A DNA stretch of 64,000 bases from positions 5,538,001-5,602,000 of the forward strand of contig NZ_CP129137.1 of assembly GCF_030406905.1 (NCBI RefSeq), given 5' to 3'. Source of the DNA: Streptomyces sp. HUAS CB01 (GTDB taxonomy: Bacteria; Actinomycetota; Actinomycetes; Streptomycetales; Streptomycetaceae). Below the pieces are notes generated by a model that saw only the letters and a list, made by a program, of their open reading frames with translations, made no database searches and was not told the DNA's origin. This document shows positions 1-64,000 of the stretch, piece after piece. Numbering within the stretch: position 1 is the stretch's first letter; each line of letters begins with the position of its first letter. A program made the translations under genes and the position numbers.

Positions 1-212
1 CAGGATCACTCGTTCGGCGCATATCAGATGGATAAGGGTGGCCGGGTCGCATTCGGGCAAGAGCTGTAGAGCGCTGCCCGTCAGTGCCCTCCGCGGCCTA
101 CTGTTGAGGTATGCGCCTGTCGTGCACGGCCGCGTGGTGAGGTTCCGGCCGTGGTCGCATGACACGGAAGCCATCACGTGGCATCGGCACCGCCGGCTGT
201 GAGAGGGACGGA

Positions 213-2339
213 ATGAAACCGACCGAGAGCGCCGCCCCGGTCTCACGGCCGCGTGGTTTCGGGGGGCTCGCGTTCGTCGCGGGCATCGCGTCGACGCTGC
301 CGTTCGTCATCATGGGAATCGCCGCACTCACCCTCGTGACGGGGCTCTTCGGCGTCCTGCGGGAGGGGCACGCGCTGTTCCCCGGGGATACCGAGGGCTG
401 GTCCCTCGCCGTGCTGACCGGCATCATCGTCGGCCATCTGGTCGCCCTCGGGCGCGACCGCTGGTGGGGCGGCACCGGTTCCGGTGCCGCCCTGACGCTC
501 GCGGTGCTGCTGCTGTACGGCTGGGTGCCGGCGGGCATGGTCAGCCTCGCCGTGGTGGTGCTGGTCGGCGTCGCACGGCGGCACCGCTGGCGACAGGGCG
601 CCCTGCACGGCGCGGTGGACATCCTGGGCATCGGCGCGGCCGCGCTCGTCCTGGCCGCCTTCGGTGAGGCGCCGACCGTCGAACACCCCTGGCAGCCCCT
701 GCAATGGGGGCCGGACGCGATCCCCGAGGTGGTGCTCGCCGCGGCCGCGTACCTCGCCGTCACCAGGGCGCTGCTCTGGTACGCCCTGGCGCCGCAGGGC
801 AGCGGACTGCCCACGGTCGCCCGGACCGCCCTGCTGCGGCAAGGGCTGGTCGCGGTCGCCCTGCTCGGCATCGCCCCGCTGATCTGCGTCGTCGCGACGG
901 CCCTGCCCATCGTGCTGCCGCTGTTCGCGGTGCCGCTGATCGCCCTCGACTCCACGCTGTGGATCGCCCGCGCCCGCGCGGAGGAGCAGCTGCGCGACCC
1001 GCTCACCAAACTCCCCAACCGCCAGTGGCTGCTGGAGCGCACCTGGACGGCGCTGGAGGAGGCGGAAGGGATCGGAGCGCGCTCGGCCCTCGTCCTGATC
1101 GACCTCGACAGGTTCCGTTCGGTCAACGACACACTCGGGCATCTCGCGGGCGATCGGCTGCTGCTCCAGATCGCCGAGCGGCTGAAACTCGCACTGCCGC
1201 GCGGAGCGGAGGCAGCGCGGCTGGGCGGCGACGAGTTCGCCGTACTGCTGCCCACGACCGACTCCACCACCAGCGCCCAGCGGGTCGCCCGGCACCTCGT
1301 GGGCCAGCTGTCCTCACCGCTCGACCTCGACGGGCTCACGCTGGTCCTGGAGGCCAGCGCCGGCCTCGCCGTCTTCCCCGACCACGCCCTGGACGCCGAA
1401 GGGCTCCTCCGACGGGCGGATGTGGCGATGTACCAGGCGAAGCGCGACCGCACGGGCGTCGAGGTGTACGAATCCAAGCGCGACTCGAACACCCCGGACC
1501 GGCTCGGGCTGCTCGGTGATCTGCGCAGGGCCCTGGACGCCGGTGACGTGGAGCTCCACTACCAGCCGAAGGTCCGCTTCGACGGTCATGTCGCGGGGCT
1601 GGAGGCGCTGGTGCGCTGGGTGCACCCGGACCGCGGGCGGGTCCCTCCCGACGAGTTCATCGCCATAGCCGAGTCGTCGGGTCTGATGCCTCATCTGACC
1701 GAGTACGTGCTGGAGTCCGCGCTGGGCCAGGTCGCCGAATGGCGCTCCCAGGGCCTCGAGGTGCCCGTCGCCGTCAACGTGTCGCCGCGCGACGTCCACA
1801 CCCCCGGTTTCGCCGGTTCCGTCGCCGCACGGCTCGCCCGGCACGGCGTCCCGGCGGGCGCGCTGCAGCTGGAGATCACGGAGCATGTGCTGCTGGAGGA
1901 CCCGCAGCGGGCCGGGGACACCCTCGCGGCGCTCACGGGCCACGGCGTGAAGATGTCGCTCGACGACTTCGGCACCGGCTACTCCTCCCTCGTCCATCTG
2001 CGCCGGCTGCCCGTGAGCGAGCTCAAGATCGACCGCTCGTTCGTCGCCCGGCTGGCGATCGACGCGGAGGACGCGGAGATCGTGCGCTGCACCGTCGACC
2101 TCGCCCATTCCCTCGGACTGCTGGTGGTCGCCGAGGGCGTCGAGGACGACGAGACCTGGGAGCGGCTGCGCGACCTGGGCTGCGACGCGGTGCAGGGCTG
2201 GCTGGTCGCGGCGGCCATGCCACCGCAGGAGACCACGGCGTGGCTGCGGGCCCGGGGTCAGCACGGCTGGCGCCGCCCCGTGGGCGAGCTCCCCGCCGCC
2301 CCGTCCGAGGTGGACCGCCCGTCGGGCCTCGTGAACTAG
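213..2339 (+). CDS. rmdB: Membrane GGDEF/EAL c-di-GMP enzyme, RmdB-like
   Basis: Predicted integral-membrane bifunctional c-di-GMP protein of 708 residues: a diguanylate cyclase domain that condenses two GTP, and a phosphodiesterase domain that opens c-di-GMP to pGpG. Roughly the first 250 residues are hydrophobic helices (about six to seven membrane segments) with no recognisable sensor fold. GGDEF is intact at residues 338-342. The EAL half keeps EAL at 464-466, ITE, DDFGTGYSS from 584, KIDRSF and AEGVE, so both activities look possible. ATG 213 is chosen because GAGAGGGA lies just upstream; an in-frame ATG at 159 has no such site. Architecture and position upstream of gatC match Streptomyces RmdB, which acts in the switch to aerial growth; that identity rests on remembered gene order. 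Confidence 0.85.
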   Translation: MKPTESAAPVSRPRGFGGLAFVAGIASTLPFVIMGIAALTLVTGLFGVLREGHALFPGDTEGWSLAVLTGIIVGHLVALGRDRWWGGTGSGAALTLAVLLLYGWVPAGMVSLAVVVLVGVARRHRWRQGALHGAVDILGIGAAALVLAAFGEAPTVEHPWQPLQWGPDAIPEVVLAAAAYLAVTRALLWYALAPQGSGLPTVARTALLRQGLVAVALLGIAPLICVVATALPIVLPLFAVPLIALDSTLWIARARAEEQLRDPLTKLPNRQWLLERTWTALEEAEGIGARSALVLIDLDRFRSVNDTLGHLAGDRLLLQIAERLKLALPRGAEAARLGGDEFAVLLPTTDSTTSAQRVARHLVGQLSSPLDLDGLTLVLEASAGLAVFPDHALDAEGLLRRADVAMYQAKRDRTGVEVYESKRDSNTPDRLGLLGDLRRALDAGDVELHYQPKVRFDGHVAGLEALVRWVHPDRGRVPPDEFIAIAESSGLMPHLTEYVLESALGQVAEWRSQGLEVPVAVNVSPRDVHTPGFAGSVAARLARHGVPAGALQLEITEHVLLEDPQRAGDTLAALTGHGVKMSLDDFGTGYSSLVHLRRLPVSELKIDRSFVARLAIDAEDAEIVRCTVDLAHSLGLLVVAEGVEDDETWERLRDLGCDAVQGWLVAAAMPPQETTAWLRARGQHGWRRPVGELPAAPSEVDRPSGLVN

Positions 2340-2999
2340 GGGCGTGTTGCGGAGGTCCCTCCCGGCCCCACCCTGCGGGCGGACGGAGCTCCTTTCGCCA
2401 CACGCCCTGGCGGCGGCTCGTCCGGCTCGGTCGTGCCCGACAGGTCCGTGTCGGACGGCCGGATCCACCCGTGTCGGACGGGCTGTGTTCGGACGGGTCC
2501 GTGGCGGACGGCTCCCTGTCGGACGAGTCCGAGCGGGGGGTCCGCCCCGCACGGTCCGTCCCGTGCGGTCCGTCTCGTGCGATGCGCGCCGGAGGGGTCC
2601 GTGCCGGCGGATGCGCTCCGCGCGGTCGGCGTCCGGGCGGTCAGCGGCGGACGGGTCCGTGGTGCACGGCTCCGTGTCGGACGAGGTCCGAGCCGCGGGT
2701 CCGTCCCGCAGGTCAGTCCCGTGCGGTCCGTGCCGGAGCGATCTGTGCCGGAGGGGCAACGGCGGCTCCTTCGGCTCGGTGCCCGACGGGTCCGCCCCGG
2801 ACGGCCAGCGGCTGACGGAGCGGGTGCCGGACGGGTCCGTGCGCCGCCCGGAGGCGTCCCGTGGCGGACCGCGGCGGGGTCGGAGCCGGACGCCGTCGCG
2901 GGCGTGGGCTCCGTCCTCCGGACAAAGGGTTTCGCGGGCACCCGCGCCGGGCCCATAGGATTGGGCCAAAACCATCACACTCACCTTGAGGATCGCTGC
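2340..2999. other. Long intergenic region, repeat-rich, no convincing gene
   Basis: This 660-base gap between the c-di-GMP gene and gatC has open frames on both strands, but their products are monotonous Arg/Pro/Gly/Ser strings, with no ribosome site and no family resemblance, so I see no gene. Most of it is iterated GTCCGT / CGGACGG words (see the repeat entry). Close to gatC a TAGGAT hexamer at 2956-2961 could be a -10 element, but no matching -35 is visible. Confidence 0.6.
2425..2850. repeat. Degenerate GTCCGTG / CGGACGG repeat field
   Basis: Words such as GTCCGTG, TCGGACGG, CGGACGGGTCCGT and their complements recur every 10 to 30 bases in both orientations. Because GTCCG and CGGAC are reverse complements, neighbouring copies can pair into many alternative hairpins. 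The copies are imperfect and their spacing is irregular, so this is not a CRISPR or a simple satellite. Function unknown; it could be decayed repeat DNA or a structured untranslated region. Confidence 0.6.
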
Positions 3000-3296
3000 A
3001 TGCCTGGCATCACGCGCGAGGAGGTCGCCCACCTCGCCCGGCTGGCACGTCTGGAGCTGAAGGCCGAAGAGCTCGACCACTTCGCCGGACAGCTCGACGA
3101 CATCATCGGCGCGGTCGCCCGCGTCGCCGAAGTCGCCGACCGTGACGTACCGCCGACCTCCCACCCGCTGCCGCTGACGAATGTCATGCGCGCGGACGAG
3201 GTCCGTCCCTCGCTCACCCCCGAGCAGGCGCTCTCCTGCGCCCCGGCACAGGAGCAGCAGCGTTTCAAGGTGCCGCAGATCCTGGGGGAGGACTGA
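3000..3296 (+). CDS. gatC: Glu/Asp-tRNA(Gln/Asn) amidotransferase subunit C
   Basis: Small subunit (98 residues) of the GatCAB amidotransferase, which converts Glu-tRNA(Gln) and Asp-tRNA(Asn) into the correctly charged amide forms. GatC wraps round GatA and stabilises its contact with GatB. The typical N-terminal helix [10 protein letters not shown] and the conserved NVMRADE stretch towards the end are present, and length is normal. ATG at 3000 follows TTGAGG at a suitable distance. It is the first gene of gatC-gatA-(small membrane gene)-gatB, with six bases separating it from gatA, so one transcript is likely. Confidence 0.96.
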
Positions 3297-3302
3297 CCTG
3301 CG

Positions 3303-4802
3303 ATGACGGACAGCCCCATCATCAAGCTCACCGCGGCGGAGATCGCCGCGAAGATCGCCTCCGGCGAGCTCACCGCCGTCGAGGTCGCCGAGGCGCACCT
3401 CGCCAGGATCGAGGCCGTGGACGAGAAGGTCCACGCGTTCCTGCACATCGACCGTGACGGCGCCCTCGCGCAGGCCCGCGCCGTCGACGAGAAGCGCGAG
3501 CGCGGCGAGAAGCTCGGCCCGCTGGCCGGTGTGCCGCTGGCGCTGAAGGACATCTTCACCACCGAGGGCATCCCGACCACGGTCGGCTCCAAGATCCTCG
3601 AAGGCTGGATCCCGCCGTACGACGCCACCCTGACGCGCAGGCTGAAGGAGGCCGACGTCGTCATCCTCGGCAAGACCAACATGGACGAGTTCGCCATGGG
3701 GTCCTCCACCGAGAACAGCGCGTACGGCCCGACCGGCAACCCGTGGGACCTGACCCGCATCCCGGGCGGCTCCGGCGGCGGTTCGTCCGCGGCCCTCGCC
3801 TCGTACGAGGCCCCGCTCGCCATCGGCACGGACACCGGCGGCTCCATCCGCCAGCCCGCCGCCGTCACCGGCACGGTCGGTGTGAAGCCCACCTACGGCG
3901 CCGTCTCCCGCTACGGCATGGTCGCCTTCTCCTCGTCCCTCGACCAGGGCGGCCCCTGTGCCCGTACGGTCCTGGACGCGGCGCTGCTGCACGAGGTCAT
4001 CGCCGGGCACGACCCGCTCGACTCGACCTCCATCGACGCCCCGGTCCCGCCGGTCGTCGAGGCCGCACGCAACGGCTCGGTCGAGGGCATGCGCGTCGGT
4101 GTCGTCAAGCAGTTCCGCGGCGAGGGCTACCAGGCCGGGGTGGTGCAGCGGTTCGACGAGTCCGTGCAGCTGCTGAAGGAGCTGGGCGCCGAGATCGTCG
4201 AGCTCGACTGCCCCTCCTTCGACCTGGCGCTCTCCGCGTACTACCTGATCGCGCCGTCCGAGTGCTCCTCGAACCTCGCCCGGTTCGACGGTCTGCGCTA
4301 CGGCCTGCGTGTCGGCGACGACGGCACGCGCTCCGCCGAGGACGTCACCTCGCTGACCCGCGAGGAGGGCTTCGGCGACGAGGTCAAGCGCCGGATCATG
4401 CTGGGCACGTACGCCCTGTCGTCCGGCTACTACGACGCGTACTACGGCAGCGCCCAGAAGGTGCGCACGCTCATCAAGCAGGACTTCGAGAAGGCCTTCG
4501 AGCAGGTCGACGTGATCGTCTCCCCGACGACGCCGACCACCGCCTTCCCGATCGGCGAGCGTGCCGACGACCCGATGGCGATGTACCTCGCGGACCTCTG
4601 CACCATCCCCACCAACCTGGCCGGCAACGCCGCGATGTCGCTGCCCTGCGGCCTGGCTCCGGAGGACAACCTCCCGGTCGGTCTGCAGATCATCGCCCCC
4701 GCCCTGAAGGACGAACGGCTCTACAAGGTGGGTGCGGCCGTCGAGGCGGCCTTCGTGGCACGCTGGGGTCACCCGCTGCTGGAGGAGGCACCGTCACTGT
4801 GA
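3303..4802 (+). CDS. gatA: Glu/Asp-tRNA amidotransferase subunit A (amidase)
   Basis: Catalytic amidase subunit (499 residues) that releases ammonia from glutamine for transfer to misacylated tRNA in GatB. It carries the amidase-signature Ser-cisSer-Lys layout: ALKDIF with the lysine, the glycine-serine loop [11 protein letters not shown], and [12 protein letters not shown] with the nucleophile serine. Length is normal for GatA. The stop overlaps the GTG start of the next small gene by four bases (GTGA), implying translational coupling. Cytoplasmic, essential in organisms such as Streptomyces that lack glutaminyl-tRNA synthetase. Confidence 0.97.
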
Positions 4803-5038
4803 GTAGCTTGCAGAAGGCCAAGGGCTTCACGAAGTCCCGGACCGGTACGTACGTGTCCATGGCCGCCACCGCGTTCGGAGCCATCGGCGTCGCGAAGCAG
4901 GCCAAGAAGGCCCGCCTGGAGCACGACACGCTCCGGCTGATCGACGCCGCCGTGTCCGCCGCCGCCATCGTCACCGGACTCGCGATCCTCTACCGGGAGC
5001 TGAAGCGCCTGGGCGACGACGACGTCCTGCTGGGCTGA
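4799..5038 (+). CDS. Small membrane protein inside the gat operon
   Basis: A 79-residue protein starting at GTG 4799, overlapping the gatA stop by four bases and ending 16 bases before gatB. The middle and C-terminal parts hold a hydrophobic stretch, [19 protein letters not shown], fitting one membrane helix, after a basic segment ([10 protein letters not shown]) that would stay in the cytoplasm. I do not recognise a family. Its coupling to gatA and third-position GC bias argue that it is translated. Role unknown; it is tied to tRNA amidotransferase only by position. Confidence 0.8.
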
Positions 5039-5054
5039 GAGGGAAAGTTTCACC

Positions 5055-6569
5055 GTGACCGTCACGACTGACCTGGTGTCGTACGAGGACGCACTCGCGT
5101 CGTACGACCCCGTCATGGGCCTGGAGGTCCATGTCGAACTCGGCACCAGGACCAAGATGTTCTGCGGCTGCTCGACCGAGCTGGGCGCCGAGCCCAACTC
5201 GCAGACCTGCCCCACCTGCCTGGGCCTCCCCGGCTCGCTGCCGGTGGTCAACGCGGTCGGCGTCGAGTCCGCCATCAAGATCGGTCTCGCGCTGCACTGC
5301 GAGATCGCCGAATGGTGCCGCTTCGCCCGGAAGAACTACTTCTATCCGGACATGCCGAAGAACTTCCAGACCTCGCAGTACGACGAGCCGATCGCCTTCA
5401 ACGGCTATCTGGACGTCCAGCTGGAGGACGGCGAGGTCTTCCGTGTGGAGATCGAGCGCGCCCACATGGAGGAGGACACGGGCAAGTCGACGCACGTCGG
5501 CGGCGCCACCGGCCGTATCCACGGCGCGTCCCACTCCCTGCTCGACTACAACCGGGCCGGCATCCCGCTCATCGAGATCGTCACCAAGCCCATCGTGGGC
5601 GCCGGTGAGCGAGCCCCCGAGGTCGCCAAGGCGTACGTCGCCGAACTGCGCGAGCTCATCCGGGCCCTCGGTGTGTCCGAGGCCCGGATGGAGATGGGCC
5701 AGATGCGCTGTGACGTGAACCTCTCGCTGATGCCGAGGGGTGCGGAGAAGTTCGGCACGCGGAGCGAGACCAAGAACGTCAACTCGCTGCGCAGCGTGGA
5801 GCGCGCGGTCCGCTTCGAGATCCAGCGCCACGCCGCGGTGCTGGGCGAGGGCGGCACGATCGTCCAGGAGACCCGCCACTTCCACGAGGACGACGGCACG
5901 ACGACGTCCGGCCGGGTCAAGGAGGAGGCCGAGGACTACCGGTACTTCCCGGAGCCCGACCTCGTCCCGGTCGCCCCGTCCCGTGAGTGGGTCGAGGAAC
6001 TGCGTGCCGAGCTGCCCGAGCTGCCGCGGGTGCGTCGCAACCGCCTCCGCGAGGAGTGGGGCGTCTCCGAGCACGACATGCAGTCGATCCTGAACGCCGG
6101 CGCCATCGACCCGATCGTGGCCACGATCGAGGCCGGTGCCGACCCGGTGTCCGCCCGCAAGTGGTGGATGGGTGAGCTGGCCCGCAACGCCAACGAGTCC
6201 GGCCGTTCCCTCGAGGAGCTGCCGATCACGCCGGAGCAGGTCGCCCGGGTGACCGCCCTGGTGGCGGACGGCTCGCTGAACGACAAGCTGGCCCGTCAGG
6301 TCATCGAGGGCGTGCTGGCCGGCGAGGGCGACCCGGACGCGGTCGTCGAGAAGCGCGGTCTGAAGGTCGTCTCCGACGAGGGCGCGCTCGGGACGGCCGT
6401 CGACGAGGCCATCGCCGGCAACGCCGCCATCGCCGACAAGATCCGGGGCGGCAAGGTCGCCGCGGTCGGCGCGCTGGTCGGCGCGGTCATGAAGGCCACC
6501 CGCGGCCAGGCCGACGCGGCCCGCGTCAAGGAGCTGATCCTGGAGAAGCTCGGCGTGACCGAGGGCTGA
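5055..6569 (+). CDS. gatB: Glu/Asp-tRNA amidotransferase subunit B
   Basis: GatB (504 residues) binds the misacylated tRNA, activates the Glu or Asp side chain with ATP and receives ammonia from GatA. The N-terminal [18 protein letters not shown] and the following CPTCLGLPG supply the four cysteines of the zinc site, and the C-terminal YqeY-like helical tail that clamps tRNA is present, ending in [14 protein letters not shown] at 5055 follows GAGAGGGAAAG. A strong hairpin at 6589-6623 closes the operon. Confidence 0.97.
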
Positions 6570-6588
6570 TCCGCGGCCGTAGGCGCAC

Positions 6589-6623
6589 GAGGGGCGGGAC
6601 ACCGGGCCGGTGTCCCGCCCCTC
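6589..6623. terminator. Hairpin terminator after gatB
   Basis: A perfect 17-base inverted repeat (left arm begins GAGGGGCGGGACACC) with a one-base centre, so the real loop is a few bases wider. No T-tract follows, which is common in Streptomyces. It lies 20 bases after the gatB stop. Confidence 0.85.
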
Positions 6624-6624
6624 A

Positions 6625-6765
6625 CGCGTTTCCGCCCGGTCCGGCCGCCCTCGTCCGTTGCCGCCCGGTCCCGTCGTGCGTCGGCGCGTTTCCGCCCGGT
6701 CCGGCCGCCCTCGTCCGTTGCCGCCCGGTCCCGTCGTGCGTCGGCGCGTTTCCGCCCGGTCCGGC
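6625..6765. repeat. 60-bp direct tandem repeat, 2.35 copies
   Basis: Bases 6625-6705 recur exactly at 6685-6765, a period of exactly 60 with no mismatch over 81 bases. The unit contains GTTTCCGCCCGGTCC and GTTGCCGCCCGGTCC, so it is itself built from a duplicated half-unit. It begins immediately after the gatB terminator. No coding potential is apparent. Confidence 0.95.
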
Positions 6766-6995
6766 GGGGTTCGGCCGCCCCTGTGTTCCCGGCCCGGCTC
6801 GCCCGGCCCGTCAGGGTGGACGAGGACAGCGCGGCCCGGCCGTGCGCTGCCCCGGCGTGCCGCCCCTGTGCGGGCGACGGCCGCGGACCACCCTGGGCGA
6901 ACCGTGTTCCCGGCCGGTCGGGCCGGGGGCACGCGCAGGACGCGGCAGGGGTGGGGTGCGTGCGCCGGGCCTGTGTGCCGCCCCTGCGCCGGACC
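6766..6995. other. Intergenic, GC-rich, nothing recognised
   Basis: Between the 60-bp repeat and the convergent hypothetical gene lies pyrimidine-biased, GC-rich DNA with further short CCGGTC and GTGCCGCCCCTGTGCG words. I see no gene or clean hairpin. Confidence 0.5.
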
Positions 6996-7922
6996 TCAGT
7001 ACGTCCGGATCCCCAGGCCCGGCAGCCACAGCTCGCCGCGGTCGTCGACCCCGGCCTCCCGCGCGGACAGCTCCTGCGGGCCGGCCGCGCCGCGTGTGCG
7101 GAGTTCCGTCACGGCCAGCCGCGCCGCCGCGGCCGGGGAGCTCTCGGCGGCCTCCGGGAAGGCCGAGTGCCACCAGCCCCGGTCATGGCCCTGCCAGCCG
7201 CAGGCGCGCATCAGCCGGTCCCGCTCGGGGCCCTGCTCCGTGTCCCGGTCGTCGACCGCCACCCCCAGCCCTTCGCCCGGGCTGTACGAGACGACGAGAT
7301 CGCGGCCCGGATCCCGGTCGGCCACGACCGTGAAACCGGCCCAGTCACCCGGCACCTGCACGGGAAGCTGCTCCGCCCAGGCGGCGAGCAGCAGCTCCAG
7401 GGCACTCTCCAGCTGCTGCCAGTCGCCCGCGAGCCGGTGGTCCGGCCGCTCCCCGGGCCATTCGCCCGGCCCGCCGCGGTACAACTGCCAGCTGTACGGC
7501 AGGAGGTCGAAGTCGTGCGGTTCGTCGGCCGACCAGGCACCGCCCCAGGTGAAGCAGCGGTGCTCGCCCCGCTCCAGCTCCTCCGGCCGGTGCACCGACA
7601 GCGTGACGCGGAACCGGTCGCCCGACAGCAGCACCAGCCGGTCCTCGTCGCGCCAGCGGACACTGGGCCCCCAGGCCGATCCGCCGTACAGCGTCGGCTC
7701 CCCGATCGCGGCCACGATCGGTCCGTAGACCTCCCGGAACGCCTCGCGCCGCTCCAGCCGGGTCGCCTCCGGCGGATGGCACACCACGGCGACGGGCGGA
7801 CCGCCCAGGTGGTCCCGGGGCTCCTCGTGCAGGCGCTCGGCGAGCCGGGCGGCAGCGGCCGCGGCGGTGGACGCGGTGGGTGTGGTGGCGATGGCGGTCT
7901 GCGATTCCCCCCGACTGGTCAT
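6996..7922 (-). CDS. Hypothetical protein, possible TY-Chap-like C-terminus
   Basis: A soluble protein of about 308 residues; no signal peptide or membrane helix. The start used is the ATG giving MTSRGES; another ATG four codons upstream is equally possible. After an Ala/Thr-rich N-terminus the protein is rich in Trp, Asp and Glu. The C-terminal part (WWHSAFPEAAESS then AAARLAVTELRT) resembles the repeating tail of actinobacterial TY-Chap-type proteins, but this is only a visual likeness. It is transcribed towards gatB and diverges from the phospholipase gene. Function unknown. Confidence 0.75.
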   Translation of the reverse strand: MTSRGESQTAIATTPTASTAAAAAARLAERLHEEPRDHLGGPPVAVVCHPPEATRLERREAFREVYGPIVAAIGEPTLYGGSAWGPSVRWRDEDRLVLLSGDRFRVTLSVHRPEELERGEHRCFTWGGAWSADEPHDFDLLPYSWQLYRGGPGEWPGERPDHRLAGDWQQLESALELLLAAWAEQLPVQVPGDWAGFTVVADRDPGRDLVVSYSPGEGLGVAVDDRDTEQGPERDRLMRACGWQGHDRGWWHSAFPEAAESSPAAAARLAVTELRTRGAAGPQELSAREAGVDDRGELWLPGLGIRTY

Positions 7923-8027
7923 GAGCCCATGGTGACAGCCCGCACCGACAACGCCACCGAATCGGCCCTGACGGCCGGTCGGCCACTGGCGGGAACTCGA
8001 CTGGACTCTTCCGACGCCCGGTTGGAC

Positions 8028-8049
8028 GTTCATCCCGCGGTCGTCCACG
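8028..8049 (+). promoter_or_regulatory. Candidate PHO box (PhoP direct repeats)
   Basis: Two adjacent 11-base units, GTTCATCCCGC and GGTCGTCCACG, match the Streptomyces PhoP direct-repeat consensus G(G/T)TCAYYYR(G/C)G at 9 and 10 of 11 positions. They lie 66-87 bases upstream of the phospholipase C start. Phosphate-starvation control of a secreted phospholipase would fit, but no binding evidence is available from sequence alone. Confidence 0.45.
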
Positions 8050-8114
8050 GGCCTTTCCTCCGCCACCCGGCCTCACTACCTTCCGGGCGGTAACGAGGGA
8101 CTCAGGAGGATCAC

Positions 8115-10211
8115 TTGGCCACCGACATCTCACGGCGACGGCTGTTCGCACTCGGCGGAGGCGCCCTCGGCGCCGCCGCGGCCGGGTCCCTGCTGCCGCC
8201 CTCCCTGCAGGCGGCACTCGCCGCCGAGCCGCCCGCCGGCGGACTGCGCGCGATCCGGCACGTCGTGATCCTGATGCAGGAGAACCGGTCCTTCGACCAC
8301 TACTTCGGCACCCTGCGCGGGGTGCGCGGCTTCGGGGACCGCAACGCCGTCGAACTCCCCTCCGGTACCCCGGTCTTCGAGCAGCCCGGGCCGCTCGGCA
8401 CCGTGCTGCCCTTCCCGGTGCGCGGCGCCGCCGAGACCCAGGCGAAGGACCTCCAGTACATCGGCGACCTGGACCACTCCTGGAACGGCGGGGCCAAGGC
8501 CTGGCGCGACGGCTGGATGGACGGCTGGGTCTCCGCGAAGACCGCCGCGACCATGGCGTACTACGACCGCCGCGACATACCGCTGCACTACGAGCTCGCC
8601 GACACGTTCACCGTCTGCGACGCCTACCACTCCTCGGTCCACACGTCGACGAGCCCCAACCGCAACCATCTGTGGAGCGGCTGGACCGGCTACGAGCCCG
8701 ACGGCAGCAGGGCCGTGACGAACGCCGCGTACGCCGAGGACACCCACCCCGGCTACCCGTGGCCGACGTACGCGGAGCGGCTGGAGAAGGCGGGCCGCAG
8801 CTGGAGGACGTACCAGGAGTGGGAGAACTTCACCGACAACAACATCGAGTTCTTCACCACCTTCAAGAGGATCGCGCGGAAGGCGCTCGCCCGGGCCGGC
8901 GGCTTCGCGTACATGGAGGCGTTCTACGCGAAGGTCCGCGACACCGCGGACCCGGCCGAGCGTGAGCGGCTGCTCGCCGCGCTGGAGGAGGGCGTCGCGG
9001 GGCTGACCGCGCAGGAGAGGTCGCTCTTCGAGCGCGGGCTGCGGCGCGGCGAGACCGGCAGCCTCGCCGAGCGGTTCCGCGCCGACGTGGCCGCCGGCAC
9101 GCTCCCCGAGGTCTCGTACCTGGTGCCGAGCGCGGTCGACTCGGAGCACCCGGGCTCGTCCTCGCCGATCGCGTCCGCGACCCTCGTCTACAAGGTGCTG
9201 GACGCCCTGGGCTCCCACCCCGACGTCTGGCGGCACACCGTCGTCCTGATCAACTACGACGAGAACGACGGCTTCTTCGACCATGTGCCGCCGCCCGTCC
9301 CACCCGCCGACGACACAGACGAGCGCTGGCAGGGCAGGCCCACCGGCCTCGGCATCCGGGTCCCGCTGCTCGTCGTCTCCCCGTGGACCGTCGGAGGGTG
9401 GGTCTGCTCCGAGACCCTCGACCACACCTCCGTGATCCGCTTCCTGGAGGAGTGGACGGGCATCGAGGAGCCCAACATCACCCCGTGGCGGCGCGCCGTC
9501 GCCGGCGACCTCACCTCGGCCTTCGACTTCCGTCGCGGCCGGCCGCTGCCCGAGGTGGAGCGGCCGGGGGCGATCCCGCCGTTCACGGGCCGCTGGCGGC
9601 CGCAGCCGCCGACGGTGCAGCGGATGCCCGTGCAGGAACCGGGCACGCGGCCGGCGCGTCCGCTGCCGTACCAGCCGGACGCCTGGGCGACGGCCGGCGC
9701 CGGCGAGGTGACCGTCGTGCTGCGCAACACGGGGCGTGCGAGCGCGCACTTCGCGCTCTACCCGTACGCAGGTGAGTTCCCCGTCCCGCAGCACCAGGAC
9801 GTGAAGGGCACGGGGCAGTGGGCCGTGCCCCTCGCCGGGGACTCCTACCGCTTCACGATCACGGGGCCGAACGGCTTCCGCCGGGAGTTCGAGGGACCGG
9901 CCGCGAGCCCGGGCACCGAGGTCACCTCGCGGATCGACCACCACGACCGCGATCTTCATCTGACGTTCCGCAACGGCGGCGACCGGCCCGTCACCTTCAC
10001 CCTCCGCCCGCTCGGGTACGTCGACGAGGAGGACCTGCGGGACTGGACCCGCGAGGTCACGGTGAGGCCGGGCCGCAGCCGGAGCCTCGTCCACTCGGCG
10101 GCCGACGCCCACGGCTGGTACGACGTCGAGGTGACCACGGACGACCGGAGCGGCTTCCGCAGGCGTCTCATGGGGCACATCGAGAACGGGCGGCCGAGCG
10201 TCTCCGGATGA
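8115..10211 (+). CDS. Tat-secreted phosphocholine-type phospholipase C
   Basis: A phosphoesterase-family phospholipase C of 698 residues that hydrolyses phospholipid head groups outside the cell. The N-terminus SRRRLFALGGGALGAAAAG is a twin-arginine signal. The catalytic core follows with VILMQENRSFDHYFGTLRGV, HNHLWSGW-type and DENDGFFDHVPPP motifs; the last ~200 residues contain the two DUF756-like C-terminal domains usual for this family. The start is TTG 8115 because AGGAGGA ends five bases upstream. It stands alone, with a possible PHO box ahead, consistent with scavenging phosphate from lipids. Confidence 0.92.
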   Translation: MATDISRRRLFALGGGALGAAAAGSLLPPSLQAALAAEPPAGGLRAIRHVVILMQENRSFDHYFGTLRGVRGFGDRNAVELPSGTPVFEQPGPLGTVLPFPVRGAAETQAKDLQYIGDLDHSWNGGAKAWRDGWMDGWVSAKTAATMAYYDRRDIPLHYELADTFTVCDAYHSSVHTSTSPNRNHLWSGWTGYEPDGSRAVTNAAYAEDTHPGYPWPTYAERLEKAGRSWRTYQEWENFTDNNIEFFTTFKRIARKALARAGGFAYMEAFYAKVRDTADPAERERLLAALEEGVAGLTAQERSLFERGLRRGETGSLAERFRADVAAGTLPEVSYLVPSAVDSEHPGSSSPIASATLVYKVLDALGSHPDVWRHTVVLINYDENDGFFDHVPPPVPPADDTDERWQGRPTGLGIRVPLLVVSPWTVGGWVCSETLDHTSVIRFLEEWTGIEEPNITPWRRAVAGDLTSAFDFRRGRPLPEVERPGAIPPFTGRWRPQPPTVQRMPVQEPGTRPARPLPYQPDAWATAGAGEVTVVLRNTGRASAHFALYPYAGEFPVPQHQDVKGTGQWAVPLAGDSYRFTITGPNGFRREFEGPAASPGTEVTSRIDHHDRDLHLTFRNGGDRPVTFTLRPLGYVDEEDLRDWTREVTVRPGRSRSLVHSAADAHGWYDVEVTTDDRSGFRRRLMGHIENGRPSVSG

Positions 10212-10439
10212 CATCGCGGACATACCGGACGACCGTGGAGCTGGACGCAGGATGCCGGCGGAGGGGAGGGAGTTCGGGACCGGCCACCCCCGAATTCCCT
10301 CGTCCCTGTGAGTATGACCACGAACCGGGCGAAGGGGCCCTAACGATCACTTTCTCCTGAGAGAGTGTTGCCCTGCAGGTCATGAGTTCTTTACGGGCAG
10401 TTCCCAGTGAAGATCCACGAACCACCAGGGAGCCAGCCC

Positions 10440-13031
10440 GTGTCCGCCATCGCCCGGTGGTGCATCAGGCACCGACTCGTCGCCGTCCTGCTCTGGCTGT
10501 CCGCCCTCTGCGGAGTCTCGGCCGCAGCCGTCTTCGCGGGCACGGCGTACTCGAACGACTACGACGTGCCCGGCACCGAGTCCGGGCGGGCCACCGAACT
10601 CCTCCAGGACGGCTTCCACGGCAGGTTCGACGGCGGCGACACCATCGTCTGGCACAGCTCACAGGGCAGCGTCCGGACGGCCGCCGTCGAGCAGCGGATC
10701 ACCGCGATGCTCAAGAAGGTCGAACGGCTGGAGGGCGTCGCCTCGGTCACCGGCCCGTACGGCACCTCCGGGCGGCCCCCGTCCGGGAAGACCCCTGGCG
10801 CGTCCGCCGGCAGCAAGCCGGGCGGGGCGGACGGGGCGGACCGGGAGAAGGATCCCGGGAAGCGGTCGGACGGGGACAGCCGGGAGAAGGAAGGCCGGGC
10901 CGGGACCGGCTCGGACGGCACCGGCACGAAGACGAAGGGCTCCGGGACGAAGAGCCCCGCGGGGTCCTCCGACGCGGGCTCGGACAGCGACTCGGGTACG
11001 AAGACCCGGGGCGACAGGACCGCCGGCACCGCGCCCGCGGCCGACACGGACCCGGCCGGAAAGCGCCCCGCCGCGTCCGGCTCCGCGAGGAAGTCCGGCG
11101 ACGCCGGCACGGCCGCCGGCGTGGAGGGCATCGCGGCCACCGCGCCCGGCGGCGCCGCGCAGATCAGCGAGGACGGCCGCACCGCCTATGCGACCGTCGT
11201 CTTCGAGGCGAAGGCGGCGGACGTCCCCGAGACCCAGGCGCGGGCCGTCGTCGACACGGCCAAGGCGGCCGCACGCGACGGACTCCAGGTCGAACTCGGC
11301 GGCAGCGCCACCGCGCTCGCCGGGACGCCCACCTCGCACCTCGCGGAGATCGTCGGCGTCGCCGTGGCCGCCGTGGTCCTCTTCCTCGCCTTCGGTTCGC
11401 TGGCCGCCAGCCTGCTGCCCATCGCCACCGCGCTCGTCAGCGTCGGCGCCGCGTACGCGGGGGTCGTGCTCCTCGGCCACGTCATGGACGTCGCGGACTT
11501 CGCGCCCGTGCTCGGCCTGCTGATCGGGCTCGGTGTCGGCATCGACTACGCGCTGTTCATCGTCACCCGGCACCGCAAGGGCCTTCGGCGCGGGCTGTCC
11601 GTCTCCGAGGCCGCCGAGAACGCCGTGGCGACCACGGGGCGCGCCGTCGTCTTCGCCGGTCTCACGGTCTGCATCGCGCTGCTCGGGATGCTGATCCTGC
11701 AGCTCTCCTTCCTCAACGGAGTGGCGATCGCCGCCTGTCTGACCGTCCTCCTGACCGTCGCCGCCTCCGTGACCCTGCTGCCCGCGCTGCTGTCCTTCAT
11801 CGGGATGCGCGCACTGGGGCGCCCGGAGCGCAGACGGCTCGCGCGGCGCGGTCCCCGGCCCGAGCTCCCGACAGGGTTCGCCGCCCGCTGGTCCGCCTTC
11901 GTCGAGCGTCGCCCCAAGCTGCTGGGGCTGGTCGCCACCGTCGTGATGGCGGTCCTCGCGCTGCCCACGTTCTCGCTCCACCTGGGCACGTCCGACCAGG
12001 GCAACGCCCCCGCCACCAGCACCACCCGCAAGGCGTACGACCTGGTCGCTGAGGGCTTCGGGCCGGGCACCAACGGACCGCTCACGCTCGTCGCCGCCCT
12101 CGACGGGGCCGACGACCGGCTGGCGATGCAGCAGTTGCCGGCCGCCCTGCGGAACACCGAGGGCGTCGCCTCCGTCAGCCCCGTGACGTTCAACAGCCGG
12201 GCCGACACCGCCGTGGTCACCGTCGTTCCCGACTCTTCGCCCCAGTCGCAGCGGACCAGCGAACTCGTCGACCGGCTGCGCGCCGACGTGCTGCCCGCCG
12301 CCGAGAGCGGGACCTCCCTCGAGGTCCACGTCGGCGGAGTGACCGCGAGCTACGACGACTTCGCCGACGTGATCGTCGGGAAGCTGCCGATGTTCGTCGG
12401 TGTGGTCATCGCGCTGGGCTGCGTGCTGTTGCTGCTCGCGTTCCGTTCGGTCGGCATCCCGCTCAAGGCGGCGCTGATGAACGTGGCCGCGGTCGCCTCC
12501 GCGTTCGGCGTCGTCGTCGCGATCTTCCAGTGGGGGTGGGGCTCCGAGCTGCTGGGACTCGGCAGCGCCGGTCCGATCGAGCCCTTCCTGCCCGTGATCA
12601 TGGTCTCGGTACTGTTCGGGCTCTCGATGGACTACCAGGTGTTCCTCGTCAGCCGGATGTACGAGGAGTGGCTGGAGACCCGGGACAACCGGCGTGCCGT
12701 ACGGGTCGGCCTCGCCGAGACCAGCCGGGTGATCAACTCGGCGGCCGTCATCATGATCTCCGTCTTCCTCGCGTTCGTCCTCAGCGGCGACCGGGTCATC
12801 GCGATGTTCGGCATCGGACTCGCCGCCGCGGTCGCCCTGGACGCGTTCGTCCTGCGCACCCTGCTGGTGCCGGCGCTCATGCACATGCTGGGCAGTGCCA
12901 ACTGGTGGCTGCCGCGCTGGCTGGACCGCAGGCTTCCGCGGATCAGCATCGAAACTCCCGAGAGCCTTTCGCCCGCGCATGCGAAGATCGCCGGGATACG
13001 CGTGAGCGAGGACAGCACACTTGCGCGGTAG
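10440..13031 (+). CDS. MMPL/RND-family exporter with long loop insertion
   Basis: An RND-superfamily MMPL-type membrane transporter (about 863 residues) with the usual two repeats: one helix, a large outer loop, then five helices, twice over. Such proteins export lipids or hydrophobic metabolites using the proton gradient; the substrate here cannot be read. GTG 10440 follows AGGGAG; a GTG at 10407 in frame is the alternative. Unusual: the first outer loop, residues ~110-227, is a low-complexity Gly/Ser/Lys/Asp/Thr segment, whereas flanking sequence is ordinary. The C-terminal half contains the conserved GLSMDYQVFLVSR segment; the first half has GLGVGIDYALFIVTRHR. Confidence 0.9.
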   Translation: MSAIARWCIRHRLVAVLLWLSALCGVSAAAVFAGTAYSNDYDVPGTESGRATELLQDGFHGRFDGGDTIVWHSSQGSVRTAAVEQRITAMLKKVERLEGVASVTGPYGTSGRPPSGKTPGASAGSKPGGADGADREKDPGKRSDGDSREKEGRAGTGSDGTGTKTKGSGTKSPAGSSDAGSDSDSGTKTRGDRTAGTAPAADTDPAGKRPAASGSARKSGDAGTAAGVEGIAATAPGGAAQISEDGRTAYATVVFEAKAADVPETQARAVVDTAKAAARDGLQVELGGSATALAGTPTSHLAEIVGVAVAAVVLFLAFGSLAASLLPIATALVSVGAAYAGVVLLGHVMDVADFAPVLGLLIGLGVGIDYALFIVTRHRKGLRRGLSVSEAAENAVATTGRAVVFAGLTVCIALLGMLILQLSFLNGVAIAACLTVLLTVAASVTLLPALLSFIGMRALGRPERRRLARRGPRPELPTGFAARWSAFVERRPKLLGLVATVVMAVLALPTFSLHLGTSDQGNAPATSTTRKAYDLVAEGFGPGTNGPLTLVAALDGADDRLAMQQLPAALRNTEGVASVSPVTFNSRADTAVVTVVPDSSPQSQRTSELVDRLRADVLPAAESGTSLEVHVGGVTASYDDFADVIVGKLPMFVGVVIALGCVLLLLAFRSVGIPLKAALMNVAAVASAFGVVVAIFQWGWGSELLGLGSAGPIEPFLPVIMVSVLFGLSMDYQVFLVSRMYEEWLETRDNRRAVRVGLAETSRVINSAAVIMISVFLAFVLSGDRVIAMFGIGLAAAVALDAFVLRTLLVPALMHMLGSANWWLPRWLDRRLPRISIETPESLSPAHAKIAGIRVSEDSTLAR

Positions 13032-13094
13032 CCCGGTACGAGGATCACGAGGCGCCCCGTCGTGCGTGGCGCGCCACGAGACGCAAGGAGCGGG

Positions 13095-13658
13095 ATGTTC
13101 GCGATACCCCTGGGGGACGGCGCCGAACTGCGGCCCATCGAGCCCTGGCAGGCCGAGGAGTTCCTGGAGCACATCGAGCGCGCCCGGGAGTACGCCGGGC
13201 CCTGGGTGCCGCTGACGGTGAACGTGAAGGACGTCGAGTCGGCCCGGGCCGTGCTCCGGAGCTACGCCGACAAGCAGGCCGCCGACACCGGCCGTCTCTG
13301 GGCCGTCCGGCTGGACGGCACGCTCGTCGGCGGGGTGCTGTTCCGGATTTTCGACACCTCGACCGAGTCCTGCGAGGTCGGCGTCTGGCTCGAGCCGTCC
13401 GCGGCCGGGCGCGGACTGATCAGCCGTGCCGTCGAGGTGCTCGTCGACTGGGCCGTCGAGGAGCGCGGGATGCATCGCGTCGAATGGCTCGCCTCCTCCG
13501 CCAACCACCGCTCCATCGGCGTCGCGAAGCGGCTCGGGATGAGCCGGGACGGTGTGCTGCGCGAGAGCTTCCCGTGGCAGGGCGTTCGCCATGACATGGA
13601 GGTCTGGTCCGTCCTGGCACCCGAGTGGAGAGCGCGCCGCGCGGCCGGGCGTCACTGA
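13095..13658 (+). CDS. GNAT acetyltransferase, RimJ/RimL type
   Basis: A GNAT-fold N-acetyltransferase of 187 residues. The acetyl-CoA binding core is visible as CEVGVWLEPSAAGRGLISRA, and the family tail WLASSANHRSIGVAKRLGM is typical of ribosomal-protein-serine type (RimL/RimJ) enzymes. ATG 13095 follows AAGGAG at ideal spacing; upstream in-frame codons lack one. Substrate unknown: related proteins acetylate ribosomal proteins, antibiotics or small amines. It follows the MMPL gene by 63 bases and may be co-transcribed. Confidence 0.9.
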   Translation: MFAIPLGDGAELRPIEPWQAEEFLEHIERAREYAGPWVPLTVNVKDVESARAVLRSYADKQAADTGRLWAVRLDGTLVGGVLFRIFDTSTESCEVGVWLEPSAAGRGLISRAVEVLVDWAVEERGMHRVEWLASSANHRSIGVAKRLGMSRDGVLRESFPWQGVRHDMEVWSVLAPEWRARRAAGRH

Positions 13659-13843
13659 GGGCCCGGGGCGCCGGGAGGGGGAGCGCCACGGGGCCGGCAC
13701 CGGGGGCGCCGCCCGTCCGGGGCTGCCGGTTCGGGATGCCCGTCCACGCGCGTGTCCGACCGGACCGCCGAGCGCCTGTCGTGGCGGCCCGCTCCCCGGC
13801 CGCCGGACGTGCGAGGAGGTGCCGGAGCGCGGGAGCGCCGGGC

Positions 13844-14824
13844 TCAGCCGTACCGGTCGAACAGGCCCTGGACGTAGTCCTCCAGTCTGCCGGTGAGCAC
13901 ACCCGGCGTCAGATCGGTACGGCCCAGCTCACGCCACGGGCCGGCCACCTTCCCCGCGTCGGGCGCGAACGCCAGCGCGTCCAGCAGCCGCCAGTACAGC
14001 TGCTCCGCCGGGTCGTCGGCGAGCGTCCCCCCGGCGGCCGTGTACAGATCGGCGAACCGCATGCCGGCCGCGGCGCCGTGCAGGAGGGCCAGGGCACTGG
14101 CGCAGTGCGCCACGTCCAGATCGGCCGGTCCCCAGGAGGTCTCGACCCAGTCGACCACCCCGCTGATCCGCAACTCGTCCCCGGCACCGGTGAAGAGCAC
14201 ATTGCCCGGGTGGAAGTCGCGGTGCAGGAAGCAGCCCCGGTACGCGGGCGGCTCCTGGCGTACGACGTCCACCGCGCGCTCCCAGAGCCCCGGCCGGCGC
14301 GTGGCCGAGGGCGGGGTGACCCGGTCCGCCGAGGTCCACGCCTGATACGCGCGGGGTCTCGTCGCCCCGGTCACCGGCACCCGGTGGATGCGCAGGAGCT
14401 GGTCCGCGAGCAGGTGCGCACGACGTCCGGCCCCCTCGTCGTCCAGCCGCACCCCGCCCGGCAGCAGCGACATCAGCAGGGAGGGGTGGGAGCAGTGCTC
14501 GGCCGTGGCGTCGACGGCGACGAAGGACGCCACCGGGACATCGGAGGACGCGAGCAGACGGAGGACGTCCGCCTCGCGCGTGAGCAGGCCCGGCGCATGC
14601 CGTACGAAGAAGGGTTTGACGAACGAGCGGAGCACCAGCGTGCGTTCGCCGGCCGGCCCCGTCACGGCCAGACGCCTCATCTCGGCGGTCCAGCCTCCAC
14701 TCAGCCGTGCGATGCCGGTGACGCGCTCGCCCTCGGCGAGGTTCCCCGCCACCCAGGCGCCGGTCGCGGTCCGGTCCTGCCCGTCCGGCGCTCCCGGTGC
14801 CCACGGGTTCTCCGTCGAGATCAT
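13844..14824 (-). CDS. APH-family phosphotransferase
   Basis: An aminoglycoside-phosphotransferase/choline-kinase fold protein of 326 residues. The catalytic loop FLHRDFHPGNVLFTG (Brenner motif) and the metal-binding VVDWVETSWGPADLDVAHC are complete, so it should bind ATP and phosphorylate a small hydroxyl compound. The substrate cannot be inferred: family members act on antibiotics, homoserine, choline or sugars. It is a single gene converging on the acetyltransferase. There is no resistance context apart from nearby transfer enzymes. Confidence 0.88.
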   Translation of the reverse strand: MISTENPWAPGAPDGQDRTATGAWVAGNLAEGERVTGIARLSGGWTAEMRRLAVTGPAGERTLVLRSFVKPFFVRHAPGLLTREADVLRLLASSDVPVASFVAVDATAEHCSHPSLLMSLLPGGVRLDDEGAGRRAHLLADQLLRIHRVPVTGATRPRAYQAWTSADRVTPPSATRRPGLWERAVDVVRQEPPAYRGCFLHRDFHPGNVLFTGAGDELRISGVVDWVETSWGPADLDVAHCASALALLHGAAAGMRFADLYTAAGGTLADDPAEQLYWRLLDALAFAPDAGKVAGPWRELGRTDLTPGVLTGRLEDYVQGLFDRYG

Positions 14825-15089
14825 CCGGCCAGGCTATGCCCCCGGGACACGGCCCGTGCGGCCCTCGGGGGCACAGCCCACCCCGTACTCAGGGCGGTCC
14901 GGGGGACCTCAGGGGAACTCCCGGGGTACTCAGGCCGGTTGCGGCGGTCGACCGCCGCGGTCTAAGGCCCCCGCCGCACGAAGATGCGGCACTCTCCCGA
15001 TGCGGCCCCACCTCCTGGGGGACGAGAGTCGAGGCATCAACGACAGCGAGAGCGAACGGCCCTCGCACTCGTCACCAAGGGAGACCAAC

Positions 15090-15287
15090 GTGTTCGAGTA
15101 CCAGCTCCACACCATCCGGCAGGCCGAGATGCTGCGCCGGGCCGAGGGCGAGCGGCTGGCCCGTGCCGCCCGTGCCGCACGGCGGGCGGCGCGCCGAGCC
15201 GCACTCCGGCACGCCCCCGAGGGGCGGGTGAACAGTCCAGAAGGGCGGAGCGGCGGCGGCCGCATCCGCTTCACACGCGCCGCCTGA
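15090..15287 (+). CDS. Small Arg/Ala-rich basic protein
   Basis: A 65-residue protein beginning at GTG 15090 behind CAAGGGAGA. After FEYQLHTIRQAEMLRRAEGE it becomes an almost pure Arg/Ala helix (RAARAARRAARRAALRHA), then a Gly/Arg tail. It is strongly positive and could form an amphipathic helix that binds nucleic acid or membrane. It lies 11 bases before the giant regulator and would be co-transcribed with it. I know short proteins of this kind in Streptomyces genomes but no function. Confidence 0.7.
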   Translation: MFEYQLHTIRQAEMLRRAEGERLARAARAARRAARRAALRHAPEGRVNSPEGRSGGGRIRFTRAA

Positions 15288-15298
15288 CGGGACGGGCC

Positions 15299-18200
15299 AT
15301 GACGGTCATCCCGATCCACCACGCCGCCGGGCCGGACACCTGTGCGATGCTCGGCGGCGTGGAGACCAGGTCCCTCAGCCCCGTCTTCGTCGGCCGCACC
15401 GGCGAATTGACCGCACTCGGCCATGCGCTCTCCCGTGCCACCGCGGGAGAGCCGCAGGCGTTGCTCATCGCGGGCGAGGCAGGAGTGGGCAAGACCCGCC
15501 TCGTCGAGGAGTTCCACGGGGAGGCATGCCGGGCCGGCGCCGTCGTCGCCCTCGGCGGCTGCGTCGAGATCGGTGCCGAGGGGCTGCCGTTCGCGCCCTT
15601 CTCGACCGCCCTGCGCGCCCTGCGGCGGCAGCTGCCGGACGAACTCGCCGCAGCGGCCGCCGGGCAGGAGGAGGAACTGGCCCGGCTGCTCCCGGAACTG
15701 GGGGAGGCCCCCGCCCGGCGGCAGGGCCGGCCCGACGAGGAGAGCACGGCCCGTCTCTTCGAGCTCACCGCCCGGCTGCTCGAGCGGGTGGCCGCCGAGT
15801 GGACCGTCGTCCTCGTCCTGGAGGACCTGCACTGGGCCGACGCCTCCACCCGGCACCTGCTCGCCTATCTGCTGCGCACCCTGCGCCGCGGCCGGCTGGT
15901 GGTCCTCGCCACCTACCGTTCCGACGACATCCACCGCCGCCATCCGCTGCGCCCGCTGCTGGCCGAGCTCGACCGGCTGAGGACCGTCCAGCGCGTCGAA
16001 GTGCCCCGCTTCAGCCGTGACGAGGTCGCCCGCCAGATGGCCGGGATCCTCGCGGCCGAACCGGCCGCCTCGCTCGTCGACGACATCTTCGAACGCTCCG
16101 ACGGCAACGCCTTCTTCGTCGAGGAACTGGCCGTCGCCGCGCACGAAGGCTGTGCGACCGGACTGACCGACTCGCTGCGCGATCTGCTGCTCGTCCGTGT
16201 GGAAGGGCTCCCGGAGCACACCCAGCGCGTCGTCCGGATCATCGCCGAGGGCGGCTCCGCCGTGGAGCACTCGCTGCTCGCGGCCGTCGCGGGACTCGGC
16301 GACGACGAACTCGACACGGCACTGCGCGCCGCCGTCGGGGCCAACCTGCTGCTCGCCACGCCCGAGGGCGACGGCTACCGCTTCCGTCACTCGCTGGTGC
16401 GCGAGGCCGTGAGCGACGACCTCCTCCCCGGTGAGCGGTCGCGGCTCAACCGCCGCTACGCCGAAGCCCTCGAAGCCACCCCCGGTCTCGTCCCCGCCGA
16501 CCAGCGCGCGGCCCGGCTCGCCAGCTACTGGTACTCCGCCCATGACGCCGCCAAGGCCCTCCCCGCCGTACTGGACGCATCGGCGGCCGCCCGCAAACGC
16601 CACGCCTACGCCGAGCAACTGAGGCTTCTGGAAAGGGCCATGGAGCTCTGGGAGGAGGCCCCCGCCACCGCCCGCTCCGGGCTGAGGCCGATGGACTACG
16701 CCGGTGCATATCCGCCCTGCGGCTGCGACCCCGCGACCACCTCCCTGCGGTTCCTCGACCTGCTGGCCGAGGCTTCCGTCGCCGCCCGGCTCTGCGGCGA
16801 ACGCGAACGTGCGCTCACGATCGTGAAGACGGCGCTGCGGCTGCTGAAGGCGGGGGAGCCCGGCGCCTCGTGCGGCCCGGGCGGCACGGACTTCCAGCGA
16901 GCCGCCTGGTTCTGGACGGAACGCTCCAGGCTGGTGCAGAACCTCGGCCGCGGCGACGGCTGGCAGGAGATCGCCACGGCGCAGGAACTGGTGCGCGGGC
17001 TGCCGCCGTCGGCCGTCCACGCCCAGGTCCTGGCCACCGCCGCCGGCTGGGGCATGCTGCACGCCCCCGGTCCGGACAGTCTCGCCGCCGCGGAGCGGGC
17101 CGTCGAGTACGCCCGGGTCGTCGGGGCCGAGGAGATCGAACTCGACGCCCGGCTCACCCTCGGCGGTCTCATGGTCGACGCCGGCGACATCGACGACGGA
17201 CTCGCCGAGATGTACGCCGTGCGGGAACGGGCCCGGGCCCTGGGCCAGGTCGCCGAGGCCGGCCGGGCCTACACCAACCTCGCCTCCGTGCTCCAGTCCA
17301 TCGGCCGCTCCCGCGAAGCGGTGGCCGTCGGCGCGGAGGGGCTGGAGTTCTGCCACCAGCACGGTCTCGTGGACAACGCCGACTGGGTCCTCGGCAACCT
17401 CGCCGCGGCCCAGTTCTCGCTCGGCCTGTGGGAGGAGACGGAGCAGGCCGCCCGCAGGCTCCTGGCGACCGCGCACAGCTCCAAGCCGCGCGGGGCGGCG
17501 AGCGGTCTGCTCGCCCGGATCGCCGTACGCCGCGGCCGGCCGGACGCCGCCGCACGGCGCCTGGCCGACGCCGTGGAGCACTACGGACCCCACGATCCGA
17601 TGCCCCAGAACTCCCTCCTGCTCGCCGAGGTGTCCCTGGCGATCGCCGCCGCGGAGGGCCGACTAGCCGATGTCCGCGAGGAGTTCGCACGGGCCGCGCG
17701 CGACGGCTTCCCGACCGGAACCCACCGCTACGCCTGGCCGCTGGTGGTCCACGCCGCCACCGCCGAGGCGGAGGCACGGGGACTCCCCGCAGCCGAGGAA
17801 GGGCGGGCCGAAGCCCTCCTGCTGATCGGCACCACCGCCAGACGGCTCGTCACACCGGTGGCCCTGTGGCGGGCCCACGCCCTCCACGCCGACGCCGAAC
17901 TCCTCAGGGCCGAGGGCCGGGAGAGCGCCGACCGATGGCGGGAGGTCACCGCCGCCTTCGCGGCCCTGGACCGCCCTTACGAGCTGGCCCGCGTGCGGCA
18001 CCGCACGGCCGACGCGCTGCTGGCCGAGGGCGGACACCGCGACGAGGCAGCCGAGTTGCTCCGCGGCGCCCACACCACGGCCCGTGCGCTCGGGGCGCGC
18101 CGCCTGGCCGAGGACATCGAACTCCTCGCCCAGCGTGCCCGCCTGCGGCTGAGCGAGCCCGAGCCTGCTGCCGCACCGGCCCCGGCCCCCGCGGAGGACC

Positions 18201-18403
18201 TCGGGCTGACCCCACGGGAACAGGACGTACTGCGCCTCGTCGCGGCGGGGCGTACGAACCGTCAGATCGCCGAGGAGCTCTTCATCTCGCCCAAGACCGC
18301 CAGCGTCCACGTCTCCAACATCCTCGCCAAGCTCGGTGTCACCGGCCGGGGCGAGGCAGCGGCGCTCGCACATCGCCTGCGCCTCTTCCCGGCGTCCGCC
18401 TGA
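15299..18403 (+). CDS. LAL-type (large ATP-binding LuxR) regulator
   Basis: A 1034-residue transcription regulator of the LAL class. An AAA-type ATPase follows VFVGRTGEL with Walker A GEAGVGKT at about residues 59-66 and a Walker B-like VLVLEDLHWAD; the middle is a long TPR-like helical array; the C-terminus (about 969-1034) is a LuxR helix-turn-helix, LTPREQDVLRLVAAGRTNRQ. Such proteins are pathway-specific activators in secondary metabolism or sugar use, responding to an inducer through ATP binding. ATG 15299 is used; ATG 15347 is the main alternative. No obvious target cluster is adjacent, so its regulon is unknown. Confidence 0.93.
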   Translation: MTVIPIHHAAGPDTCAMLGGVETRSLSPVFVGRTGELTALGHALSRATAGEPQALLIAGEAGVGKTRLVEEFHGEACRAGAVVALGGCVEIGAEGLPFAPFSTALRALRRQLPDELAAAAAGQEEELARLLPELGEAPARRQGRPDEESTARLFELTARLLERVAAEWTVVLVLEDLHWADASTRHLLAYLLRTLRRGRLVVLATYRSDDIHRRHPLRPLLAELDRLRTVQRVEVPRFSRDEVARQMAGILAAEPAASLVDDIFERSDGNAFFVEELAVAAHEGCATGLTDSLRDLLLVRVEGLPEHTQRVVRIIAEGGSAVEHSLLAAVAGLGDDELDTALRAAVGANLLLATPEGDGYRFRHSLVREAVSDDLLPGERSRLNRRYAEALEATPGLVPADQRAARLASYWYSAHDAAKALPAVLDASAAARKRHAYAEQLRLLERAMELWEEAPATARSGLRPMDYAGAYPPCGCDPATTSLRFLDLLAEASVAARLCGERERALTIVKTALRLLKAGEPGASCGPGGTDFQRAAWFWTERSRLVQNLGRGDGWQEIATAQELVRGLPPSAVHAQVLATAAGWGMLHAPGPDSLAAAERAVEYARVVGAEEIELDARLTLGGLMVDAGDIDDGLAEMYAVRERARALGQVAEAGRAYTNLASVLQSIGRSREAVAVGAEGLEFCHQHGLVDNADWVLGNLAAAQFSLGLWEETEQAARRLLATAHSSKPRGAASGLLARIAVRRGRPDAAARRLADAVEHYGPHDPMPQNSLLLAEVSLAIAAAEGRLADVREEFARAARDGFPTGTHRYAWPLVVHAATAEAEARGLPAAEEGRAEALLLIGTTARRLVTPVALWRAHALHADAELLRAEGRESADRWREVTAAFAALDRPYELARVRHRTADALLAEGGHRDEAAELLRGAHTTARALGARRLAEDIELLAQRARLRLSEPEPAAAPAPAPAEDLGLTPREQDVLRLVAAGRTNRQIAEELFISPKTASVHVSNILAKLGVTGRGEAAALAHRLRLFPASA

Positions 18404-18444
18404 CGCGCCGAGGCGGCTGTGCCCGCCCGGGAATCGCCCTGGCG

Positions 18445-18585
18445 GCCGCTGTGCGCTCGCGTCGAGTGTCCTCCCGGCCCCCGCCCGTGAACTCGGGCCT
18501 CGGCGTCCGCTGTGCGCTCGCGCCGAGCTTCCTGCCGGCTCGCGTCGAGTGTCCTCCCGCCTCCTGCCCGGCTCGCGCCCGGAAC
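18445..18585. repeat. Degenerate repeats after the LAL gene
   Basis: Segments built on CCGCTGTGCGCTCGCGTCGAG followed by a GTGTCCTCCCGGCC-type tail occur near 18446, 18508 and, without the first part, 18539. The copies are 60-65 bases apart and imperfect. They occupy the gap between the stops of two convergent genes. No gene or clean terminator is seen here. Confidence 0.6.
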
Positions 18586-18628
18586 ACGACCCTCGGCGGG
18601 GTCGTCGGCCGCCGGTGGCGGCCGCGGG

Positions 18629-19807
18629 TCACCGGACCGTCAGCCGCAGGATTCTGTCGTCCCCCGCCCCGGGCGTGCCCCTGTTGTCCGTCTCACTCGT
18701 GACCAGCCAGACGTCCCGACCGCCCGCGGCCCCGGCGACCGGCAGCACCGTCCGCAGCCGGCCGTACTCCTCCTCGAGGAACGCCTGCGGGGCCGCGGAC
18801 GGTTCGGTCCCGTCCAGCGGGATCCGCCACAGGCGTTCGCCCCGGAGTCCCGCCATCCAGATGGATCCGGCGGCGTACGCGATCCCGCTCGGTGACGCCT
18901 CCTCCGTGCGCCACTGCGCCACCGGGTCCACGAAGCCGGCCTTGCCGGCCTTGCCCTCGGCCTCGGGCCAGCCGTAGTTCTTCCCGGGCTCGACGAGGTT
19001 CAGCTCGTCCCACGTGTTCTGCCCGAACTCCGAGGCCCACAGCCGCTTGCGGGAGTCCCAGGCGAGGCCCTGCACATTGCGGTGGCCGTACGAATAGACC
19101 ACGGAGTCGGCCGACGGATTGCCGTGCACGGGCCGGCCGTCCGGGGTCATCCGGAGGATCTTGCCGCCCAGGGACTCCTTGTCCTGCGCCAGACCCGTCT
19201 CACCGGTCTCGCCCGTGCCCGCGTACAGCATCTTGTCCGGGCCGAAGGCGATCCGTCCGCCGTTGTGGATCCGGCCCTTGGGGATGCCCCTCAGGATCGT
19301 GTCGGGAGCGCCGAGCTGCTGACCGGCGGGCTTGCGCTCGTCGTACAGCATGCGCGCGATGCGGTTGTCCGACGCGGTGGTGAAGTACGCGTACACCAGA
19401 CTGTCAGAGGCGAAGGCGGGGGAGACCGCGAGACCCATGAGCCCGCCCTCGCCGGCCGGTGCCACGCCCGGCACGGAGCCGATCACCGTCTTCTTCCCGG
19501 ACTCGGCGTCGACGCGCGTGATCGTGCCCTCGTCGCGCGACGACACCAGCAGATCGCCGTCGGGGAGGGCGGCGAGGCCCCAGGGGGACTTCAGATCCCG
19601 GGTCAGCGTGGCCGCCACCTTCACCGACCCCTTCGCCGGGGGTGCCGTCGCGGCGGCGTCGCCGCCGGCCGTGGCCGTCGACTCAGCCGGGCGGGAGGGA
19701 GCGCTGTCGCGACCGGCCGACGCTCCCGCTCCGCCGTCGGACGAGCACCCGGCGGAGAGCATCAGCGCCGATGCCGCCAGCACGGCCGTCACCACTGAAC
19801 GTTGCAC
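18629..19807 (-). CDS. PQQ-type glucose/sorbosone dehydrogenase lipoprotein
   Basis: A lipoprotein of about 392 residues with a six-bladed beta-propeller of the soluble aldose sugar dehydrogenase (GSDH) family, which oxidises sugars with pyrroloquinoline quinone. The lipobox LSAGC follows a short hydrophobic signal, then a Ser/Ala/Thr linker. Family segments SPWGLAALPDGDLLVS, HNGGRIAFGPDKMLYAGTGE and YSYGHRNVQGLAWD are clear. GTG 19807 gives a normal lipoprotein signal; 15 extra upstream codons are open but would bury it. Whether it binds PQQ in vivo is uncertain, as this genus often lacks PQQ synthesis. Confidence 0.9.
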   Translation of the reverse strand: MQRSVVTAVLAASALMLSAGCSSDGGAGASAGRDSAPSRPAESTATAGGDAAATAPPAKGSVKVAATLTRDLKSPWGLAALPDGDLLVSSRDEGTITRVDAESGKKTVIGSVPGVAPAGEGGLMGLAVSPAFASDSLVYAYFTTASDNRIARMLYDERKPAGQQLGAPDTILRGIPKGRIHNGGRIAFGPDKMLYAGTGETGETGLAQDKESLGGKILRMTPDGRPVHGNPSADSVVYSYGHRNVQGLAWDSRKRLWASEFGQNTWDELNLVEPGKNYGWPEAEGKAGKAGFVDPVAQWRTEEASPSGIAYAAGSIWMAGLRGERLWRIPLDGTEPSAAPQAFLEEEYGRLRTVLPVAGAAGGRDVWLVTSETDNRGTPGAGDDRILRLTVR

Positions 19808-19915
19808 TGTCCTGCTTCCCTTCGCCGGTGATCGGGGCGGCGCGCGAACCACGGGAGCCGCACGCCTACTGTTCTTACACCGCAGCCCGGCTTCGGGTTC
19901 CCGGTCCTCACGAAC

Positions 19916-20917
19916 CTACTGGTCCCAGGATCCCCTGGCCGGCGGCAGCGCCGCGATCTCGGCGGCGTCGCGCGCCGTCAGCTCCAGCCGCGCGGCCGCG
20001 GCGTTCTCCACGGCCCAGTGCTCCCGCTTGGCGCCCGGCACCGGGACGACATGCCGACCCCGCCCCAGCGCCCAGGCCAGCGCCACCTGGGCGGGGGTCG
20101 TGCCGGGGCCGTGCCGTTCGGCGACCCTCCGCAGCCCCGCCACCAACGGCTGGTTCGCGGCCATCATCTCCGCCGTGAACCTCGGGTGCCGGGCCCGGAG
20201 GTCATCGGGCTCGAAGCCCTCGCCGGGCGTCAGCGTGCCCGTGAGGAAGCCGCTGCCCAGCGGCATCGCGGCCAGGAACCCCACGCCGCGCGCCTCGCAC
20301 CAGGGCAGCAGCGCGTCGAGCGCCTCCGGCGACCAGACGGACAGCTCCGCCTGGACCGCGCTTACCGGGAAGACCTGCTGCATCCGCTCCAGCTGCCGGA
20401 TCGTTCCGTCATGGCGCCCCGCCCCGGGTCTGCGCGCGGCGCGCGCCCCCACCGCGCACAGGCCGAGCGCCCGGACCTTCCCGGCCGACACCAGTTCCGC
20501 CATGGCGCCCCAGGTCTCCTCGACGGGGACCTCCGGGTCCGCCCGGTGCAACTGGTACAGGTCGATGACGTCGGTCCCCAGCCGGCGCAGCGACGCGTCA
20601 CAGGCGCGGCGCACATATCCGGGCCGGCCGTTCGCGACGATGTGCTGGTCCCCGACGAGCAGTCCGACCTTCGTCGAGACGAAGGCGTCGGCCCGCCGCT
20701 CCTTCAGCACCCTGCCGAGCAGCAGCTCGTTGGTGAACGGGCCGTACATGTCGGCCGTGTCGAGCAGCGTCACCCCGGCGTCCAGAGCCGCGTGCACGGT
20801 CCGCAGCGACCGGTCACCGCGCTGCTGCGAGCCGGTGTAGCCCCAGCTCATCGGCATGCATCCGAGGCCGATCGCGCCCACGCCGAGCGCCGCCGCACCG
20901 ATTGTCCTGCGGTCCAC
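19916..20917 (-). CDS. Aldo/keto reductase
   Basis: A 333-residue NADPH-dependent aldo/keto reductase TIM barrel. The catalytic Asp-Tyr-Lys set appears in LLDTADMYGPFTNELLLGR and FVSTKVG, with the histidine in YQLHRADPEVPVEETWGAM. The C-terminal PAQVALAWALGRG and PVPGAKREHWAVENAAA hold the cofactor phosphate site. GTG 20917 lies behind GAGGAGG at a slightly long distance. Substrate not predictable; similar proteins reduce methylglyoxal and other aldehydes. It reads in the same direction as the sugar dehydrogenase, 108 bases upstream of it. Confidence 0.92.
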   Translation of the reverse strand: MDRRTIGAAALGVGAIGLGCMPMSWGYTGSQQRGDRSLRTVHAALDAGVTLLDTADMYGPFTNELLLGRVLKERRADAFVSTKVGLLVGDQHIVANGRPGYVRRACDASLRRLGTDVIDLYQLHRADPEVPVEETWGAMAELVSAGKVRALGLCAVGARAARRPGAGRHDGTIRQLERMQQVFPVSAVQAELSVWSPEALDALLPWCEARGVGFLAAMPLGSGFLTGTLTPGEGFEPDDLRARHPRFTAEMMAANQPLVAGLRRVAERHGPGTTPAQVALAWALGRGRHVVPVPGAKREHWAVENAAAARLELTARDAAEIAALPPARGSWDQ

Positions 20918-21007
20918 CTGCCCGTACCCCTCCTCGTGCCGCCCACCAAACTAACCTCCGCCTCCCGCAGCGCCGCGTCCAGCCTCCCGGCGGTTAGCCT
21001 CCTGACC

Positions 21008-21958
21008 ATGACTGCTGACGTGTGGCTGCCGATTCCGGCCGACGAGATCGAAGGGCTTCCCGCTCCCTCGGAGTCGGGGCTGGACTACCGCTTCTGGGAC
21101 GGCGGGCGGGACTTCCCCGCGGACCCGGCGGACTGCGTCTTCTACGCCGTCCCGTACATGAAGGGCACGGACGTCGCCGTCCGGCCGCTCGCCGCGATGA
21201 CGCACGTACGGGTCGTGCAGACCCTCTCGGCGGGCATCGACCACGTCGAGCCGGGCCTCGGATCGCTGCCCTCCGGCGTCCGCCTGTGCAACGCCCGGGG
21301 AGTCCACGAGGCGAGCACGGCCGAACTCACCCTCGCCCTGGTCCTCGCGTCCCTGCGCGGCATCCCCCGCTTCGTGGAGGGCCAGCGACGGGAGGAGTGG
21401 CACGCGGGGTTCTACCCGGCGCTCGCCGACAAGTCGGTGCTCATCGTCGGCTACGGCTCGATCGGCGCGGCCATCGAGGACCGGCTCGTGCCCTTCGAAT
21501 GCGCGCGGGTGGCGCGCGTCGCGCGCTCCGCCCGTACCACCGAGCGCGGCGAAGTGCACGCACTCACCGATCTCCCGGCGTTGCTTCCGGAGGCCGACGT
21601 GGTGATCCTCTCCACCCCGCTCACGCCCGCCACGCGCCATCTCGCCAACGCCGGATTCCTCTCCCGGATGAAGGACGGCGCCCTTCTGGTGAACGTTGCG
21701 CGCGGGCCGGTCGTCGACACCGAAGCGCTGCTCAAGGAGGTCGAGACCGGCCGGATCACCGCGGCGCTCGACGTCACCGACCCAGAACCGCTGCCCGCCG
21801 GGCACCCGCTCTGGCACGCCCCCGGCGTCCTCGTCAGCCCCCATGTCGGCGGCTCCACATCGGCGTTCATGCCCCGCGCCAAGCGGCTGCTGGCCGCACA
21901 GCTGACCCGGTACGCCGCGGGCGAGCCCCTGCGAAACGTGGTCCTCACGACCGGGTAG
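21008..21958 (+). CDS. D-isomer 2-hydroxyacid dehydrogenase
   Basis: A 316-residue NAD(P)-dependent dehydrogenase of the D-2-hydroxyacid family. The nucleotide-binding loop IVGYGSIGAAIEDRL, the substrate-binding arginine in NVARGPVVDTEAL, and the catalytic histidine in SPHVGGSTSAF are present. ATG 21008 is chosen because upstream reading-frame sequence lies in the divergent aldo/keto reductase promoter. It could act on glyoxylate, hydroxypyruvate or a phosphonate-like substrate. It diverges from the aldo/keto reductase with 90 bases between starts. Confidence 0.92.
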   Translation: MTADVWLPIPADEIEGLPAPSESGLDYRFWDGGRDFPADPADCVFYAVPYMKGTDVAVRPLAAMTHVRVVQTLSAGIDHVEPGLGSLPSGVRLCNARGVHEASTAELTLALVLASLRGIPRFVEGQRREEWHAGFYPALADKSVLIVGYGSIGAAIEDRLVPFECARVARVARSARTTERGEVHALTDLPALLPEADVVILSTPLTPATRHLANAGFLSRMKDGALLVNVARGPVVDTEALLKEVETGRITAALDVTDPEPLPAGHPLWHAPGVLVSPHVGGSTSAFMPRAKRLLAAQLTRYAAGEPLRNVVLTTG

Positions 21959-22168
21959 ACGCCACACTGGTACGCGCCGGACACCCTGCGGAGTCGGTCG
22001 GATGCGCGCTGTGTCGACAAACAGTCTTGCCGTCACTGAGCGTAGATGACCTATGTCCCTGAGTGACGACTCTGGTGTATCGTCCCGACTTGGGGGCTGC
22101 GTCGGGTCCGAGAACGGCGCTGCGGAGCGACCAGACTTCGAGGGGGGTCGACGGGCGATGCACGGCCA

Positions 22169-25100
22169 GTGGACGAACCATCCGACGCGGCGGGAGCGCC
22201 GCCGACCACCCTCGCACGCCCCGATGCGGGGGCCGTCCGTCCCGGCCCCTCCCGGCCCTCCGGACGCGCCACGCAGGCGCTTCCGGAGCGGCCCGCACGG
22301 CCGGCCCCGCAGGCGGAGCCGGACGAAAACGCTGTCAGGGGCGGCACGGTGATCGCCCCCGCGGCGCTCCTCGCCCGCCGCCAGGTCCGGGAGGACGGCG
22401 GGACGGGGCTGCTGCCCCAGGTCCTGCTGGTCCTCGCGAGCGGTGGTTACGCCATCGGCGCGGCGTTCGGCTGGGGCTCCGAGCAACTGGCACTGATCAT
22501 GGGCGACTTCGGACTGAGCTTCGCCGCCGGGCTCGCCGCGGTCTCCTGCTTCCTCTACGCGCGTGCGCGCGGCAGCCGGTTCCGGCCCGCCTGGATGCTC
22601 TTCGCCGTCTCCTCGGCGATGGCCGCCTCCGGGAACGCGGTCTGGGGCTGGTACGAGGTCGTCCTCGGCCGTCCGGTCCCGAGCCCGTCCCCGGCCGATC
22701 TGTTCTTCCTCTGCTTCGCCCCGCCCGCCATCGTCGGGCTGCTCGTCCTCGCCAAGCGGCCCGTCACCCGGGCCGGCTGGGTGTGCCTGGGGCTGGACGC
22801 CTGGCTCATCGGCGGCTCGCTGCTCACCCTCTCCTGGAGCCTCGCTCTCGCGCACACCGCGCACTTCGAGGGCGAGAGCGTGTCCGAGGCGGCGCTGTCG
22901 CTCGCCTATCCGCTGCTCGACATCGTTCTCGTCAGCATGGTGCTGGCCCTGCACTTCCGGCGGTCGCACGGCAACAGGTCCGGCATCAACACCGCCATCG
23001 CCGCGCTCGCCCTGACCGTGCTGTGCGACGCCCTGTTCACCTCACCGCTGCTGCGCGAGAGCTACCGCTCCGGACAGTTGCTCGACGCGGGCTGGTTCGC
23101 CGCCTCGCTCCTGCTCGCCTACGCGCCCTGGGGGGTGCGCCGGCCGGAGCCGCCCGTCGCCCCGGTCCGCGGTCCCCGGCCGACGGGCCGGCCCATCACG
23201 GGCTCGCTCGCCGCCCTCACGCCCTATCTGGCGGCCGCCGTGTGCACGCTCGGCATCCTCTACAACGTCATCGAGGGCCGCCGTGTCGACCGCGTCGTGG
23301 TCTTCACCGGATGCGCGGTCGTCCTCGCCCTGGTCGTGCGGCAGGGCATCATGCTGCTGGACAACATCGCCCTCACGCACGAACTCGCCCAGAAGGAGAA
23401 CCACTTCCGCTCCCTCGTCCAGGGCTCGAGCGACGTGATCATGATCGCCGCCCCGACGGGCATACTCCGCTACGTCAGCCCGGCGGCAGCCGGGGTCTAC
23501 GGCCGTGACGCGGACGAGCTCATCGGCTCGGAGCTGTCGTCGCTGATCCATCCCGAGGATCTCGGCCGCGTGGTCCACGAGGTGCGGAGATTCCTGGCGG
23601 CGCCGCCCGCCGAGGAGCCCACGACCCGGATCGAGTGCCGCTTCAGGTCGGGCACCGGCCAGTGGCTGAACGTCGAGTCCACGGTCAAGCGACACCAGGG
23701 CGGGCTGATCTTCAACAGCAGGGACGTCACCGAACGGGTGCGTCTGCAGGCCCAGTTGCAGCACAACGCCGAGCACGACCCGCTCACCGACCTCCCCAAC
23801 CGGGCCCTGTTCACGGAGCGGGTGCGGCAGGCGCTCGGCGGCCGGCGGGCGGGGGACGCCGGCACGGCCGTGCTCTTCATCGACCTCGACGGCTTCAAGG
23901 GCGTGAACGACCGCCACGGCCACCAGGCGGGCGACGAACTGCTGATCCAGGCCGCACGCAGGCTCCAGGACTCCGTGCGGGCGGGTGACACCGCGGCCCG
24001 GCTCGGCGGCGACGAGTTCGCCGCGCTCATCCTCGGCGACGGCTCGCGCGACCACGCCGCCCGGGAGCACCAGGTGCGGGAGATCGCCGACCGGTTGCGG
24101 CTCATGCTCTCCCAGCCGTACCGGGTGGAGGGTCAGGAGCTGAGGGTCGCGGCGTCCATCGGCGTCGCCTTCGCCGAGCCCGGTATCAGCGCCGGCGACC
24201 TGCTGCGCAACGCCGACCTGGCCATGTACCGGGCCAAGGCCGGCGGCAAGGACCGGGTCGAGCTCTACGAACCCCGGATGCAGACCGACACCGCCCTGCT
24301 CACGGACCGGTCGGCCCGGGCGCGCCCCGCGCTCCAGGACGGCGAGTTCACCCTGCTCCACCAGCCCGTGGTCGGCCTCGTCGACGGCCGGATCGCGGCT
24401 GTGGCCGCACAGGCGCGCTGGAGATCGTCCCAGGGCATCCTCTTCACCCCGGACGAGCTGCGCCGGGTCGCCGAGGACGGCGACCCGACCGCCGGATTCG
24501 GCCACCGGCTGCTGGAGGAGGCCGTCGAGCAGGCGGCGGAGCGCGTCCGGCTGGGTCACCGCATCCCCGTGTCGGTACGGATCCCCGCCCGGCGGCTGCT
24601 GGACCGGTCCACGCCGCTCGGCTCCATCGAGAGCCTGCTCACCCGCCACGGGCTGCCCTCCGGCTCCCTGGTGATCGAGCTGGCGGACAGCGACCCGCGG
24701 ATCTCCTTCGACGAGCTGGAGCACCGGCTGGTGGCGCTGCGCAGACTCGGTGTACGGATCGCCCTGGACGGCTTCGGCAGCGGATACGCGGCGATCATCG
24801 CCCTGCGCCGGCTGCCGATCGACGTTCTCAAACTCGACCGCGGTCTGGTCGAGGGCGTGGTGGAGTCGGCCCGGCTGCACAAGATCACCGCTGGGCTGCT
24901 GCGGATCGCCCGGGACCTCGGCATGCAGTCCGTGGCGGACGGTGTGGACGTTCCCGAGCAGGTTCTGGCCCTGCGCGCCATGGGGTGCTCCCACGGCCAG
25001 GGAATGGCGTTCTCGGGGCCGCTCGACGAGTACCGGCTGCGCCGGGTGCTGGCGCGCGGCGAGTTCCCGGTGCCCGGTGGGTCCGCCCTGCCGGTCCTCT

Positions 25101-25201
25101 CCGGCCGGTCGCTGCCGGCCCGGCGCTCCCCGGGCACGTCCGAGATCGTCGGCCGTCCCCCGATGCGCTCAAATAATGAGACGCCTGTCCCACCCACTTG
25201 A
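22169..25201 (+). CDS. cdgE: Membrane PAS-GGDEF-EAL protein, CdgE-like
   Basis: A 1010-residue membrane signalling protein. An Ala/Pro-rich start is followed by about eight to ten membrane helices (residues ~75-410), a PAS domain ([15 protein letters not shown] onward), a GGDEF cyclase domain with intact GGDEF at 613-617, and an EAL-like domain. The latter is degenerate: EAL is replaced, DDFGTG reads DGFGSG and AEGVE reads ADGVD, so it should not hydrolyse c-di-GMP. Architecture and position ahead of ilvB match S. coelicolor CdgE (SCO5511), a BldD-controlled developmental cyclase. GTG 22169 is used; a GTG near 22349 would give a shorter N-terminus. Confidence 0.87.
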
Positions 25202-25234
25202 CAGTCATGGTGCGCCGGGGAGAGGGTCAGTGCC

Positions 25235-25276
25235 ATGCGCACCCGAATTCTCGTACTTGGAAAGCGCGTCGGCTGA
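25235..25276 (+). CDS. ilvB leader peptide, Ile-Leu-Val-Leu
   Basis: A 13-residue leader, [13 protein letters not shown], preceded by GGGGAGAGGG. The four consecutive branched-chain codons are ATT-CTC-GTA-CTT, three of which are rare in this genome, so ribosome stalling should be sensitive to charged Ile, Leu and Val tRNAs. It sits 158 bases before ilvB, with an intrinsic terminator between. This is the classic layout of transcription attenuation; leaders of this type are reported for actinobacterial ilvB operons. Confidence 0.88.
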
Positions 25277-25318
25277 AGCACGGCCCCGCACGGGCTCTGC
25301 AGAACGCACCGGCGCGCT

Positions 25319-25352
25319 CCCCTCGCTTGCCTCCCGGCACGAGGGGTTTTTT
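25319..25352 (+). terminator. Attenuator terminator upstream of ilvB
   Basis: A seven-base stem (CCCCTCG with CGAGGGG) closes a 14-base loop and is followed immediately by six T residues at 25347-25352. U-tract terminators are scarce in this window, so its place between the leader peptide and ilvB marks it as the attenuator. Confidence 0.85.
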
Positions 25353-25380
25353 GTTGCACTGGTACTACCAAACCCCCGCA

Positions 25381-25424
25381 AAACCCTCAGCTTCGAGAAC
25401 CGCAAAAACCCTCAGCTTCGAGAA
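25381..25424 (+). repeat. Direct repeat between attenuator and ilvB
   Basis: The 19-base sequence AAACCCTCAGCTTCGAGAA occurs at 25381-25399 and exactly again at 25406-25424. It is A-rich for this genome and abuts the ilvB ribosome site. It may be a recent duplication, or part of an RNA structure. Confidence 0.9.
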
Positions 25425-25434
25425 GAGAATGCCG

Positions 25435-27315
25435 ATGACCGAGCAGGCCACCGGGGCCCACCATCCGCAGCCGCGGGCCCGCACCGGCGGACAGCCCTCC
25501 GCCACCGTTGAGCACGTCACGGGCGCGCAGTCCCTCATCCGCTCTCTCGAGGAAGTCGGGGCCGACACGGTGTTCGGCATTCCCGGCGGTGCCATCCTCC
25601 CGGCGTACGACCCGCTGATGGACTCGTCCCGGGTGCGCCACATCCTGGTCCGGCACGAGCAGGGCGCGGGGCACGCGGCCACGGGTTACGCGCAGGCCAC
25701 CGGGAAGGTCGGCGTGTGCATGGCCACATCGGGCCCGGGGGCCACCAACCTGGTCACGCCGATCGCCGACGCGCACATGGACTCCGTGCCGCTCGTCGCG
25801 ATCACCGGCCAGGTGGCCAGCAAGGCCATCGGCACGGACGCCTTCCAGGAGGCGGACATCGTCGGCATCACGATGCCGATCACCAAGCACAACTTCCTGG
25901 TCACCAAGGCCGAGGACATCCCGCGGACGATCGCCGAGGCCTTCCACATCGCCTCCACCGGCCGCCCCGGCCCGGTCCTGGTCGACATCGCCAAGGACGC
26001 CCTCCAGGCGCGGACCACCTTCAGCTGGCCGCCCCAGACCGATCTGCCCGGCTACCGGCCGGTCACCAAGCCGCACGCGAAGCAGATCCGTGAGGCCGCC
26101 AAGCTGATCACCCAGGCGAAGCGCCCCGTCCTGTACGTCGGCGGAGGAGTCCTCAAGGCCCGCGCCACCGCCGAGCTGAAGGTCCTCGCGGAGCTCACGG
26201 GCGCCCCCGTCACCACCACCCTGATGGCGCTGGGCGCGTTCCCCGACAGCCACCCGCTGCACGTGGGAATGCCGGGCATGCACGGTGCGGTCACCGCCGT
26301 CACCGCGCTGCAGAAGGCCGACCTGATCGTCGCCCTCGGTGCCCGCTTCGACGACCGTGTCACCGGAAAGCTGGACAGCTTCGCCCCGTTCGCCAAGATC
26401 GTCCACGCCGACATCGACCCGGCGGAGATCGGCAAGAACCGGGCCGCGGACGTCCCGATCGTGGGCGACGCCCGCGAGGTCATCGCCGATCTGGTCCAGG
26501 CGGTCCAGGCCGAGCACAGCGAGGGCAACACCGGCGACTACACCGCCTGGTGGCAGGACCTCAACCGCTGGCGCGAGACCTACCCGCTCGGCTACGACCT
26601 GCCGGAGGACGGCAGTCTCTCGCCGCAGCAGGTCATCCAGCGGATCGGCCAGCTCGCGCCGGAGAACACGATCTTCGCCGCCGGCGTCGGCCAGCACCAG
26701 ATGTGGGCCGCGCACTTCATCGACTACGAGAAGCCGGCCACCTGGCTGAACTCCGGCGGCGCCGGGACGATGGGCTACGCCGTCCCGGCCGCGATGGGCG
26801 CCAAGGCGGGGATGCCGGACCGCGCCGTCTGGGCGATCGACGGCGACGGCTGTTTCCAGATGACCAACCAGGAGCTGGTCACCTGCGCGCTGAACGGCAT
26901 CCCGATCAAGGTCGCGATCATCAACAACGGCGCGCTGGGCATGGTCCGCCAGTGGCAGACCCTGTTCTACAACGAGCGCTACTCCAGCACCGTCCTGCAC
27001 TCCGACGAGACCGGCCACCACACGATCGGCTCGCAGGTCGGCGCCAGCCGGACCCCCCGCAAGGGCACCCGCATCCCGGACTTCGTGAAGCTCTCCGAGG
27101 CCATGGGCTGCGTCGCCCTCCGCTGCGAGGACCCGGCCGAGCTGGACAAGGTCATCGCCGAGGCCAACGCCGTCAACGACCGCCCCGTGGTGATCGACTT
27201 CATCGTCCACGAGGACGCCATGGTGTGGCCGATGGTCGCCGCCGGCACCTCCAACGACGAGGTCATGGCCGCGCGAGGCGTCCGCCCCGACTTCGGCGAC
27301 AACGAAGACGACTGA
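25435..27315 (+). CDS. ilvB: Acetolactate synthase large subunit
   Basis: Catalytic subunit (626 residues) of acetohydroxyacid synthase, which joins two pyruvates, or pyruvate and 2-oxobutyrate, in valine/leucine and isoleucine synthesis. The catalytic glutamate lies in [15 protein letters not shown]; the thiamine diphosphate site is [14 protein letters not shown] ending in [12 protein letters not shown]. The FAD-binding middle domain is normal. ATG 25435 is taken; ATG 25429, two codons earlier, is equally possible. First gene of ilvB-ilvN, followed by ilvC, and controlled by the leader and terminator upstream. Confidence 0.97.
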
Positions 27316-27339
27316 GCGAAGAAGAGAGACACGACGACC

Positions 27340-27864
27340 ATGTCCAAGCACACGCTCTCCGTCCTGGTGGAGAACACCCCCGGCATCCTCGCCAGGATCG
27401 CGGCCCTCTTCTCCCGCCGCGGCTTCAACATCGACTCGCTCGCCGTCGGCGTCACCGAGCACCCCGACATCTCCCGGATCACCATCGTGGTCAATGTCGA
27501 GGACCTGCCCCTGGAGCAGGTGACCAAGCAGTTGAACAAGCTGGTCAACGTGCTCAAGATCGTCGAGCTGGAGCCCAGCGCCGCGATCCAGCGCGAACTC
27601 GTCCTGGTGAAGGTCCGCGCGGACAACGAGACCCGCTCCCAGATCGTGGAGATCGTCCAGCTGTTCCGCGCCAAGACCGTGGACGTCTCGCCCGAGGCCG
27701 TCACGATCGAGGCCACCGGTTCGAGTGACAAGCTCGAGGCCATGCTCAAGATGCTGGAGCAGTTCGGCATCAAGGAACTCGTCCAGTCCGGCACGATCGC
27801 CATAGGGCGCGGCGCCCGGTCCATCACGGACCGCAGCCTGCGCGCGCTCGAGCGCAGCGCCTGA
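27340..27864 (+). CDS. ilvN: Acetolactate synthase small subunit
   Basis: Regulatory subunit (174 residues) of acetolactate synthase. It binds IlvB, raises its activity and gives feedback inhibition by valine. The N-terminal ACT domain begins SVLVENTPGILARIAALFSR and the C-terminal small-subunit domain ends with IAIGRGARSITDRSL. It starts 24 bases after ilvB behind AAGAAGAGAGA, so it is co-transcribed. Sometimes called ilvH. Confidence 0.97.
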   Translation: MSKHTLSVLVENTPGILARIAALFSRRGFNIDSLAVGVTEHPDISRITIVVNVEDLPLEQVTKQLNKLVNVLKIVELEPSAAIQRELVLVKVRADNETRSQIVEIVQLFRAKTVDVSPEAVTIEATGSSDKLEAMLKMLEQFGIKELVQSGTIAIGRGARSITDRSLRALERSA

Positions 27865-28983
<1,119 letters not shown>

Positions 28984-28989
28984 GCCTCG

Positions 28990-29019
28990 GTACGGCGGGC
29001 CCTCCGGGGCCCGCCGTAC
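28990..29019. terminator. Hairpin terminator after ilvC
   Basis: A perfect 13-base stem (GTACGGCGGGCCC and its complement) with a TCCG loop, six bases after the ilvC stop. It separates the ilv unit from serA. Confidence 0.88.
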
Positions 29020-29142
29020 GTCGTCACAGGGCTCCGAAGCGGTCCCCGGTGCCCTTCGCCCGCATCCCGGGACCGCCGTTGGACAGCAAGTCCAACCCGG
29101 ACGGGTGATCCTTCCGTCAAGGCGGAAAAGACGCCCTGCCGC

Positions 29143-29156
29143 ACCACTAGAGTGGT
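29143..29156 (+). promoter_or_regulatory. Inverted repeat with -10-like TAGAGT before serA
   Basis: The arms ACCACT and AGTGGT flank a two-base AG centre, and the repeat contains TAGAGT (29148-29153), a good streptomycete -10. No strong -35 is seen at the proper distance. It lies 115 bases before serA and could be the core promoter with an operator. Confidence 0.35.
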
Positions 29157-29270
29157 CAGTACATACGCGTCAGGTCAGGCCCACAGCGTCGTGCGTCTTC
29201 CACGCGGCTAGCCCCTCCACCGCCAGCGGCCGTCGGGACGGCCGTCCGCATTGGACCAGTGAGGACTCAC

Positions 29271-30872
29271 GTGAGCACTGCGCCCCGTAAACCCGTTGTA
29301 CTCATTGCCGAAGAGCTGTCGCCCGCCACCGTGGACGCGCTCGGTCCGGACTTCGAGATCCGGCACTGCAACGGCGCGGACCGCGCCGAGCTGATCCCCG
29401 CCATCGCCGACGTCGACGCCGTCCTGGTGCGGTCCGCGACCAAGGTCGACGCGGAGGCGGTCGCCGCCGCAAGGAAGCTCAAGGTCGTCGCCCGCGCCGG
29501 TGTCGGTCTCGACAACGTGGACGTCTCCGCGGCCACCAAGGCCGGTGTCATGGTCGTCAACGCGCCGACGTCCAACATCGTGACCGCCGCCGAGCTCGCC
29601 TGCGGTCTGATCGTCGCCACCGCACGCAACATCCCGCAGGCCAACACCGCGCTGAAGAACGGCGAGTGGAAGCGCTCGAAGTACACGGGCGTGGAGCTCA
29701 GCGAGAAGATCCTCGGCGTCGTCGGTCTCGGCCGCATCGGGGTGCTGGTGGCCCAGCGGATGTCCGCCTTCGGCATGAAGATCGTCGCCTACGACCCCTA
29801 CGTGCAGCCCGCGCGTGCCGCGCAGATGGGCGTCAAGCTGCTCTCGCTGGACGAGCTGCTCGAGGTCGCCGACTTCATCACCGTCCACCTCCCCAAGACG
29901 CCCGAGACCATCGGCCTCATCGGCGACGAGGCGCTGCACAGGGTGAAGCCGACCGTCCGCATCGTGAACGCCGCGCGCGGCGGGATCGTCGACGAGGAGG
30001 CACTGGCCAGCGCGCTCAAGGAGGGCCGGGTCGCGGGCGCGGGTCTCGACGTGTACGCGAAGGAGCCGTGCACGGACTCCCCGCTCTTCCAGTTCGACCA
30101 GGTCGTCTGCACCCCGCACCTCGGCGCGTCCACGGACGAGGCCCAGGAGAAGGCCGGTATCGCGGTCGCCAAGTCCGTCCGACTCGCGCTCGCAGGTGAG
30201 CTGGTGCCGGACGCGGTCAACGTCCAGGGCGGCGTCATCGCCGAGGACGTCCGCCCGGGTCTGCCGCTCGCCGAGAAGCTCGGCCGGATCTTCACCGCGC
30301 TGGCGGGCGAGGTCGCGGTCCGGCTCGACGTCGAGGTGTACGGCGAGATCACCCAGCACGATGTGAAGGTGCTCGAACTCTCCGCGCTGAAGGGCGTGTT
30401 CGAGGACGTCATCGACGAGACCGTGTCGTACGTGAACGCCCCGCTGTTCGCGCAGGAGCGCGGCGTCGAGGTCCGGCTCACCACCAGCTCGGAGTCCCCG
30501 GACCACCGCAACGTGGTGACGGTCCGCGGCACGCTGTCGGGCGGTGAGGAGATCGCCGTCTCCGGCACCCTGGCCGGGCCCAAGCACCTGCAGAAGATCG
30601 TCGCCGTCGGCGACTACGACATCGACCTGGCGCTGGCCGACCACATGGTCGTCGCGCGTTACGAGGACCGCCCGGGTGTCGTCGGCACCGTCGGCCGCAT
30701 CCTGGGCGAGGCCGGACTCAACATCGCCGGTATGCAGGTCTCGCGTCAGGAGGAGGGCGGCGAGGCGCTGGTCGTGCTCACCGTCGACGACACCGTGCCG
30801 CAGAACGTGCTGAACGAGATCGCCGAGGAGATCGGCGCCACGTCGGCCCGTTCGGTGAACCTGACCGACTGA
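29271..30872 (+). CDS. serA: D-3-phosphoglycerate dehydrogenase
   Basis: First enzyme of serine synthesis (533 residues), oxidising 3-phosphoglycerate with NAD. The catalytic half has the Rossmann loop GVVGLGRIGVLVAQR, the arginine in RIVNAARGGIVDEEAL and the histidine in CTPHLGAST. The C-terminal half adds the intervening ASB domain and an ACT domain (RPGVVGTVGRILGEAGLNIA), the long type I form inhibited by serine. GTG 29271 lies behind GAGGA; a GTG four codons upstream lacks spacing. Stands alone between terminators. Confidence 0.97.
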   Translation: MSTAPRKPVVLIAEELSPATVDALGPDFEIRHCNGADRAELIPAIADVDAVLVRSATKVDAEAVAAARKLKVVARAGVGLDNVDVSAATKAGVMVVNAPTSNIVTAAELACGLIVATARNIPQANTALKNGEWKRSKYTGVELSEKILGVVGLGRIGVLVAQRMSAFGMKIVAYDPYVQPARAAQMGVKLLSLDELLEVADFITVHLPKTPETIGLIGDEALHRVKPTVRIVNAARGGIVDEEALASALKEGRVAGAGLDVYAKEPCTDSPLFQFDQVVCTPHLGASTDEAQEKAGIAVAKSVRLALAGELVPDAVNVQGGVIAEDVRPGLPLAEKLGRIFTALAGEVAVRLDVEVYGEITQHDVKVLELSALKGVFEDVIDETVSYVNAPLFAQERGVEVRLTTSSESPDHRNVVTVRGTLSGGEEIAVSGTLAGPKHLQKIVAVGDYDIDLALADHMVVARYEDRPGVVGTVGRILGEAGLNIAGMQVSRQEEGGEALVVLTVDDTVPQNVLNEIAEEIGATSARSVNLTD

Positions 30873-30892
30873 GGCCCGCTCCGTACGCATCC

Positions 30893-30939
30893 CGCACCCG
30901 TCCCCGAACGCCCGCCCCGGGTGTCCGGGGACGGGTGCG
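30893..30939. terminator. First hairpin after serA
   Basis: A 14-base perfect stem (arm CGCACCCGTCCCCG) enclosing a 19-base loop, 20 bases after the serA stop. Confidence 0.8.
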
Positions 30940-30970
30940 CGTGGTGCCGGATCCCGTTCGGGCAGCCGGG

Positions 30971-30998
30971 TGCCCCCCGCGCCCGGGCGCGGGGGGCA
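30971..30998. terminator. Second hairpin, between convergent serA and the I36 operon
   Basis: A perfect 12-base stem (TGCCCCCCGCGC) around CCGG. It lies 17 bases from the stop of the convergent secreted-protein gene and can serve both directions. Confidence 0.85.
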
Positions 30999-31015
30999 CA
31001 CCGCCGGGTGGTGGG

Positions 31016-31396
31016 TCAGCAGCCCATCGCCCAGGTGTGCGAGTCACCGTCGTCGTTGGCGGCGCCGTTGTAGTTGACCTCCTGGCCCGGTGCCAGACAG
31101 ATCGTCATGTGCCCGCCCAGGTTGGCACTCGAGTACACCTTGACGTGGTCCTTGATGCCCGGGCCGGAGATGCCGTGGTTCGCCCACGACGAGTCCTCGT
31201 CCGCGATCCAGCTCTCCCACCAGTGGTCGTCCCCCGACCAGTTGGCGCGCTGGCCGGTGAAGTCGGCGTTCTCCCAGGCGCAGAACTCGCCGCTCGGGCA
31301 TTCGGCGGCGCCGGCCGGTGCGGCGGCCGCGGCGAGTCCGCCGGTCAGCAGGAGGACGGCGGTCGCCGCGGTGGCGAGGGTGCGCTTCACGGTCAT
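31016..31396 (-). CDS. Secreted peptidase-inhibitor I36-like protein
   Basis: A 126-residue secreted protein. The N-terminus VKRTLATAATAVLLLTGGLAAAAAPAGAA is a Sec signal, cleaved after AGAA. The mature ~95-residue part begins ECPSGEFCAWENADFTGQ, the opening of the I36 (SMI-like) inhibitor family of Streptomyces, a beta/gamma-crystallin-like fold; four cysteines could form two disulfides. Its start overlaps the stop of the lipoprotein gene by four bases (ATGA). Target protease unknown; it might also be a structural or binding protein. Confidence 0.8.
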   Translation of the reverse strand: MTVKRTLATAATAVLLLTGGLAAAAAPAGAAECPSGEFCAWENADFTGQRANWSGDDHWWESWIADEDSSWANHGISGPGIKDHVKVYSSANLGGHMTICLAPGQEVNYNGAANDDGDSHTWAMGC

Positions 31397-32091
31397 GGCG
31401 ATGCGGAACCTTTCTCTGGGGTGAACCCTTGGTCGTGCGCGGCGGAGATTTCCGCCGCGCGGTGCAGTGCGCGGGTGCGCAGCCGCGTGTAGGTGGTCAG
31501 TTGGCCGCGCCGCAGGGAGCGGACCTCGGCGAGCCGGACGGGTCGCAGCCGGGCCTCCGTGGCGGCGAGCCCGCTCTCACGGGCGCACCGTCCTTCAACG
31601 GACCGTTCCGTGGCGGGCGTTCGGGAAGCCGAGTCCAGACAGCGGGTGTACCGGACGTGGACCGCGCGGTGGGCCGGGTCGGCCCGCATCCGCGCCGCGG
31701 CCTCGGCGCTCAGGTTGTTGACGGTCACCTCCGCGCGGAACCAGGTGCGCTGGTCGCCGTAGAGAGCGTGCCGGGCCGCGGCCAGACATCCGTCGGTGTG
31801 GGCGCGAACGGTGTGACCGGTGGGCAGGATGAGGGACAGTTCCGTGGGACCGGCGCCGAAGAGCGCGCTCTGGAGCCGTCGGCCCTCCTCTCGTGACGAG
31901 GGTTTCCTCGCCGCGTCGAGGCCCTGCCCGGCCAGACAGCGGTCGACGAGGACCCGCTGGGCGTATCGGACGAGGGCGTCCTGTTCCCGCTCCGTCGCCG
32001 GTGGGCGGGCGGCCGGCGGGGACGACTCGGCGGCGCAGCCCGCAAGAACGAGGGCCGCGACGGCGGTGCACGCGGTTCGCAGGGCACGCAC
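31393..32091 (-). CDS. Hypothetical lipoprotein in the I36 operon
   Basis: A 232-residue protein with a lipoprotein signal, ACTAVAALVLAGC, then a short Ser/Pro/Ala linker and a highly charged, Arg/Ala-rich helical body with three cysteines (in DRCLAGQG, TDGCLAAAR and VRYTRCLDSA). No known domain is recognised. It is sandwiched between two secreted I36-like genes, overlapping one by four bases and three bases from the other, so the three are one operon. It may anchor or present its secreted partners at the membrane; that is inference. Confidence 0.82.
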   Translation of the reverse strand: MRALRTACTAVAALVLAGCAAESSPPAARPPATEREQDALVRYAQRVLVDRCLAGQGLDAARKPSSREEGRRLQSALFGAGPTELSLILPTGHTVRAHTDGCLAAARHALYGDQRTWFRAEVTVNNLSAEAAARMRADPAHRAVHVRYTRCLDSASRTPATERSVEGRCARESGLAATEARLRPVRLAEVRSLRRGQLTTYTRLRTRALHRAAEISAAHDQGFTPEKGSASP

Positions 32092-32094
32092 GGC

Positions 32095-32463
32095 TCAGCC
32101 GGCCTCGCAGCCCTGGTCGGTGTCGGCGACGCCGTCGATCCGCGATCCCCAGGACCAGTTGTCGCTGTGGTCGTAGGCGCGGATCAGCCGGGCGTAGCAG
32201 GTGCCGCGGGCCCAGTCGATCGCGTACAGGTCGCGGTTGACGTCGGAGCGGAACGACGCGGCCTTGTCGTGCAGGAAGGCCGGGACGTCCCGGTAGCCCG
32301 GTGGGCTGTAGCACCACCCGTTGCCGTGCTGTCCGGCCCCGGTCCAGAAGCAGACCTGGCCGGGGGCGGCGGGAGCGACGGGGGCCGCGCCGGCCGGGGC
32401 GGGGAGCAGCGCGGGGGAGAGGACGGCGAGCGCGGCTGCGGACAGGACGATCCTGCGGAGCAT
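32095..32463 (-). CDS. Secreted I36-like protein, first gene of operon
   Basis: A 122-residue secreted protein with signal MLRRIVLSAAALAVLSPALL and mature sequence starting about APAGAAPV. The core QVCFWTGAGQHGNGWCYSP matches the start of I36-type inhibitor domains, and the rest (SFRSDVNRDLYAID, DNWSWGSRIDG) fits that fold. Four cysteines. ATG 32463 is chosen as it begins the signal peptide; longer frames run into regulatory DNA. It heads the three-gene operon transcribed leftwards. It shares fold but not close sequence with the last gene. Confidence 0.75.
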   Translation of the reverse strand: MLRRIVLSAAALAVLSPALLPAPAGAAPVAPAAPGQVCFWTGAGQHGNGWCYSPPGYRDVPAFLHDKAASFRSDVNRDLYAIDWARGTCYARLIRAYDHSDNWSWGSRIDGVADTDQGCEAG

Positions 32464-32658
32464 GGCGATTCCCGGAGTGCGGTGGAGGAACCCGTCCCTG
32501 GGCGACGGGAGGACGCGATCAAGCTGCCCTGCCCCGATCACCGCCATGCACCGTTCACCCGAAGGGGGACGCGACCCTCCGGGAGGAGCGTTTCTGCAGG
32601 TCAGAGTCCTGACGGGGAGCAGTCCCCTGGCCATGGCCCCGCTCTCCGCGGCCCCGGG

Positions 32659-33990
32659 TCACAGCCGGGCGGCCTTCAGCGCCATGTGCAGCAGCAGGCG
32701 GTCCTCGCCCTCGTCGAGATCAAGCCCGGTGAGCCGCTCCACCCGGGAGAGGCGGTAGTAGAGGGTCTGGCGGTGGATGCCCAGGGCGGAGGCCGCACGG
32801 CCCGCCTGACCGGCGCAGTCGAGGAACACCTCGGCGGTACGGGCGAGTTCGGCGTGCGCCGGCGCGAGCAGGATCGCCGTCGAGGGGTCGGGGGAGAGGC
32901 CCGGGGAGAGCGCGGTCAGCATCCGGTACGGGCCGATCGAGGCCCAGTCGGCGACCGGACCGAGCCCGGGCTCGGCGAGGACGGCGCGGGCCGCGGAGGC
33001 GGCCTCCCGCCAGGAGACCGCGAGGTCGCCCGTGCCCCGGCGGGGGAGGGCGATGCCCGCCGCACCGGATCCGGCGGCGTCCGCGAGCCGCCCGGCAGCG
33101 GTGCGCGCGGGCGCGAGCACGTCGGCGGCGCGCAGCCGCACCAGCACGGCGAGGGCGTGCCCGTCCGCGTCGTACCCGTCGGCCGTACCCGCGACGGTAC
33201 GAGGGTCCTCGTCCGGTGCGGGTGCGCCGCGACCGCTCTTCCTGGTCCTGCCGGGCGAGGCCGTGGGGCCGTGGCCCCGCTCGCCGGGGCGGGCGGGGGC
33301 GCCCGTGCCCGCGTGCGGCGCCGGGGCGTCCGGCGGGCGCCGTGCGGCGGCCCCGGCCGGCCAGGGCCAGGGCACCGTGCACAGGGCCGACGCCCCGACG
33401 ACGGCCCGGGCCGACGGGGCGTCCCCGGAGGACCACGGCGCCACGCACACCACCGTGTGCAGCCCCTCGGCGGCCGGTCCGAGCGCCGTGCGGAGCGCCG
33501 CGAGGGCCATGTCGTACTGCCAGCCGCGCTCGGCGGTGAGCACGGCGCGGAACTCCCGGGAGAGATCCGTGCCCGCCCGTTCCTCGTCGGCGAGCAGGGC
33601 CCCGATCCGGTCGGTCACCTGCATGGCCGAGGCCAGCTGTGCGGCCGTCGGCCCGGGCCGGGCGTCGAGCAGCCACACGTAGCCGAGGACGATCCCGCGA
33701 TGGCGGACGGGCAGACAGATCCGGTCCCGGAAGACACCGGCCTCGGGTGCCGCGGGGATCCGCACGGGACCGGTCGCCCGGGTGATCCCGAAGCCCTCGA
33801 ACCAGGACCGCACCGCGGGGGTGGACTTCCTGGTGAGGATCGAGCGGGTGCGCACCGGGTCCATGGCGCTGTCGTCGTCGCTGTCGTGCGCGCCGAAGGC
33901 GATCAGTTCGAAATCCCGGTTCTCCAGGGTCGCCGGGACGCCCAGCAGTCCCGATATCTCGTCCACCAGTTCCTGGTAATCGCCCTTCAC
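32659..33990 (-). CDS. PucR/CdaR-type regulator of proline catabolism
   Basis: A 443-residue regulator diverging from proline dehydrogenase. An N-terminal ligand region is followed by a GGDEF-like/CdaR middle and a C-terminal PucR helix-turn-helix: [20 protein letters not shown]. This pattern, and linkage to proline dehydrogenase and P5C dehydrogenase, fits the actinobacterial proline-utilisation activators of this family. GTG 33990 is preferred because GGGAG precedes it; earlier GTG 34017 or TTG 34029 would place the start inside the palindrome at 34017-34042. A Pro/Gly/Arg-rich insert lies near residues 210-270. Confidence 0.88.
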
Positions 33991-34016
33991 CCGGACATTC
34001 TCCCATCGGACGGACA

Positions 34017-34042
34017 CCTCTTCAGACAAATGTCTGAAGAGG
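34017..34042. promoter_or_regulatory. Perfect 26-bp palindrome, candidate operator of put genes
   Basis: Arms CCTCTTCAGACA and TGTCTGAAGAGG are exact complements around a two-base AA centre. It sits in the divergent gap, 27 bases upstream of the regulator start. A TAGGTT element at 34093-34098 would put proline dehydrogenase transcription near 34104, about 75 bases from the palindrome centre, the usual place for an activator site, while also overlapping the regulator's own leader. Confidence 0.65.
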
Positions 34043-34174
34043 CGCGGCTGGATGCGTGACAGCTGTCGATGGCCCGCCTCCGGAGCGATATTTAGGTTTC
34101 ACGGTGGTTATCCGTGCCGTACACCGCGCAGTCGGTTCCGGCCCCCTGCTACCCGTGTTCCGTGGAGGTGCCCC

Positions 34175-35101
34175 GTGCTGGGTCCCGTGATCCTCGCCGC
34201 GTCGCGCAGCGACAGGATGCGTCGTCTCGTCTCGGCCGCGCCGATGACGAAGCCGGTCGTCGACCGCTTCATCCCCGGTGAGACGGTCGACCAGGTCATC
34301 CCGATCGTCGCCGATCTCACGGGCAGGGGCCTCGAGGTCACGCTGGACGTGGTGGGCGAGGACATCACCACCCGTGAGCAGGCCACCGCCGCGCGCGACG
34401 CCTATCTGCGGCTCATCGAGCACCTCGAGCCCCTGGACCTGGGCACCAGGGCCGAGATGTCGGTCAAGCTGTCCATGTTCGGCCAGTCCCTCGAGGGCGG
34501 TCACGAGCTGGCCCTCGAGAACGTCCGCCCGGTCGTCGAGGCCGCTGCCGCGATCGGCACCACGGTCACCCTGGACGCCGAGGACCACACCACCCTGGAC
34601 TCGATGTTCGCCATCCACCAGGAGCTGAGGAAGGACTTCCCGCAGACCGGCTGCGTGATCCAGGCCTACCTCTTCCGCACCGAGGAGGACGCCCGCCGCC
34701 TCGCCGCCGACGGCAGCCGCGTGCGTATCGTGAAGGGCGCGTACAAGGAGCCCGCCTCCGTCGCCCACCAGGACAAGGCCGAGATCGACAAGGCGTACGT
34801 CCGCATCCTGAAGATCCTGATGGAGGGCGAGGGCTACCCGATGATCGGGTCCCACGACCCGCGACTGATCTCCGTCAGCCAGGAGCTCGCGCGCCGCGCC
34901 GGGCGCAAACTGGACGAGTACGAGTTCCAGATGCTGTACGGGATCCGGAGCGACGAGCACCTGCGGCTGGCGGCCGAGGGCCACCGGATGCGGGTGTACA
35001 CGGCGTACGGGACCGACTGGTACGGCTACTTCATGCGCCGTCTCGCCGAGAAGCCGGCCAACCTGCTGTTCTTCGTGCGGTCGATGATCACCAAGAACTG
35101 A
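34175..35101 (+). CDS. Proline dehydrogenase (monofunctional)
   Basis: FAD enzyme (308 residues) oxidising L-proline to pyrroline-5-carboxylate and passing electrons to quinone. The beta/alpha barrel segments MSVKLSMFGQSLEGG, VTLDAEDHTTLDSM, VKGAYKEPASVA and the C-terminal WYGYFMRRLAEKPAN substrate arginines are present. The start is GTG 34175 behind GGAGG; upstream in-frame sequence is promoter DNA. It precedes P5C dehydrogenase by 57 bases: in actinomycetes the two activities are separate genes rather than fused PutA. Probably induced by proline through the divergent regulator. Confidence 0.95.
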   Translation: MLGPVILAASRSDRMRRLVSAAPMTKPVVDRFIPGETVDQVIPIVADLTGRGLEVTLDVVGEDITTREQATAARDAYLRLIEHLEPLDLGTRAEMSVKLSMFGQSLEGGHELALENVRPVVEAAAAIGTTVTLDAEDHTTLDSMFAIHQELRKDFPQTGCVIQAYLFRTEEDARRLAADGSRVRIVKGAYKEPASVAHQDKAEIDKAYVRILKILMEGEGYPMIGSHDPRLISVSQELARRAGRKLDEYEFQMLYGIRSDEHLRLAAEGHRMRVYTAYGTDWYGYFMRRLAEKPANLLFFVRSMITKN

Positions 35102-35158
35102 CCACAGGGCCCCAGGACTGAGCCCTCCCACCTCTCTCACCAAGGAGTTACGGAACTC

Positions 35159-36790
<1,632 letters not shown>

Positions 36791-36798
36791 CGCCCCCC

Positions 36799-36818
36799 GC
36801 CGGGCCGCACGGCCCGGC
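36799..36818. terminator. Short hairpin after P5C dehydrogenase
   Basis: An eight-base stem GCCGGGCC with loop GCAC, nine bases after the stop; a second, imperfect GC-rich hairpin follows around 36828-36870. Confidence 0.6.
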
Positions 36819-36937
36819 TCCGTGAACACCGCCCCCCGCCGGTCCCCCACAGACCGGCCGGGGGCGGCTCACGTCCGGCGCCCGGCCGGAGGCGGGCTTA
36901 GGCTGCTGGGGAGGGGGCCCGCGCGAGGAGGCACGCC

Positions 36938-37177
36938 ATGCCTGGTTCCACCACCCTCGGCCCCGGCCACGGGGTCGACGCCATCGAGCATCCCGACGCG
37001 CAGCGACTCGCTTCCGTGACGAAGGAGCTGCACCGCCTGCTGGAGGCGGCGGGACCGGACAGGATCACGGATCCGCAGGTCGCCGCGTTGTGCGGTGGCG
37101 GGGCGCACCGCCGCGAGGAGTTCACCGACTGGGTGGGGCGGGTCGCGCACCAGCTGGAGAAGGCGACCTCGCGCTAG
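36938..37177 (+). CDS. Small hypothetical protein
   Basis: A 79-residue soluble protein from ATG 36938 behind GAGGAGG. It is mostly helical with a distinctive ASVTKELHRLLEAAGPDR and a C-terminal REEFTDWVGRVAHQLEKA. No signal, membrane helix or known domain. Third-position GC is high and the ribosome site is strong, so it is very likely expressed. It is followed by a 600-base gap. Function unknown. Confidence 0.75.
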   Translation: MPGSTTLGPGHGVDAIEHPDAQRLASVTKELHRLLEAAGPDRITDPQVAALCGGGAHRREEFTDWVGRVAHQLEKATSR

Positions 37178-37783
37178 CCGTTCCGCCCCGGGCCCCCGCC
37201 GCGGACGGTCCTCGGGCCGAAGCCCCCGGCCCCGGCCGGGGAACGGGTTCCGCCGGCCTTCCCCCGCGCTCGCGTGCTTCCGAGCTCACACCCCCGCGTC
37301 CCCCGTGCCCGTTCCCGCGTGCCCCGGCGCTCCGGCCGGGGGCACCGCCGTGTCCTGGTCTCCCGCGTGCCGTGGTCGCGCTGGGCATCCACTCGGGCAG
37401 CTGCGGCTGCACCGGGACGAACGGCTCCGCGATCCACCAGCCGGTGCGTGAAGCGCTCGCAGCGTACGGCGTCAGCGTGTACTGACGCGACGGCCGGGCG
37501 GCCGGGAGCCGGCTACGGAGGCGGACGCCGGAGCGCTGCGGTGGCGGCCCCGGGCTCGCGCACGACGTCCAGCCGGCTGCGGGTGCGGCGGCGTACGGGC
37601 CGTCGCGCACGGCCGGATCGGCCGGGGTGCCAGGCGCCCCGGCCGAGCGGTCCGGTCGGAGGCGGGGCCGCTCGGCCCCGCGAGGGGCGGTGTGCCCAAC
37701 TGCGCCCCGGACGTGGCGGATTCCCGACGCCGTCGCGGTCCTCGGAAGGGGCCGGGCCGCCCGTGCCTGACAGAGTTGCCCGT
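37178..37783. other. Intergenic, Pro/Arg-coded low-complexity DNA
   Basis: No convincing gene. The only stretch with coding-like third positions is 37372-37485, a 37-residue frame from a GTG with no ribosome site, reading ALGIHSGSCGCTGTNG and REALAAYGVSVY; it could be the tail of a lost gene. The remainder is GC-rich pyrimidine/purine blocks with CCGGGGCC-type words. Confidence 0.5.
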
Positions 37784-38341
37784 ATGACGGACACCACGAC
37801 CGGGTCGCTCCGCACGGCCCACACCCATCAGCTGTCCGAAGCCGCCCTCGGGGAGATCCGCGCCCTGCTCGACGCCGCCTTCGACGGCGACTTCGACGAC
37901 GAGGACTGGTCCCACGGGCTCGGCGGCGTCCACGCCTTCATCCGTGACCGGGACGGCCTCGCCGCCCACGGCAGCGTCATCATGCGCCGCGTGGTGCACG
38001 GTGGACGCTCGTACCGCGTCGGCTACGTCGAGGCGGTCGCCGTTCGGGCCGACCGCCGGCGCCAGGGCCTCGGCGGCCGGGTGATGGGCGCGCTGGAGAA
38101 GGTGATCGACGGCGCGTACGAACTCGGCGCGCTCTCGGCCTCCGACGACGGCGCGGAGCTGTACCGCTCCCGCGGCTGGCAACGGTGGCGCGGCCGGATC
38201 GAGGCCCTGAGTCCCGGCGGCGTCGTCCCCCTCCCGGACGAGGAGGACTCCACCTTTCTCCGCCGGGCCCCGGGGTGCCGCTTCCCGGACGCCGCGGCGA
38301 GCCCCCTGCTCTTCGACTGGCGGGACGGCGACGTGCTCTGA
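37784..38341 (+). CDS. AAC(2')-I-type aminoglycoside N-acetyltransferase
   Basis: A GNAT protein of 185 residues that closely follows chromosomal aminoglycoside 2'-N-acetyltransferases of mycobacteria and relatives: FDGDFDDEDWSHGLGGVHAF, GYVEAVAVRADRRRQGLG (acetyl-CoA site), YELGALSASDDGAELYRSRGW and the ending FDWRDGDVL all line up. It would acetylate the 2'-amino group of gentamicin/tobramycin-type drugs, although some homologues have a cell-envelope or housekeeping role. ATG 37784 is used; there is no strong ribosome site, and a leaderless start is possible. A lone gene with no antibiotic cluster nearby. Confidence 0.85.
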   Translation: MTDTTTGSLRTAHTHQLSEAALGEIRALLDAAFDGDFDDEDWSHGLGGVHAFIRDRDGLAAHGSVIMRRVVHGGRSYRVGYVEAVAVRADRRRQGLGGRVMGALEKVIDGAYELGALSASDDGAELYRSRGWQRWRGRIEALSPGGVVPLPDEEDSTFLRRAPGCRFPDAAASPLLFDWRDGDVL

Positions 38342-38643
38342 GGCGTCATCCGCCGACGCCGACGGCCCAGTTGAAGCCTCGTCGGACGCACTCGGGGGCA
38401 TTCGGACTCCCGCCGGGGCCACCGCTCCGACCTGCGGGTCTTCAAGATCGCGTCTCAGATAGTAGGAAGTCCGACTAATTGTGGAGACAGAGTGGCCCGG
38501 CTCCCTTAGCTTTGTAGGAGCCGAACGTCTCGCTCGATCCAGCGAATGGCGGCCGAGCCGGTGCCCCGAGGCAGGCAACCCCTGCGGCCCGCTCCCCGCC
38601 CCTTCCGGCGCCTTCGATCGTTCCCGATCTCAAGGAGTCGACC
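38342..38643. promoter_or_regulatory. AT-rich leader region of a small gene
   Basis: Most of this 302-base gap is plain, but 38441-38520 is strikingly AT-rich for the genome. It holds TAGT-(10)-ACTA at 38460-38477 nested in GTCTC-(27)-GAGAC at 38452-38488, and then a hairpin with arms GGCTCC (38499-38504) and GGAGCC (38517-38522). It probably contains the promoter and 5' leader of the 48-residue gene; I cannot assign the regulator. Confidence 0.4.
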
Positions 38644-38790
38644 ATGTCCGAGCAGACCCTTCTCCGTCGCCGCGTCCGCCACACGCCCCGCGTGAGCGAG
38701 TCCGACCGCAGGAGCGCCGCCGCGAACGCCGCCGCGGCCCTGCAGCGCGCCCTCGACCGCAGGGACAACGGAGGCGAGACCGGCCACTGA
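38644..38790 (+). CDS. 48-residue basic protein
   Basis: A short gene, ATG 38644 to TGA 38790, with AAGGAG exactly placed upstream. The product starts MSEQTLLRRRVRHTPRVSES and then has an Ala-rich helix (AAANAAAALQRALDRRDN). It is basic and soluble with no known family. The elaborate upstream AT-rich region and good ribosome site suggest a regulated, well-translated peptide. Function unknown; leuB starts 286 bases later. Confidence 0.7.
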   Translation: MSEQTLLRRRVRHTPRVSESDRRSAAANAAAALQRALDRRDNGGETGH

Positions 38791-39076
38791 CCGGTGCGAG
38801 CGGCCGGTGACGCCCGGGGGTCACCGGCCCCACCGCGCCGGCCCCCTGGCTCCGGCGCCCCGTTGACCGAACCCGAAGGGGCTCACCGTGCTCCCCCGCA
38901 TCCCCAGCCGCGAGGGCATTGCCCGCCGTGGGCGTGGACCCGGCGTGCCGCGGCCGTACCGGCTCCGCCCACCGTGAGGGCGGGAGCCGGTGCCGGGTGT
39001 CGGCGGACGGACACGCGACGCGTCCGCATGATGGACATCGAGTGTCATTCGGTGGGACGCGGAGTACGGTGCCGAT

Positions 39077-40117
39077 ATGTCTCGCAGCCTCAATCTCGCA
39101 GTGATCCCCGGTGACGGCATCGGCCAGGAGGTCGTGGCCCAGGGCCTGAAGGTCCTCTCGGCCGTGCTTCCCCCGGACGTGAAGCTGGAGACCAAGGAGT
39201 ACGACCTCGGCGCCAAGCGCTGGCACCGCACCGGCGAGACCCTGCCGGACGCGGAGCTCGACTCCCTCCGGCACCACGACGCGATCCTCCTCGGAGCGAT
39301 CGGCGACCCGTCCGTGCCGTCCGGCGTCCTGGAGCGGGGGCTGCTGCTCAAGCTGCGGTTCGCCTTCGACCACTACGTCAACCTGCGTCCCTCGAAGCTC
39401 TTCCCGAACACCTCGACCCCGCTGGCCGGCCGCCCGGAGATCGACTTCGTGGTCGTGCGCGAGGGCACCGAGGGCCCCTACACGGGCAACGGCGGTTCCC
39501 TGCGCACCGATACGCCGGCGGAGGTCGCCACCGAGGTGAGCGTCAACACGGCGTACGGCGTGGAGCGGGTCGTCCGGGACGCTTTCGCGCGGGCCGACGC
39601 CCGCCCCCGCAAGAAGCTGACGCTGGTTCACAAGAACAACGTCCTCGTGTACGCGGGCCACATGTGGAAGAAGATCTTCGACAAGGTCGCCCAGGAGTAC
39701 CCCGCGGTCACCACCGACTATCTGCACGTCGACGCCGCGACGATCTTCTTCGTCACCCAGCCGGAGCGATTCGACGTCATCGTCACCGACAACCTTTTCG
39801 GTGACATCCTCACGGACCTCGCCGCTGCCGTGACCGGCGGTATCGGCCTGGCCGCCTCCGGGAACATCAACCCTGCGGGTGAATTCCCGTCGATGTTCGA
39901 GCCCGTCCACGGTTCCGCGCCCGACATCGCCGGCACCGGCAAGGCCGACCCCACGGCCACGATCCTGTCGGTCGCCCTCCTCCTGCGGCACCTCGGCCAC
40001 GACGCCGCGGCCGTCCGTATCGAGGACGCCGTCGCCGCCGACCTGGCGGACCGGGACGGTACCCCCCGCACCACCGACGAGATCGGCGACGCGCTCGCCG
40101 TACGAGTAGCGGGCTGA
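39077..40117 (+). CDS. leuB: 3-isopropylmalate dehydrogenase
   Basis: LeuB (346 residues) oxidatively decarboxylates 3-isopropylmalate with NAD in leucine synthesis. Visible landmarks are [13 protein letters not shown], the conserved RPSKLFP, the phosphate/substrate site [11 protein letters not shown], and [16 protein letters not shown] near the end. Size and sequence fit the actinobacterial type rather than isocitrate dehydrogenase. There is no clear ribosome site, and TACGGT at 39065-39070 would put transcription at the ATG, so the mRNA may be leaderless. A terminator follows; leuC/leuD are not in the window. Confidence 0.96.
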
Positions 40118-40141
40118 CCCGTCGACTCTCGAAACCTCGAA

Positions 40142-40170
40142 GCCGCCGGGTCGCACACGCACCCGGCGGC
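40142..40170. terminator. Terminator after leuB
   Basis: Ten-base perfect stem (GCCGCCGGGT / ACCCGGCGGC) with a nine-base loop, followed by TTCTCCT, 24 bases after the leuB stop. Confidence 0.88.
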
Positions 40171-40378
40171 TTCTCCTCTGCGGCCTCCGGGTGCCACCAT
40201 CAAGCCATGGGCCGCAGCCCACGCTGTTCCCCTCCGGCCCCCGCGCACTGCGATAATCGAACGTGGGGCCGCATCATGCGGGGAAGCTCGGACGTCCTAG
40301 TACAGCCGTACGCAGGGCGAACAGACGTACAGACGTGAGCGCGGTCCGTCACAAACAAACGGTGAAGGACACGCAGAC

Positions 40379-41467
40379 ATGACGACGCCCTCGATCGAGC
40401 TCAAGCCCTCCTCGACCCCCCTGTCCGACGCGGAGCGCGAGGCGATCCTGGCCAACCCGGGATTCGGCCGCCACTTCACCGATCACATGGTGACGATCAA
40501 GTGGACGGAGGGCCGCGGCTGGCACGACGCCCAGCTGACGCCGTACGCCCCGCTGTCGATCGACCCGGCCAACATGACCCTGCACTACGCGCAGGAGATC
40601 TTCGAGGGGCTGAAGGCCTACCGCAGGCCCGACGGTTCGGTCGCCACCTTCCGGCCCGACGCGAACGCCCGCCGCTTCCAGCTCTCGGCCCGCCGCCTGG
40701 CCATGCCGGAGCTGCCGGTCGAGACGTTCATCGAGGCCTGTGACGCCCTGGTCCAGCAGGACAAGGCATGGGTGCCGCAGCACGGTGGCGAGGCGTCCCT
40801 CTACCTGCGTCCGTTCATGTTCGCCAACGAGGTCGGCCTGGGGGTCCGTCCGGCCAACGAGTACCTGTTCATCGTCATCGCCTCGCCGGCCGGCCCGTAC
40901 TTCCCGGGGGGCGTCAAGCCCGTCTCCGTCTGGCTGTCGGAGAACTACGTCCGCGCCGTCCCCGGCGGCATGGGCTTCGCCAAGACCGGCGGCAACTACG
41001 CCGCCTCCCTCCTCGCGCAGGCCGAGGCGGCCGCCAAGGGCTGCGACCAGGTCGTGTGGCTCGACGCCCTGGAGCACAGGACCGTCGAGGAGATGGGCGG
41101 GATGAACCTGTACTTCGTGTACGGGGACCGGATCGTCACGCCCGAGCTCACGGGATCGCTGCTCGCCGGCATCACCCGTGACTCGCTGCTCGCGCTGGCC
41201 CGCGACCTCGGCTACGAGTCCGAGGAGGGCAGGATCACCACCGACCAGTGGAAGCGCGACACCGAGAACGGCACCCTCACCGAGGTGTTCGCGTGCGGCA
41301 CCGCCGCCGTCATCACCCCCGTCGGCACGGTCAAGTCCACCGGCGGTGAGTGGACCCAGTCGAACGGTGAGCCGGGCAAGGTCACCATGGAGCTGCGCAA
41401 GGCGCTCCTGGACATCCAGACCGGCAGGGCCGAGGACAAGCACGGCTGGATGCACGACCTCGGCTGA
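40379..41467 (+). CDS. ilvE: Branched-chain amino acid aminotransferase
   Basis: PLP enzyme of fold-type IV (362 residues) catalysing the last transamination to valine, leucine and isoleucine and the first step of their breakdown. The PLP lysine lies in [19 protein letters not shown]; the N-terminal [14 protein letters not shown] and C-terminal [15 protein letters not shown] are typical. ATG 40379 follows GAAGGA. Its leader includes a small inverted repeat (CCGCAT-C-ATGCGG at 40269-40281) and a duplicated ACAGACGT. Separated from leuB by a terminator, so it has its own promoter. Confidence 0.96.
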
Positions 41468-41520
41468 CCCGCCCGCCCGCTCGGGCGCAGGGGACCACCC
41501 GGTTCCGTCCGGCGTGTGAA

Positions 41521-41548
41521 CCGCGCGGCCCCGTACGGGGCCGCGCGG
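41521..41548. terminator. Bidirectional terminator, ilvE / permease
   Basis: A perfect 28-base palindrome: 12-base arms CCGCGCGGCCCC around GTAC, lying between the convergent ilvE and NCS1 permease genes. Confidence 0.88.
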
Positions 41549-41697
41549 TCACGTCTTCCGGCGGTGGGATGCCCGTCACGTGACCGGGAACCGGTCCGGT
41601 CGACCTTCCCGGTCGTGCAGGGAGGCACGAGGCGCACCGCTCCGGCTCCGCGCCGTGCGCGGCTGGGCCCGCGCCGGTCGCCGGGTCCCCAGGCCCC

Positions 41698-43146
41698 TCA
41701 GGGCGCCGCGGCCGCCGCCCGCTCGGCCCGGACCGCGACGCCGTCGGCCGTCCCGTCGGTGTCGTTCGGCCCCTTCCGGGGCCGGATCGCCGCGTACACC
41801 AGACCGCCCACGAGGCCCGACAGTACGAAGCTGCAGTCCACGCCCGCGGTCAGGCCGAGCAGCGGGCCTTCGTGGAACGGGGTCGACACGGCGAGGAGCC
41901 CGACGGTCGCGCCGACTGCCCAGGCGGCCGTCGCCCGGGGCTCCCAGCCGGCACGGAACCAGTAGGCGCCGCCCCGGGTGCGCCGGTTGTGGACCTGGAG
42001 GGCGTCGGCGTCGTACCTGCCGCGGCAGCGCCGATGGCCCATGAGGGTGATCACCGCCCAGGGCGTGCCGATCGCGGTGAGCAGCAGCACGAAGGAGGTC
42101 ATCGCCGACCGCGCGTCCCAGGCGAAGTGCCCGAGGAAGACGAAGGCCGTGGCCACGACGGCGACGACCACGGTGGCCGTCGTACGGCTGGCCCGGGGCA
42201 CGATCGCGTCCAGGTCGAGGCCCATCGAGTAGAGCATCAGCCCCGCGTTGCCGACCGAGCCGGCCGCGGCGGCCAGCAGCAGCGGCAGGACGTACCAGGC
42301 GGGGGCGGCCTCGACCAGGGGGCCCGCGTAGTCGAGCGAGGCCCGGGCCGCCAGCGCGGTGAAGGTGCCGAACAGCTGCGGGATCAGCAGCCCGGCGAAC
42401 AGGCCCAGACAGGTGGCGTTCAGCACGGCCCGGGGGCTGTGCCGCGCGGGCGAGATGTAGCGGGTGTAGTCACCGAGGAGCGTGATGAACGCGATCGGTC
42501 CGCTGAGCCCCGCGGCCACGGCGGACAGGGCCCAGGTGGGCCAGAAGGAGCCCAGCAGCCAAGGGGCGTCCGCAGGCGCCGCGGTGGTCAGGGCCGGCGC
42601 ATAGGCCACGAGCCCCAGGGCGAGGAGCGCGATCATGCCGACGGCCAGGACCCTGCTCAACCGCAGCAGCAGGCGGTAGCCGTGGACGGCGCCGACCACG
42701 GTGAGCGCGGCCAGCAGCCCGTAGACCAGGGCGTGGGTGGTGTCCCCGGCCGGCAGGTCCAGCATCCGCGCCAGGGCGCCGGTCATGACGTCGCCGCCGA
42801 TCCACAGCGTCAGAGCGGTGTAGCCGAGGGAGAGCAGCAGTCCGACGACCGAGCCGATCAGCCGCCCGCGCACGCCGAAGAACGCCCCGCTGGACGTGGA
42901 CAGATTGGTCGCCGTGCGCAGCGAGACGAGCGCGAGCGGTGCCGTCACCGCCACTCCGGCGACGGTGCCCGCGACCACCGAGGTGACCGCGCCCCAGAGG
43001 CCCAGGCCGAAGGAGACCGGCAGCCAGCCGAAGACGATCACGCCGAGGCAGAGGTTGGAGCCCAGCAGGATCGCCAGCACATCGCGCGGGCCGCTCGTCC
43101 GCTCCGCTTCGGGGATGGTGTCGACTCCGCGCTGTTCGATCGGCAT
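41698..43146 (-). CDS. NCS1-family nucleobase/ureide permease
   Basis: A 12-helix cation symporter (482 residues) of the NCS1 purine/cytosine/allantoin family. The N-terminal NLCLGVIVFGWLPVSFGLGLW helix and the TATNLSTSSGAFFGVRG stretch are characteristic; the tail is Arg-rich. Substrates in the family include cytosine, uracil, allantoin and hydantoins; the exact one cannot be assigned. It is divergently transcribed from the urease-like operon across a 193-base region rich in inverted repeats, so it probably imports a nitrogen source for that pathway. ATG 43146 follows AGGAG. Confidence 0.9.
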   Translation of the reverse strand: MPIEQRGVDTIPEAERTSGPRDVLAILLGSNLCLGVIVFGWLPVSFGLGLWGAVTSVVAGTVAGVAVTAPLALVSLRTATNLSTSSGAFFGVRGRLIGSVVGLLLSLGYTALTLWIGGDVMTGALARMLDLPAGDTTHALVYGLLAALTVVGAVHGYRLLLRLSRVLAVGMIALLALGLVAYAPALTTAAPADAPWLLGSFWPTWALSAVAAGLSGPIAFITLLGDYTRYISPARHSPRAVLNATCLGLFAGLLIPQLFGTFTALAARASLDYAGPLVEAAPAWYVLPLLLAAAAGSVGNAGLMLYSMGLDLDAIVPRASRTTATVVVAVVATAFVFLGHFAWDARSAMTSFVLLLTAIGTPWAVITLMGHRRCRGRYDADALQVHNRRTRGGAYWFRAGWEPRATAAWAVGATVGLLAVSTPFHEGPLLGLTAGVDCSFVLSGLVGGLVYAAIRPRKGPNDTDGTADGVAVRAERAAAAAP

Positions 43147-43339
43147 CGGGCGCTCCTGCTCCGTCGGGCGTCATTTGAGTGCTGCTCAATGTGGACCGAG
43201 CCCCGCTTCGGCGTCAATGCTTCCGGTCAACGGAAGTCACGGTTAGAGTGTCGTTCAAACATCCGGAATCGGACGTGGGGATTCCGGAGTGATGCATCCA
43301 GCGGGAGGGCCCGGCGGTCCTCCAGGGAGGCGTGGTGAC
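43147..43339. promoter_or_regulatory. Divergent control region with inverted repeats
   Basis: It contains TTGAG-(5)-CTCAA at 43175-43189, TTCCG-(5)-CGGAA at 43221-43235, a -10-like TAGAGT at 43244-43249, and TCCGGAAT-(11)-ATTCCGGA at 43262-43288. The last repeat would lie just downstream of the rightward start point (about 43256). These look like operators shared by the permease and urease-like genes; the binding protein is not known. Confidence 0.5.
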
Positions 43340-44173
43340 GTGCGACTGACCCCGACCGAGCGGGACCGGCTGCTGCTGTTCGGCGCGGCCGAACTGGCCC
43401 GGGCGCGGCGTGCCCGAGGGCTCAAGCTCAATGTCCCCGAGGCGACCGCGCTGATCGCCGACACGGTCTGCGAGGCGGCCCGGGACGGCCGCCGGCTCGC
43501 CGAGGCCATCGAGGCGGCCCGTTCCGTGCTGGGCCCCGAGGACGTTCTCCCCGGCGTCGCCGACGTCGTCACCGAGGTCCATGTCGAGGCCGTCTTCGAC
43601 GACGGCTCCCGGCTCGCGGTCGTCTCCGGCCCCATCGGCGGCGGCAGTCTCGGCGACGCGGCACCCGGCGCCGTGCTGCCCGGACCCGCGGACCCCGAGC
43701 CGGAGCCCGCGGTGCGGCTCACGGTGCGCAACACCGCGGCCGTACCGGTCAGCGTCACCTCCCACTTCCACTTCCTCGAGGCCAATCCGCGGCTCGACTT
43801 CGACCGGTCCGCGGCCTACGGCATGCGGCTCTGCGTCCCCGCCGGCTCGTCCGTCCGCTTCGGCCCGGGCGAGGAGGCCGAGGTCGGACTCGTGCCGATC
43901 GGCGGCGGCCGCGTCGCCATCGGCTTCGCGGGCCTGGTCGACGGGCCACTGGACGCGCCCGGAGCGAAGGCGGAGGCCCTCCGCCGGGCGGCCGCCTGCG
44001 GCTACCTCGGCGCCCCCGGGCCGCAGGAGAGCGGACCGCAGGAGACCGGTCCGCGTGGCGCGGACCGGGAGGAGCCGGCTCCGCAGCGTTCCGGCCCCCG
44101 TGACCCCGACGATCAGCACCCCGCACCGCGGGCCCGACAGCAGGCGCCCTGCCGGCAGGAGGAGGACAGGTGA
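43340..44173 (+). CDS. Fused urease gamma-beta subunit-like protein
   Basis: A 277-residue fusion of the two small urease subunits. Residues 1-~95 are the gamma domain (LTPTERDRLLLFGAAELARARR); ~100-227 the beta domain with SHFHFLEANPRLDFDRSAAYG, the urease-beta signature with small changes. A ~50-residue Pro/Gln/Arg/Asp tail has no counterpart in ordinary ureases. GTG 43340 is chosen behind AGGGAGG; GTG 43289 would add 17 residues. Its stop overlaps the alpha gene by four bases. As subunits form one trimer, it should assemble with the following protein. Confidence 0.88.
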   Translation: MRLTPTERDRLLLFGAAELARARRARGLKLNVPEATALIADTVCEAARDGRRLAEAIEAARSVLGPEDVLPGVADVVTEVHVEAVFDDGSRLAVVSGPIGGGSLGDAAPGAVLPGPADPEPEPAVRLTVRNTAAVPVSVTSHFHFLEANPRLDFDRSAAYGMRLCVPAGSSVRFGPGEEAEVGLVPIGGGRVAIGFAGLVDGPLDAPGAKAEALRRAAACGYLGAPGPQESGPQETGPRGADREEPAPQRSGPRDPDDQHPAPRARQQAPCRQEEDR

Positions 44174-45861
44174 GCGGCATCGACCCGCACGAGTACGCGA
44201 GCGTGCACGGCCCGCGCGCCGGGGACCGGGTGGTTCTCGGTGACTCCGGCCTGGTCGTCCGTGTCGAGTCCGACTCGCAGAAGGCCGGGGACGAGTTCCT
44301 CGCGGGCTTCGGCAAGACCGCCCGTGACGGACTGCACCTCAAGGCGGCCGCCGTCCGTGACACCTGCGACGTGGTCATCAGCAACGTGCTCGTCATCGAC
44401 GCCGTCCAGGGCATCCGCAAGGTCTCCATCGGCATCCGCGAGGGGCGTATCGCCGGCATCGGCCGTGCCGGGAACCCGGACACCCTCGACGGCGTGGACG
44501 TCGTCGTCGGCACCGGTACGACGATCGTGTCCGGCGAAGGGCTCATCGCCACCGCCGGGGCCGTGGACACGCATGTCCATCTGCTCTCGCCGCGGGTGAT
44601 GGAGGCGTCGCTCGCCTCCGGCGTCACGACGATCATCGGGCAGGAGTTCGGCCCGGTCTGGGGCGTCGGCGTCAACTCCCCGTGGGCGCTCAAGCACGCC
44701 TTCGGGGCCTTCGACGCCTGGCCCGTCAACATCGGCTTCCTCGCCCGCGGTTCGTCATCCGACGAGGCCCCGCTCGTCGAGGCGCTCGCCGAGGGCGGCG
44801 CGTCCGGCTTCAAGGTCCACGAGGACATGGGCGCCCACACCCGCGCGCTCGACACCGCCCTGCGGGTGGCCGAGGAGTACGACGTCCAGGTCGCCCTGCA
44901 CAGCGACGGCCTCAACGAATGCCTCTCCGTGGACGACACGCTGAAGGTCCTGGACGGCCGGACCGTCCACGCCTTCCACATCGAGGGCTGCGGCGGGGGA
45001 CACGTGCCGAACGTGCTCAGGATGGCGGGCGTGCCGAACGTCATCGGCTCCTCCACCAACCCCACACTGCCCTTCGGGCGGGACGCGGTCGCCGAGCACT
45101 ACGGGATGATCGTCTCCGTACACGACCTCAAGACCGACCTCCCCGGCGACGCGGCCATGGCCCGGGACCGGATCCGTGCCGGGACGATGGGGGCCGAGGA
45201 CGTGCTGCACGACCTCGGGGCGATCGGCATCACCTCGTCCGACGCCCAGGGCATGGGCCGTGCGGGCGAGACCGTGCGGCGCACCTTCGCCATGGCCGGG
45301 AAGATGAAGGCCGAGCTGGGCCCCATGGAGGGCGACGGCGCGCACGACGACAACGCGCGCGTCCTGCGCTACATGGCCAAGCTGACCGTCAACCCCGCGA
45401 TCGCCCACGGCCTGGCGCACGAGATCGGCTCGATCGAGACGGGCAAGCTCGCCGACATCGTGCTGTGGAAGCCGCAGTTCTTCGGCGCGAAGCCGCAGCT
45501 GGTGCTGAAGGCGGGCTTCCCGGCGTACGGGGTGACCGGCGACCCGAACGCCGCGACCGACACCTGCGAACCGCTCGTCCTCGGGCCGCAGTTCGGTGCC
45601 CACGGCGCGACTCCCTCCGAGATCTCCGTGGCGTTCGTGTCCCAGGCCGCGGCGGCACTCGGCGGCGACACCCTGCCCACCCGCAGGCGACGCGTCGGGG
45701 TGCGCGGCACCCGCGGCATCGGCCCGCGGGACCTGCGCCTCAACTCCCGCGTCGGTGACGTGGCCGTGGACGCGCACAGCGGACTCGTCACGCTCGACGG
45801 CGATCCCCTGCGCTCCGATCCGGTCGAGTCGATGTCGCTCAACCGGCTGTACTTCCTCTGA
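44170..45861 (+). CDS. Divergent urease alpha subunit-like metalloamidohydrolase
   Basis: A 563-residue protein of the urease alpha family. All nickel ligands of classical urease have counterparts: H135, H137, the carbamylated lysine K215 (FKVHED), H244, H270 and D358. The mobile flap differs: the Cys-His pair is Val317-His318 (MIVSVHDL), and the usual GGGTGP stretch reads GQEFGP. No ureD/E/F/G maturation genes occur in the window. From memory, S. coelicolor has a similar second urease-like pair besides its complete urease cluster. Substrate is therefore open: urea, or a substituted urea/guanidine linked to the neighbouring agmatine deiminase. GTG 44170 overlaps the previous stop. Confidence 0.88.
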   Translation: MSGIDPHEYASVHGPRAGDRVVLGDSGLVVRVESDSQKAGDEFLAGFGKTARDGLHLKAAAVRDTCDVVISNVLVIDAVQGIRKVSIGIREGRIAGIGRAGNPDTLDGVDVVVGTGTTIVSGEGLIATAGAVDTHVHLLSPRVMEASLASGVTTIIGQEFGPVWGVGVNSPWALKHAFGAFDAWPVNIGFLARGSSSDEAPLVEALAEGGASGFKVHEDMGAHTRALDTALRVAEEYDVQVALHSDGLNECLSVDDTLKVLDGRTVHAFHIEGCGGGHVPNVLRMAGVPNVIGSSTNPTLPFGRDAVAEHYGMIVSVHDLKTDLPGDAAMARDRIRAGTMGAEDVLHDLGAIGITSSDAQGMGRAGETVRRTFAMAGKMKAELGPMEGDGAHDDNARVLRYMAKLTVNPAIAHGLAHEIGSIETGKLADIVLWKPQFFGAKPQLVLKAGFPAYGVTGDPNAATDTCEPLVLGPQFGAHGATPSEISVAFVSQAAAALGGDTLPTRRRRVGVRGTRGIGPRDLRLNSRVGDVAVDAHSGLVTLDGDPLRSDPVESMSLNRLYFL

Positions 45862-45913
45862 GCCCGCCCGAGTCCCCGATCTCCGCTCCGAACCCTCTCC
45901 ACAAGGACCTGTG

Positions 45914-46933
45914 ATGACGTTCCGCATGCCGCCCGAGTGGGCCCCGCACGAGCGCACCTGGATGGCCTGGCCCGGCCCCAACCCGACCTTCACCGACGAC
46001 GGGGAACTCGCCGGGGCCCGCGCCGCCTGGGCCGAGGTGGCCCGTGCCGTACGCCGCTTCGAGCCGGTCACCATGGTGGTGGGCCCGGGAGAGACCGAGG
46101 GCGCCCGCGAACTGCTCGGCGCGGACGTCGAGATCGTGGAGCGCGAGCTGGACGACGCGTGGATGCGCGACATCGGCCCGACCTTCGTCACCGACGGCGA
46201 GGGCGGCCTCGCCGCCGTCGACTGGGTGTTCAACGGCTGGGGCGCCCAGGACTGGGCGCGCTGGGAGCACGACTCCAAGATCGCCCGCCATGTGGCCGAC
46301 CTGGCGGACGCTCCCGTCCTCTCCTCGCCGCTCGTCAACGAGGGCGGCGCGATCCACGTCGACGGCGAGGGCACCGTCCTGCTGACCGACACCGTCCAGC
46401 TCGGGGCCGGGCGCAATCCCGACTGGACGCGCGAGCAGGTCGAGGCGGAGATCCACGCCAGGCTCGGCACCACCAAGGCGATCTGGCTGCCGCACGGTCT
46501 GGCCGGCGACTACGGCATGTACGGCACGCAGGGCCACGTCGACATCGTCGCGGCGTTCGCCCGGCCGGGTGTGGTCCTCGTCCACAGCCAGCAGGACCCG
46601 GCCCACCCGGACCACGAGCGTTCGAGGACCTACGCGGAGATCCTGCGCGGCAGCACCGACGCCCGCGGCCGCACGCTGGAGGTCGTGGAGATCCCGGCGC
46701 CGACCGTTCTCGAGGACGAGGACGGGGAGTGGGTCGACTACTCCTACATCAACCACTACCTGTGCAACGGCGGAGTGGTGCTGTGCTCCTTCGACGACCC
46801 CCACGACGAGATCGCGGCGGGCATCTTCCGCCGCCTCTTCCCGGAGCGCACGGTGACCCTGGTCGACGCCCGCACGATCTTCGCGAGCGGCGGGGGCATC
46901 CACTGCATCACCCAGCAGCAGCCGAAGGTCTGA
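45914..46933 (+). CDS. aguA: Agmatine deiminase
   Basis: A pentein-fold hydrolase (339 residues) converting agmatine to N-carbamoylputrescine and ammonia. The family pattern is clear: MPPEWAPHERTWMAWPG at the start, MRDIGPTFV, NEGGAIHVDGEGT, and the nucleophile cysteine in GGGIHCITQQQP at the end. ATG 45914 follows AAGGACCTGTG. It begins 53 bases after the urease alpha-like gene and is probably in the same operon. N-carbamoylputrescine hydrolase (aguB), the usual partner, is not in the window; the urease-like enzyme might deal with a related ureido product, which is speculation. Confidence 0.95.
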   Translation: MTFRMPPEWAPHERTWMAWPGPNPTFTDDGELAGARAAWAEVARAVRRFEPVTMVVGPGETEGARELLGADVEIVERELDDAWMRDIGPTFVTDGEGGLAAVDWVFNGWGAQDWARWEHDSKIARHVADLADAPVLSSPLVNEGGAIHVDGEGTVLLTDTVQLGAGRNPDWTREQVEAEIHARLGTTKAIWLPHGLAGDYGMYGTQGHVDIVAAFARPGVVLVHSQQDPAHPDHERSRTYAEILRGSTDARGRTLEVVEIPAPTVLEDEDGEWVDYSYINHYLCNGGVVLCSFDDPHDEIAAGIFRRLFPERTVTLVDARTIFASGGGIHCITQQQPKV

Positions 46934-47012
46934 CCGCTGCCCGCGTCGCCCCGGGACGGGGGCCCACCGGTCCGGACGGGGGCCCCACCCCGGGTGGCCG
47001 GGGGATCGGGTA

Positions 47013-47032
47013 GAACGTACGGGTGAACGTTC
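47013..47032 (+). promoter_or_regulatory. Inverted repeat over the tetR start, possible autoregulation site
   Basis: GAACGT and ACGTTC arms, eight bases apart, straddle GTG 47023 of the TetR gene. TAGAAC at 47011-47016 is placed as a -10 for a transcript beginning at the start codon, so a bound repressor would block it. Confidence 0.4.
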
Positions 47033-47631
47033 CCCCGGGCCCCCGACGCCGCAACACCGCTCCTCCCCGTGAGGAGGTGCTCGCCGCGGCGATGGCGACG
47101 ATCGCCGAGCACGGGCTCGACGGGCTGACCATGGCCGGGCTCGGCCGTGAGGTCGGGATGAGCAGCGGGCATCTGCTCTACTACTTCCGCACCAAGGACG
47201 AGCTGCTGCTGCGGACCCTGGAATGGAGCGAGGGCCGGCTCGGTGCCGAGCGGAGCGCGCTGCTGTCCCGGCCCGGCGCCGCCCGCGAGCGGCTCGACGC
47301 GTACGTGGACCTGTACGTCCCCGACGGCCACCGCGACCCCCACTGGACGCTGTGGCTGGAGGTCTGGAACCGCTCGCAGAACGCCGACGAGGACGCCCGA
47401 GCCCGGCAGGCCGCGATCGAGGGCGCCTGGCACCGCGACCTCGTCGCCCTGCTCGCCGAGGGCATCTCGCGGGGCGAGTTCCGTTCCGTCGACCCGGACC
47501 GCTACGCCGCGCGGCTGCGGGCCCTCCTCGACGGCTTCAGCGTCCACGTGGCCGTCGGCATACCCGGCACCGACCGTGCCCAAGTCCTGGCCCACGTGAG
47601 GGAGTTCATCGCCGACTCGCTGATGCCGTGA
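47023..47631 (+). CDS. TetR-family regulator
   Basis: A 202-residue regulator. The N-terminal helix-turn-helix reads EEVLAAAMATIAEHGLDGLT then MAGLGREVGMSSGHLLYYFR, the TetR hallmark. The rest is a helical ligand domain of the BetI-like TetR_C_6 type. GTG 47023; no ribosome site, probably leaderless. It lies 89 bases after agmatine deiminase in the same direction, so it may be part of the urease-like/agmatine unit and control it; polyamine- or nitrogen-responsive members are common. Confidence 0.9.
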   Translation: MNVPPGPRRRNTAPPREEVLAAAMATIAEHGLDGLTMAGLGREVGMSSGHLLYYFRTKDELLLRTLEWSEGRLGAERSALLSRPGAARERLDAYVDLYVPDGHRDPHWTLWLEVWNRSQNADEDARARQAAIEGAWHRDLVALLAEGISRGEFRSVDPDRYAARLRALLDGFSVHVAVGIPGTDRAQVLAHVREFIADSLMP

Positions 47632-48329
47632 CAGCCGCCGCGTCCGCGCGGCGCCTGCGGCCAGGGACGCCCTTCCGCTCCGCGGTGCCGGGCCGGCGGG
47701 GACGAGGGCGGGCGACGGCCACCGGCGGCGTGCCGGCCCGTAGGCCACCGGCGGCAGGGAGGCCCGTCGGCGGCGGTGCCTCGCGGGACGGCCCCCGGGA
47801 GGTTCGGCCGCCGGCCGCGGCGTCCGAAGGGGTGCGGGCCCTGCGCCGTGCCCCGCCTGCGGGGACGAGTGAGAGCGCCGTACTCGACCGGCCCGGCGCC
47901 GGACCGGCCCGGACCCGACGGGACCGGCGCGGCATCTCGTCGATCGCCCGGACCGGGACCGCCGGTGTCCACCCGTGGTGCCGAAACCGTCCTCGGCGCG
48001 CTGCGCGCTGCGTGCTGTGACCGCCCGGGACCGCCGGTGTCCACCCCTGAGCCGGAACCGTCTTGGCCGCTGCGTGCCGTGACCGCCCCGACCGGCCCGG
48101 TCGCGACGGGTCCGGCCGTCCCGTCGTCCCGCGACGGGCCCCGAGTGCGTCGGTGCTTCACGATCGTCACCGCCGGACCGCGTCGGCGCCCGGGGGTCCG
48201 GGAGGTACGGCCGCCGCGTACGCACTCCGCAAGCGGCACCCCGCATCCCGGCCACGTGCCCGGTCGATGCCCGATGCCCGACTCCCGTCCGCGCGATCGC
48301 CGTCTGCACGGCCCGGCGGCAGCGGACCG
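47632..48329. other. Long intergenic region with imperfect repeats
   Basis: About 700 bases between the TetR gene and the convergent membrane protein gene. All open frames give Arg/Pro/Gly strings without ribosome sites. Short words GGGACCGCCGGTGTCCACCC, CGGACCGGCCCGG and similar are repeated. I see no gene, terminator or mobile element. Confidence 0.6.
47954..48088. repeat. Degenerate ~70-bp direct repeat
   Basis: A segment beginning GGGACCGCCGGTGTCCACCC and ending GTGACCGCCC occurs at about 47954-48025 and, shortened by several deletions, at about 48027-48088. Head-to-tail, with roughly 80 percent identity by eye. Confidence 0.65.
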
Positions 48330-49163
48330 TCACCGCCCCGCCGCGGCCTCCGGCTGCTGTTCGAGGCGCTCGTGCATCTTGCGCAGTGAGTCCGTGGCGT
48401 ACCTCTGGAGCTGCGCGTCAAGATCGGCCTTGCCCACCACATAGGCGCTGAGGATGTTCCGGCCGTCCCGCCCGGTGGCGATGACGTAGAGGTCGTTCAC
48501 CTTCGCCCCGTTCGCCGAGACGACCTGGCGGCCCTCCTCCGAGACCAGTTCGTCGAAGCCCGGCAGCTGCGGCGGGCTCGCCTCGCGCACGGCGTTCCAG
48601 CGTTCCTTGCCGCGGAACTGGTCGGGGCAGCGGTGGATGTTGTCCCGGGCGTCGGCGAGATACTGCCTCGCCGTGGCCTCGTCGGCGAACACCTTCACCT
48701 CGGAGGTCCCCGCGATACCGGACGACGCCTCCGTCACATTGCGCTGCAGGGACGCCAGCGTGCCGATCCGGCTGGGGCGGCTGGCGAACTCGCAGTTCTC
48801 CCGTACCAGGGACTCCGGCGCGGGATCGACCTCGTACGGCTTGTGCTGGGCGAAACCGGGTCCCCAGTCCGGGGGCGCCAGCGCCACCCGTGTCGCCACG
48901 GCGTGCGCCGCCGCCTCGGCGGCCTTCGTGTCGGTGGGCGCGGGCGGGACGGCACGCTCGCCGTCGCCGTCGCCGCCGAGCGACACCACCAGCACGACGA
49001 CGAGCACCAGTACCGCCGCCGCGGCCCCGGCGATCAGTGCCCGCTTGCGCCGGGAGCCCCCGCGCGGAGCCCCGGAGCCCGAGGGCGGCGGGGGACCGGG
49101 TGCCGGTCCGGAGGGCCGGGGGACGGGTCCTGAGGGCGGGCCCGTGGGGGGTTGTGAGCTCAT
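48330..49163 (-). CDS. Membrane-anchored hypothetical protein
   Basis: A 277-residue protein: a Pro/Gly/Ser-rich cytoplasmic head (SSQPPTGPPSGPVPRPSGP), a basic patch RRKRA, one membrane helix at about 45-65, then an extracytoplasmic domain of ~200 residues with two cysteines (NCEFASRPS and HRCPDQ). The outer part is a globular alpha/beta sequence that resembles uncharacterised actinobacterial sensor-like domains (PknH-like), but the match is not firm. ATG 49163 starts the Pro-rich head. It diverges from the citramalate synthase leader. Confidence 0.8.
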   Translation of the reverse strand: MSSQPPTGPPSGPVPRPSGPAPGPPPPSGSGAPRGGSRRKRALIAGAAAAVLVLVVVLVVSLGGDGDGERAVPPAPTDTKAAEAAAHAVATRVALAPPDWGPGFAQHKPYEVDPAPESLVRENCEFASRPSRIGTLASLQRNVTEASSGIAGTSEVKVFADEATARQYLADARDNIHRCPDQFRGKERWNAVREASPPQLPGFDELVSEEGRQVVSANGAKVNDLYVIATGRDGRNILSAYVVGKADLDAQLQRYATDSLRKMHERLEQQPEAAAGR

Positions 49164-49288
49164 GGGGATTCCCCTACCACTCGGCCGGGCGTCCCCCCGC
49201 CCGCCGATCGGGTGCCGGAACCGGCCCTGGCACCCCACGGTCCTCACACCGCCCGCATACTGAGACCCCTGTCCATGCTGGCGCGCAT

Positions 49289-49363
49289 ATGTGGCAGACT
49301 GCCATCGTGCTCGCATTCGCCATGATTATCGGCAGCAGCGCGCCGGTCCGCAGTGACCGCTGA
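49289..49363 (+). CDS. Leader peptide upstream of citramalate synthase
   Basis: A 24-residue frame from ATG 49289 (MWQTAIVLAFAMIIGSSAPV...), or 18 residues from GTG 49307. It holds ATC-GTG-CTC and, later, ATG-ATT-ATC, so it is dense in Ile/Val/Leu codons, with the otherwise rare ATT. It ends 57 bases before a U-tract terminator that precedes the isoleucine-pathway gene cimA. Layout equals that of the ilvB leader. Ribosome site is weak for either start. Confidence 0.65.
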   Translation: MWQTAIVLAFAMIIGSSAPVRSDR

Positions 49364-49419
49364 CCCGTGGACAGCAAGCCCCCGCGGCAGCGGCACCGTG
49401 CCCCAGACCCGCGCGCAGA

Positions 49420-49445
49420 CCTCTCGCACCCGCGAGGGGTTTTTT
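49420..49445 (+). terminator. Attenuator-type terminator before cimA
   Basis: Stem CCTCTCGC / GCGAGGGG (one T-G pair), loop ACCC, followed by TTTTTT at 49440-49445. Its lower stem and tail, CGAGGGGTTTTTT, are almost those of the ilvB attenuator. Confidence 0.85.
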
Positions 49446-49548
49446 CGTTTTACGGCCCCACCCCGGCCGGAGACCGAGGCGCACGAAGACGGGGGCAAGT
49501 GGAGCCAGATATTCCGGAGCCACTCATCCGACAGGAGTCACAACAGCC

Positions 49549-51174
49549 ATGACCACAGAGGCCACGGACACCGATAGGCACCCGGTCCTCGACGACGGCT
49601 TCCATGTCTTCGACACCACGCTCCGCGACGGAGCGCAGCGCGAGGGCATCAACCTCACCGTCGCGGACAAGCTGACCATCGCCCGGCACCTCGACGAGTT
49701 CGGCGTGGGCTTCATCGAGGGCGGATGGCCGGGTGCCAACCCCCGGGACACGGAGTTCTTCGCCCGGGCCCGCCAGGAGATCGACTTCAGGCACGCCCGG
49801 CTCGTCGCCTTCGGCGCCACCCGCCGCCCGGGTGCGACCGCTGCCGAGGACCCGCAGGTCAAGGCGCTGCTGGACTCCGGAGCCCCAGTGATCACACTGG
49901 TGGCCAAGTCCCACGACCGCCATGTCGAACTCGCGCTGCGCACGACCCTGGACGAGAACCTGGAGATGGTCCGCGACACCGTCTCCCATCTGCGTTCGCA
50001 GGGCAGACGCGTCTTCGTCGACTGCGAGCACTTCTTCGACGGCTACCGGGCCAACCCCGACTACGCGAAGGCGGTCGTCCGCACCGCCCACGAGGCGGGT
50101 GCCGACGTCGTCGTCCTCTGCGACACCAACGGCGGCATGCTGCCCGCCCAGGTCCAGGCCGTGGTCGCCACCGTCCTCGCCGACACGGGCGCCCGCCTCG
50201 GCATCCACGCCCAGGACGACACCGGCTGCGCCGTGGCGAACACGCTCGCCGCCGTCGACGCGGGCGCGACGCACGTCCAGTGCACGGCCAACGGCTACGG
50301 CGAGCGCGTCGGCAACGCCAACCTCTTCCCGGTCGCCGCCGCGCTGGAGCTGAAGTACGGCAAGCAGGTGCTGCCCCCCGGCGCCCTCCGCGAGATGACC
50401 CGGATCTCGCACGCGATCGCCGAGGTCGTCAACCTCACGCCGTCCACCCACCAGCCCTATGTGGGTGTTTCCGCCTTCGCCCACAAGGCCGGACTGCACG
50501 CCTCCGCGATCAAGGTCGATCCCGACCTCTACCAGCACATCGACCCCGAGCAGGTCGGCAACACCATGCGGATGCTCGTCTCCGACATGGCCGGCCGCGC
50601 CTCCGTCGAGCTCAAGGGCCGGGAACTCGGCGTCGACCTGGGCGGCGACCGGGAGCTCGTCGGCCGCGTCGTCGAGCGGGTCAAGGAGCGCGAACTGCGC
50701 GGCTACACGTACGAGGCCGCCGACGCCTCCTTCGAGCTGCTGCTTCGCGCCGAGGCGGAAGGACGCGCGCTCACGTACTTCCGCACCGAGTCCTGGCGGG
50801 TGATCGTCGAGGACCGGCCCGACGGGAGTCACGCCAACGAGGCCACGGTGAAGCTGTGGGCCAAGGGCGAGCGCATCGTCGCCACCGCCGAGGGGAACGG
50901 CCCCGTCAACGCGCTGGACCGGGCGATGCGGGTGGGCCTGGAGCGGATCTACCCCCAGCTCGCCAAACTGGAACTGGTCGACTACCGCGTCCGCATCCTC
51001 GAAGGCCGGCACGGTACTGGCTCGACGACCCGGGTGCTGATCACGACCGGCGACGGCACCGGCGAGTGGTCCACCGTAGGCGTCGGCGACAACATCATCG
51101 CCGCCTCCTGGCAGGCCCTCGAGGACGCGTACACGTACGGACTGCTGCGCGCGGGCGTGGAGCCCGCGGAATAG
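49549..51174 (+). CDS. cimA: Citramalate synthase
   Basis: A 541-residue enzyme of the LeuA/CimA family. The catalytic barrel shows FDTTLRDGAQREGINL, the metal histidines in GIHAQDDTGCAVANT, and CTANGYGERVGNANL; the C-terminal regulatory domain is short. Sequence features (GGWPGANPRDTEFF, KSHDRHV) belong to the citramalate branch (TIGR00977), which makes (R)-citramalate from pyruvate and acetyl-CoA as a threonine-independent route to isoleucine, rather than 2-isopropylmalate synthase. ATG 49549 follows GACAGGAG. It is preceded by the leader and attenuator above. Confidence 0.9.
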   Translation: MTTEATDTDRHPVLDDGFHVFDTTLRDGAQREGINLTVADKLTIARHLDEFGVGFIEGGWPGANPRDTEFFARARQEIDFRHARLVAFGATRRPGATAAEDPQVKALLDSGAPVITLVAKSHDRHVELALRTTLDENLEMVRDTVSHLRSQGRRVFVDCEHFFDGYRANPDYAKAVVRTAHEAGADVVVLCDTNGGMLPAQVQAVVATVLADTGARLGIHAQDDTGCAVANTLAAVDAGATHVQCTANGYGERVGNANLFPVAAALELKYGKQVLPPGALREMTRISHAIAEVVNLTPSTHQPYVGVSAFAHKAGLHASAIKVDPDLYQHIDPEQVGNTMRMLVSDMAGRASVELKGRELGVDLGGDRELVGRVVERVKERELRGYTYEAADASFELLLRAEAEGRALTYFRTESWRVIVEDRPDGSHANEATVKLWAKGERIVATAEGNGPVNALDRAMRVGLERIYPQLAKLELVDYRVRILEGRHGTGSTTRVLITTGDGTGEWSTVGVGDNIIAASWQALEDAYTYGLLRAGVEPAE

Positions 51175-51196
51175 CCCGTCACGGCGCCACGCCCCG

Positions 51197-51220
51197 GCCC
51201 CTGGTGGTCCCACCAGGGGC
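51197..51220. terminator. Terminator after cimA
   Basis: An 11-base perfect stem (GCCCCTGGTGG) with a two-base TC centre, 22 bases after the stop of cimA. Confidence 0.8.
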
Positions 51221-51258
51221 TGTGTCCTATTTCATGGTGTTCGGGTAGCTTCGATGGC

Positions 51259-52587
51259 ATGAGGACCAGGCCGTTTTCCCTGCTGTCTGCCCTCGCCGGG
51301 CTGACACTCCTTCTCCTGCTGGCCCTGGCTTCCGGCGCGGGTGCCGGAACCACGGGCATCTCCGACGCGGCCGCCGCCCTGAAGCAGGACCCGGTCTATG
51401 TCGACCCGGCCGCCCGCTCCCAGCTCTCCCCGGCCGACGAGAAGGCCCTCGAGCAGAGGATCGTGAGCGCGGACAAGCCCGTGTTCGTCGCCGTCCTGCC
51501 CGCGAGCGCGCAGTTCCCGGCGGGGAGCGTGCTGCGCGATCTGCGCACGGCCACCGGGATCACCGGGCTGTACGGCATTCGTCTCGGCGACCGCTTCGAC
51601 GCGGGCGCCGACGGCAGCGTCATGCCGCGGAACGCCGTGCGGAACGTCGTCTCCGGCGTGAACACCCCGGGCGTCGACGCCGCCACGCAGCTCGACAACT
51701 TCGTCGACCAGACGCTCCCGACCGTGCGCGGCAGCGCACCGGCCTCGTGGAGCGACGGGTCCGACCCCGACGGCGCCGGCACCGGTTCGCTGATCGCCGT
51801 CGGCGCCGTCCTCGTCGCGGGCGGGGCCGGGGCGTACGCCGTGGTCCGCCGCAGCCGCCGGCGCAAGGCCGAGGAGGAGCGGGCCGCCCTGGAGAAGCTG
51901 CGGGTGGTCGTCGACGAGGACATCACCGCCTACGGCGAGGAGCTGGACCGGCTCGACTTCCGCCCGTCCGAGCCGGGCGCCGACGACGCCATGCGCGCCG
52001 ACTACGAACGCGCCCTGGACTCCTACGAGGAGGCCAAGTCCGCCATGGCGGCCGCCGAGCACCCGCATGACGTCCGGGTCGTCACCGAGGCGCTGGAGGA
52101 GGGCCGTTACGCGCTCGCGGCGCTCGCCGCGCGCAGGGAGGGCGCCCCGGTGCCGGAGCGCCGCGCCCCGTGCTTCTTCGACCCCAGCCACGGCCCCTCC
52201 GTGACCGACATGACGTGGACCCCGGCGGCTGGCGCCCCCCGCGAGGTGCCCGTGTGCGCCGCCGACGCGGCCCGTCTCCGGGACGGCGAGGACCCCATGG
52301 CACGCACGGTGGAGACCGAGTCCGGCCGCCGCCCGTACTGGGAGGCCGGACCGGCGTACGGGCCCTGGGCGGGCGGCTACTTCGGCGGCGGTCTGCTGCC
52401 GGGCCTGCTGGCCGGCACCCTGCTGGGCAGCGCGCTGTCCACGCCCGCGTACGCCTCCGAGTACGGCGGCGGCGACTTCGGCGGCGGGGACTTCTCCGGC
52501 GCCGACTTCAACTCCTCCGACTTCGGCGGCGGCTTCGGCGGCGACTGGGGCGGCGGAGGCGGCTTCGACGGAGGCGGTGGCTTCTGA
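51259..52587 (+). CDS. Hypothetical membrane protein with Gly-rich C-terminus
   Basis: A 442-residue protein with an N-terminal signal or helix (LLSALAGLTLLLLLALASG), an outer domain of ~150 residues (LKQDPVYVDPAARSQLSPADEK), a membrane helix LIAVGAVLVAGGAGAYAVV near 175-195, a charged coiled cytoplasmic region, and a C-terminus of Gly/Phe/Asp/Ser repeats like GGGDFGGGDFSG. No standard domain is recognised; similar proteins are common in Streptomyces. ATG 51259; TAGCTT at 51246-51251 would give a leaderless message. Its stop overlaps the next ATG by one base. Confidence 0.82.
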   Translation: MRTRPFSLLSALAGLTLLLLLALASGAGAGTTGISDAAAALKQDPVYVDPAARSQLSPADEKALEQRIVSADKPVFVAVLPASAQFPAGSVLRDLRTATGITGLYGIRLGDRFDAGADGSVMPRNAVRNVVSGVNTPGVDAATQLDNFVDQTLPTVRGSAPASWSDGSDPDGAGTGSLIAVGAVLVAGGAGAYAVVRRSRRRKAEEERAALEKLRVVVDEDITAYGEELDRLDFRPSEPGADDAMRADYERALDSYEEAKSAMAAAEHPHDVRVVTEALEEGRYALAALAARREGAPVPERRAPCFFDPSHGPSVTDMTWTPAAGAPREVPVCAADAARLRDGEDPMARTVETESGRRPYWEAGPAYGPWAGGYFGGGLLPGLLAGTLLGSALSTPAYASEYGGGDFGGGDFSGADFNSSDFGGGFGGDWGGGGGFDGGGGF

Positions 52588-52859
52588 TGCGCAGCAAGAA
52601 ATGGAACGTCGAGATCGTCATCACCGAGAGCGACCGCACGACCCAGGCGGAGGCGCGCCTGAGGGGGCAGAACGCGGAGCTGTACGTCGGCGAGGGAACG
52701 GCCCACCGCAATCGCGCGGACCAGGACATCCCCCACATCGGCGATGAGCTCGCGGTGGCGCGGGCCCTGAACGGGGTGAGCCACTCCCTGCTCCACGAGG
52801 TGGCCACGGAGATCGAGTCCCGCACGGGCGAGCACGTGCACCGCCTCCGCGAGGGGTGA
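52587..52859 (+). CDS. DUF1876 protein
   Basis: A 90-residue protein of the actinobacterial DUF1876 family: a compact alpha/beta fold like a double-stranded-RNA-binding domain. The pattern KWNVEIVITESDRTTQAEARL and GDELAVARALNGVSHSLL is typical. Translationally coupled to the membrane protein (TGATG overlap). Role unknown, although DUF1876 genes are often stress-linked; the pairing with that membrane protein is notable. Confidence 0.85.
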   Translation: MRSKKWNVEIVITESDRTTQAEARLRGQNAELYVGEGTAHRNRADQDIPHIGDELAVARALNGVSHSLLHEVATEIESRTGEHVHRLREG

Positions 52860-53129
52860 GCCGCCGGTCCCGGCAGGCCGGGCCGCACCGCGCCGGGCCC
52901 CGTCCTCCCCGGGAGCCCGGGGGCCAGGGTGGAGCGACAGGTTCGGGCCACCGCCGACCAGCTCCGTTCGGTGACAGATCCTGTGCGAAGCGTAGTCAGG
53001 ATGGCGCGAACCCCTCTTGAGCCGGCCTTGCGGGCGCAAAAGACTTTGTCCTGTGCCGAGACGGGTGTCCGCCCGCACGGGGGTCTGCGGCACTCCGCTC
53101 GTACCGGCCGACCCGAGGAGGCCCCCCGT

Positions 53130-53645
53130 ATGCCCGAAACCGGCACGCGACGCACCGGACACCCGATCACCCTGGCCGACGGAACACCCACCCGGACGCG
53201 CGAGGCGACCCCCGCCGACCTCGGTCCGGTCCAGGCGCTGCACCGCCGCTGCTCGCCGGACAGCCGCGCCATGCGCTACCACGCGGGTACGCCCGGACTG
53301 TCCGCGGCGGGCTGGCGGATGCTGTGCGATCCGGAGCGCGGCACCACCCTGGTCACCACCACCGTCCAGCGGACGGACCGCATCATCGCCATGACCAATG
53401 TCATGCGCACGGGACGGCAGGGCGTCGGCGAGTTCGCCGTGCTGATCGAGGACGCCTGGCAGTCCAAGGGGCTGGGTACGGCGCTCGCAGCCCACGCGGC
53501 CGAAGTCGCCCGACGGGACGGGCACCACACCCTGACCGCGGCCGTGGCGGCCGCCAACGTGCCGATGCTGCACGTCCTGGAGAATCTCGACGCGCCGCCC
53601 GCCCTGGCCACCGGCCCGGTCATCGACATCGAGATACCGCTGTAG
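53130..53645 (+). CDS. GNAT acetyltransferase
   Basis: A GNAT domain protein of 171 residues, starting at ATG 53130 with GAGGAG placed upstream. The core VGEFAVLIEDAWQSKGLGTAL binds acetyl-CoA, and the preceding TREATPADLGPVQALHRRCSP matches the GNAT part of CoA-synthetase/protein-acetylase families. Substrate unknown; protein lysine is plausible. The 270-base gap before it has no gene. A 56-base gap leads to the DUF2087 gene. Confidence 0.88.
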   Translation: MPETGTRRTGHPITLADGTPTRTREATPADLGPVQALHRRCSPDSRAMRYHAGTPGLSAAGWRMLCDPERGTTLVTTTVQRTDRIIAMTNVMRTGRQGVGEFAVLIEDAWQSKGLGTALAAHAAEVARRDGHHTLTAAVAAANVPMLHVLENLDAPPALATGPVIDIEIPL

Positions 53646-53701
53646 GGGAGGCCGGCGAAAGTGCGTTGCACCGGCCCGGCGGGCTGCATGAGGCTCGGCG
53701 C

Positions 53702-53977
53702 ATGACCGACAACGAATCCGGCGGCTCGCGGGACGTGTCCGCCCTCTTCTCCGGCGGCAGGCTGAGGGCCGTCCCGCGCAGGGCGGCCCGCCGCGGGCAG
53801 CTGCTCGACCATCTCGCGCGGACCCTGTTCGAGCAGGGCCGGGACTACACCGAGCGCGAGGTCAACGACGCGATCCGCACGGTCCACGACGACTGCTCGG
53901 CGCTGCGTCGCTATCTGGTCGAGGCCCGTCTGCTGACTCGCGCCAGGGACGGCAGCGCCTACCGGCGAGCCGTGTGA
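53702..53977 (+). CDS. DUF2087 protein, likely DNA-binding
   Basis: A 91-residue protein of the DUF2087 type (RRGQLLDHLARTLFEQGRDY then TEREVNDAIRTVHDDCSALR and LVEARLLTRARDGSAY). The domain is a small winged-helix-like unit often fused to regulators. ATG 53702; no strong ribosome site. It is followed by a bidirectional terminator. Target unknown. Confidence 0.85.
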   Translation: MTDNESGGSRDVSALFSGGRLRAVPRRAARRGQLLDHLARTLFEQGRDYTEREVNDAIRTVHDDCSALRRYLVEARLLTRARDGSAYRRAV

Positions 53978-54010
53978 CCGCACGTGCGGGTGCAGGGGGT
54001 GCACCCATGC

Positions 54011-54040
54011 CGAACCCCCGTCCGCGGGGACGGGGGTTCG
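54011..54040. terminator. Bidirectional terminator, DUF2087 / yceI
   Basis: A perfect 13-base stem (CGAACCCCCGTCC and complement) with loop GCGG, between two convergent genes. Confidence 0.88.
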
Positions 54041-54062
54041 CCGGCTGGGCGGAGGCGCGCGG

Positions 54063-54674
54063 TCAGGCGGCCTGCTTGATCGCCGAGATGTCGAAGTTCA
54101 GCTTCACCTTGTCGCTGACCATGACACCGCCGGTCTCCAGCGCGGCGTTCCAGGTCAGGCCCCAGTCGGAGCGCAGGATCTCGGCGCTGCCCTCGAAGCC
54201 GACGCGCTCGTTGCCGTAGACGTCGGTCGCCGTGCCGTTGAACTCCAGGTCGATGGAGAGCGGACGCGTCACGTCCTTGATGGTGAGGTCACCGCTGATG
54301 CGGTACTTCTCGCCACCGAGCTGCTCGGCCGTGGTCGAGCGGAAGGACATCACCGGGAACGTCTCCACGTCGAAGAAGTCACCGCTGCGCAGGTGGCCGT
54401 CACGGTCGGCGATGCCGGTGTCGATGCTGGCGATCTTGACGTCGATGGTCGCGGCCGAGCGGGACGGGTCGGAGCCGTCCAGCTGCAGCGTGCCCTCGTG
54501 GTCGCTGAACGTGCCGCGCACGTTGGTGACCATGGCGTGGCGCACGGTGAAGCCGATGCTGCTGTGGGCCGGGTCGATGGCGTACGTGCCGCTGAGGGCG
54601 ACCAGCGCGGGGTCCACCGTGCGGGTGGCGGCGGGGGCGGCGGCTTCGTTGGTCTTGCGGTTGAACAGGCCCAT
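54063..54674 (-). CDS. YceI-family lipid-binding protein
   Basis: A 203-residue YceI-fold protein, a beta-barrel that binds isoprenoid-like lipids. It shows the family features GTYAIDPAHSSIGFTVRHAMVTNVRG, the paired DGHLRSGDFFDVETFPVMSF and GDLTIKDVTRPLSIDLEF. Unlike proteobacterial YceI it has no signal peptide, so it is cytoplasmic. ATG 54674 follows GAGGAG. The gene has a recognisable promoter with two TTGAA/TTCAA-type sites, so it is probably controlled by a MarR-like repressor. Confidence 0.92.
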   Translation of the reverse strand: MGLFNRKTNEAAAPAATRTVDPALVALSGTYAIDPAHSSIGFTVRHAMVTNVRGTFSDHEGTLQLDGSDPSRSAATIDVKIASIDTGIADRDGHLRSGDFFDVETFPVMSFRSTTAEQLGGEKYRISGDLTIKDVTRPLSIDLEFNGTATDVYGNERVGFEGSAEILRSDWGLTWNAALETGGVMVSDKVKLNFDISAIKQAA

Positions 54675-54726
54675 GATTGCTCCTCGGGGACGTGGTCGGG
54701 CGGGGCGGTGGCCTTCCCGGCCACTC

Positions 54727-54778
54727 GTTGAACCTTCAACGACGACCACCATAGAAGCATTCCCGTTCAAGTTTCAAC
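54727..54778 (-). promoter_or_regulatory. yceI promoter with duplicated operator
   Basis: Read on the minus strand: -35 TTGAAA (54772-54777), 18-base spacer, -10 TATGGT (54748-54753), start near 54741. GTTGAA-GG-TTCAAC, a perfect 14-base palindrome, lies at 54727-54740 just after the start, and GTTGAA-AC-TTGAAC (one change) at 54765-54778 covers the -35. Two matching sites flanking a promoter is typical of repressor operators. Confidence 0.65.
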
Positions 54779-54942
54779 TTTTCTCGTGGATCGTCACCGC
54801 GCCGCGGTCCGGACGGTCCCCCGGTGTCCCCCCGTGCCGGTCCCCGGGCACTTGGACTGAGCGAGCGGCGTTGTTGGACTGGCGGCGCCGCCGGAGGACG
54901 AATCCGTTGACCCCGTCCTGACGCGGCCGCTACCCAGTGCCC

Positions 54943-57900
54943 ATGTCGCTCTTCAGAAGGCCCCGCTCCGCATGCGTGGTCGCCGTCGTCACGGCCGCGC
55001 TCATCGCCCCGGCAGGACCGGCCGCCGCGGCCCCCGGCCCGGCCGGCGGTCCTGCCGGGACGCCGGTGCTCACCTCCGGCAGCCTGGCCGTGACCGTCGC
55101 CGACGACTTCCCCCGAGTGCTCTCGTACACCGACCGCGCCTCCGGCGCCCGCATGCTCGGCAGCACCCGCCCCGTCACCGAGGTGACGCTCAACGGCACG
55201 GCCCGTACCGTGCGGCTGAAGGGCGCGCCGCGCGTACGGGCCGCGAGCGCCGCGTACACCCTGACGTTCCCCGGTCTCCCGGACGTGGAGATCGACGCGA
55301 CGCTCTCCCTCTCGGGCCGCGCCACCACCTTCGAGGTCACCGCGGTACGGGACACCGAGGCGTTCCGGGTCGGGACCATCGACGTCCCCGGGCACGACCT
55401 GGTCTCGGTGGGAAGTGCGGAGCACGGCGCCGCGACCGCCTTCACCCGGCTCGACCCGGACTCGACGCGGACCGCCGACGTCTTCGGCAGGGTCACCGAG
55501 GCGACCCCCGCCGACCCCGCGCCCGTCGGCGCCTCGTACGCGCTCGTCAACACGGGCGCGCTCGCAGCGGCCGTCGAGTCCAACTCCAGCTACGACAAGC
55601 CCTCCGGAGCCACCGGCGGCGACGACGCCCGCTTCTGGCACCAGGCCCGCACGGCGGACGACGGGTCCGTGCGCGTCGGCGTCCGGTCGGGGCAGTGGAC
55701 CTACCGCGGCGCCGGCGCCCCCCGCCCCGCGAGCGGCCGGGCCCTGCCGTGGGCGAAGGTCGTCGTCACCCCCGACGCCAACGGCGATGGCCGGACCGAC
55801 TGGCAGGACGGCGCGATCGCCTTCCGCACGATCGGCGTCACGGCACCGGGAAGCGGGGGCACACCCGACCGGGTCGTCACGCACATACCGTTCAACTTCG
55901 CCAGCCAGGCCACCCACCCGTTCCTGCGGACCCTCGACGACGTCAAGCGCATCTCGCTCGCCACCGACGGCCTGGGCCAGCTCGCCGTCCTCAAGGGCTA
56001 CGGCTCCGAGGGCCACGACTCGGCCCACCCCGACTACGGCGGCAACCACAACGAGCGCGCCGGCGGACTCGAGGACCTGAACACACTGCTGAAGGCCGGT
56101 CGGAAATGGGGGGCGACCTTCGGTGTGCACGTGAACGCCACCGAGGCCTACCCGGAGGCCAGGAACTTCAGCGAGACCCTCGTCGACCGGACGAAGCCGG
56201 GGTGGAACTGGCTGAACCAGAGCTACCACATCGACCAGCGGCGCGATCTGACCAGCGGTGACCTCGCCCGCAGGTTCCGGCAGCTGCGCGACGAGACCGA
56301 CCGCAACCTCGGCTTCCTCTACATCGACGTCTACTCCACGCACGGCTGGATCGCCGACGAGACGATGCGGACCGTGCAGGCGCAGGGCTGGAACGTCGGG
56401 ACGGAGTGGTCCGACAAGTTCGAGCGGGCGTCCCTGTGGTCCCACTGGGCCAACGACCTGGACTACGGCGGCGCCACCAACAAGGGACTCAACTCGCGGA
56501 TCATCCGCTTCATCCGCAACGGCGAGAAGGACGTCTGGAACGACCACCCGGTGCTCGGGCAGACGGCACTGGAGGACTTCGAGGGCTGGACCGGCGAGAC
56601 CGACTGGAACGCCTTCACCGCCAACATCTGGCAGCGGAACCTCCCCGCGAAGTTCCTGCAGCACCAGCGCATCATCCGGTGGGAGGGCGACGACATCACC
56701 TTCACCGGCGGCGTGCGGGGCACGCTCGAGGACGGCCGCCGGACCTTCTACACCGACGGGCGCAAGGTTCTCGACGGCGACCGGTACCTGCTGCCGTGGG
56801 ACGGCGGCAGGAAGCTGTACCACTACGACAGGACCGGCGGCACCAGCAGTTGGGCGGTCCCCGGCAAGGGCACGTACACGGTGTACGCGCTCACCGACAA
56901 CGGCCGGGTGCGGACCGGCACGGTCCGCCCCGTCGACGGGAGGATCACCCTCACCGCCGAGGCCGGCCGCCCGTACGTCCTGTACCCCGACCGCGCTCCC
57001 GCACCCCAGGACCCGTCCTGGGGCGAGGGCGGCCCGGTCCGGGACCCGGGCTTCAACGACGCCCGGCTGGGCCGATGGGCACGCACCGGCACGGTCACGC
57101 GCGACACCGACGACCACGGCCGCAACAGCGCCCGGCTGACGGGCCCGGCCGCCGCGTCCCTCTCCCAGCGCGTCACCGGTCTCACGCCCGGCAGGCGGTA
57201 CACCGCGTCCGCCTGGATCGAGGTCCGGCCCGGTGACACGCGCCGCACCGTCCTCTCCGCCGGAGGACGCTCGGTGACCGTCGAACGCTCCGCCGTGCGG
57301 AACGAAGTCGCGGCCTCCGACTGGCACTCCACCCACTTCCAGCGCGCCAAGGTCAACTTCACCGCCCCGCCCGGCGGTGCGGTCACCCTGGGGATCGCCG
57401 CCGCCGGGGGCTCGCCCGCCCCGGTCCGGGTGGACGACGTACGCCTCGTGGAGAACGCGCCCGCGGTGAAGGACGGCACCGTCGTCCACGAGGACTTCGA
57501 GGCCGTCGACCAGGGCTGGGGCCCGTTCCTCAAGGGCGACGCCGGCGGGGTGACCGATCCGCGCACCCACATCGGCCGGCTGCACGCCCCGTACACCCGG
57601 GCCGGATGGAACGGGAAACTCGTCGACGACGTCCTGGCCGGCGCCGAGTCGCTGAAGTCCCACGACGAGAACAGCGGTCTGGTGTACCGCACCGCGCCCT
57701 GGACGGTCCCCATGAAGGACGGCCACCGCTACCGGGTCGCGTACGACTACCAGTCCAGCCACGCGGGCGCGTACGAGTGGGTCACCGGCTACGACCGGAG
57801 CGGTGGCGGCGCCGTGGAGACGCGGCGCACCCCCATCGGGGCCCAGCGGACCACCGGCCACCTCTCGGAGACCGTCACGGCCGGCTGCGGCGATACCTGG

Positions 57901-58776
57901 ACCGGACTGCGCAAGCGCCCCGACGCCCCCGAGGGCGCCGACTTCGTGCTCGACGGCTTCACGGTGACCGACCTGGGGCCCGCCGGGGCGGCGCCCGCCT
58001 GCGGGACGCTCGGCGTGGCCGCCGCCGGGACGCTGGAACCCGGCCGCGCGAACGAGGTCACGGCGGTCTTCGCCAACGACGAGGCCGGACCCGCCACCGG
58101 GGTCTCCGTCGCCCTGCAACCACCTCCCGGCTGGACCGCCGAGCCCGCCGGCCCGATCGACTTCGCCTCGGTCGCCCCGGGCGCCAGGGCCACCGCCACA
58201 TGGCGGGTGACCCCGCCCGTGGACGCCGAGTACCGTCCCTACGAACTGGCGTCCACGGCCACGTACACCGTCTCCGGCGGCCGCCGCACCCTCGGCGCCA
58301 CGGCCACCGTGCGGACCCTGCCGCCACCGCCGACGAACGACACCTGGGCGAGCGACCTGGACTGGACGTCCGCCGAGAACGGCTGGGGGCCCGTCGAGCG
58401 CGACCTCTCCAACGGGGAGACGGGGCCGGGCGACGGCAGCCCGATGAGGATCGGGGGAGTGGCCTACGCCAAGGGCCTCGGTACGCACGCCCCGGCGAAG
58501 GTGCGCTACCACCTCGGCGGCCGGTGCACGTCCTTCACCGCCGAGGTGGGCGTCGACGACGTCCAGACCTCGGGCGGCAGCGTGCAGTTCGCCGTCGCCG
58601 CCGACGGCTCGGAGAAGGCGACCTCGCCCGTCCTGCGGGCGACGGACGCGGCCTGGCGGCTCACCGCCGACGTCACCGGCGCCCGGTACGTCGAGCTGAC
58701 CGTCACCGACGGCGGCGACGGGAACGGGAACGACCACGCGGACTGGGGCGCCGCCCGGTTCCACTGCGCGGACTGA
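54943..58776 (+). CDS. Secreted GH101 endo-alpha-N-acetylgalactosaminidase
   Basis: A 1277-residue secreted glycosidase of family GH101, which releases the core-1 disaccharide Gal-GalNAc from mucin-type O-glycoproteins. A Sec signal (RRPRSACVVAVVTAALIAPAG) is followed by a beta-sandwich, the barrel (candidate nucleophile D462 in FLYIDVYS, candidate acid E488 in NVGTEWSDKFE), a carbohydrate-binding module near 700-830, a NEW3-type domain (from GTLEPGRANEV), and a C-terminal NPCBM galactose-type module ending in DHADWGAARFHC. Long multidomain form. ATG 54943 has a weak ribosome site; GTG 54937 is possible. Confidence 0.9.
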   Translation: MSLFRRPRSACVVAVVTAALIAPAGPAAAAPGPAGGPAGTPVLTSGSLAVTVADDFPRVLSYTDRASGARMLGSTRPVTEVTLNGTARTVRLKGAPRVRAASAAYTLTFPGLPDVEIDATLSLSGRATTFEVTAVRDTEAFRVGTIDVPGHDLVSVGSAEHGAATAFTRLDPDSTRTADVFGRVTEATPADPAPVGASYALVNTGALAAAVESNSSYDKPSGATGGDDARFWHQARTADDGSVRVGVRSGQWTYRGAGAPRPASGRALPWAKVVVTPDANGDGRTDWQDGAIAFRTIGVTAPGSGGTPDRVVTHIPFNFASQATHPFLRTLDDVKRISLATDGLGQLAVLKGYGSEGHDSAHPDYGGNHNERAGGLEDLNTLLKAGRKWGATFGVHVNATEAYPEARNFSETLVDRTKPGWNWLNQSYHIDQRRDLTSGDLARRFRQLRDETDRNLGFLYIDVYSTHGWIADETMRTVQAQGWNVGTEWSDKFERASLWSHWANDLDYGGATNKGLNSRIIRFIRNGEKDVWNDHPVLGQTALEDFEGWTGETDWNAFTANIWQRNLPAKFLQHQRIIRWEGDDITFTGGVRGTLEDGRRTFYTDGRKVLDGDRYLLPWDGGRKLYHYDRTGGTSSWAVPGKGTYTVYALTDNGRVRTGTVRPVDGRITLTAEAGRPYVLYPDRAPAPQDPSWGEGGPVRDPGFNDARLGRWARTGTVTRDTDDHGRNSARLTGPAAASLSQRVTGLTPGRRYTASAWIEVRPGDTRRTVLSAGGRSVTVERSAVRNEVAASDWHSTHFQRAKVNFTAPPGGAVTLGIAAAGGSPAPVRVDDVRLVENAPAVKDGTVVHEDFEAVDQGWGPFLKGDAGGVTDPRTHIGRLHAPYTRAGWNGKLVDDVLAGAESLKSHDENSGLVYRTAPWTVPMKDGHRYRVAYDYQSSHAGAYEWVTGYDRSGGGAVETRRTPIGAQRTTGHLSETVTAGCGDTWTGLRKRPDAPEGADFVLDGFTVTDLGPAGAAPACGTLGVAAAGTLEPGRANEVTAVFANDEAGPATGVSVALQPPPGWTAEPAGPIDFASVAPGARATATWRVTPPVDAEYRPYELASTATYTVSGGRRTLGATATVRTLPPPPTNDTWASDLDWTSAENGWGPVERDLSNGETGPGDGSPMRIGGVAYAKGLGTHAPAKVRYHLGGRCTSFTAEVGVDDVQTSGGSVQFAVAADGSEKATSPVLRATDAAWRLTADVTGARYVELTVTDGGDGNGNDHADWGAARFHCAD

Positions 58777-58780
58777 GGGA

Positions 58781-58822
58781 CCGCCGGGGTGCGGGGGAGC
58801 GGCATCCTCCGCACCCCGGCGG
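58781..58822. terminator. Terminator after the GH101 gene
   Basis: An 18-base stem with one G-T pair (left arm CCGCCGGGGTGCGG...) and loop GCGGCA, beginning five bases after the stop. Confidence 0.85.
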
Positions 58823-59027
58823 CGGTGCCGTGCAGGGCGGCGCGAGCCCCGGTGGCCGGTCGCGGCGCCCGGGCCCGTCAGGTCTACCCGGCCTGCCGCG
58901 CCCGGTTGGCGGAAGTCGCCGGCCACGCCGGCCGGCGACGTCCTGATCGAGGCGTTGTGGCCGCCGTCCCCCGGTGCTACGCCAACTCCCAGCCGGACTC
59001 CGCCACTTCGTTCCCGGGAGGCCCCCG

Positions 59028-61433
59028 TTGCCCGCGCCGCCCGCCCTGCCCGCCTGGTCCCGCCGTGCCTTCCTGCTCGCCTCCACCTCGGGCGCGCTCT
59101 CCCTGACCCTGCCCGCCCCCGCGTGCGCGACCCCGGCAGGAGGCGCCGGCCGCGCCGGCGACGAGTACGCCGCACTGCGCCGGCGCTGGCTGGACCTCCA
59201 GCTCGGCACCGGCTACGACCCGGCCGCGGAGCCGTACGCCTCCCGGCTCGCGGAGACCGGCCGGCTCGCCCGGACCTTCCGCGACTCCATGGCACCCGCC
59301 GGGGACTCCCTCTTCCCCGGCCTCCGCTTCGACCCGCCGTCCGGCATCACGGCCGGCTACAGCCGGCTGTGGACCATGACGCAGGCCTGCCTCCAGCCGG
59401 GCACCGGGTCGACCGGTGACGCGACGCTGCTCGCCGACGTTGTCCGTGGCGTCGACCATCTCTCCGAGCGGATCTACAACCCCTCCACCGCCCGCTACGG
59501 CAACTGGTGGGAGTGGCAGATCGGCAGCCCGCGGCTGCTGATGGACATCGTCACGGCCCTCCACGACGAGCTCACCGACGAGCAGCGCCTCGCGGCGTGC
59601 GCCGCCCTCGACCACTTCGTACCGGACAGCATGCTCGGCTCGTACACGGGCACCAGCACCGGCGCCAACCGCGTCGACCTCTGCCGCTCGGTCATGCTGC
59701 GCGGCATCGCCGGTGCGGAGCCGGCGAAGATCGTCCTCGCCCGCGACGCGCTGTCCCCCGTCTTCCCCCACGTCACCACCGGCGACGGCCTCTACGCCGA
59801 CGGGTCGTTCGTCCAGCACACCTGGGTCGCCTACTCCGGCACGTACGGACAGGTCCTGCTCGACGGCCTCGGCCGGCTCTTCGCCCTTCTCGCGGGCTCC
59901 GCCTGGGACGTCACCGACCCCGGCCGGACCACCGTCCTCGACAGCGTCGAGAACGCGTTCGCCCCGCTGATCCACGACGGCCTGATGATGGACAGCGTCA
60001 ACGGCCGGGCGATCAGCCGGGGCCACCTCTCCGGCGACAGCCGCCAGGTCATGCGCAGTGACCACTTCCACGGCCACGCGATGATCGCGGCCGTCGCGCT
60101 GCTCGCGGGCGGGGCCCCGGAAGCCGAGCGGACCCGCTGGCACTCCATGATCAAGGGCTGGATCGCCCGGGACACCGTCAGCCCCGTCCTCACCGACCGG
60201 CAGTTCGGGGTGGCCGATCTGGCCCGGCTGCACGCCGTGGCCGCCGCCCCCGTCCCCGCCGCGCCGGAGCCCGTCGGGCACAAGCTGTTCGCCGCCATGG
60301 ACCGGGCCGTGCACCGCCGCCCCGGCTGGACCGCCAACATCGCCATGTCCTCGGAGCGGATCTCCGCCTACGAGTGCGGCAACGGGGAGAATCCGCGCGG
60401 CTGGCACACCGGCGCCGGAATGCTCTACTGGTGGCCGGGCACGGACCAGGGCGACCAGTACACCGACTGGTTCTGGCCGACCGTCGACTGGTACCGGCTG
60501 CCGGGGACGACCGTGTCGACCAGGCGCCTCGCCGACCGGGAGGGCGGCGAGTGGGGGGAGCCCAGACCGGCCGTGCGGTGGGTCGGCGGTGCGACCGACG
60601 GAGAGTACGCCGCCGTGGGCCAGCACCTCAAGGGGCTCGGCTCGACCCTGGAGGCGCGCAAGTCCTGGTTCTGCGCCGCCGACGCCGTGATCTGCCTCGG
60701 CGCCGGGATCACCTGCACGGACGGCGTGCCCGTCGAGACGGTCGTCGACAACAGGAACCTCGGTGAGCGGCCGGCCGCGGTCCTCACCACCGGCCGCCAC
60801 GGCCGCTGGGCCCATCTGGACGGGCACGGCGGCTGGGTCGTCCTCCCGGCGGGTGCGGACCGCACGGATCCCGCGGGGGACTCCGGCGTGCCCCGGCTGC
60901 GCACCCTGCGCGAGGCCCGGACCGGTGCGTGGCGGGACATCAACACCACCGGCACCCCCGAACGGCGGACCCGGCACTACCAGACCCTGTGGCTCGACCA
61001 CGGGACCGATCCGGTGAACTCGTCGTACGGATACATCCTGATGCCCGGGGCTTCCCGGCGGGCGGTGGCGGCCCGCGCCGCCGACCGGGGCTGGCTGGAG
61101 ATCCTCGACAATTCGGGCATCTGTCAGTCGGTCGTCGTCCGCTCGCTCGGACTGACGGCGGCGAACTTCTGGCGGCCCGCTACGGTGGGTGCCCTCACGG
61201 TCACCGCTCCGGCGAGCGTGCTGGTACGCGCTCGCGGCCGGACCGCTACGCTCCACATCAGCGAACCCATGCGGTCCGGGCTGCCGTTGGAGCTCGTCTG
61301 GGACCGTCCGGTGCGCCGGGTGGTGGACGCCGGCCCGTCGGTCGAGGTCCTGGGGACCGGGCGCCGCCTGCGGCTGCGCGTCACTCCGGGTACGGCAGGT
61401 GTCGTACATGGCTGCGAGGTGACCATCGGCTGA
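59028..61433 (+). CDS. Tat-secreted polysaccharide lyase, family 8
   Basis: An 801-residue lyase of family PL8 (hyaluronate, chondroitin or xanthan lyase), cutting uronate-containing chains by beta-elimination. The signal SRRAFLLASTSGALSLTLP is twin-arginine type. The alpha/alpha toroid holds NWWEWQIGSPRLL, NRVDLCRSV (catalytic Asn) and DGSFVQHTWVAYSGTYGQVLL (His and Tyr); beta-sandwich domains follow. TTG 59028 is chosen because GGGAGG precedes it and gives a compact signal; GTG 58974 would add 18 residues. Substrate cannot be fixed; its neighbour, a GalNAc glycosidase, suggests animal-type glycans. Confidence 0.88.
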   Translation: MPAPPALPAWSRRAFLLASTSGALSLTLPAPACATPAGGAGRAGDEYAALRRRWLDLQLGTGYDPAAEPYASRLAETGRLARTFRDSMAPAGDSLFPGLRFDPPSGITAGYSRLWTMTQACLQPGTGSTGDATLLADVVRGVDHLSERIYNPSTARYGNWWEWQIGSPRLLMDIVTALHDELTDEQRLAACAALDHFVPDSMLGSYTGTSTGANRVDLCRSVMLRGIAGAEPAKIVLARDALSPVFPHVTTGDGLYADGSFVQHTWVAYSGTYGQVLLDGLGRLFALLAGSAWDVTDPGRTTVLDSVENAFAPLIHDGLMMDSVNGRAISRGHLSGDSRQVMRSDHFHGHAMIAAVALLAGGAPEAERTRWHSMIKGWIARDTVSPVLTDRQFGVADLARLHAVAAAPVPAAPEPVGHKLFAAMDRAVHRRPGWTANIAMSSERISAYECGNGENPRGWHTGAGMLYWWPGTDQGDQYTDWFWPTVDWYRLPGTTVSTRRLADREGGEWGEPRPAVRWVGGATDGEYAAVGQHLKGLGSTLEARKSWFCAADAVICLGAGITCTDGVPVETVVDNRNLGERPAAVLTTGRHGRWAHLDGHGGWVVLPAGADRTDPAGDSGVPRLRTLREARTGAWRDINTTGTPERRTRHYQTLWLDHGTDPVNSSYGYILMPGASRRAVAARAADRGWLEILDNSGICQSVVVRSLGLTAANFWRPATVGALTVTAPASVLVRARGRTATLHISEPMRSGLPLELVWDRPVRRVVDAGPSVEVLGTGRRLRLRVTPGTAGVVHGCEVTIG

Positions 61434-61587
61434 TGTCGTTGTTGGACCACGACAAATCGGCGGGTCGTTCAACTGGTACTTCGCCTGTGGTGCGGAATGG
61501 TTCTGTACGGGGCTGACAGCAGAACGGGCGTGAGACTGTACGGAGTCAACGGCAGGATTTTCTTGGTCGGCTCCGTAGGGTTCGTAC

Positions 61588-63171
61588 ATGACCGTTTTGG
61601 ACGAGACCGCAGGCGAGCCGACCGACGCACGGGGGCGTGTGGCGGAGCTGCACGCCCTTCGTGAGCAGGCGCGGCGCGGACCGAGTGACCGGGCGACCGA
61701 GGCGCAGCACGCCAAGGGCAAGCTGACCGCGCGCGAGCGTATCGAGCTGCTGCTGGACGCGGGGTCGTTCCGTGAGGTCGAGCAGTTGCGGCGGCACCGG
61801 GCCTCGGGTTTCGGGCTGGAGTCGAAGAAGCCCTACACCGACGGTGTGATCACCGGGTGGGGCACGGTCGAGGGCCGGACGGTCTTCGTCTACGCGCACG
61901 ACTTCCGGATCTTCGGTGGCGCTCTGGGTGAGGCCCACGCCACGAAGATCCACAAGATCATGGACATGGCGATCGCGGCGGGTGCGCCGCTGGTCTCGCT
62001 GAACGACGGCGCCGGCGCCCGTATCCAGGAGGGTGTGTCGGCCCTTGCGGGCTACGGCGGCATCTTCCAGCGCAACACCAGGGCCTCGGGCGTCATCCCG
62101 CAGATCAGTGTGATGCTGGGCCCGTGCGCGGGCGGCGCGGCCTACTCGCCGGCGCTGACGGACTTCGTGTTCATGGTCCGCGAGACCTCGCAGATGTTCA
62201 TCACCGGTCCGGACGTCGTCAAGGCGGTCACCGGCGAGGAGATCACCCAGAACGGCCTCGGCGGCGCGGACGTGCACGCCGAGACCAGCGGTGTGGCGCA
62301 CTTCGCCTACGACGACGAGGAGACCTGCATCGCGGAGGTCCGCTACCTGCTGTCGATGCTCCCGCAGAACAACCGGGAGAACCCGCCGCAGGCGCCGAGC
62401 GAGGACCCGGCGGACCGCCGCTCGGACGTCCTGCTGGACCTGGTCCCGGCCGACGGCAACCGCCCGTACGACATGCACAAGGTCATCGAGGAGATCGTCG
62501 ACGACGGCGACTACCTGGAGGTCCACGAGCGCTGGGCGCGGAACATCATCTGCGCGCTGGGCCGGCTCGACGGGCAGGTCGTGGGCATCGTCGCCAACCA
62601 GCCGCAGTCGCTGGCCGGCGTCCTGGACATCGAGGCGAGCGAGAAGGCCGCGCGGTTCGTCCAGATGTGCGATGCCTTCAACATCCCGATCCTCACGCTG
62701 CTGGACGTTCCCGGCTTCCTTCCGGGGGTCGACCAGGAGCACGGCGGGATCATCCGCCACGGAGCGAAGCTCCTGTACGCCTACTGCAACGCGACGGTGC
62801 CCCGGATCTCGCTGATCCTGCGCAAGGCCTACGGCGGCGCGTACATCGTCATGGACAGCCAGTCCATCGGCGCCGACCTCACCTACGCCTGGCCGACGAA
62901 CGAGATCGCAGTGATGGGCGCGGAGGGCGCGGCCAACGTCATCTTCCGCCGCCAGATCGCCGACGCCGAGGACCCCGACTCCATGCGCGCCCGCATGGTC
63001 AAGGAGTACAAGGCCGAGCTGATGCATCCCTACTACGCCGCGGAGCGCGGACTGGTCGACGACGTCATCGACCCGGCCGAGACCCGCGAGGTGCTGATCC
63101 GCTCCCTCGCCATGCTCCGCACGAAGCACGCCGATCTGCCGTCCCGCAAGCACGGCAACCCCCCGCAGTAA
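61588..63171 (+). CDS. accB: Acyl-CoA carboxylase beta (carboxyltransferase) subunit
   Basis: Carboxyltransferase subunit (527 residues) that moves CO2 from biotin to acetyl- or propionyl-CoA to make malonyl- or methylmalonyl-CoA for fatty acids and polyketides. The two crotonase-fold halves show SLNDGAGARIQEGV and GPCAGGAAYSP, then DVPGFLPGVDQEHGGIIRHGAK and KAYGGAYIVMDS. The residue that sets substrate choice, Ile at position 420, is as in S. coelicolor AccB, not the Asp of PccB, predicting acceptance of both acetyl- and propionyl-CoA. The biotin subunit (AccA) is elsewhere. The ATG has only a weak ribosome site. Confidence 0.95.
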   Translation: MTVLDETAGEPTDARGRVAELHALREQARRGPSDRATEAQHAKGKLTARERIELLLDAGSFREVEQLRRHRASGFGLESKKPYTDGVITGWGTVEGRTVFVYAHDFRIFGGALGEAHATKIHKIMDMAIAAGAPLVSLNDGAGARIQEGVSALAGYGGIFQRNTRASGVIPQISVMLGPCAGGAAYSPALTDFVFMVRETSQMFITGPDVVKAVTGEEITQNGLGGADVHAETSGVAHFAYDDEETCIAEVRYLLSMLPQNNRENPPQAPSEDPADRRSDVLLDLVPADGNRPYDMHKVIEEIVDDGDYLEVHERWARNIICALGRLDGQVVGIVANQPQSLAGVLDIEASEKAARFVQMCDAFNIPILTLLDVPGFLPGVDQEHGGIIRHGAKLLYAYCNATVPRISLILRKAYGGAYIVMDSQSIGADLTYAWPTNEIAVMGAEGAANVIFRRQIADAEDPDSMRARMVKEYKAELMHPYYAAERGLVDDVIDPAETREVLIRSLAMLRTKHADLPSRKHGNPPQ

Positions 63172-63192
63172 CCCACGAGGAGAACGCTGCAC

Positions 63193-63396
63193 ATGACCAC
63201 GCCCGCCGAATCCCTGCTCCGCGTCGAGAAGGGACACGCCGACCCCGAGGAACTGGCCGCCATCACGGCCGTGCTCCTCGCCCGTGCCGCATCGCAGCCT
63301 CAGGCCGTGCCGGCCCACCGCGGCCGCAGCACCGCCGGGTGGCGCCGTCTGGAGCGCCAGTCCGGCTTCCGCGCCCCGCACTCCTGGCAGGGCTGA
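63193..63396 (+). CDS. accE: Acyl-CoA carboxylase epsilon subunit
   Basis: A 67-residue protein, 21 bases after accB, matching the actinobacterial epsilon subunit: LLRVEKGHADPEELAAITAVL then a Gly/Arg/Trp-rich end (AGWRRLERQSGFRAPHSWQG). It stimulates the AccA-AccB complex and is found only in actinobacteria. ATG 63193 follows GAGGAGAACG. Co-transcribed with accB; two strong hairpins follow. Confidence 0.93.
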   Translation: MTTPAESLLRVEKGHADPEELAAITAVLLARAASQPQAVPAHRGRSTAGWRRLERQSGFRAPHSWQG

Positions 63397-63411
63397 CGCC
63401 CTCCCGGCCAC

Positions 63412-63452
63412 CGAAGGCCCCGTCCGTCCCCCTGGGACGGACGGGGCCTTCG
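63412..63452. terminator. Terminator 1 after accE
   Basis: A perfect 19-base stem (starts CGAAGGCCCCGTCC) with a three-base CCT loop. One of two hairpins sharing the core AAGGCCCCGT / ACGGGGCCTT. Confidence 0.92.
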
Positions 63453-63489
63453 CCGTCCCGCGTCCCCGCCCGGGGCACCGCGGCGCACA

Positions 63490-63532
63490 CGGGAAGGCCC
63501 CGTACACCGCGACGGTGTACGGGGCCTTCCCG
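63490..63532. terminator. Terminator 2, next to the convergent conservon gene
   Basis: A perfect 20-base stem (starts CGGGAAGGCCCCGTACACC) with a three-base CGA loop, 29 bases from the stop of the leftward conservon gene. Confidence 0.92.
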
Positions 63533-63560
63533 GGAACGGGACGGGTACGGCGCGACCGGC

Positions 63561-64000
63561 CTACCGCAGTCGTGCCATGAGTGCGTGCTCGACGAGCGTG
63601 ATCAGGGCGCTCTTGGCGTCGGCGCGGTGGCGGGCGTCGGTGGTGATGATGGGGGCGTCGGGGCCGATCTGGAGTGCCTCGCGGACCTCGTCGGGGGTGT
63701 ACGGCTGGTGGCCGTCGAAGCCGTTGAGGGCGATGACGAAGGGGAGGCCGCTGTTCTCGAAGTAGTCGACCGCGGGGAAGCAGTCGGCGAGTCTGCGGGT
63801 GTCGACGAGGACGACGGCGCCGATGGCGCCGCGGACGAGGTCGTCCCACATGAACCAGAAGCGGTCCTGTCCGGGGGTGCCGAACAGGTACAGGATGAGG
63901 TCCTGGTCGAGCGTGATACGGCCGAAGTCCATGGCCACCGTGGTGGTGGTCTTGTCGCCGGTGTGTGTGAGGTCGTCGATTCCGGCCGACGCGGACGTCA
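63561..64000 (-). CDS. Conservon GTP-binding protein (CvnD), 5' part missing
   Basis: The C-terminal ~146 residues of a small GTPase-like protein; the start lies beyond the window's right edge. Visible motifs are LFGTPGQDRFWFMWDDLVRGAIG (switch/G3 region) and VIALNGFDGHQPYTPDEVREAL (the G4 NKxD changed to NGFD). The protein belongs to the MglA-like family that ends each streptomycete conservon (sensor kinase, roadblock protein, DUF742 protein, GTPase), here probably cvn1 by its place beside accB-accE. Reads leftwards, converging on accE. Confidence 0.9.
   Translation of the reverse strand, partial: TSASAGIDDLTHTGDKTTTTVAMDFGRITLDQDLILYLFGTPGQDRFWFMWDDLVRGAIGAVVLVDTRRLADCFPAVDYFENSGLPFVIALNGFDGHQPYTPDEVREALQIGPDAPIITTDARHRADAKSALITLVEHALMARLR

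Follow-up and report, generated by a model that had tools for sequence, protein, structure and literature searches.

How would an enzyme of the urease family work when it is encoded next to an agmatine deiminase and away from the genes that mature ureases? Ureases are known as nickel enzymes that act on urea and depend on a dedicated loading machine. A locus of Streptomyces sp. HUAS CB01, contained in a stretch of 64,000 nucleotides (hereafter the window), raises this question. A first, sequence-only reading had described there an NCS1 permease divergent from a urease gamma-beta fusion, an alpha subunit, an agmatine deiminase and a TetR regulator, without ureDEFG. With moderate confidence, we propose that an accessory-independent enzyme of the urease family completes agmatine breakdown at this locus, by converting N-carbamoylputrescine into putrescine, NH3 and CO2; we infer its substrate, metal and activity from comparisons of genes and genomes.

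Gene content of the locus

All five open reading frames were recovered at, or very near, their earlier positions, with strong Pfam matches. The NCS1-type permease (41698..43146, minus strand; PF02133, 293 bits) is divergent and is an optional member of the module. On the plus strand are found the urease gamma-beta fusion UreAB2 (43340..44173, 277 aa), in which PF00547 and PF00699 are fused and which matches PRK13192 over the cut-off (312 bits), the urease-like alpha subunit UreC2 (44170..45861, 563 aa; PF00449 and PF01979), the AgDI/AguA-like agmatine deiminase family protein, hereafter AgDI (45914..46933, 339 aa; PF04371, 376 bits), and a TetR/BetI-type regulator (47023..47631; PF00440 and PF13977). 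The gamma-beta and alpha reading frames overlap by 4 bases. The start of UreAB2 is most likely the GTG at position 43340, and not that of the longer ORF at 43289, judging from a GGAGG-like site in front of it and from a comparison of relatives. No ureD, ureE, ureF or ureG was recognised near the module, and the divergent layout without accessory genes was thereby confirmed. The single UreD and single UreF matches of the genome lie at approximately C1:996-998 kb, adjoining a canonical ureC, some 4.6 Mb from the module.

UreC2 and AgDI are linked

Co-occurrence and gene order, which the sequence-only reading had proposed to survey, bore out the association with AgDI. Among the best 80 of at least 551 other UreC2 loci, mostly from Streptomyces, AgDI was directly downstream of UreC2 and on the same strand in 76/80 (pattern scan), and anywhere in the locus in 78/80; the NCS1 permease was the least constant member (45/80). 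At the level of genomes, AgDI was present in 49/57 UreC2 genomes versus 56/337 others (class survey; Fisher p ~1e-24, kinship uncorrected), and outside the own genus in 21/29 versus 52/325. Because of this constant downstream position and of the genome-level co-occurrence, the arrangement is not due to chance. In 8 of the 57 UreC2 genomes no AgDI-family match was found, and some UreC2 genomes carry AgDI elsewhere, away from UreC2.

The neighbours of AgDI were then compared in genomes devoid of UreC2. In 20 AgDI loci from the 56 UreC2-negative AgDI genomes, AgDI adjoins an AguB-like nitrilase in 10 cases, an AguY-like amidase in 4, and neither in 6, one of which (L130) ends at a contig edge beside AgDI and is uninformative. 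In the AgDI tree, a single clade (37 rows, support 100/99) comprises, among others, 8 nitrilase-linked, 4 AguY-linked and 18 UreC2-linked proteins, all with the same active-site signature; “UreC2-linked” means here that the fetched locus also encodes UreC2, in some cases away from AgDI. The tree covers proteins longer than 300 aa, with L088_15 taken out as garbled, and the nitrilase-linked L120 and L126 are absent because the simple gene caller missed their AgDI. In L068 and L069 the same caller overlooked UreC2, which tblastn detects there. Since AgDIs of one clade adjoin a nitrilase or AguY where UreC2 is absent, UreC2 occupies the genomic slot of the predicted N-carbamoylputrescine hydrolase, in place of AguB or AguY.

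The absence of AguB was dropped as a proof of replacement: equivalog TIGR03381 was over its cut-off in 0/27 UreC2 genomes and likewise in 0/56 AgDI genomes without UreC2, so that this test does not discriminate. A 258-bit AguB-like nitrilase of the window's own genome is unlikely to be a hidden partner, as it sits in a pyrimidine-breakdown-like context and shares 34% identity with the nearer of two AgDI-linked nitrilases. In our reading of the sequence, the genes around it encode an aminotransferase, a dihydropyrimidinase and an NCS1 permease. A nitrilase of weak similarity is encoded in L057, and in L175 one of the three kinds of queries (nitrilase, AguY, carbamoyltransferase) has a match.

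Substrate of AgDI

AgDI scores 315.9 bits with the NCBIfam equivalog TIGR03380, below the cut-off of 381.8. Aligned with the Arabidopsis enzyme, it keeps the catalytic Cys, His and Asp, and it shares the signature of AguY- and nitrilase-linked AgDIs, including the residues at the plant-enzyme positions Asp89, Trp91, Asp94 and Trp125, whose roles are described in PMC6447857. In plant AIH, Asp220 binds the amine of agmatine directly; at this position AgDI has an insertion of a few residues, with an Asp nearby. This seeming loss had suggested that agmatine might not be the substrate. The AguY- and nitrilase-linked AgDIs have the same insertion, so that it probably no longer counts against agmatine. 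UreC2 loci also contain AgDIs of three other subclades of the tree, and the diverse AgDIs of the second Streptomycetaceae locus may use other guanidines. Some divergent AgDI subfamilies at UreC2 loci show apparent export signals, in our own reading of the sequences.

AgDI could deiminate another guanidino compound, either free guanidine, giving urea, or guanidinobutyrate-like acids, and UreAB2C2 would then hydrolyse urea or a ureido acid. The score under the TIGR03380 cut-off and the divergent subfamilies, some with these apparent signals, are in line with such a scheme. We nevertheless consider it unlikely, as the clade and signature of AgDI, including the four positions above, are those of AguY- and nitrilase-linked AgDIs, and as transporters of polyamine type are found in the neighbourhood (see below). 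Moreover, there is no Rfam match in 41000-48500 and hence no guanidine riboswitch there; riboswitch control of the module was rejected on the same ground.

UreC2, a separate clade with a modified pocket

That UreC2 belongs to the urease family is clear from its sequence alone. It passes the cut-off of the wider subfamily PRK13207 (732 bits) and is below that of the NCBIfam equivalog TIGR01792 (626.8 bits for a cut-off of 680). UreC2 forms an actinobacterial clade separate from the canonical ureases (support 100/100), with about 43-49% identity to canonical UreC in the rows compared. By a hand count, it is present in about two thirds of 150 sampled Streptomycetaceae genomes.

Residues were counted in 85 UreC2 rows, all distinct once seven repeat UreC rows had been dropped, and in 14 canonical UreC, L095 and L103, among the first 16, having been placed with L099 and L100 in a third group. 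The catalytic residues His219, His320 and Arg336 (K. aerogenes numbering) are kept in 85/85 UreC2, as in canonical urease. So are the six metal ligands H134, H136, K217, H246, H272 and D360, as listed in PMC3816311. Other positions differ between the two groups. Gln158 is found in 85/85 UreC2 and Glu159 in 80/85 (codons 44641..44646, plus strand), whereas 14/14 canonical UreC have Gly at both positions of this active-site loop; from what is known of the fold, Glu159 would face the substrate. Gly replaces Ala363 in 81/85 UreC2 (Gly361 in the window protein), the plasmid rows lacking this change, and Ala is present in 14/14 canonical UreC. The flap Cys (Cys319) is kept in 3/85 UreC2, versus 13/14 canonical UreC, and is a Val in the window protein. 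Trp222 is lost, and a loop is 3-4 residues shorter than in canonical urease.

The iron urease UreA2B2 of Helicobacter, set beside UreC2 by its description, is likewise a second urease-like enzyme per genome. It is apparently outside the nickel-loading route and independent of accessory proteins. Its known substrate is urea, unlike that proposed for UreC2, and we know of no link between it and AgDI. Like this enzyme, UreAB2C2 might simply hydrolyse urea, using a metal that is inserted without UreDEFG, and its link with AgDI would then reflect general nitrogen scavenging. All metal ligands and catalytic residues are indeed kept, and a urease with an iron cofactor has been described (PMC11541087 and PMC3816311). 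However, urea is not a product of AgDI, in many relatives AgDI adjoins an enzyme of the N-carbamoylputrescine hydrolase type, the loss of the flap Cys and the Gly to Gln/Glu change are specific to the UreC2 clade, and many UreC2 carriers also have a canonical urease. A plain urease is, in our opinion, quite unlikely.

Permease and transporter neighbours

The NCS1 permease is far under the NCBIfam NCS1 cut-offs and has no match among PDB sequences. Permeases of this family often carry nucleobases and allantoin, according to the Pfam description. Spermidine/putrescine-type ABC transporter genes are found beside UreC2 in L057, L058, L060, L065 and L067, an assignment for which the family scan covered L057 only and in which one permease gene of L067 was uncalled. 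In L087, by our own reading of the sequence, a xanthine-dehydrogenase-like gene adjoins UreC2. The sequence-only reading had considered a ureido substrate from either polyamine or purine breakdown: the first origin gained support, from the hydrolase slot beside the same AgDI clade and from the putrescine-type transporters, whereas the only sign of the second was the L087 gene. It is very unlikely that UreAB2C2 hydrolyses a ureido compound from purine or pyrimidine breakdown imported by the permease. The usual cargo of NCS1 permeases and the L087 neighbour would fit, but among the best 80 of at least 551 loci the permease is missing in 35/80, AgDI being present in 78/80.

Accessory genes follow canonical UreC

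The strict conservation beside full ureDEFG sets that the sequence-only reading had named as a point against itself was not observed: an accessory gene lies beside UreC2 in 0/80 of the best 80 of at least 551 loci, mostly from Streptomyces. Among 29 UreC2 carriers outside Streptomycetaceae, UreD was detected in 7/7 with a canonical UreC and in 0/22 of the rest, these 22 being scored on UreD alone. UreF was also sought in Streptomycetaceae, and 6/7 UreC2-only genomes of this family were without UreD and UreF, two of these six being single-contig. Accessory genes track canonical UreC, not UreC2. UreC2 seems to mature without UreD and UreF, so that its metal is probably not loaded via the nickel-urease route. 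These genomes contradict the earlier suggestion that a distant canonical urease lends its accessory proteins, and we rejected it: that UreC2 is a conventional nickel urease for which UreDFG act in trans is very improbable, in spite of the canonical cluster with UreD and UreF in the window's genome, given the 22 and six genomes above and 80/80 loci without an accessory gene.

Putative operators of the TetR regulator

Two putative TetR-type operators, without assigned strand, are predicted between the divergent genes. O1 (43174..43190, TTWGARYGNNRYTCWAW) is 27 bases off the permease start, and O2 (43243..43259), predicted on the same basis, is upstream of the gamma-beta gene, 69 bases from O1. 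Their motif has no match in 100 shuffles of the window, and none beyond O1 and O2 in the 8.1-Mb genome. Operators were found in 85/89 loci with this TetR versus 4/36 without it; these 125 loci are 123 places, since L163 (same contig as L057) repeats L057 and L168 repeats L076. The 69-base spacing recurs in G064, G076 and G092, and is 109 in G080. The regulator thus likely binds the predicted O1 and O2.

Discussion

In the pathway we propose, ureAB2-ureC2-agDI-tetR would be a TetR-controlled operon, presumably transcribed as such, for the use of agmatine, or of a closely related guanidino amine. AgDI would take the imino nitrogen off agmatine, yielding N-carbamoylputrescine and NH3. UreAB2-UreC2, as an amidohydrolase of urease fold with two metals and an altered pocket, would then release putrescine, NH3 and CO2, filling the place held elsewhere by the nitrilase AguB or the amidase AguY. 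UreC2 would mature without UreD and UreF, with a metal probably acquired outside the nickel-urease loading route, and the divergent permease, where present, might import the substrate or a related compound. Partner exchange, the three other AgDI subclades at UreC2 loci, AgDI directly downstream, polyamine-type transporters, accessory independence, the residue pattern and a dedicated predicted operator support this pathway. That UreC2 and AgDI are both below the urease and agmatine-deiminase equivalog cut-offs counts against it, as do the UreC2 genomes in which AgDI is missing or lies elsewhere, the query matches in L057 and L175, and the diversity of AgDIs at the second Streptomycetaceae locus.

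The proposal resembles the AguA-AguB agmatine pathway of Pseudomonas, in which a deiminase is also combined with a hydrolase for the ureido product, but that hydrolase belongs to the nitrilases, which are not related to urease. It is also like the AguA-AguY pathway, in which a non-homologous second enzyme adjoins AguA, Actinomycetota included. Biochemical work established N-carbamoylputrescine amidohydrolase activity for two AguY proteins encoded beside AguA, one of them from an actinomycete (PMC12283126, whose available part makes no mention of urease). AguY is an amidase, to which UreC2 would add yet another replacement, one that depends on a metal. Compared with canonical nickel urease (UreABC and UreDEFG), the module has the same gamma/beta/alpha make-up, but it lacks accessory genes and has AgDI as partner.

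From the gene order in papers and the adjacency of locus tags, the orphan ure(AB)C cluster of Streptomyces, e.g. SCO5525-5526, is apparently made of the same genes as UreAB2C2. These orphan genes are already in print as ureases (PMC2492869, PMC5489568 and PMC3293853), and SCO5527 is noted as an arginine-decarboxylase-pathway homologue in PMC3293853. In the portions of these publications at hand, SCO5525-5527 appear under urease or among dispersed arginine genes, without being joined into one pathway. Our literature search found no paper linking urease to N-carbamoylputrescine hydrolysis.

More tentatively, and with slightly less than even confidence, UreC2 may found an accessory-free, probably non-nickel branch of ureases for N-substituted ureas. 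In most carriers it would represent a further independent way of making putrescine from N-carbamoylputrescine. A sister branch, with Asn for Glu159, would have been recruited to plasmid-borne NRPS clusters, to act on the ureido group of a natural product.

A widespread enzyme of the urease family that is kept without the loading machine would open the questions of how urease-type sites acquire their metal, and whether the urease fold can accept substituted ureas. Public records name the product of ureC2 a urease, so that, if our reading is right, annotation-based predictions of urease would be wrong for this gene.

Organisation of the locus

The five genes proposed by the sequence-only reading, with their coordinates and family assignments, were borne out: a divergent NCS1 permease (41698..43146, - strand), a urease gamma-beta fusion (UreAB2) whose start is probably at 43340, the urease-like alpha subunit UreC2 (44170..45861, + strand), an agmatine deiminase family protein (AgDI; 45914..46933, + strand) and a TetR regulator (47023..47631, + strand). 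The window spans C1:5538001-5602000 of an 8.1-Mb genome. As read from the sequence alone, leuB-ilvE borders the module on one side, and the opposite flank has a lipoprotein-like and a LeuA/CimA-like gene. UreC2 passed the broad model PRK13207 and scored 626.8 against the urease equivalog TIGR01792 (cut-off 680), and AgDI scored 315.9 against TIGR03380 (cut-off 381.8). As both cut-offs were missed, the two proteins are divergent by curated standards. The genome's canonical urease, encoded with UreD and UreF, lies about 4.6 Mb from the module, and its alpha subunit is 46-48% identical to UreC2.

In the accessible parts of three papers (PMC2492869, PMC5489568, PMC3293853), a Streptomyces orphan ure(AB)C cluster is already treated as one type of urease cluster, and the last of them describes SCO5527 as homologous to a gene of the arginine decarboxylase pathway. 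Judging by gene order and locus-tag adjacency, SCO5525-5527 are apparently orthologues of the module. The accessible part of PMC4991794 gives SCO5524-5526 as nrdABS, in conflict with these three papers, which looks like a slip in locus tags. Among the papers listed, a scope taking in few subscription journals, no title or abstract opening joined a urease, or a second or orphan urease of Streptomyces, to N-carbamoylputrescine or agmatine deiminase.

UreC2 forms a separate clade

Among the matches listed for 150 Streptomycetaceae genomes, identities fell into two bands, 75-91% (plus the window itself) and 46-49%, the upper one present in some 99 genomes by hand count. A class survey (E < 1e-165) detected UreC2 in 57/394 genomes: 28/40 in its own genus, and 29/354 outside it, where identity was 54-84%. 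In a maximum-likelihood tree of 61 UreC rows (39 UreC2, 4 plasmid relatives, 14 canonical, 4 from a third group), a 100/100 branch parts UreC2 and the plasmid relatives from the canonical ureases and the third group, and the canonical ureases form their own 100/100 group. Named contigs among the 80 top-scoring loci, out of at least 551, place the clade in Streptomyces, Kitasatospora, Streptacidiphilus, Nonomuraea and one actinomycete MAG.

The plasmid relatives are a sister ure(AB)-ureC pair found in plasmid-borne NRPS clusters (L036 to L039, on plasmids of Embleya, Streptomyces and Kitasatospora; also L162). The pair shows 66% identity, with Asn replacing Glu159, and no accessory gene is annotated near it (L039 being an unannotated record). 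Neighbours include an APH-like kinase, a 2OG-Fe(II) oxygenase, an NRPS with a nitroreductase-type domain, and a protein that matches a B12-binding family below threshold and, on reading its sequence, resembles a radical-SAM enzyme. The third group (L095, L099, L100, L103) has a GGVWDVG loop, a flap Val and Gly for Ala363; it shares flap Val, Gly and short loop with UreC2, but lacks its Gln-Glu pair. L099 and L100 adjoin what reads as an MFS transporter, and no accessory gene was found in 7 kb; this group may be another accessory-free branch.

Active-site residues

In K. aerogenes numbering, the metal ligands and catalytic His219, His320 and Arg336 were unchanged across all 85 UreC2 sequences, among them the four from plasmids. 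Around them, the canonical Gly-Gly (14/14) is replaced by Gln158 (85/85) and Glu159 (80/85; the plasmid rows have Asn and L065 has Asp). Position 222 is Trp in 14/14 canonical rows, but Met, Thr or Leu in 85/85 of UreC2, and position 363 is Ala in 14/14 versus Gly in 81/85 (Ala in the plasmid rows). The flap Cys, present in 13/14 canonical rows, is retained in 3/85 (L065, L067, L087), and the UreC2 loop (85/85) is 4 residues shorter than in 11 canonical rows and 3 shorter than in the remaining 3. This combination of invariant residues and clade-specific changes points to a constrained, likely active enzyme whose predicted pocket differs from that of canonical urease. Since Glu159 sits after strand 2 of the barrel, we infer that its acidic side chain could contact the amino group of a positively charged ureido substrate.

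Accessory proteins

In seven Streptomycetaceae genomes where UreC2 is the sole UreC, UreF was absent from all and UreD from six; both were detected in each of four control genomes whose UreC is of canonical type. The seventh, G108, lacks UreF and a canonical UreC yet has a UreD match (C3:17194-17619), which may be a remnant. Among the 29 carriers outside Streptomycetaceae, the UreD search was positive in 7/7 with a canonical UreC and 0/22 without. A tblastn search of 80 fetched UreC2 loci (reaching at most 6 kb to either side, less where a contig ended) detected no UreD, E, F or G. Its queries were UreD/E/F/G from Hydrogenophilus and, from the window's own genome, UreD/G plus a portion of UreF; in canonical loci they detected UreD, UreF and UreG, three of the four proteins. 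In three genomes (L062, L063, L064), UreC2 is followed by what read as a thioredoxin-like gene and an oppositely oriented cation-efflux (CDF-like) gene, possibly tied to metal supply.

Linkage to AgDI and exchange of partners

AgDI lies immediately downstream of UreC2 in 76/80 loci, and AgDI-family matches occur in 49/57 genomes with UreC2 versus 56/337 without. In 20 AgDI loci, one each from 20 of these 56 genomes, AgDI adjoins an AguB-like nitrilase (10), an AguY-sized amidase (4) or neither (6). One nitrilase tested scored 199 bits against the AguB model (cut-off 410), and one amidase 833 bits against PRK06565 (cut-off 575). According to the accessible part of Li and co-workers (PMC12283126), AguY adjoining AguA hydrolyses N-carbamoylputrescine, one such AguY coming from the actinomycete Microterricola gilva. 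By size, family and position, the amidases would be AguY orthologues, and the nitrilases presumably act on N-carbamoylputrescine.

In a 70-row AgDI tree, a single 37-row clade (100/99) with an identical catalytic signature contained 18 UreC2-linked, 8 nitrilase-linked, 4 AguY-linked and 7 other proteins. Three further subclades also occur in UreC2 loci, one including an AgDI that adjoins a gene resembling putrescine carbamoyltransferase (459 bits against TIGR04384, cut-off 500). Searches for nitrilase, AguY or carbamoyltransferase matched a single weak nitrilase in the first 45 UreC2 loci (L057), and in the 80-locus set only L163 (same contig as L057) and L175. The UreC2 genome G190 also has an AgDI near putrescine-carbamoyltransferase-like and amino-acid-permease-like genes (L134), so that two agmatine routes may coexist there.

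Some Streptomycetaceae have a second UreC2 locus (L072, L074, L075, L084, L086, L088) with a peptide/nickel-type ABC binding protein and one to four AgDI paralogues, some bearing apparent twin-arginine or lipoprotein signals on sequence reading. The two UreC2 copies are almost the same in two genomes (L083/L084, L085/L086), even though the accompanying AgDIs differ. At L087, UreAB-UreC2 lies near peptide-type ABC genes and what reads as a xanthine-dehydrogenase-type large subunit, with no AgDI in the 16 kb fetched; this UreC2 perhaps acts on another substrate.

Transport and control

Polyamine-type ABC transporter genes adjoin UreC2 in five loci (L057, L058, L060, L065, L067). All four parts of the L057 transporter have spermidine/putrescine transporter models as best NCBIfam matches, the broad potA model alone exceeding its cut-off.

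Within the window, the palindrome TTWGARYGNNRYTCWAW has just two matches, at 43174 and 43243, and 100 shuffles of the window gave none. A set of 125 loci (1.81 Mb in total, from 123 distinct places) gave 139 matches, all within 270 bases upstream of ureAB, a placement partly built in because the pattern was derived from some of these loci. The palindrome was present in 85/89 loci with this TetR versus 4/36 without. Its absence elsewhere in genomes is not built in: whole-genome scans gave matches in 9/10 genomes, every one at the module, with none in G085, which lacks UreC2, and one match for the reversed pattern. Confined to the module and tracking the regulator, the palindrome makes it most likely that the TetR regulates this operon and the permease alone.

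A putative agmatine operon

UreC2 is set apart from the canonical urease class, because it lacks several of the defining features tested; its position suggests an N-carbamoylputrescine hydrolase-like role. With moderate confidence, the gene set most likely serves as an agmatine-use operon whose second step would have been taken over by a urease-family enzyme, UreC2.
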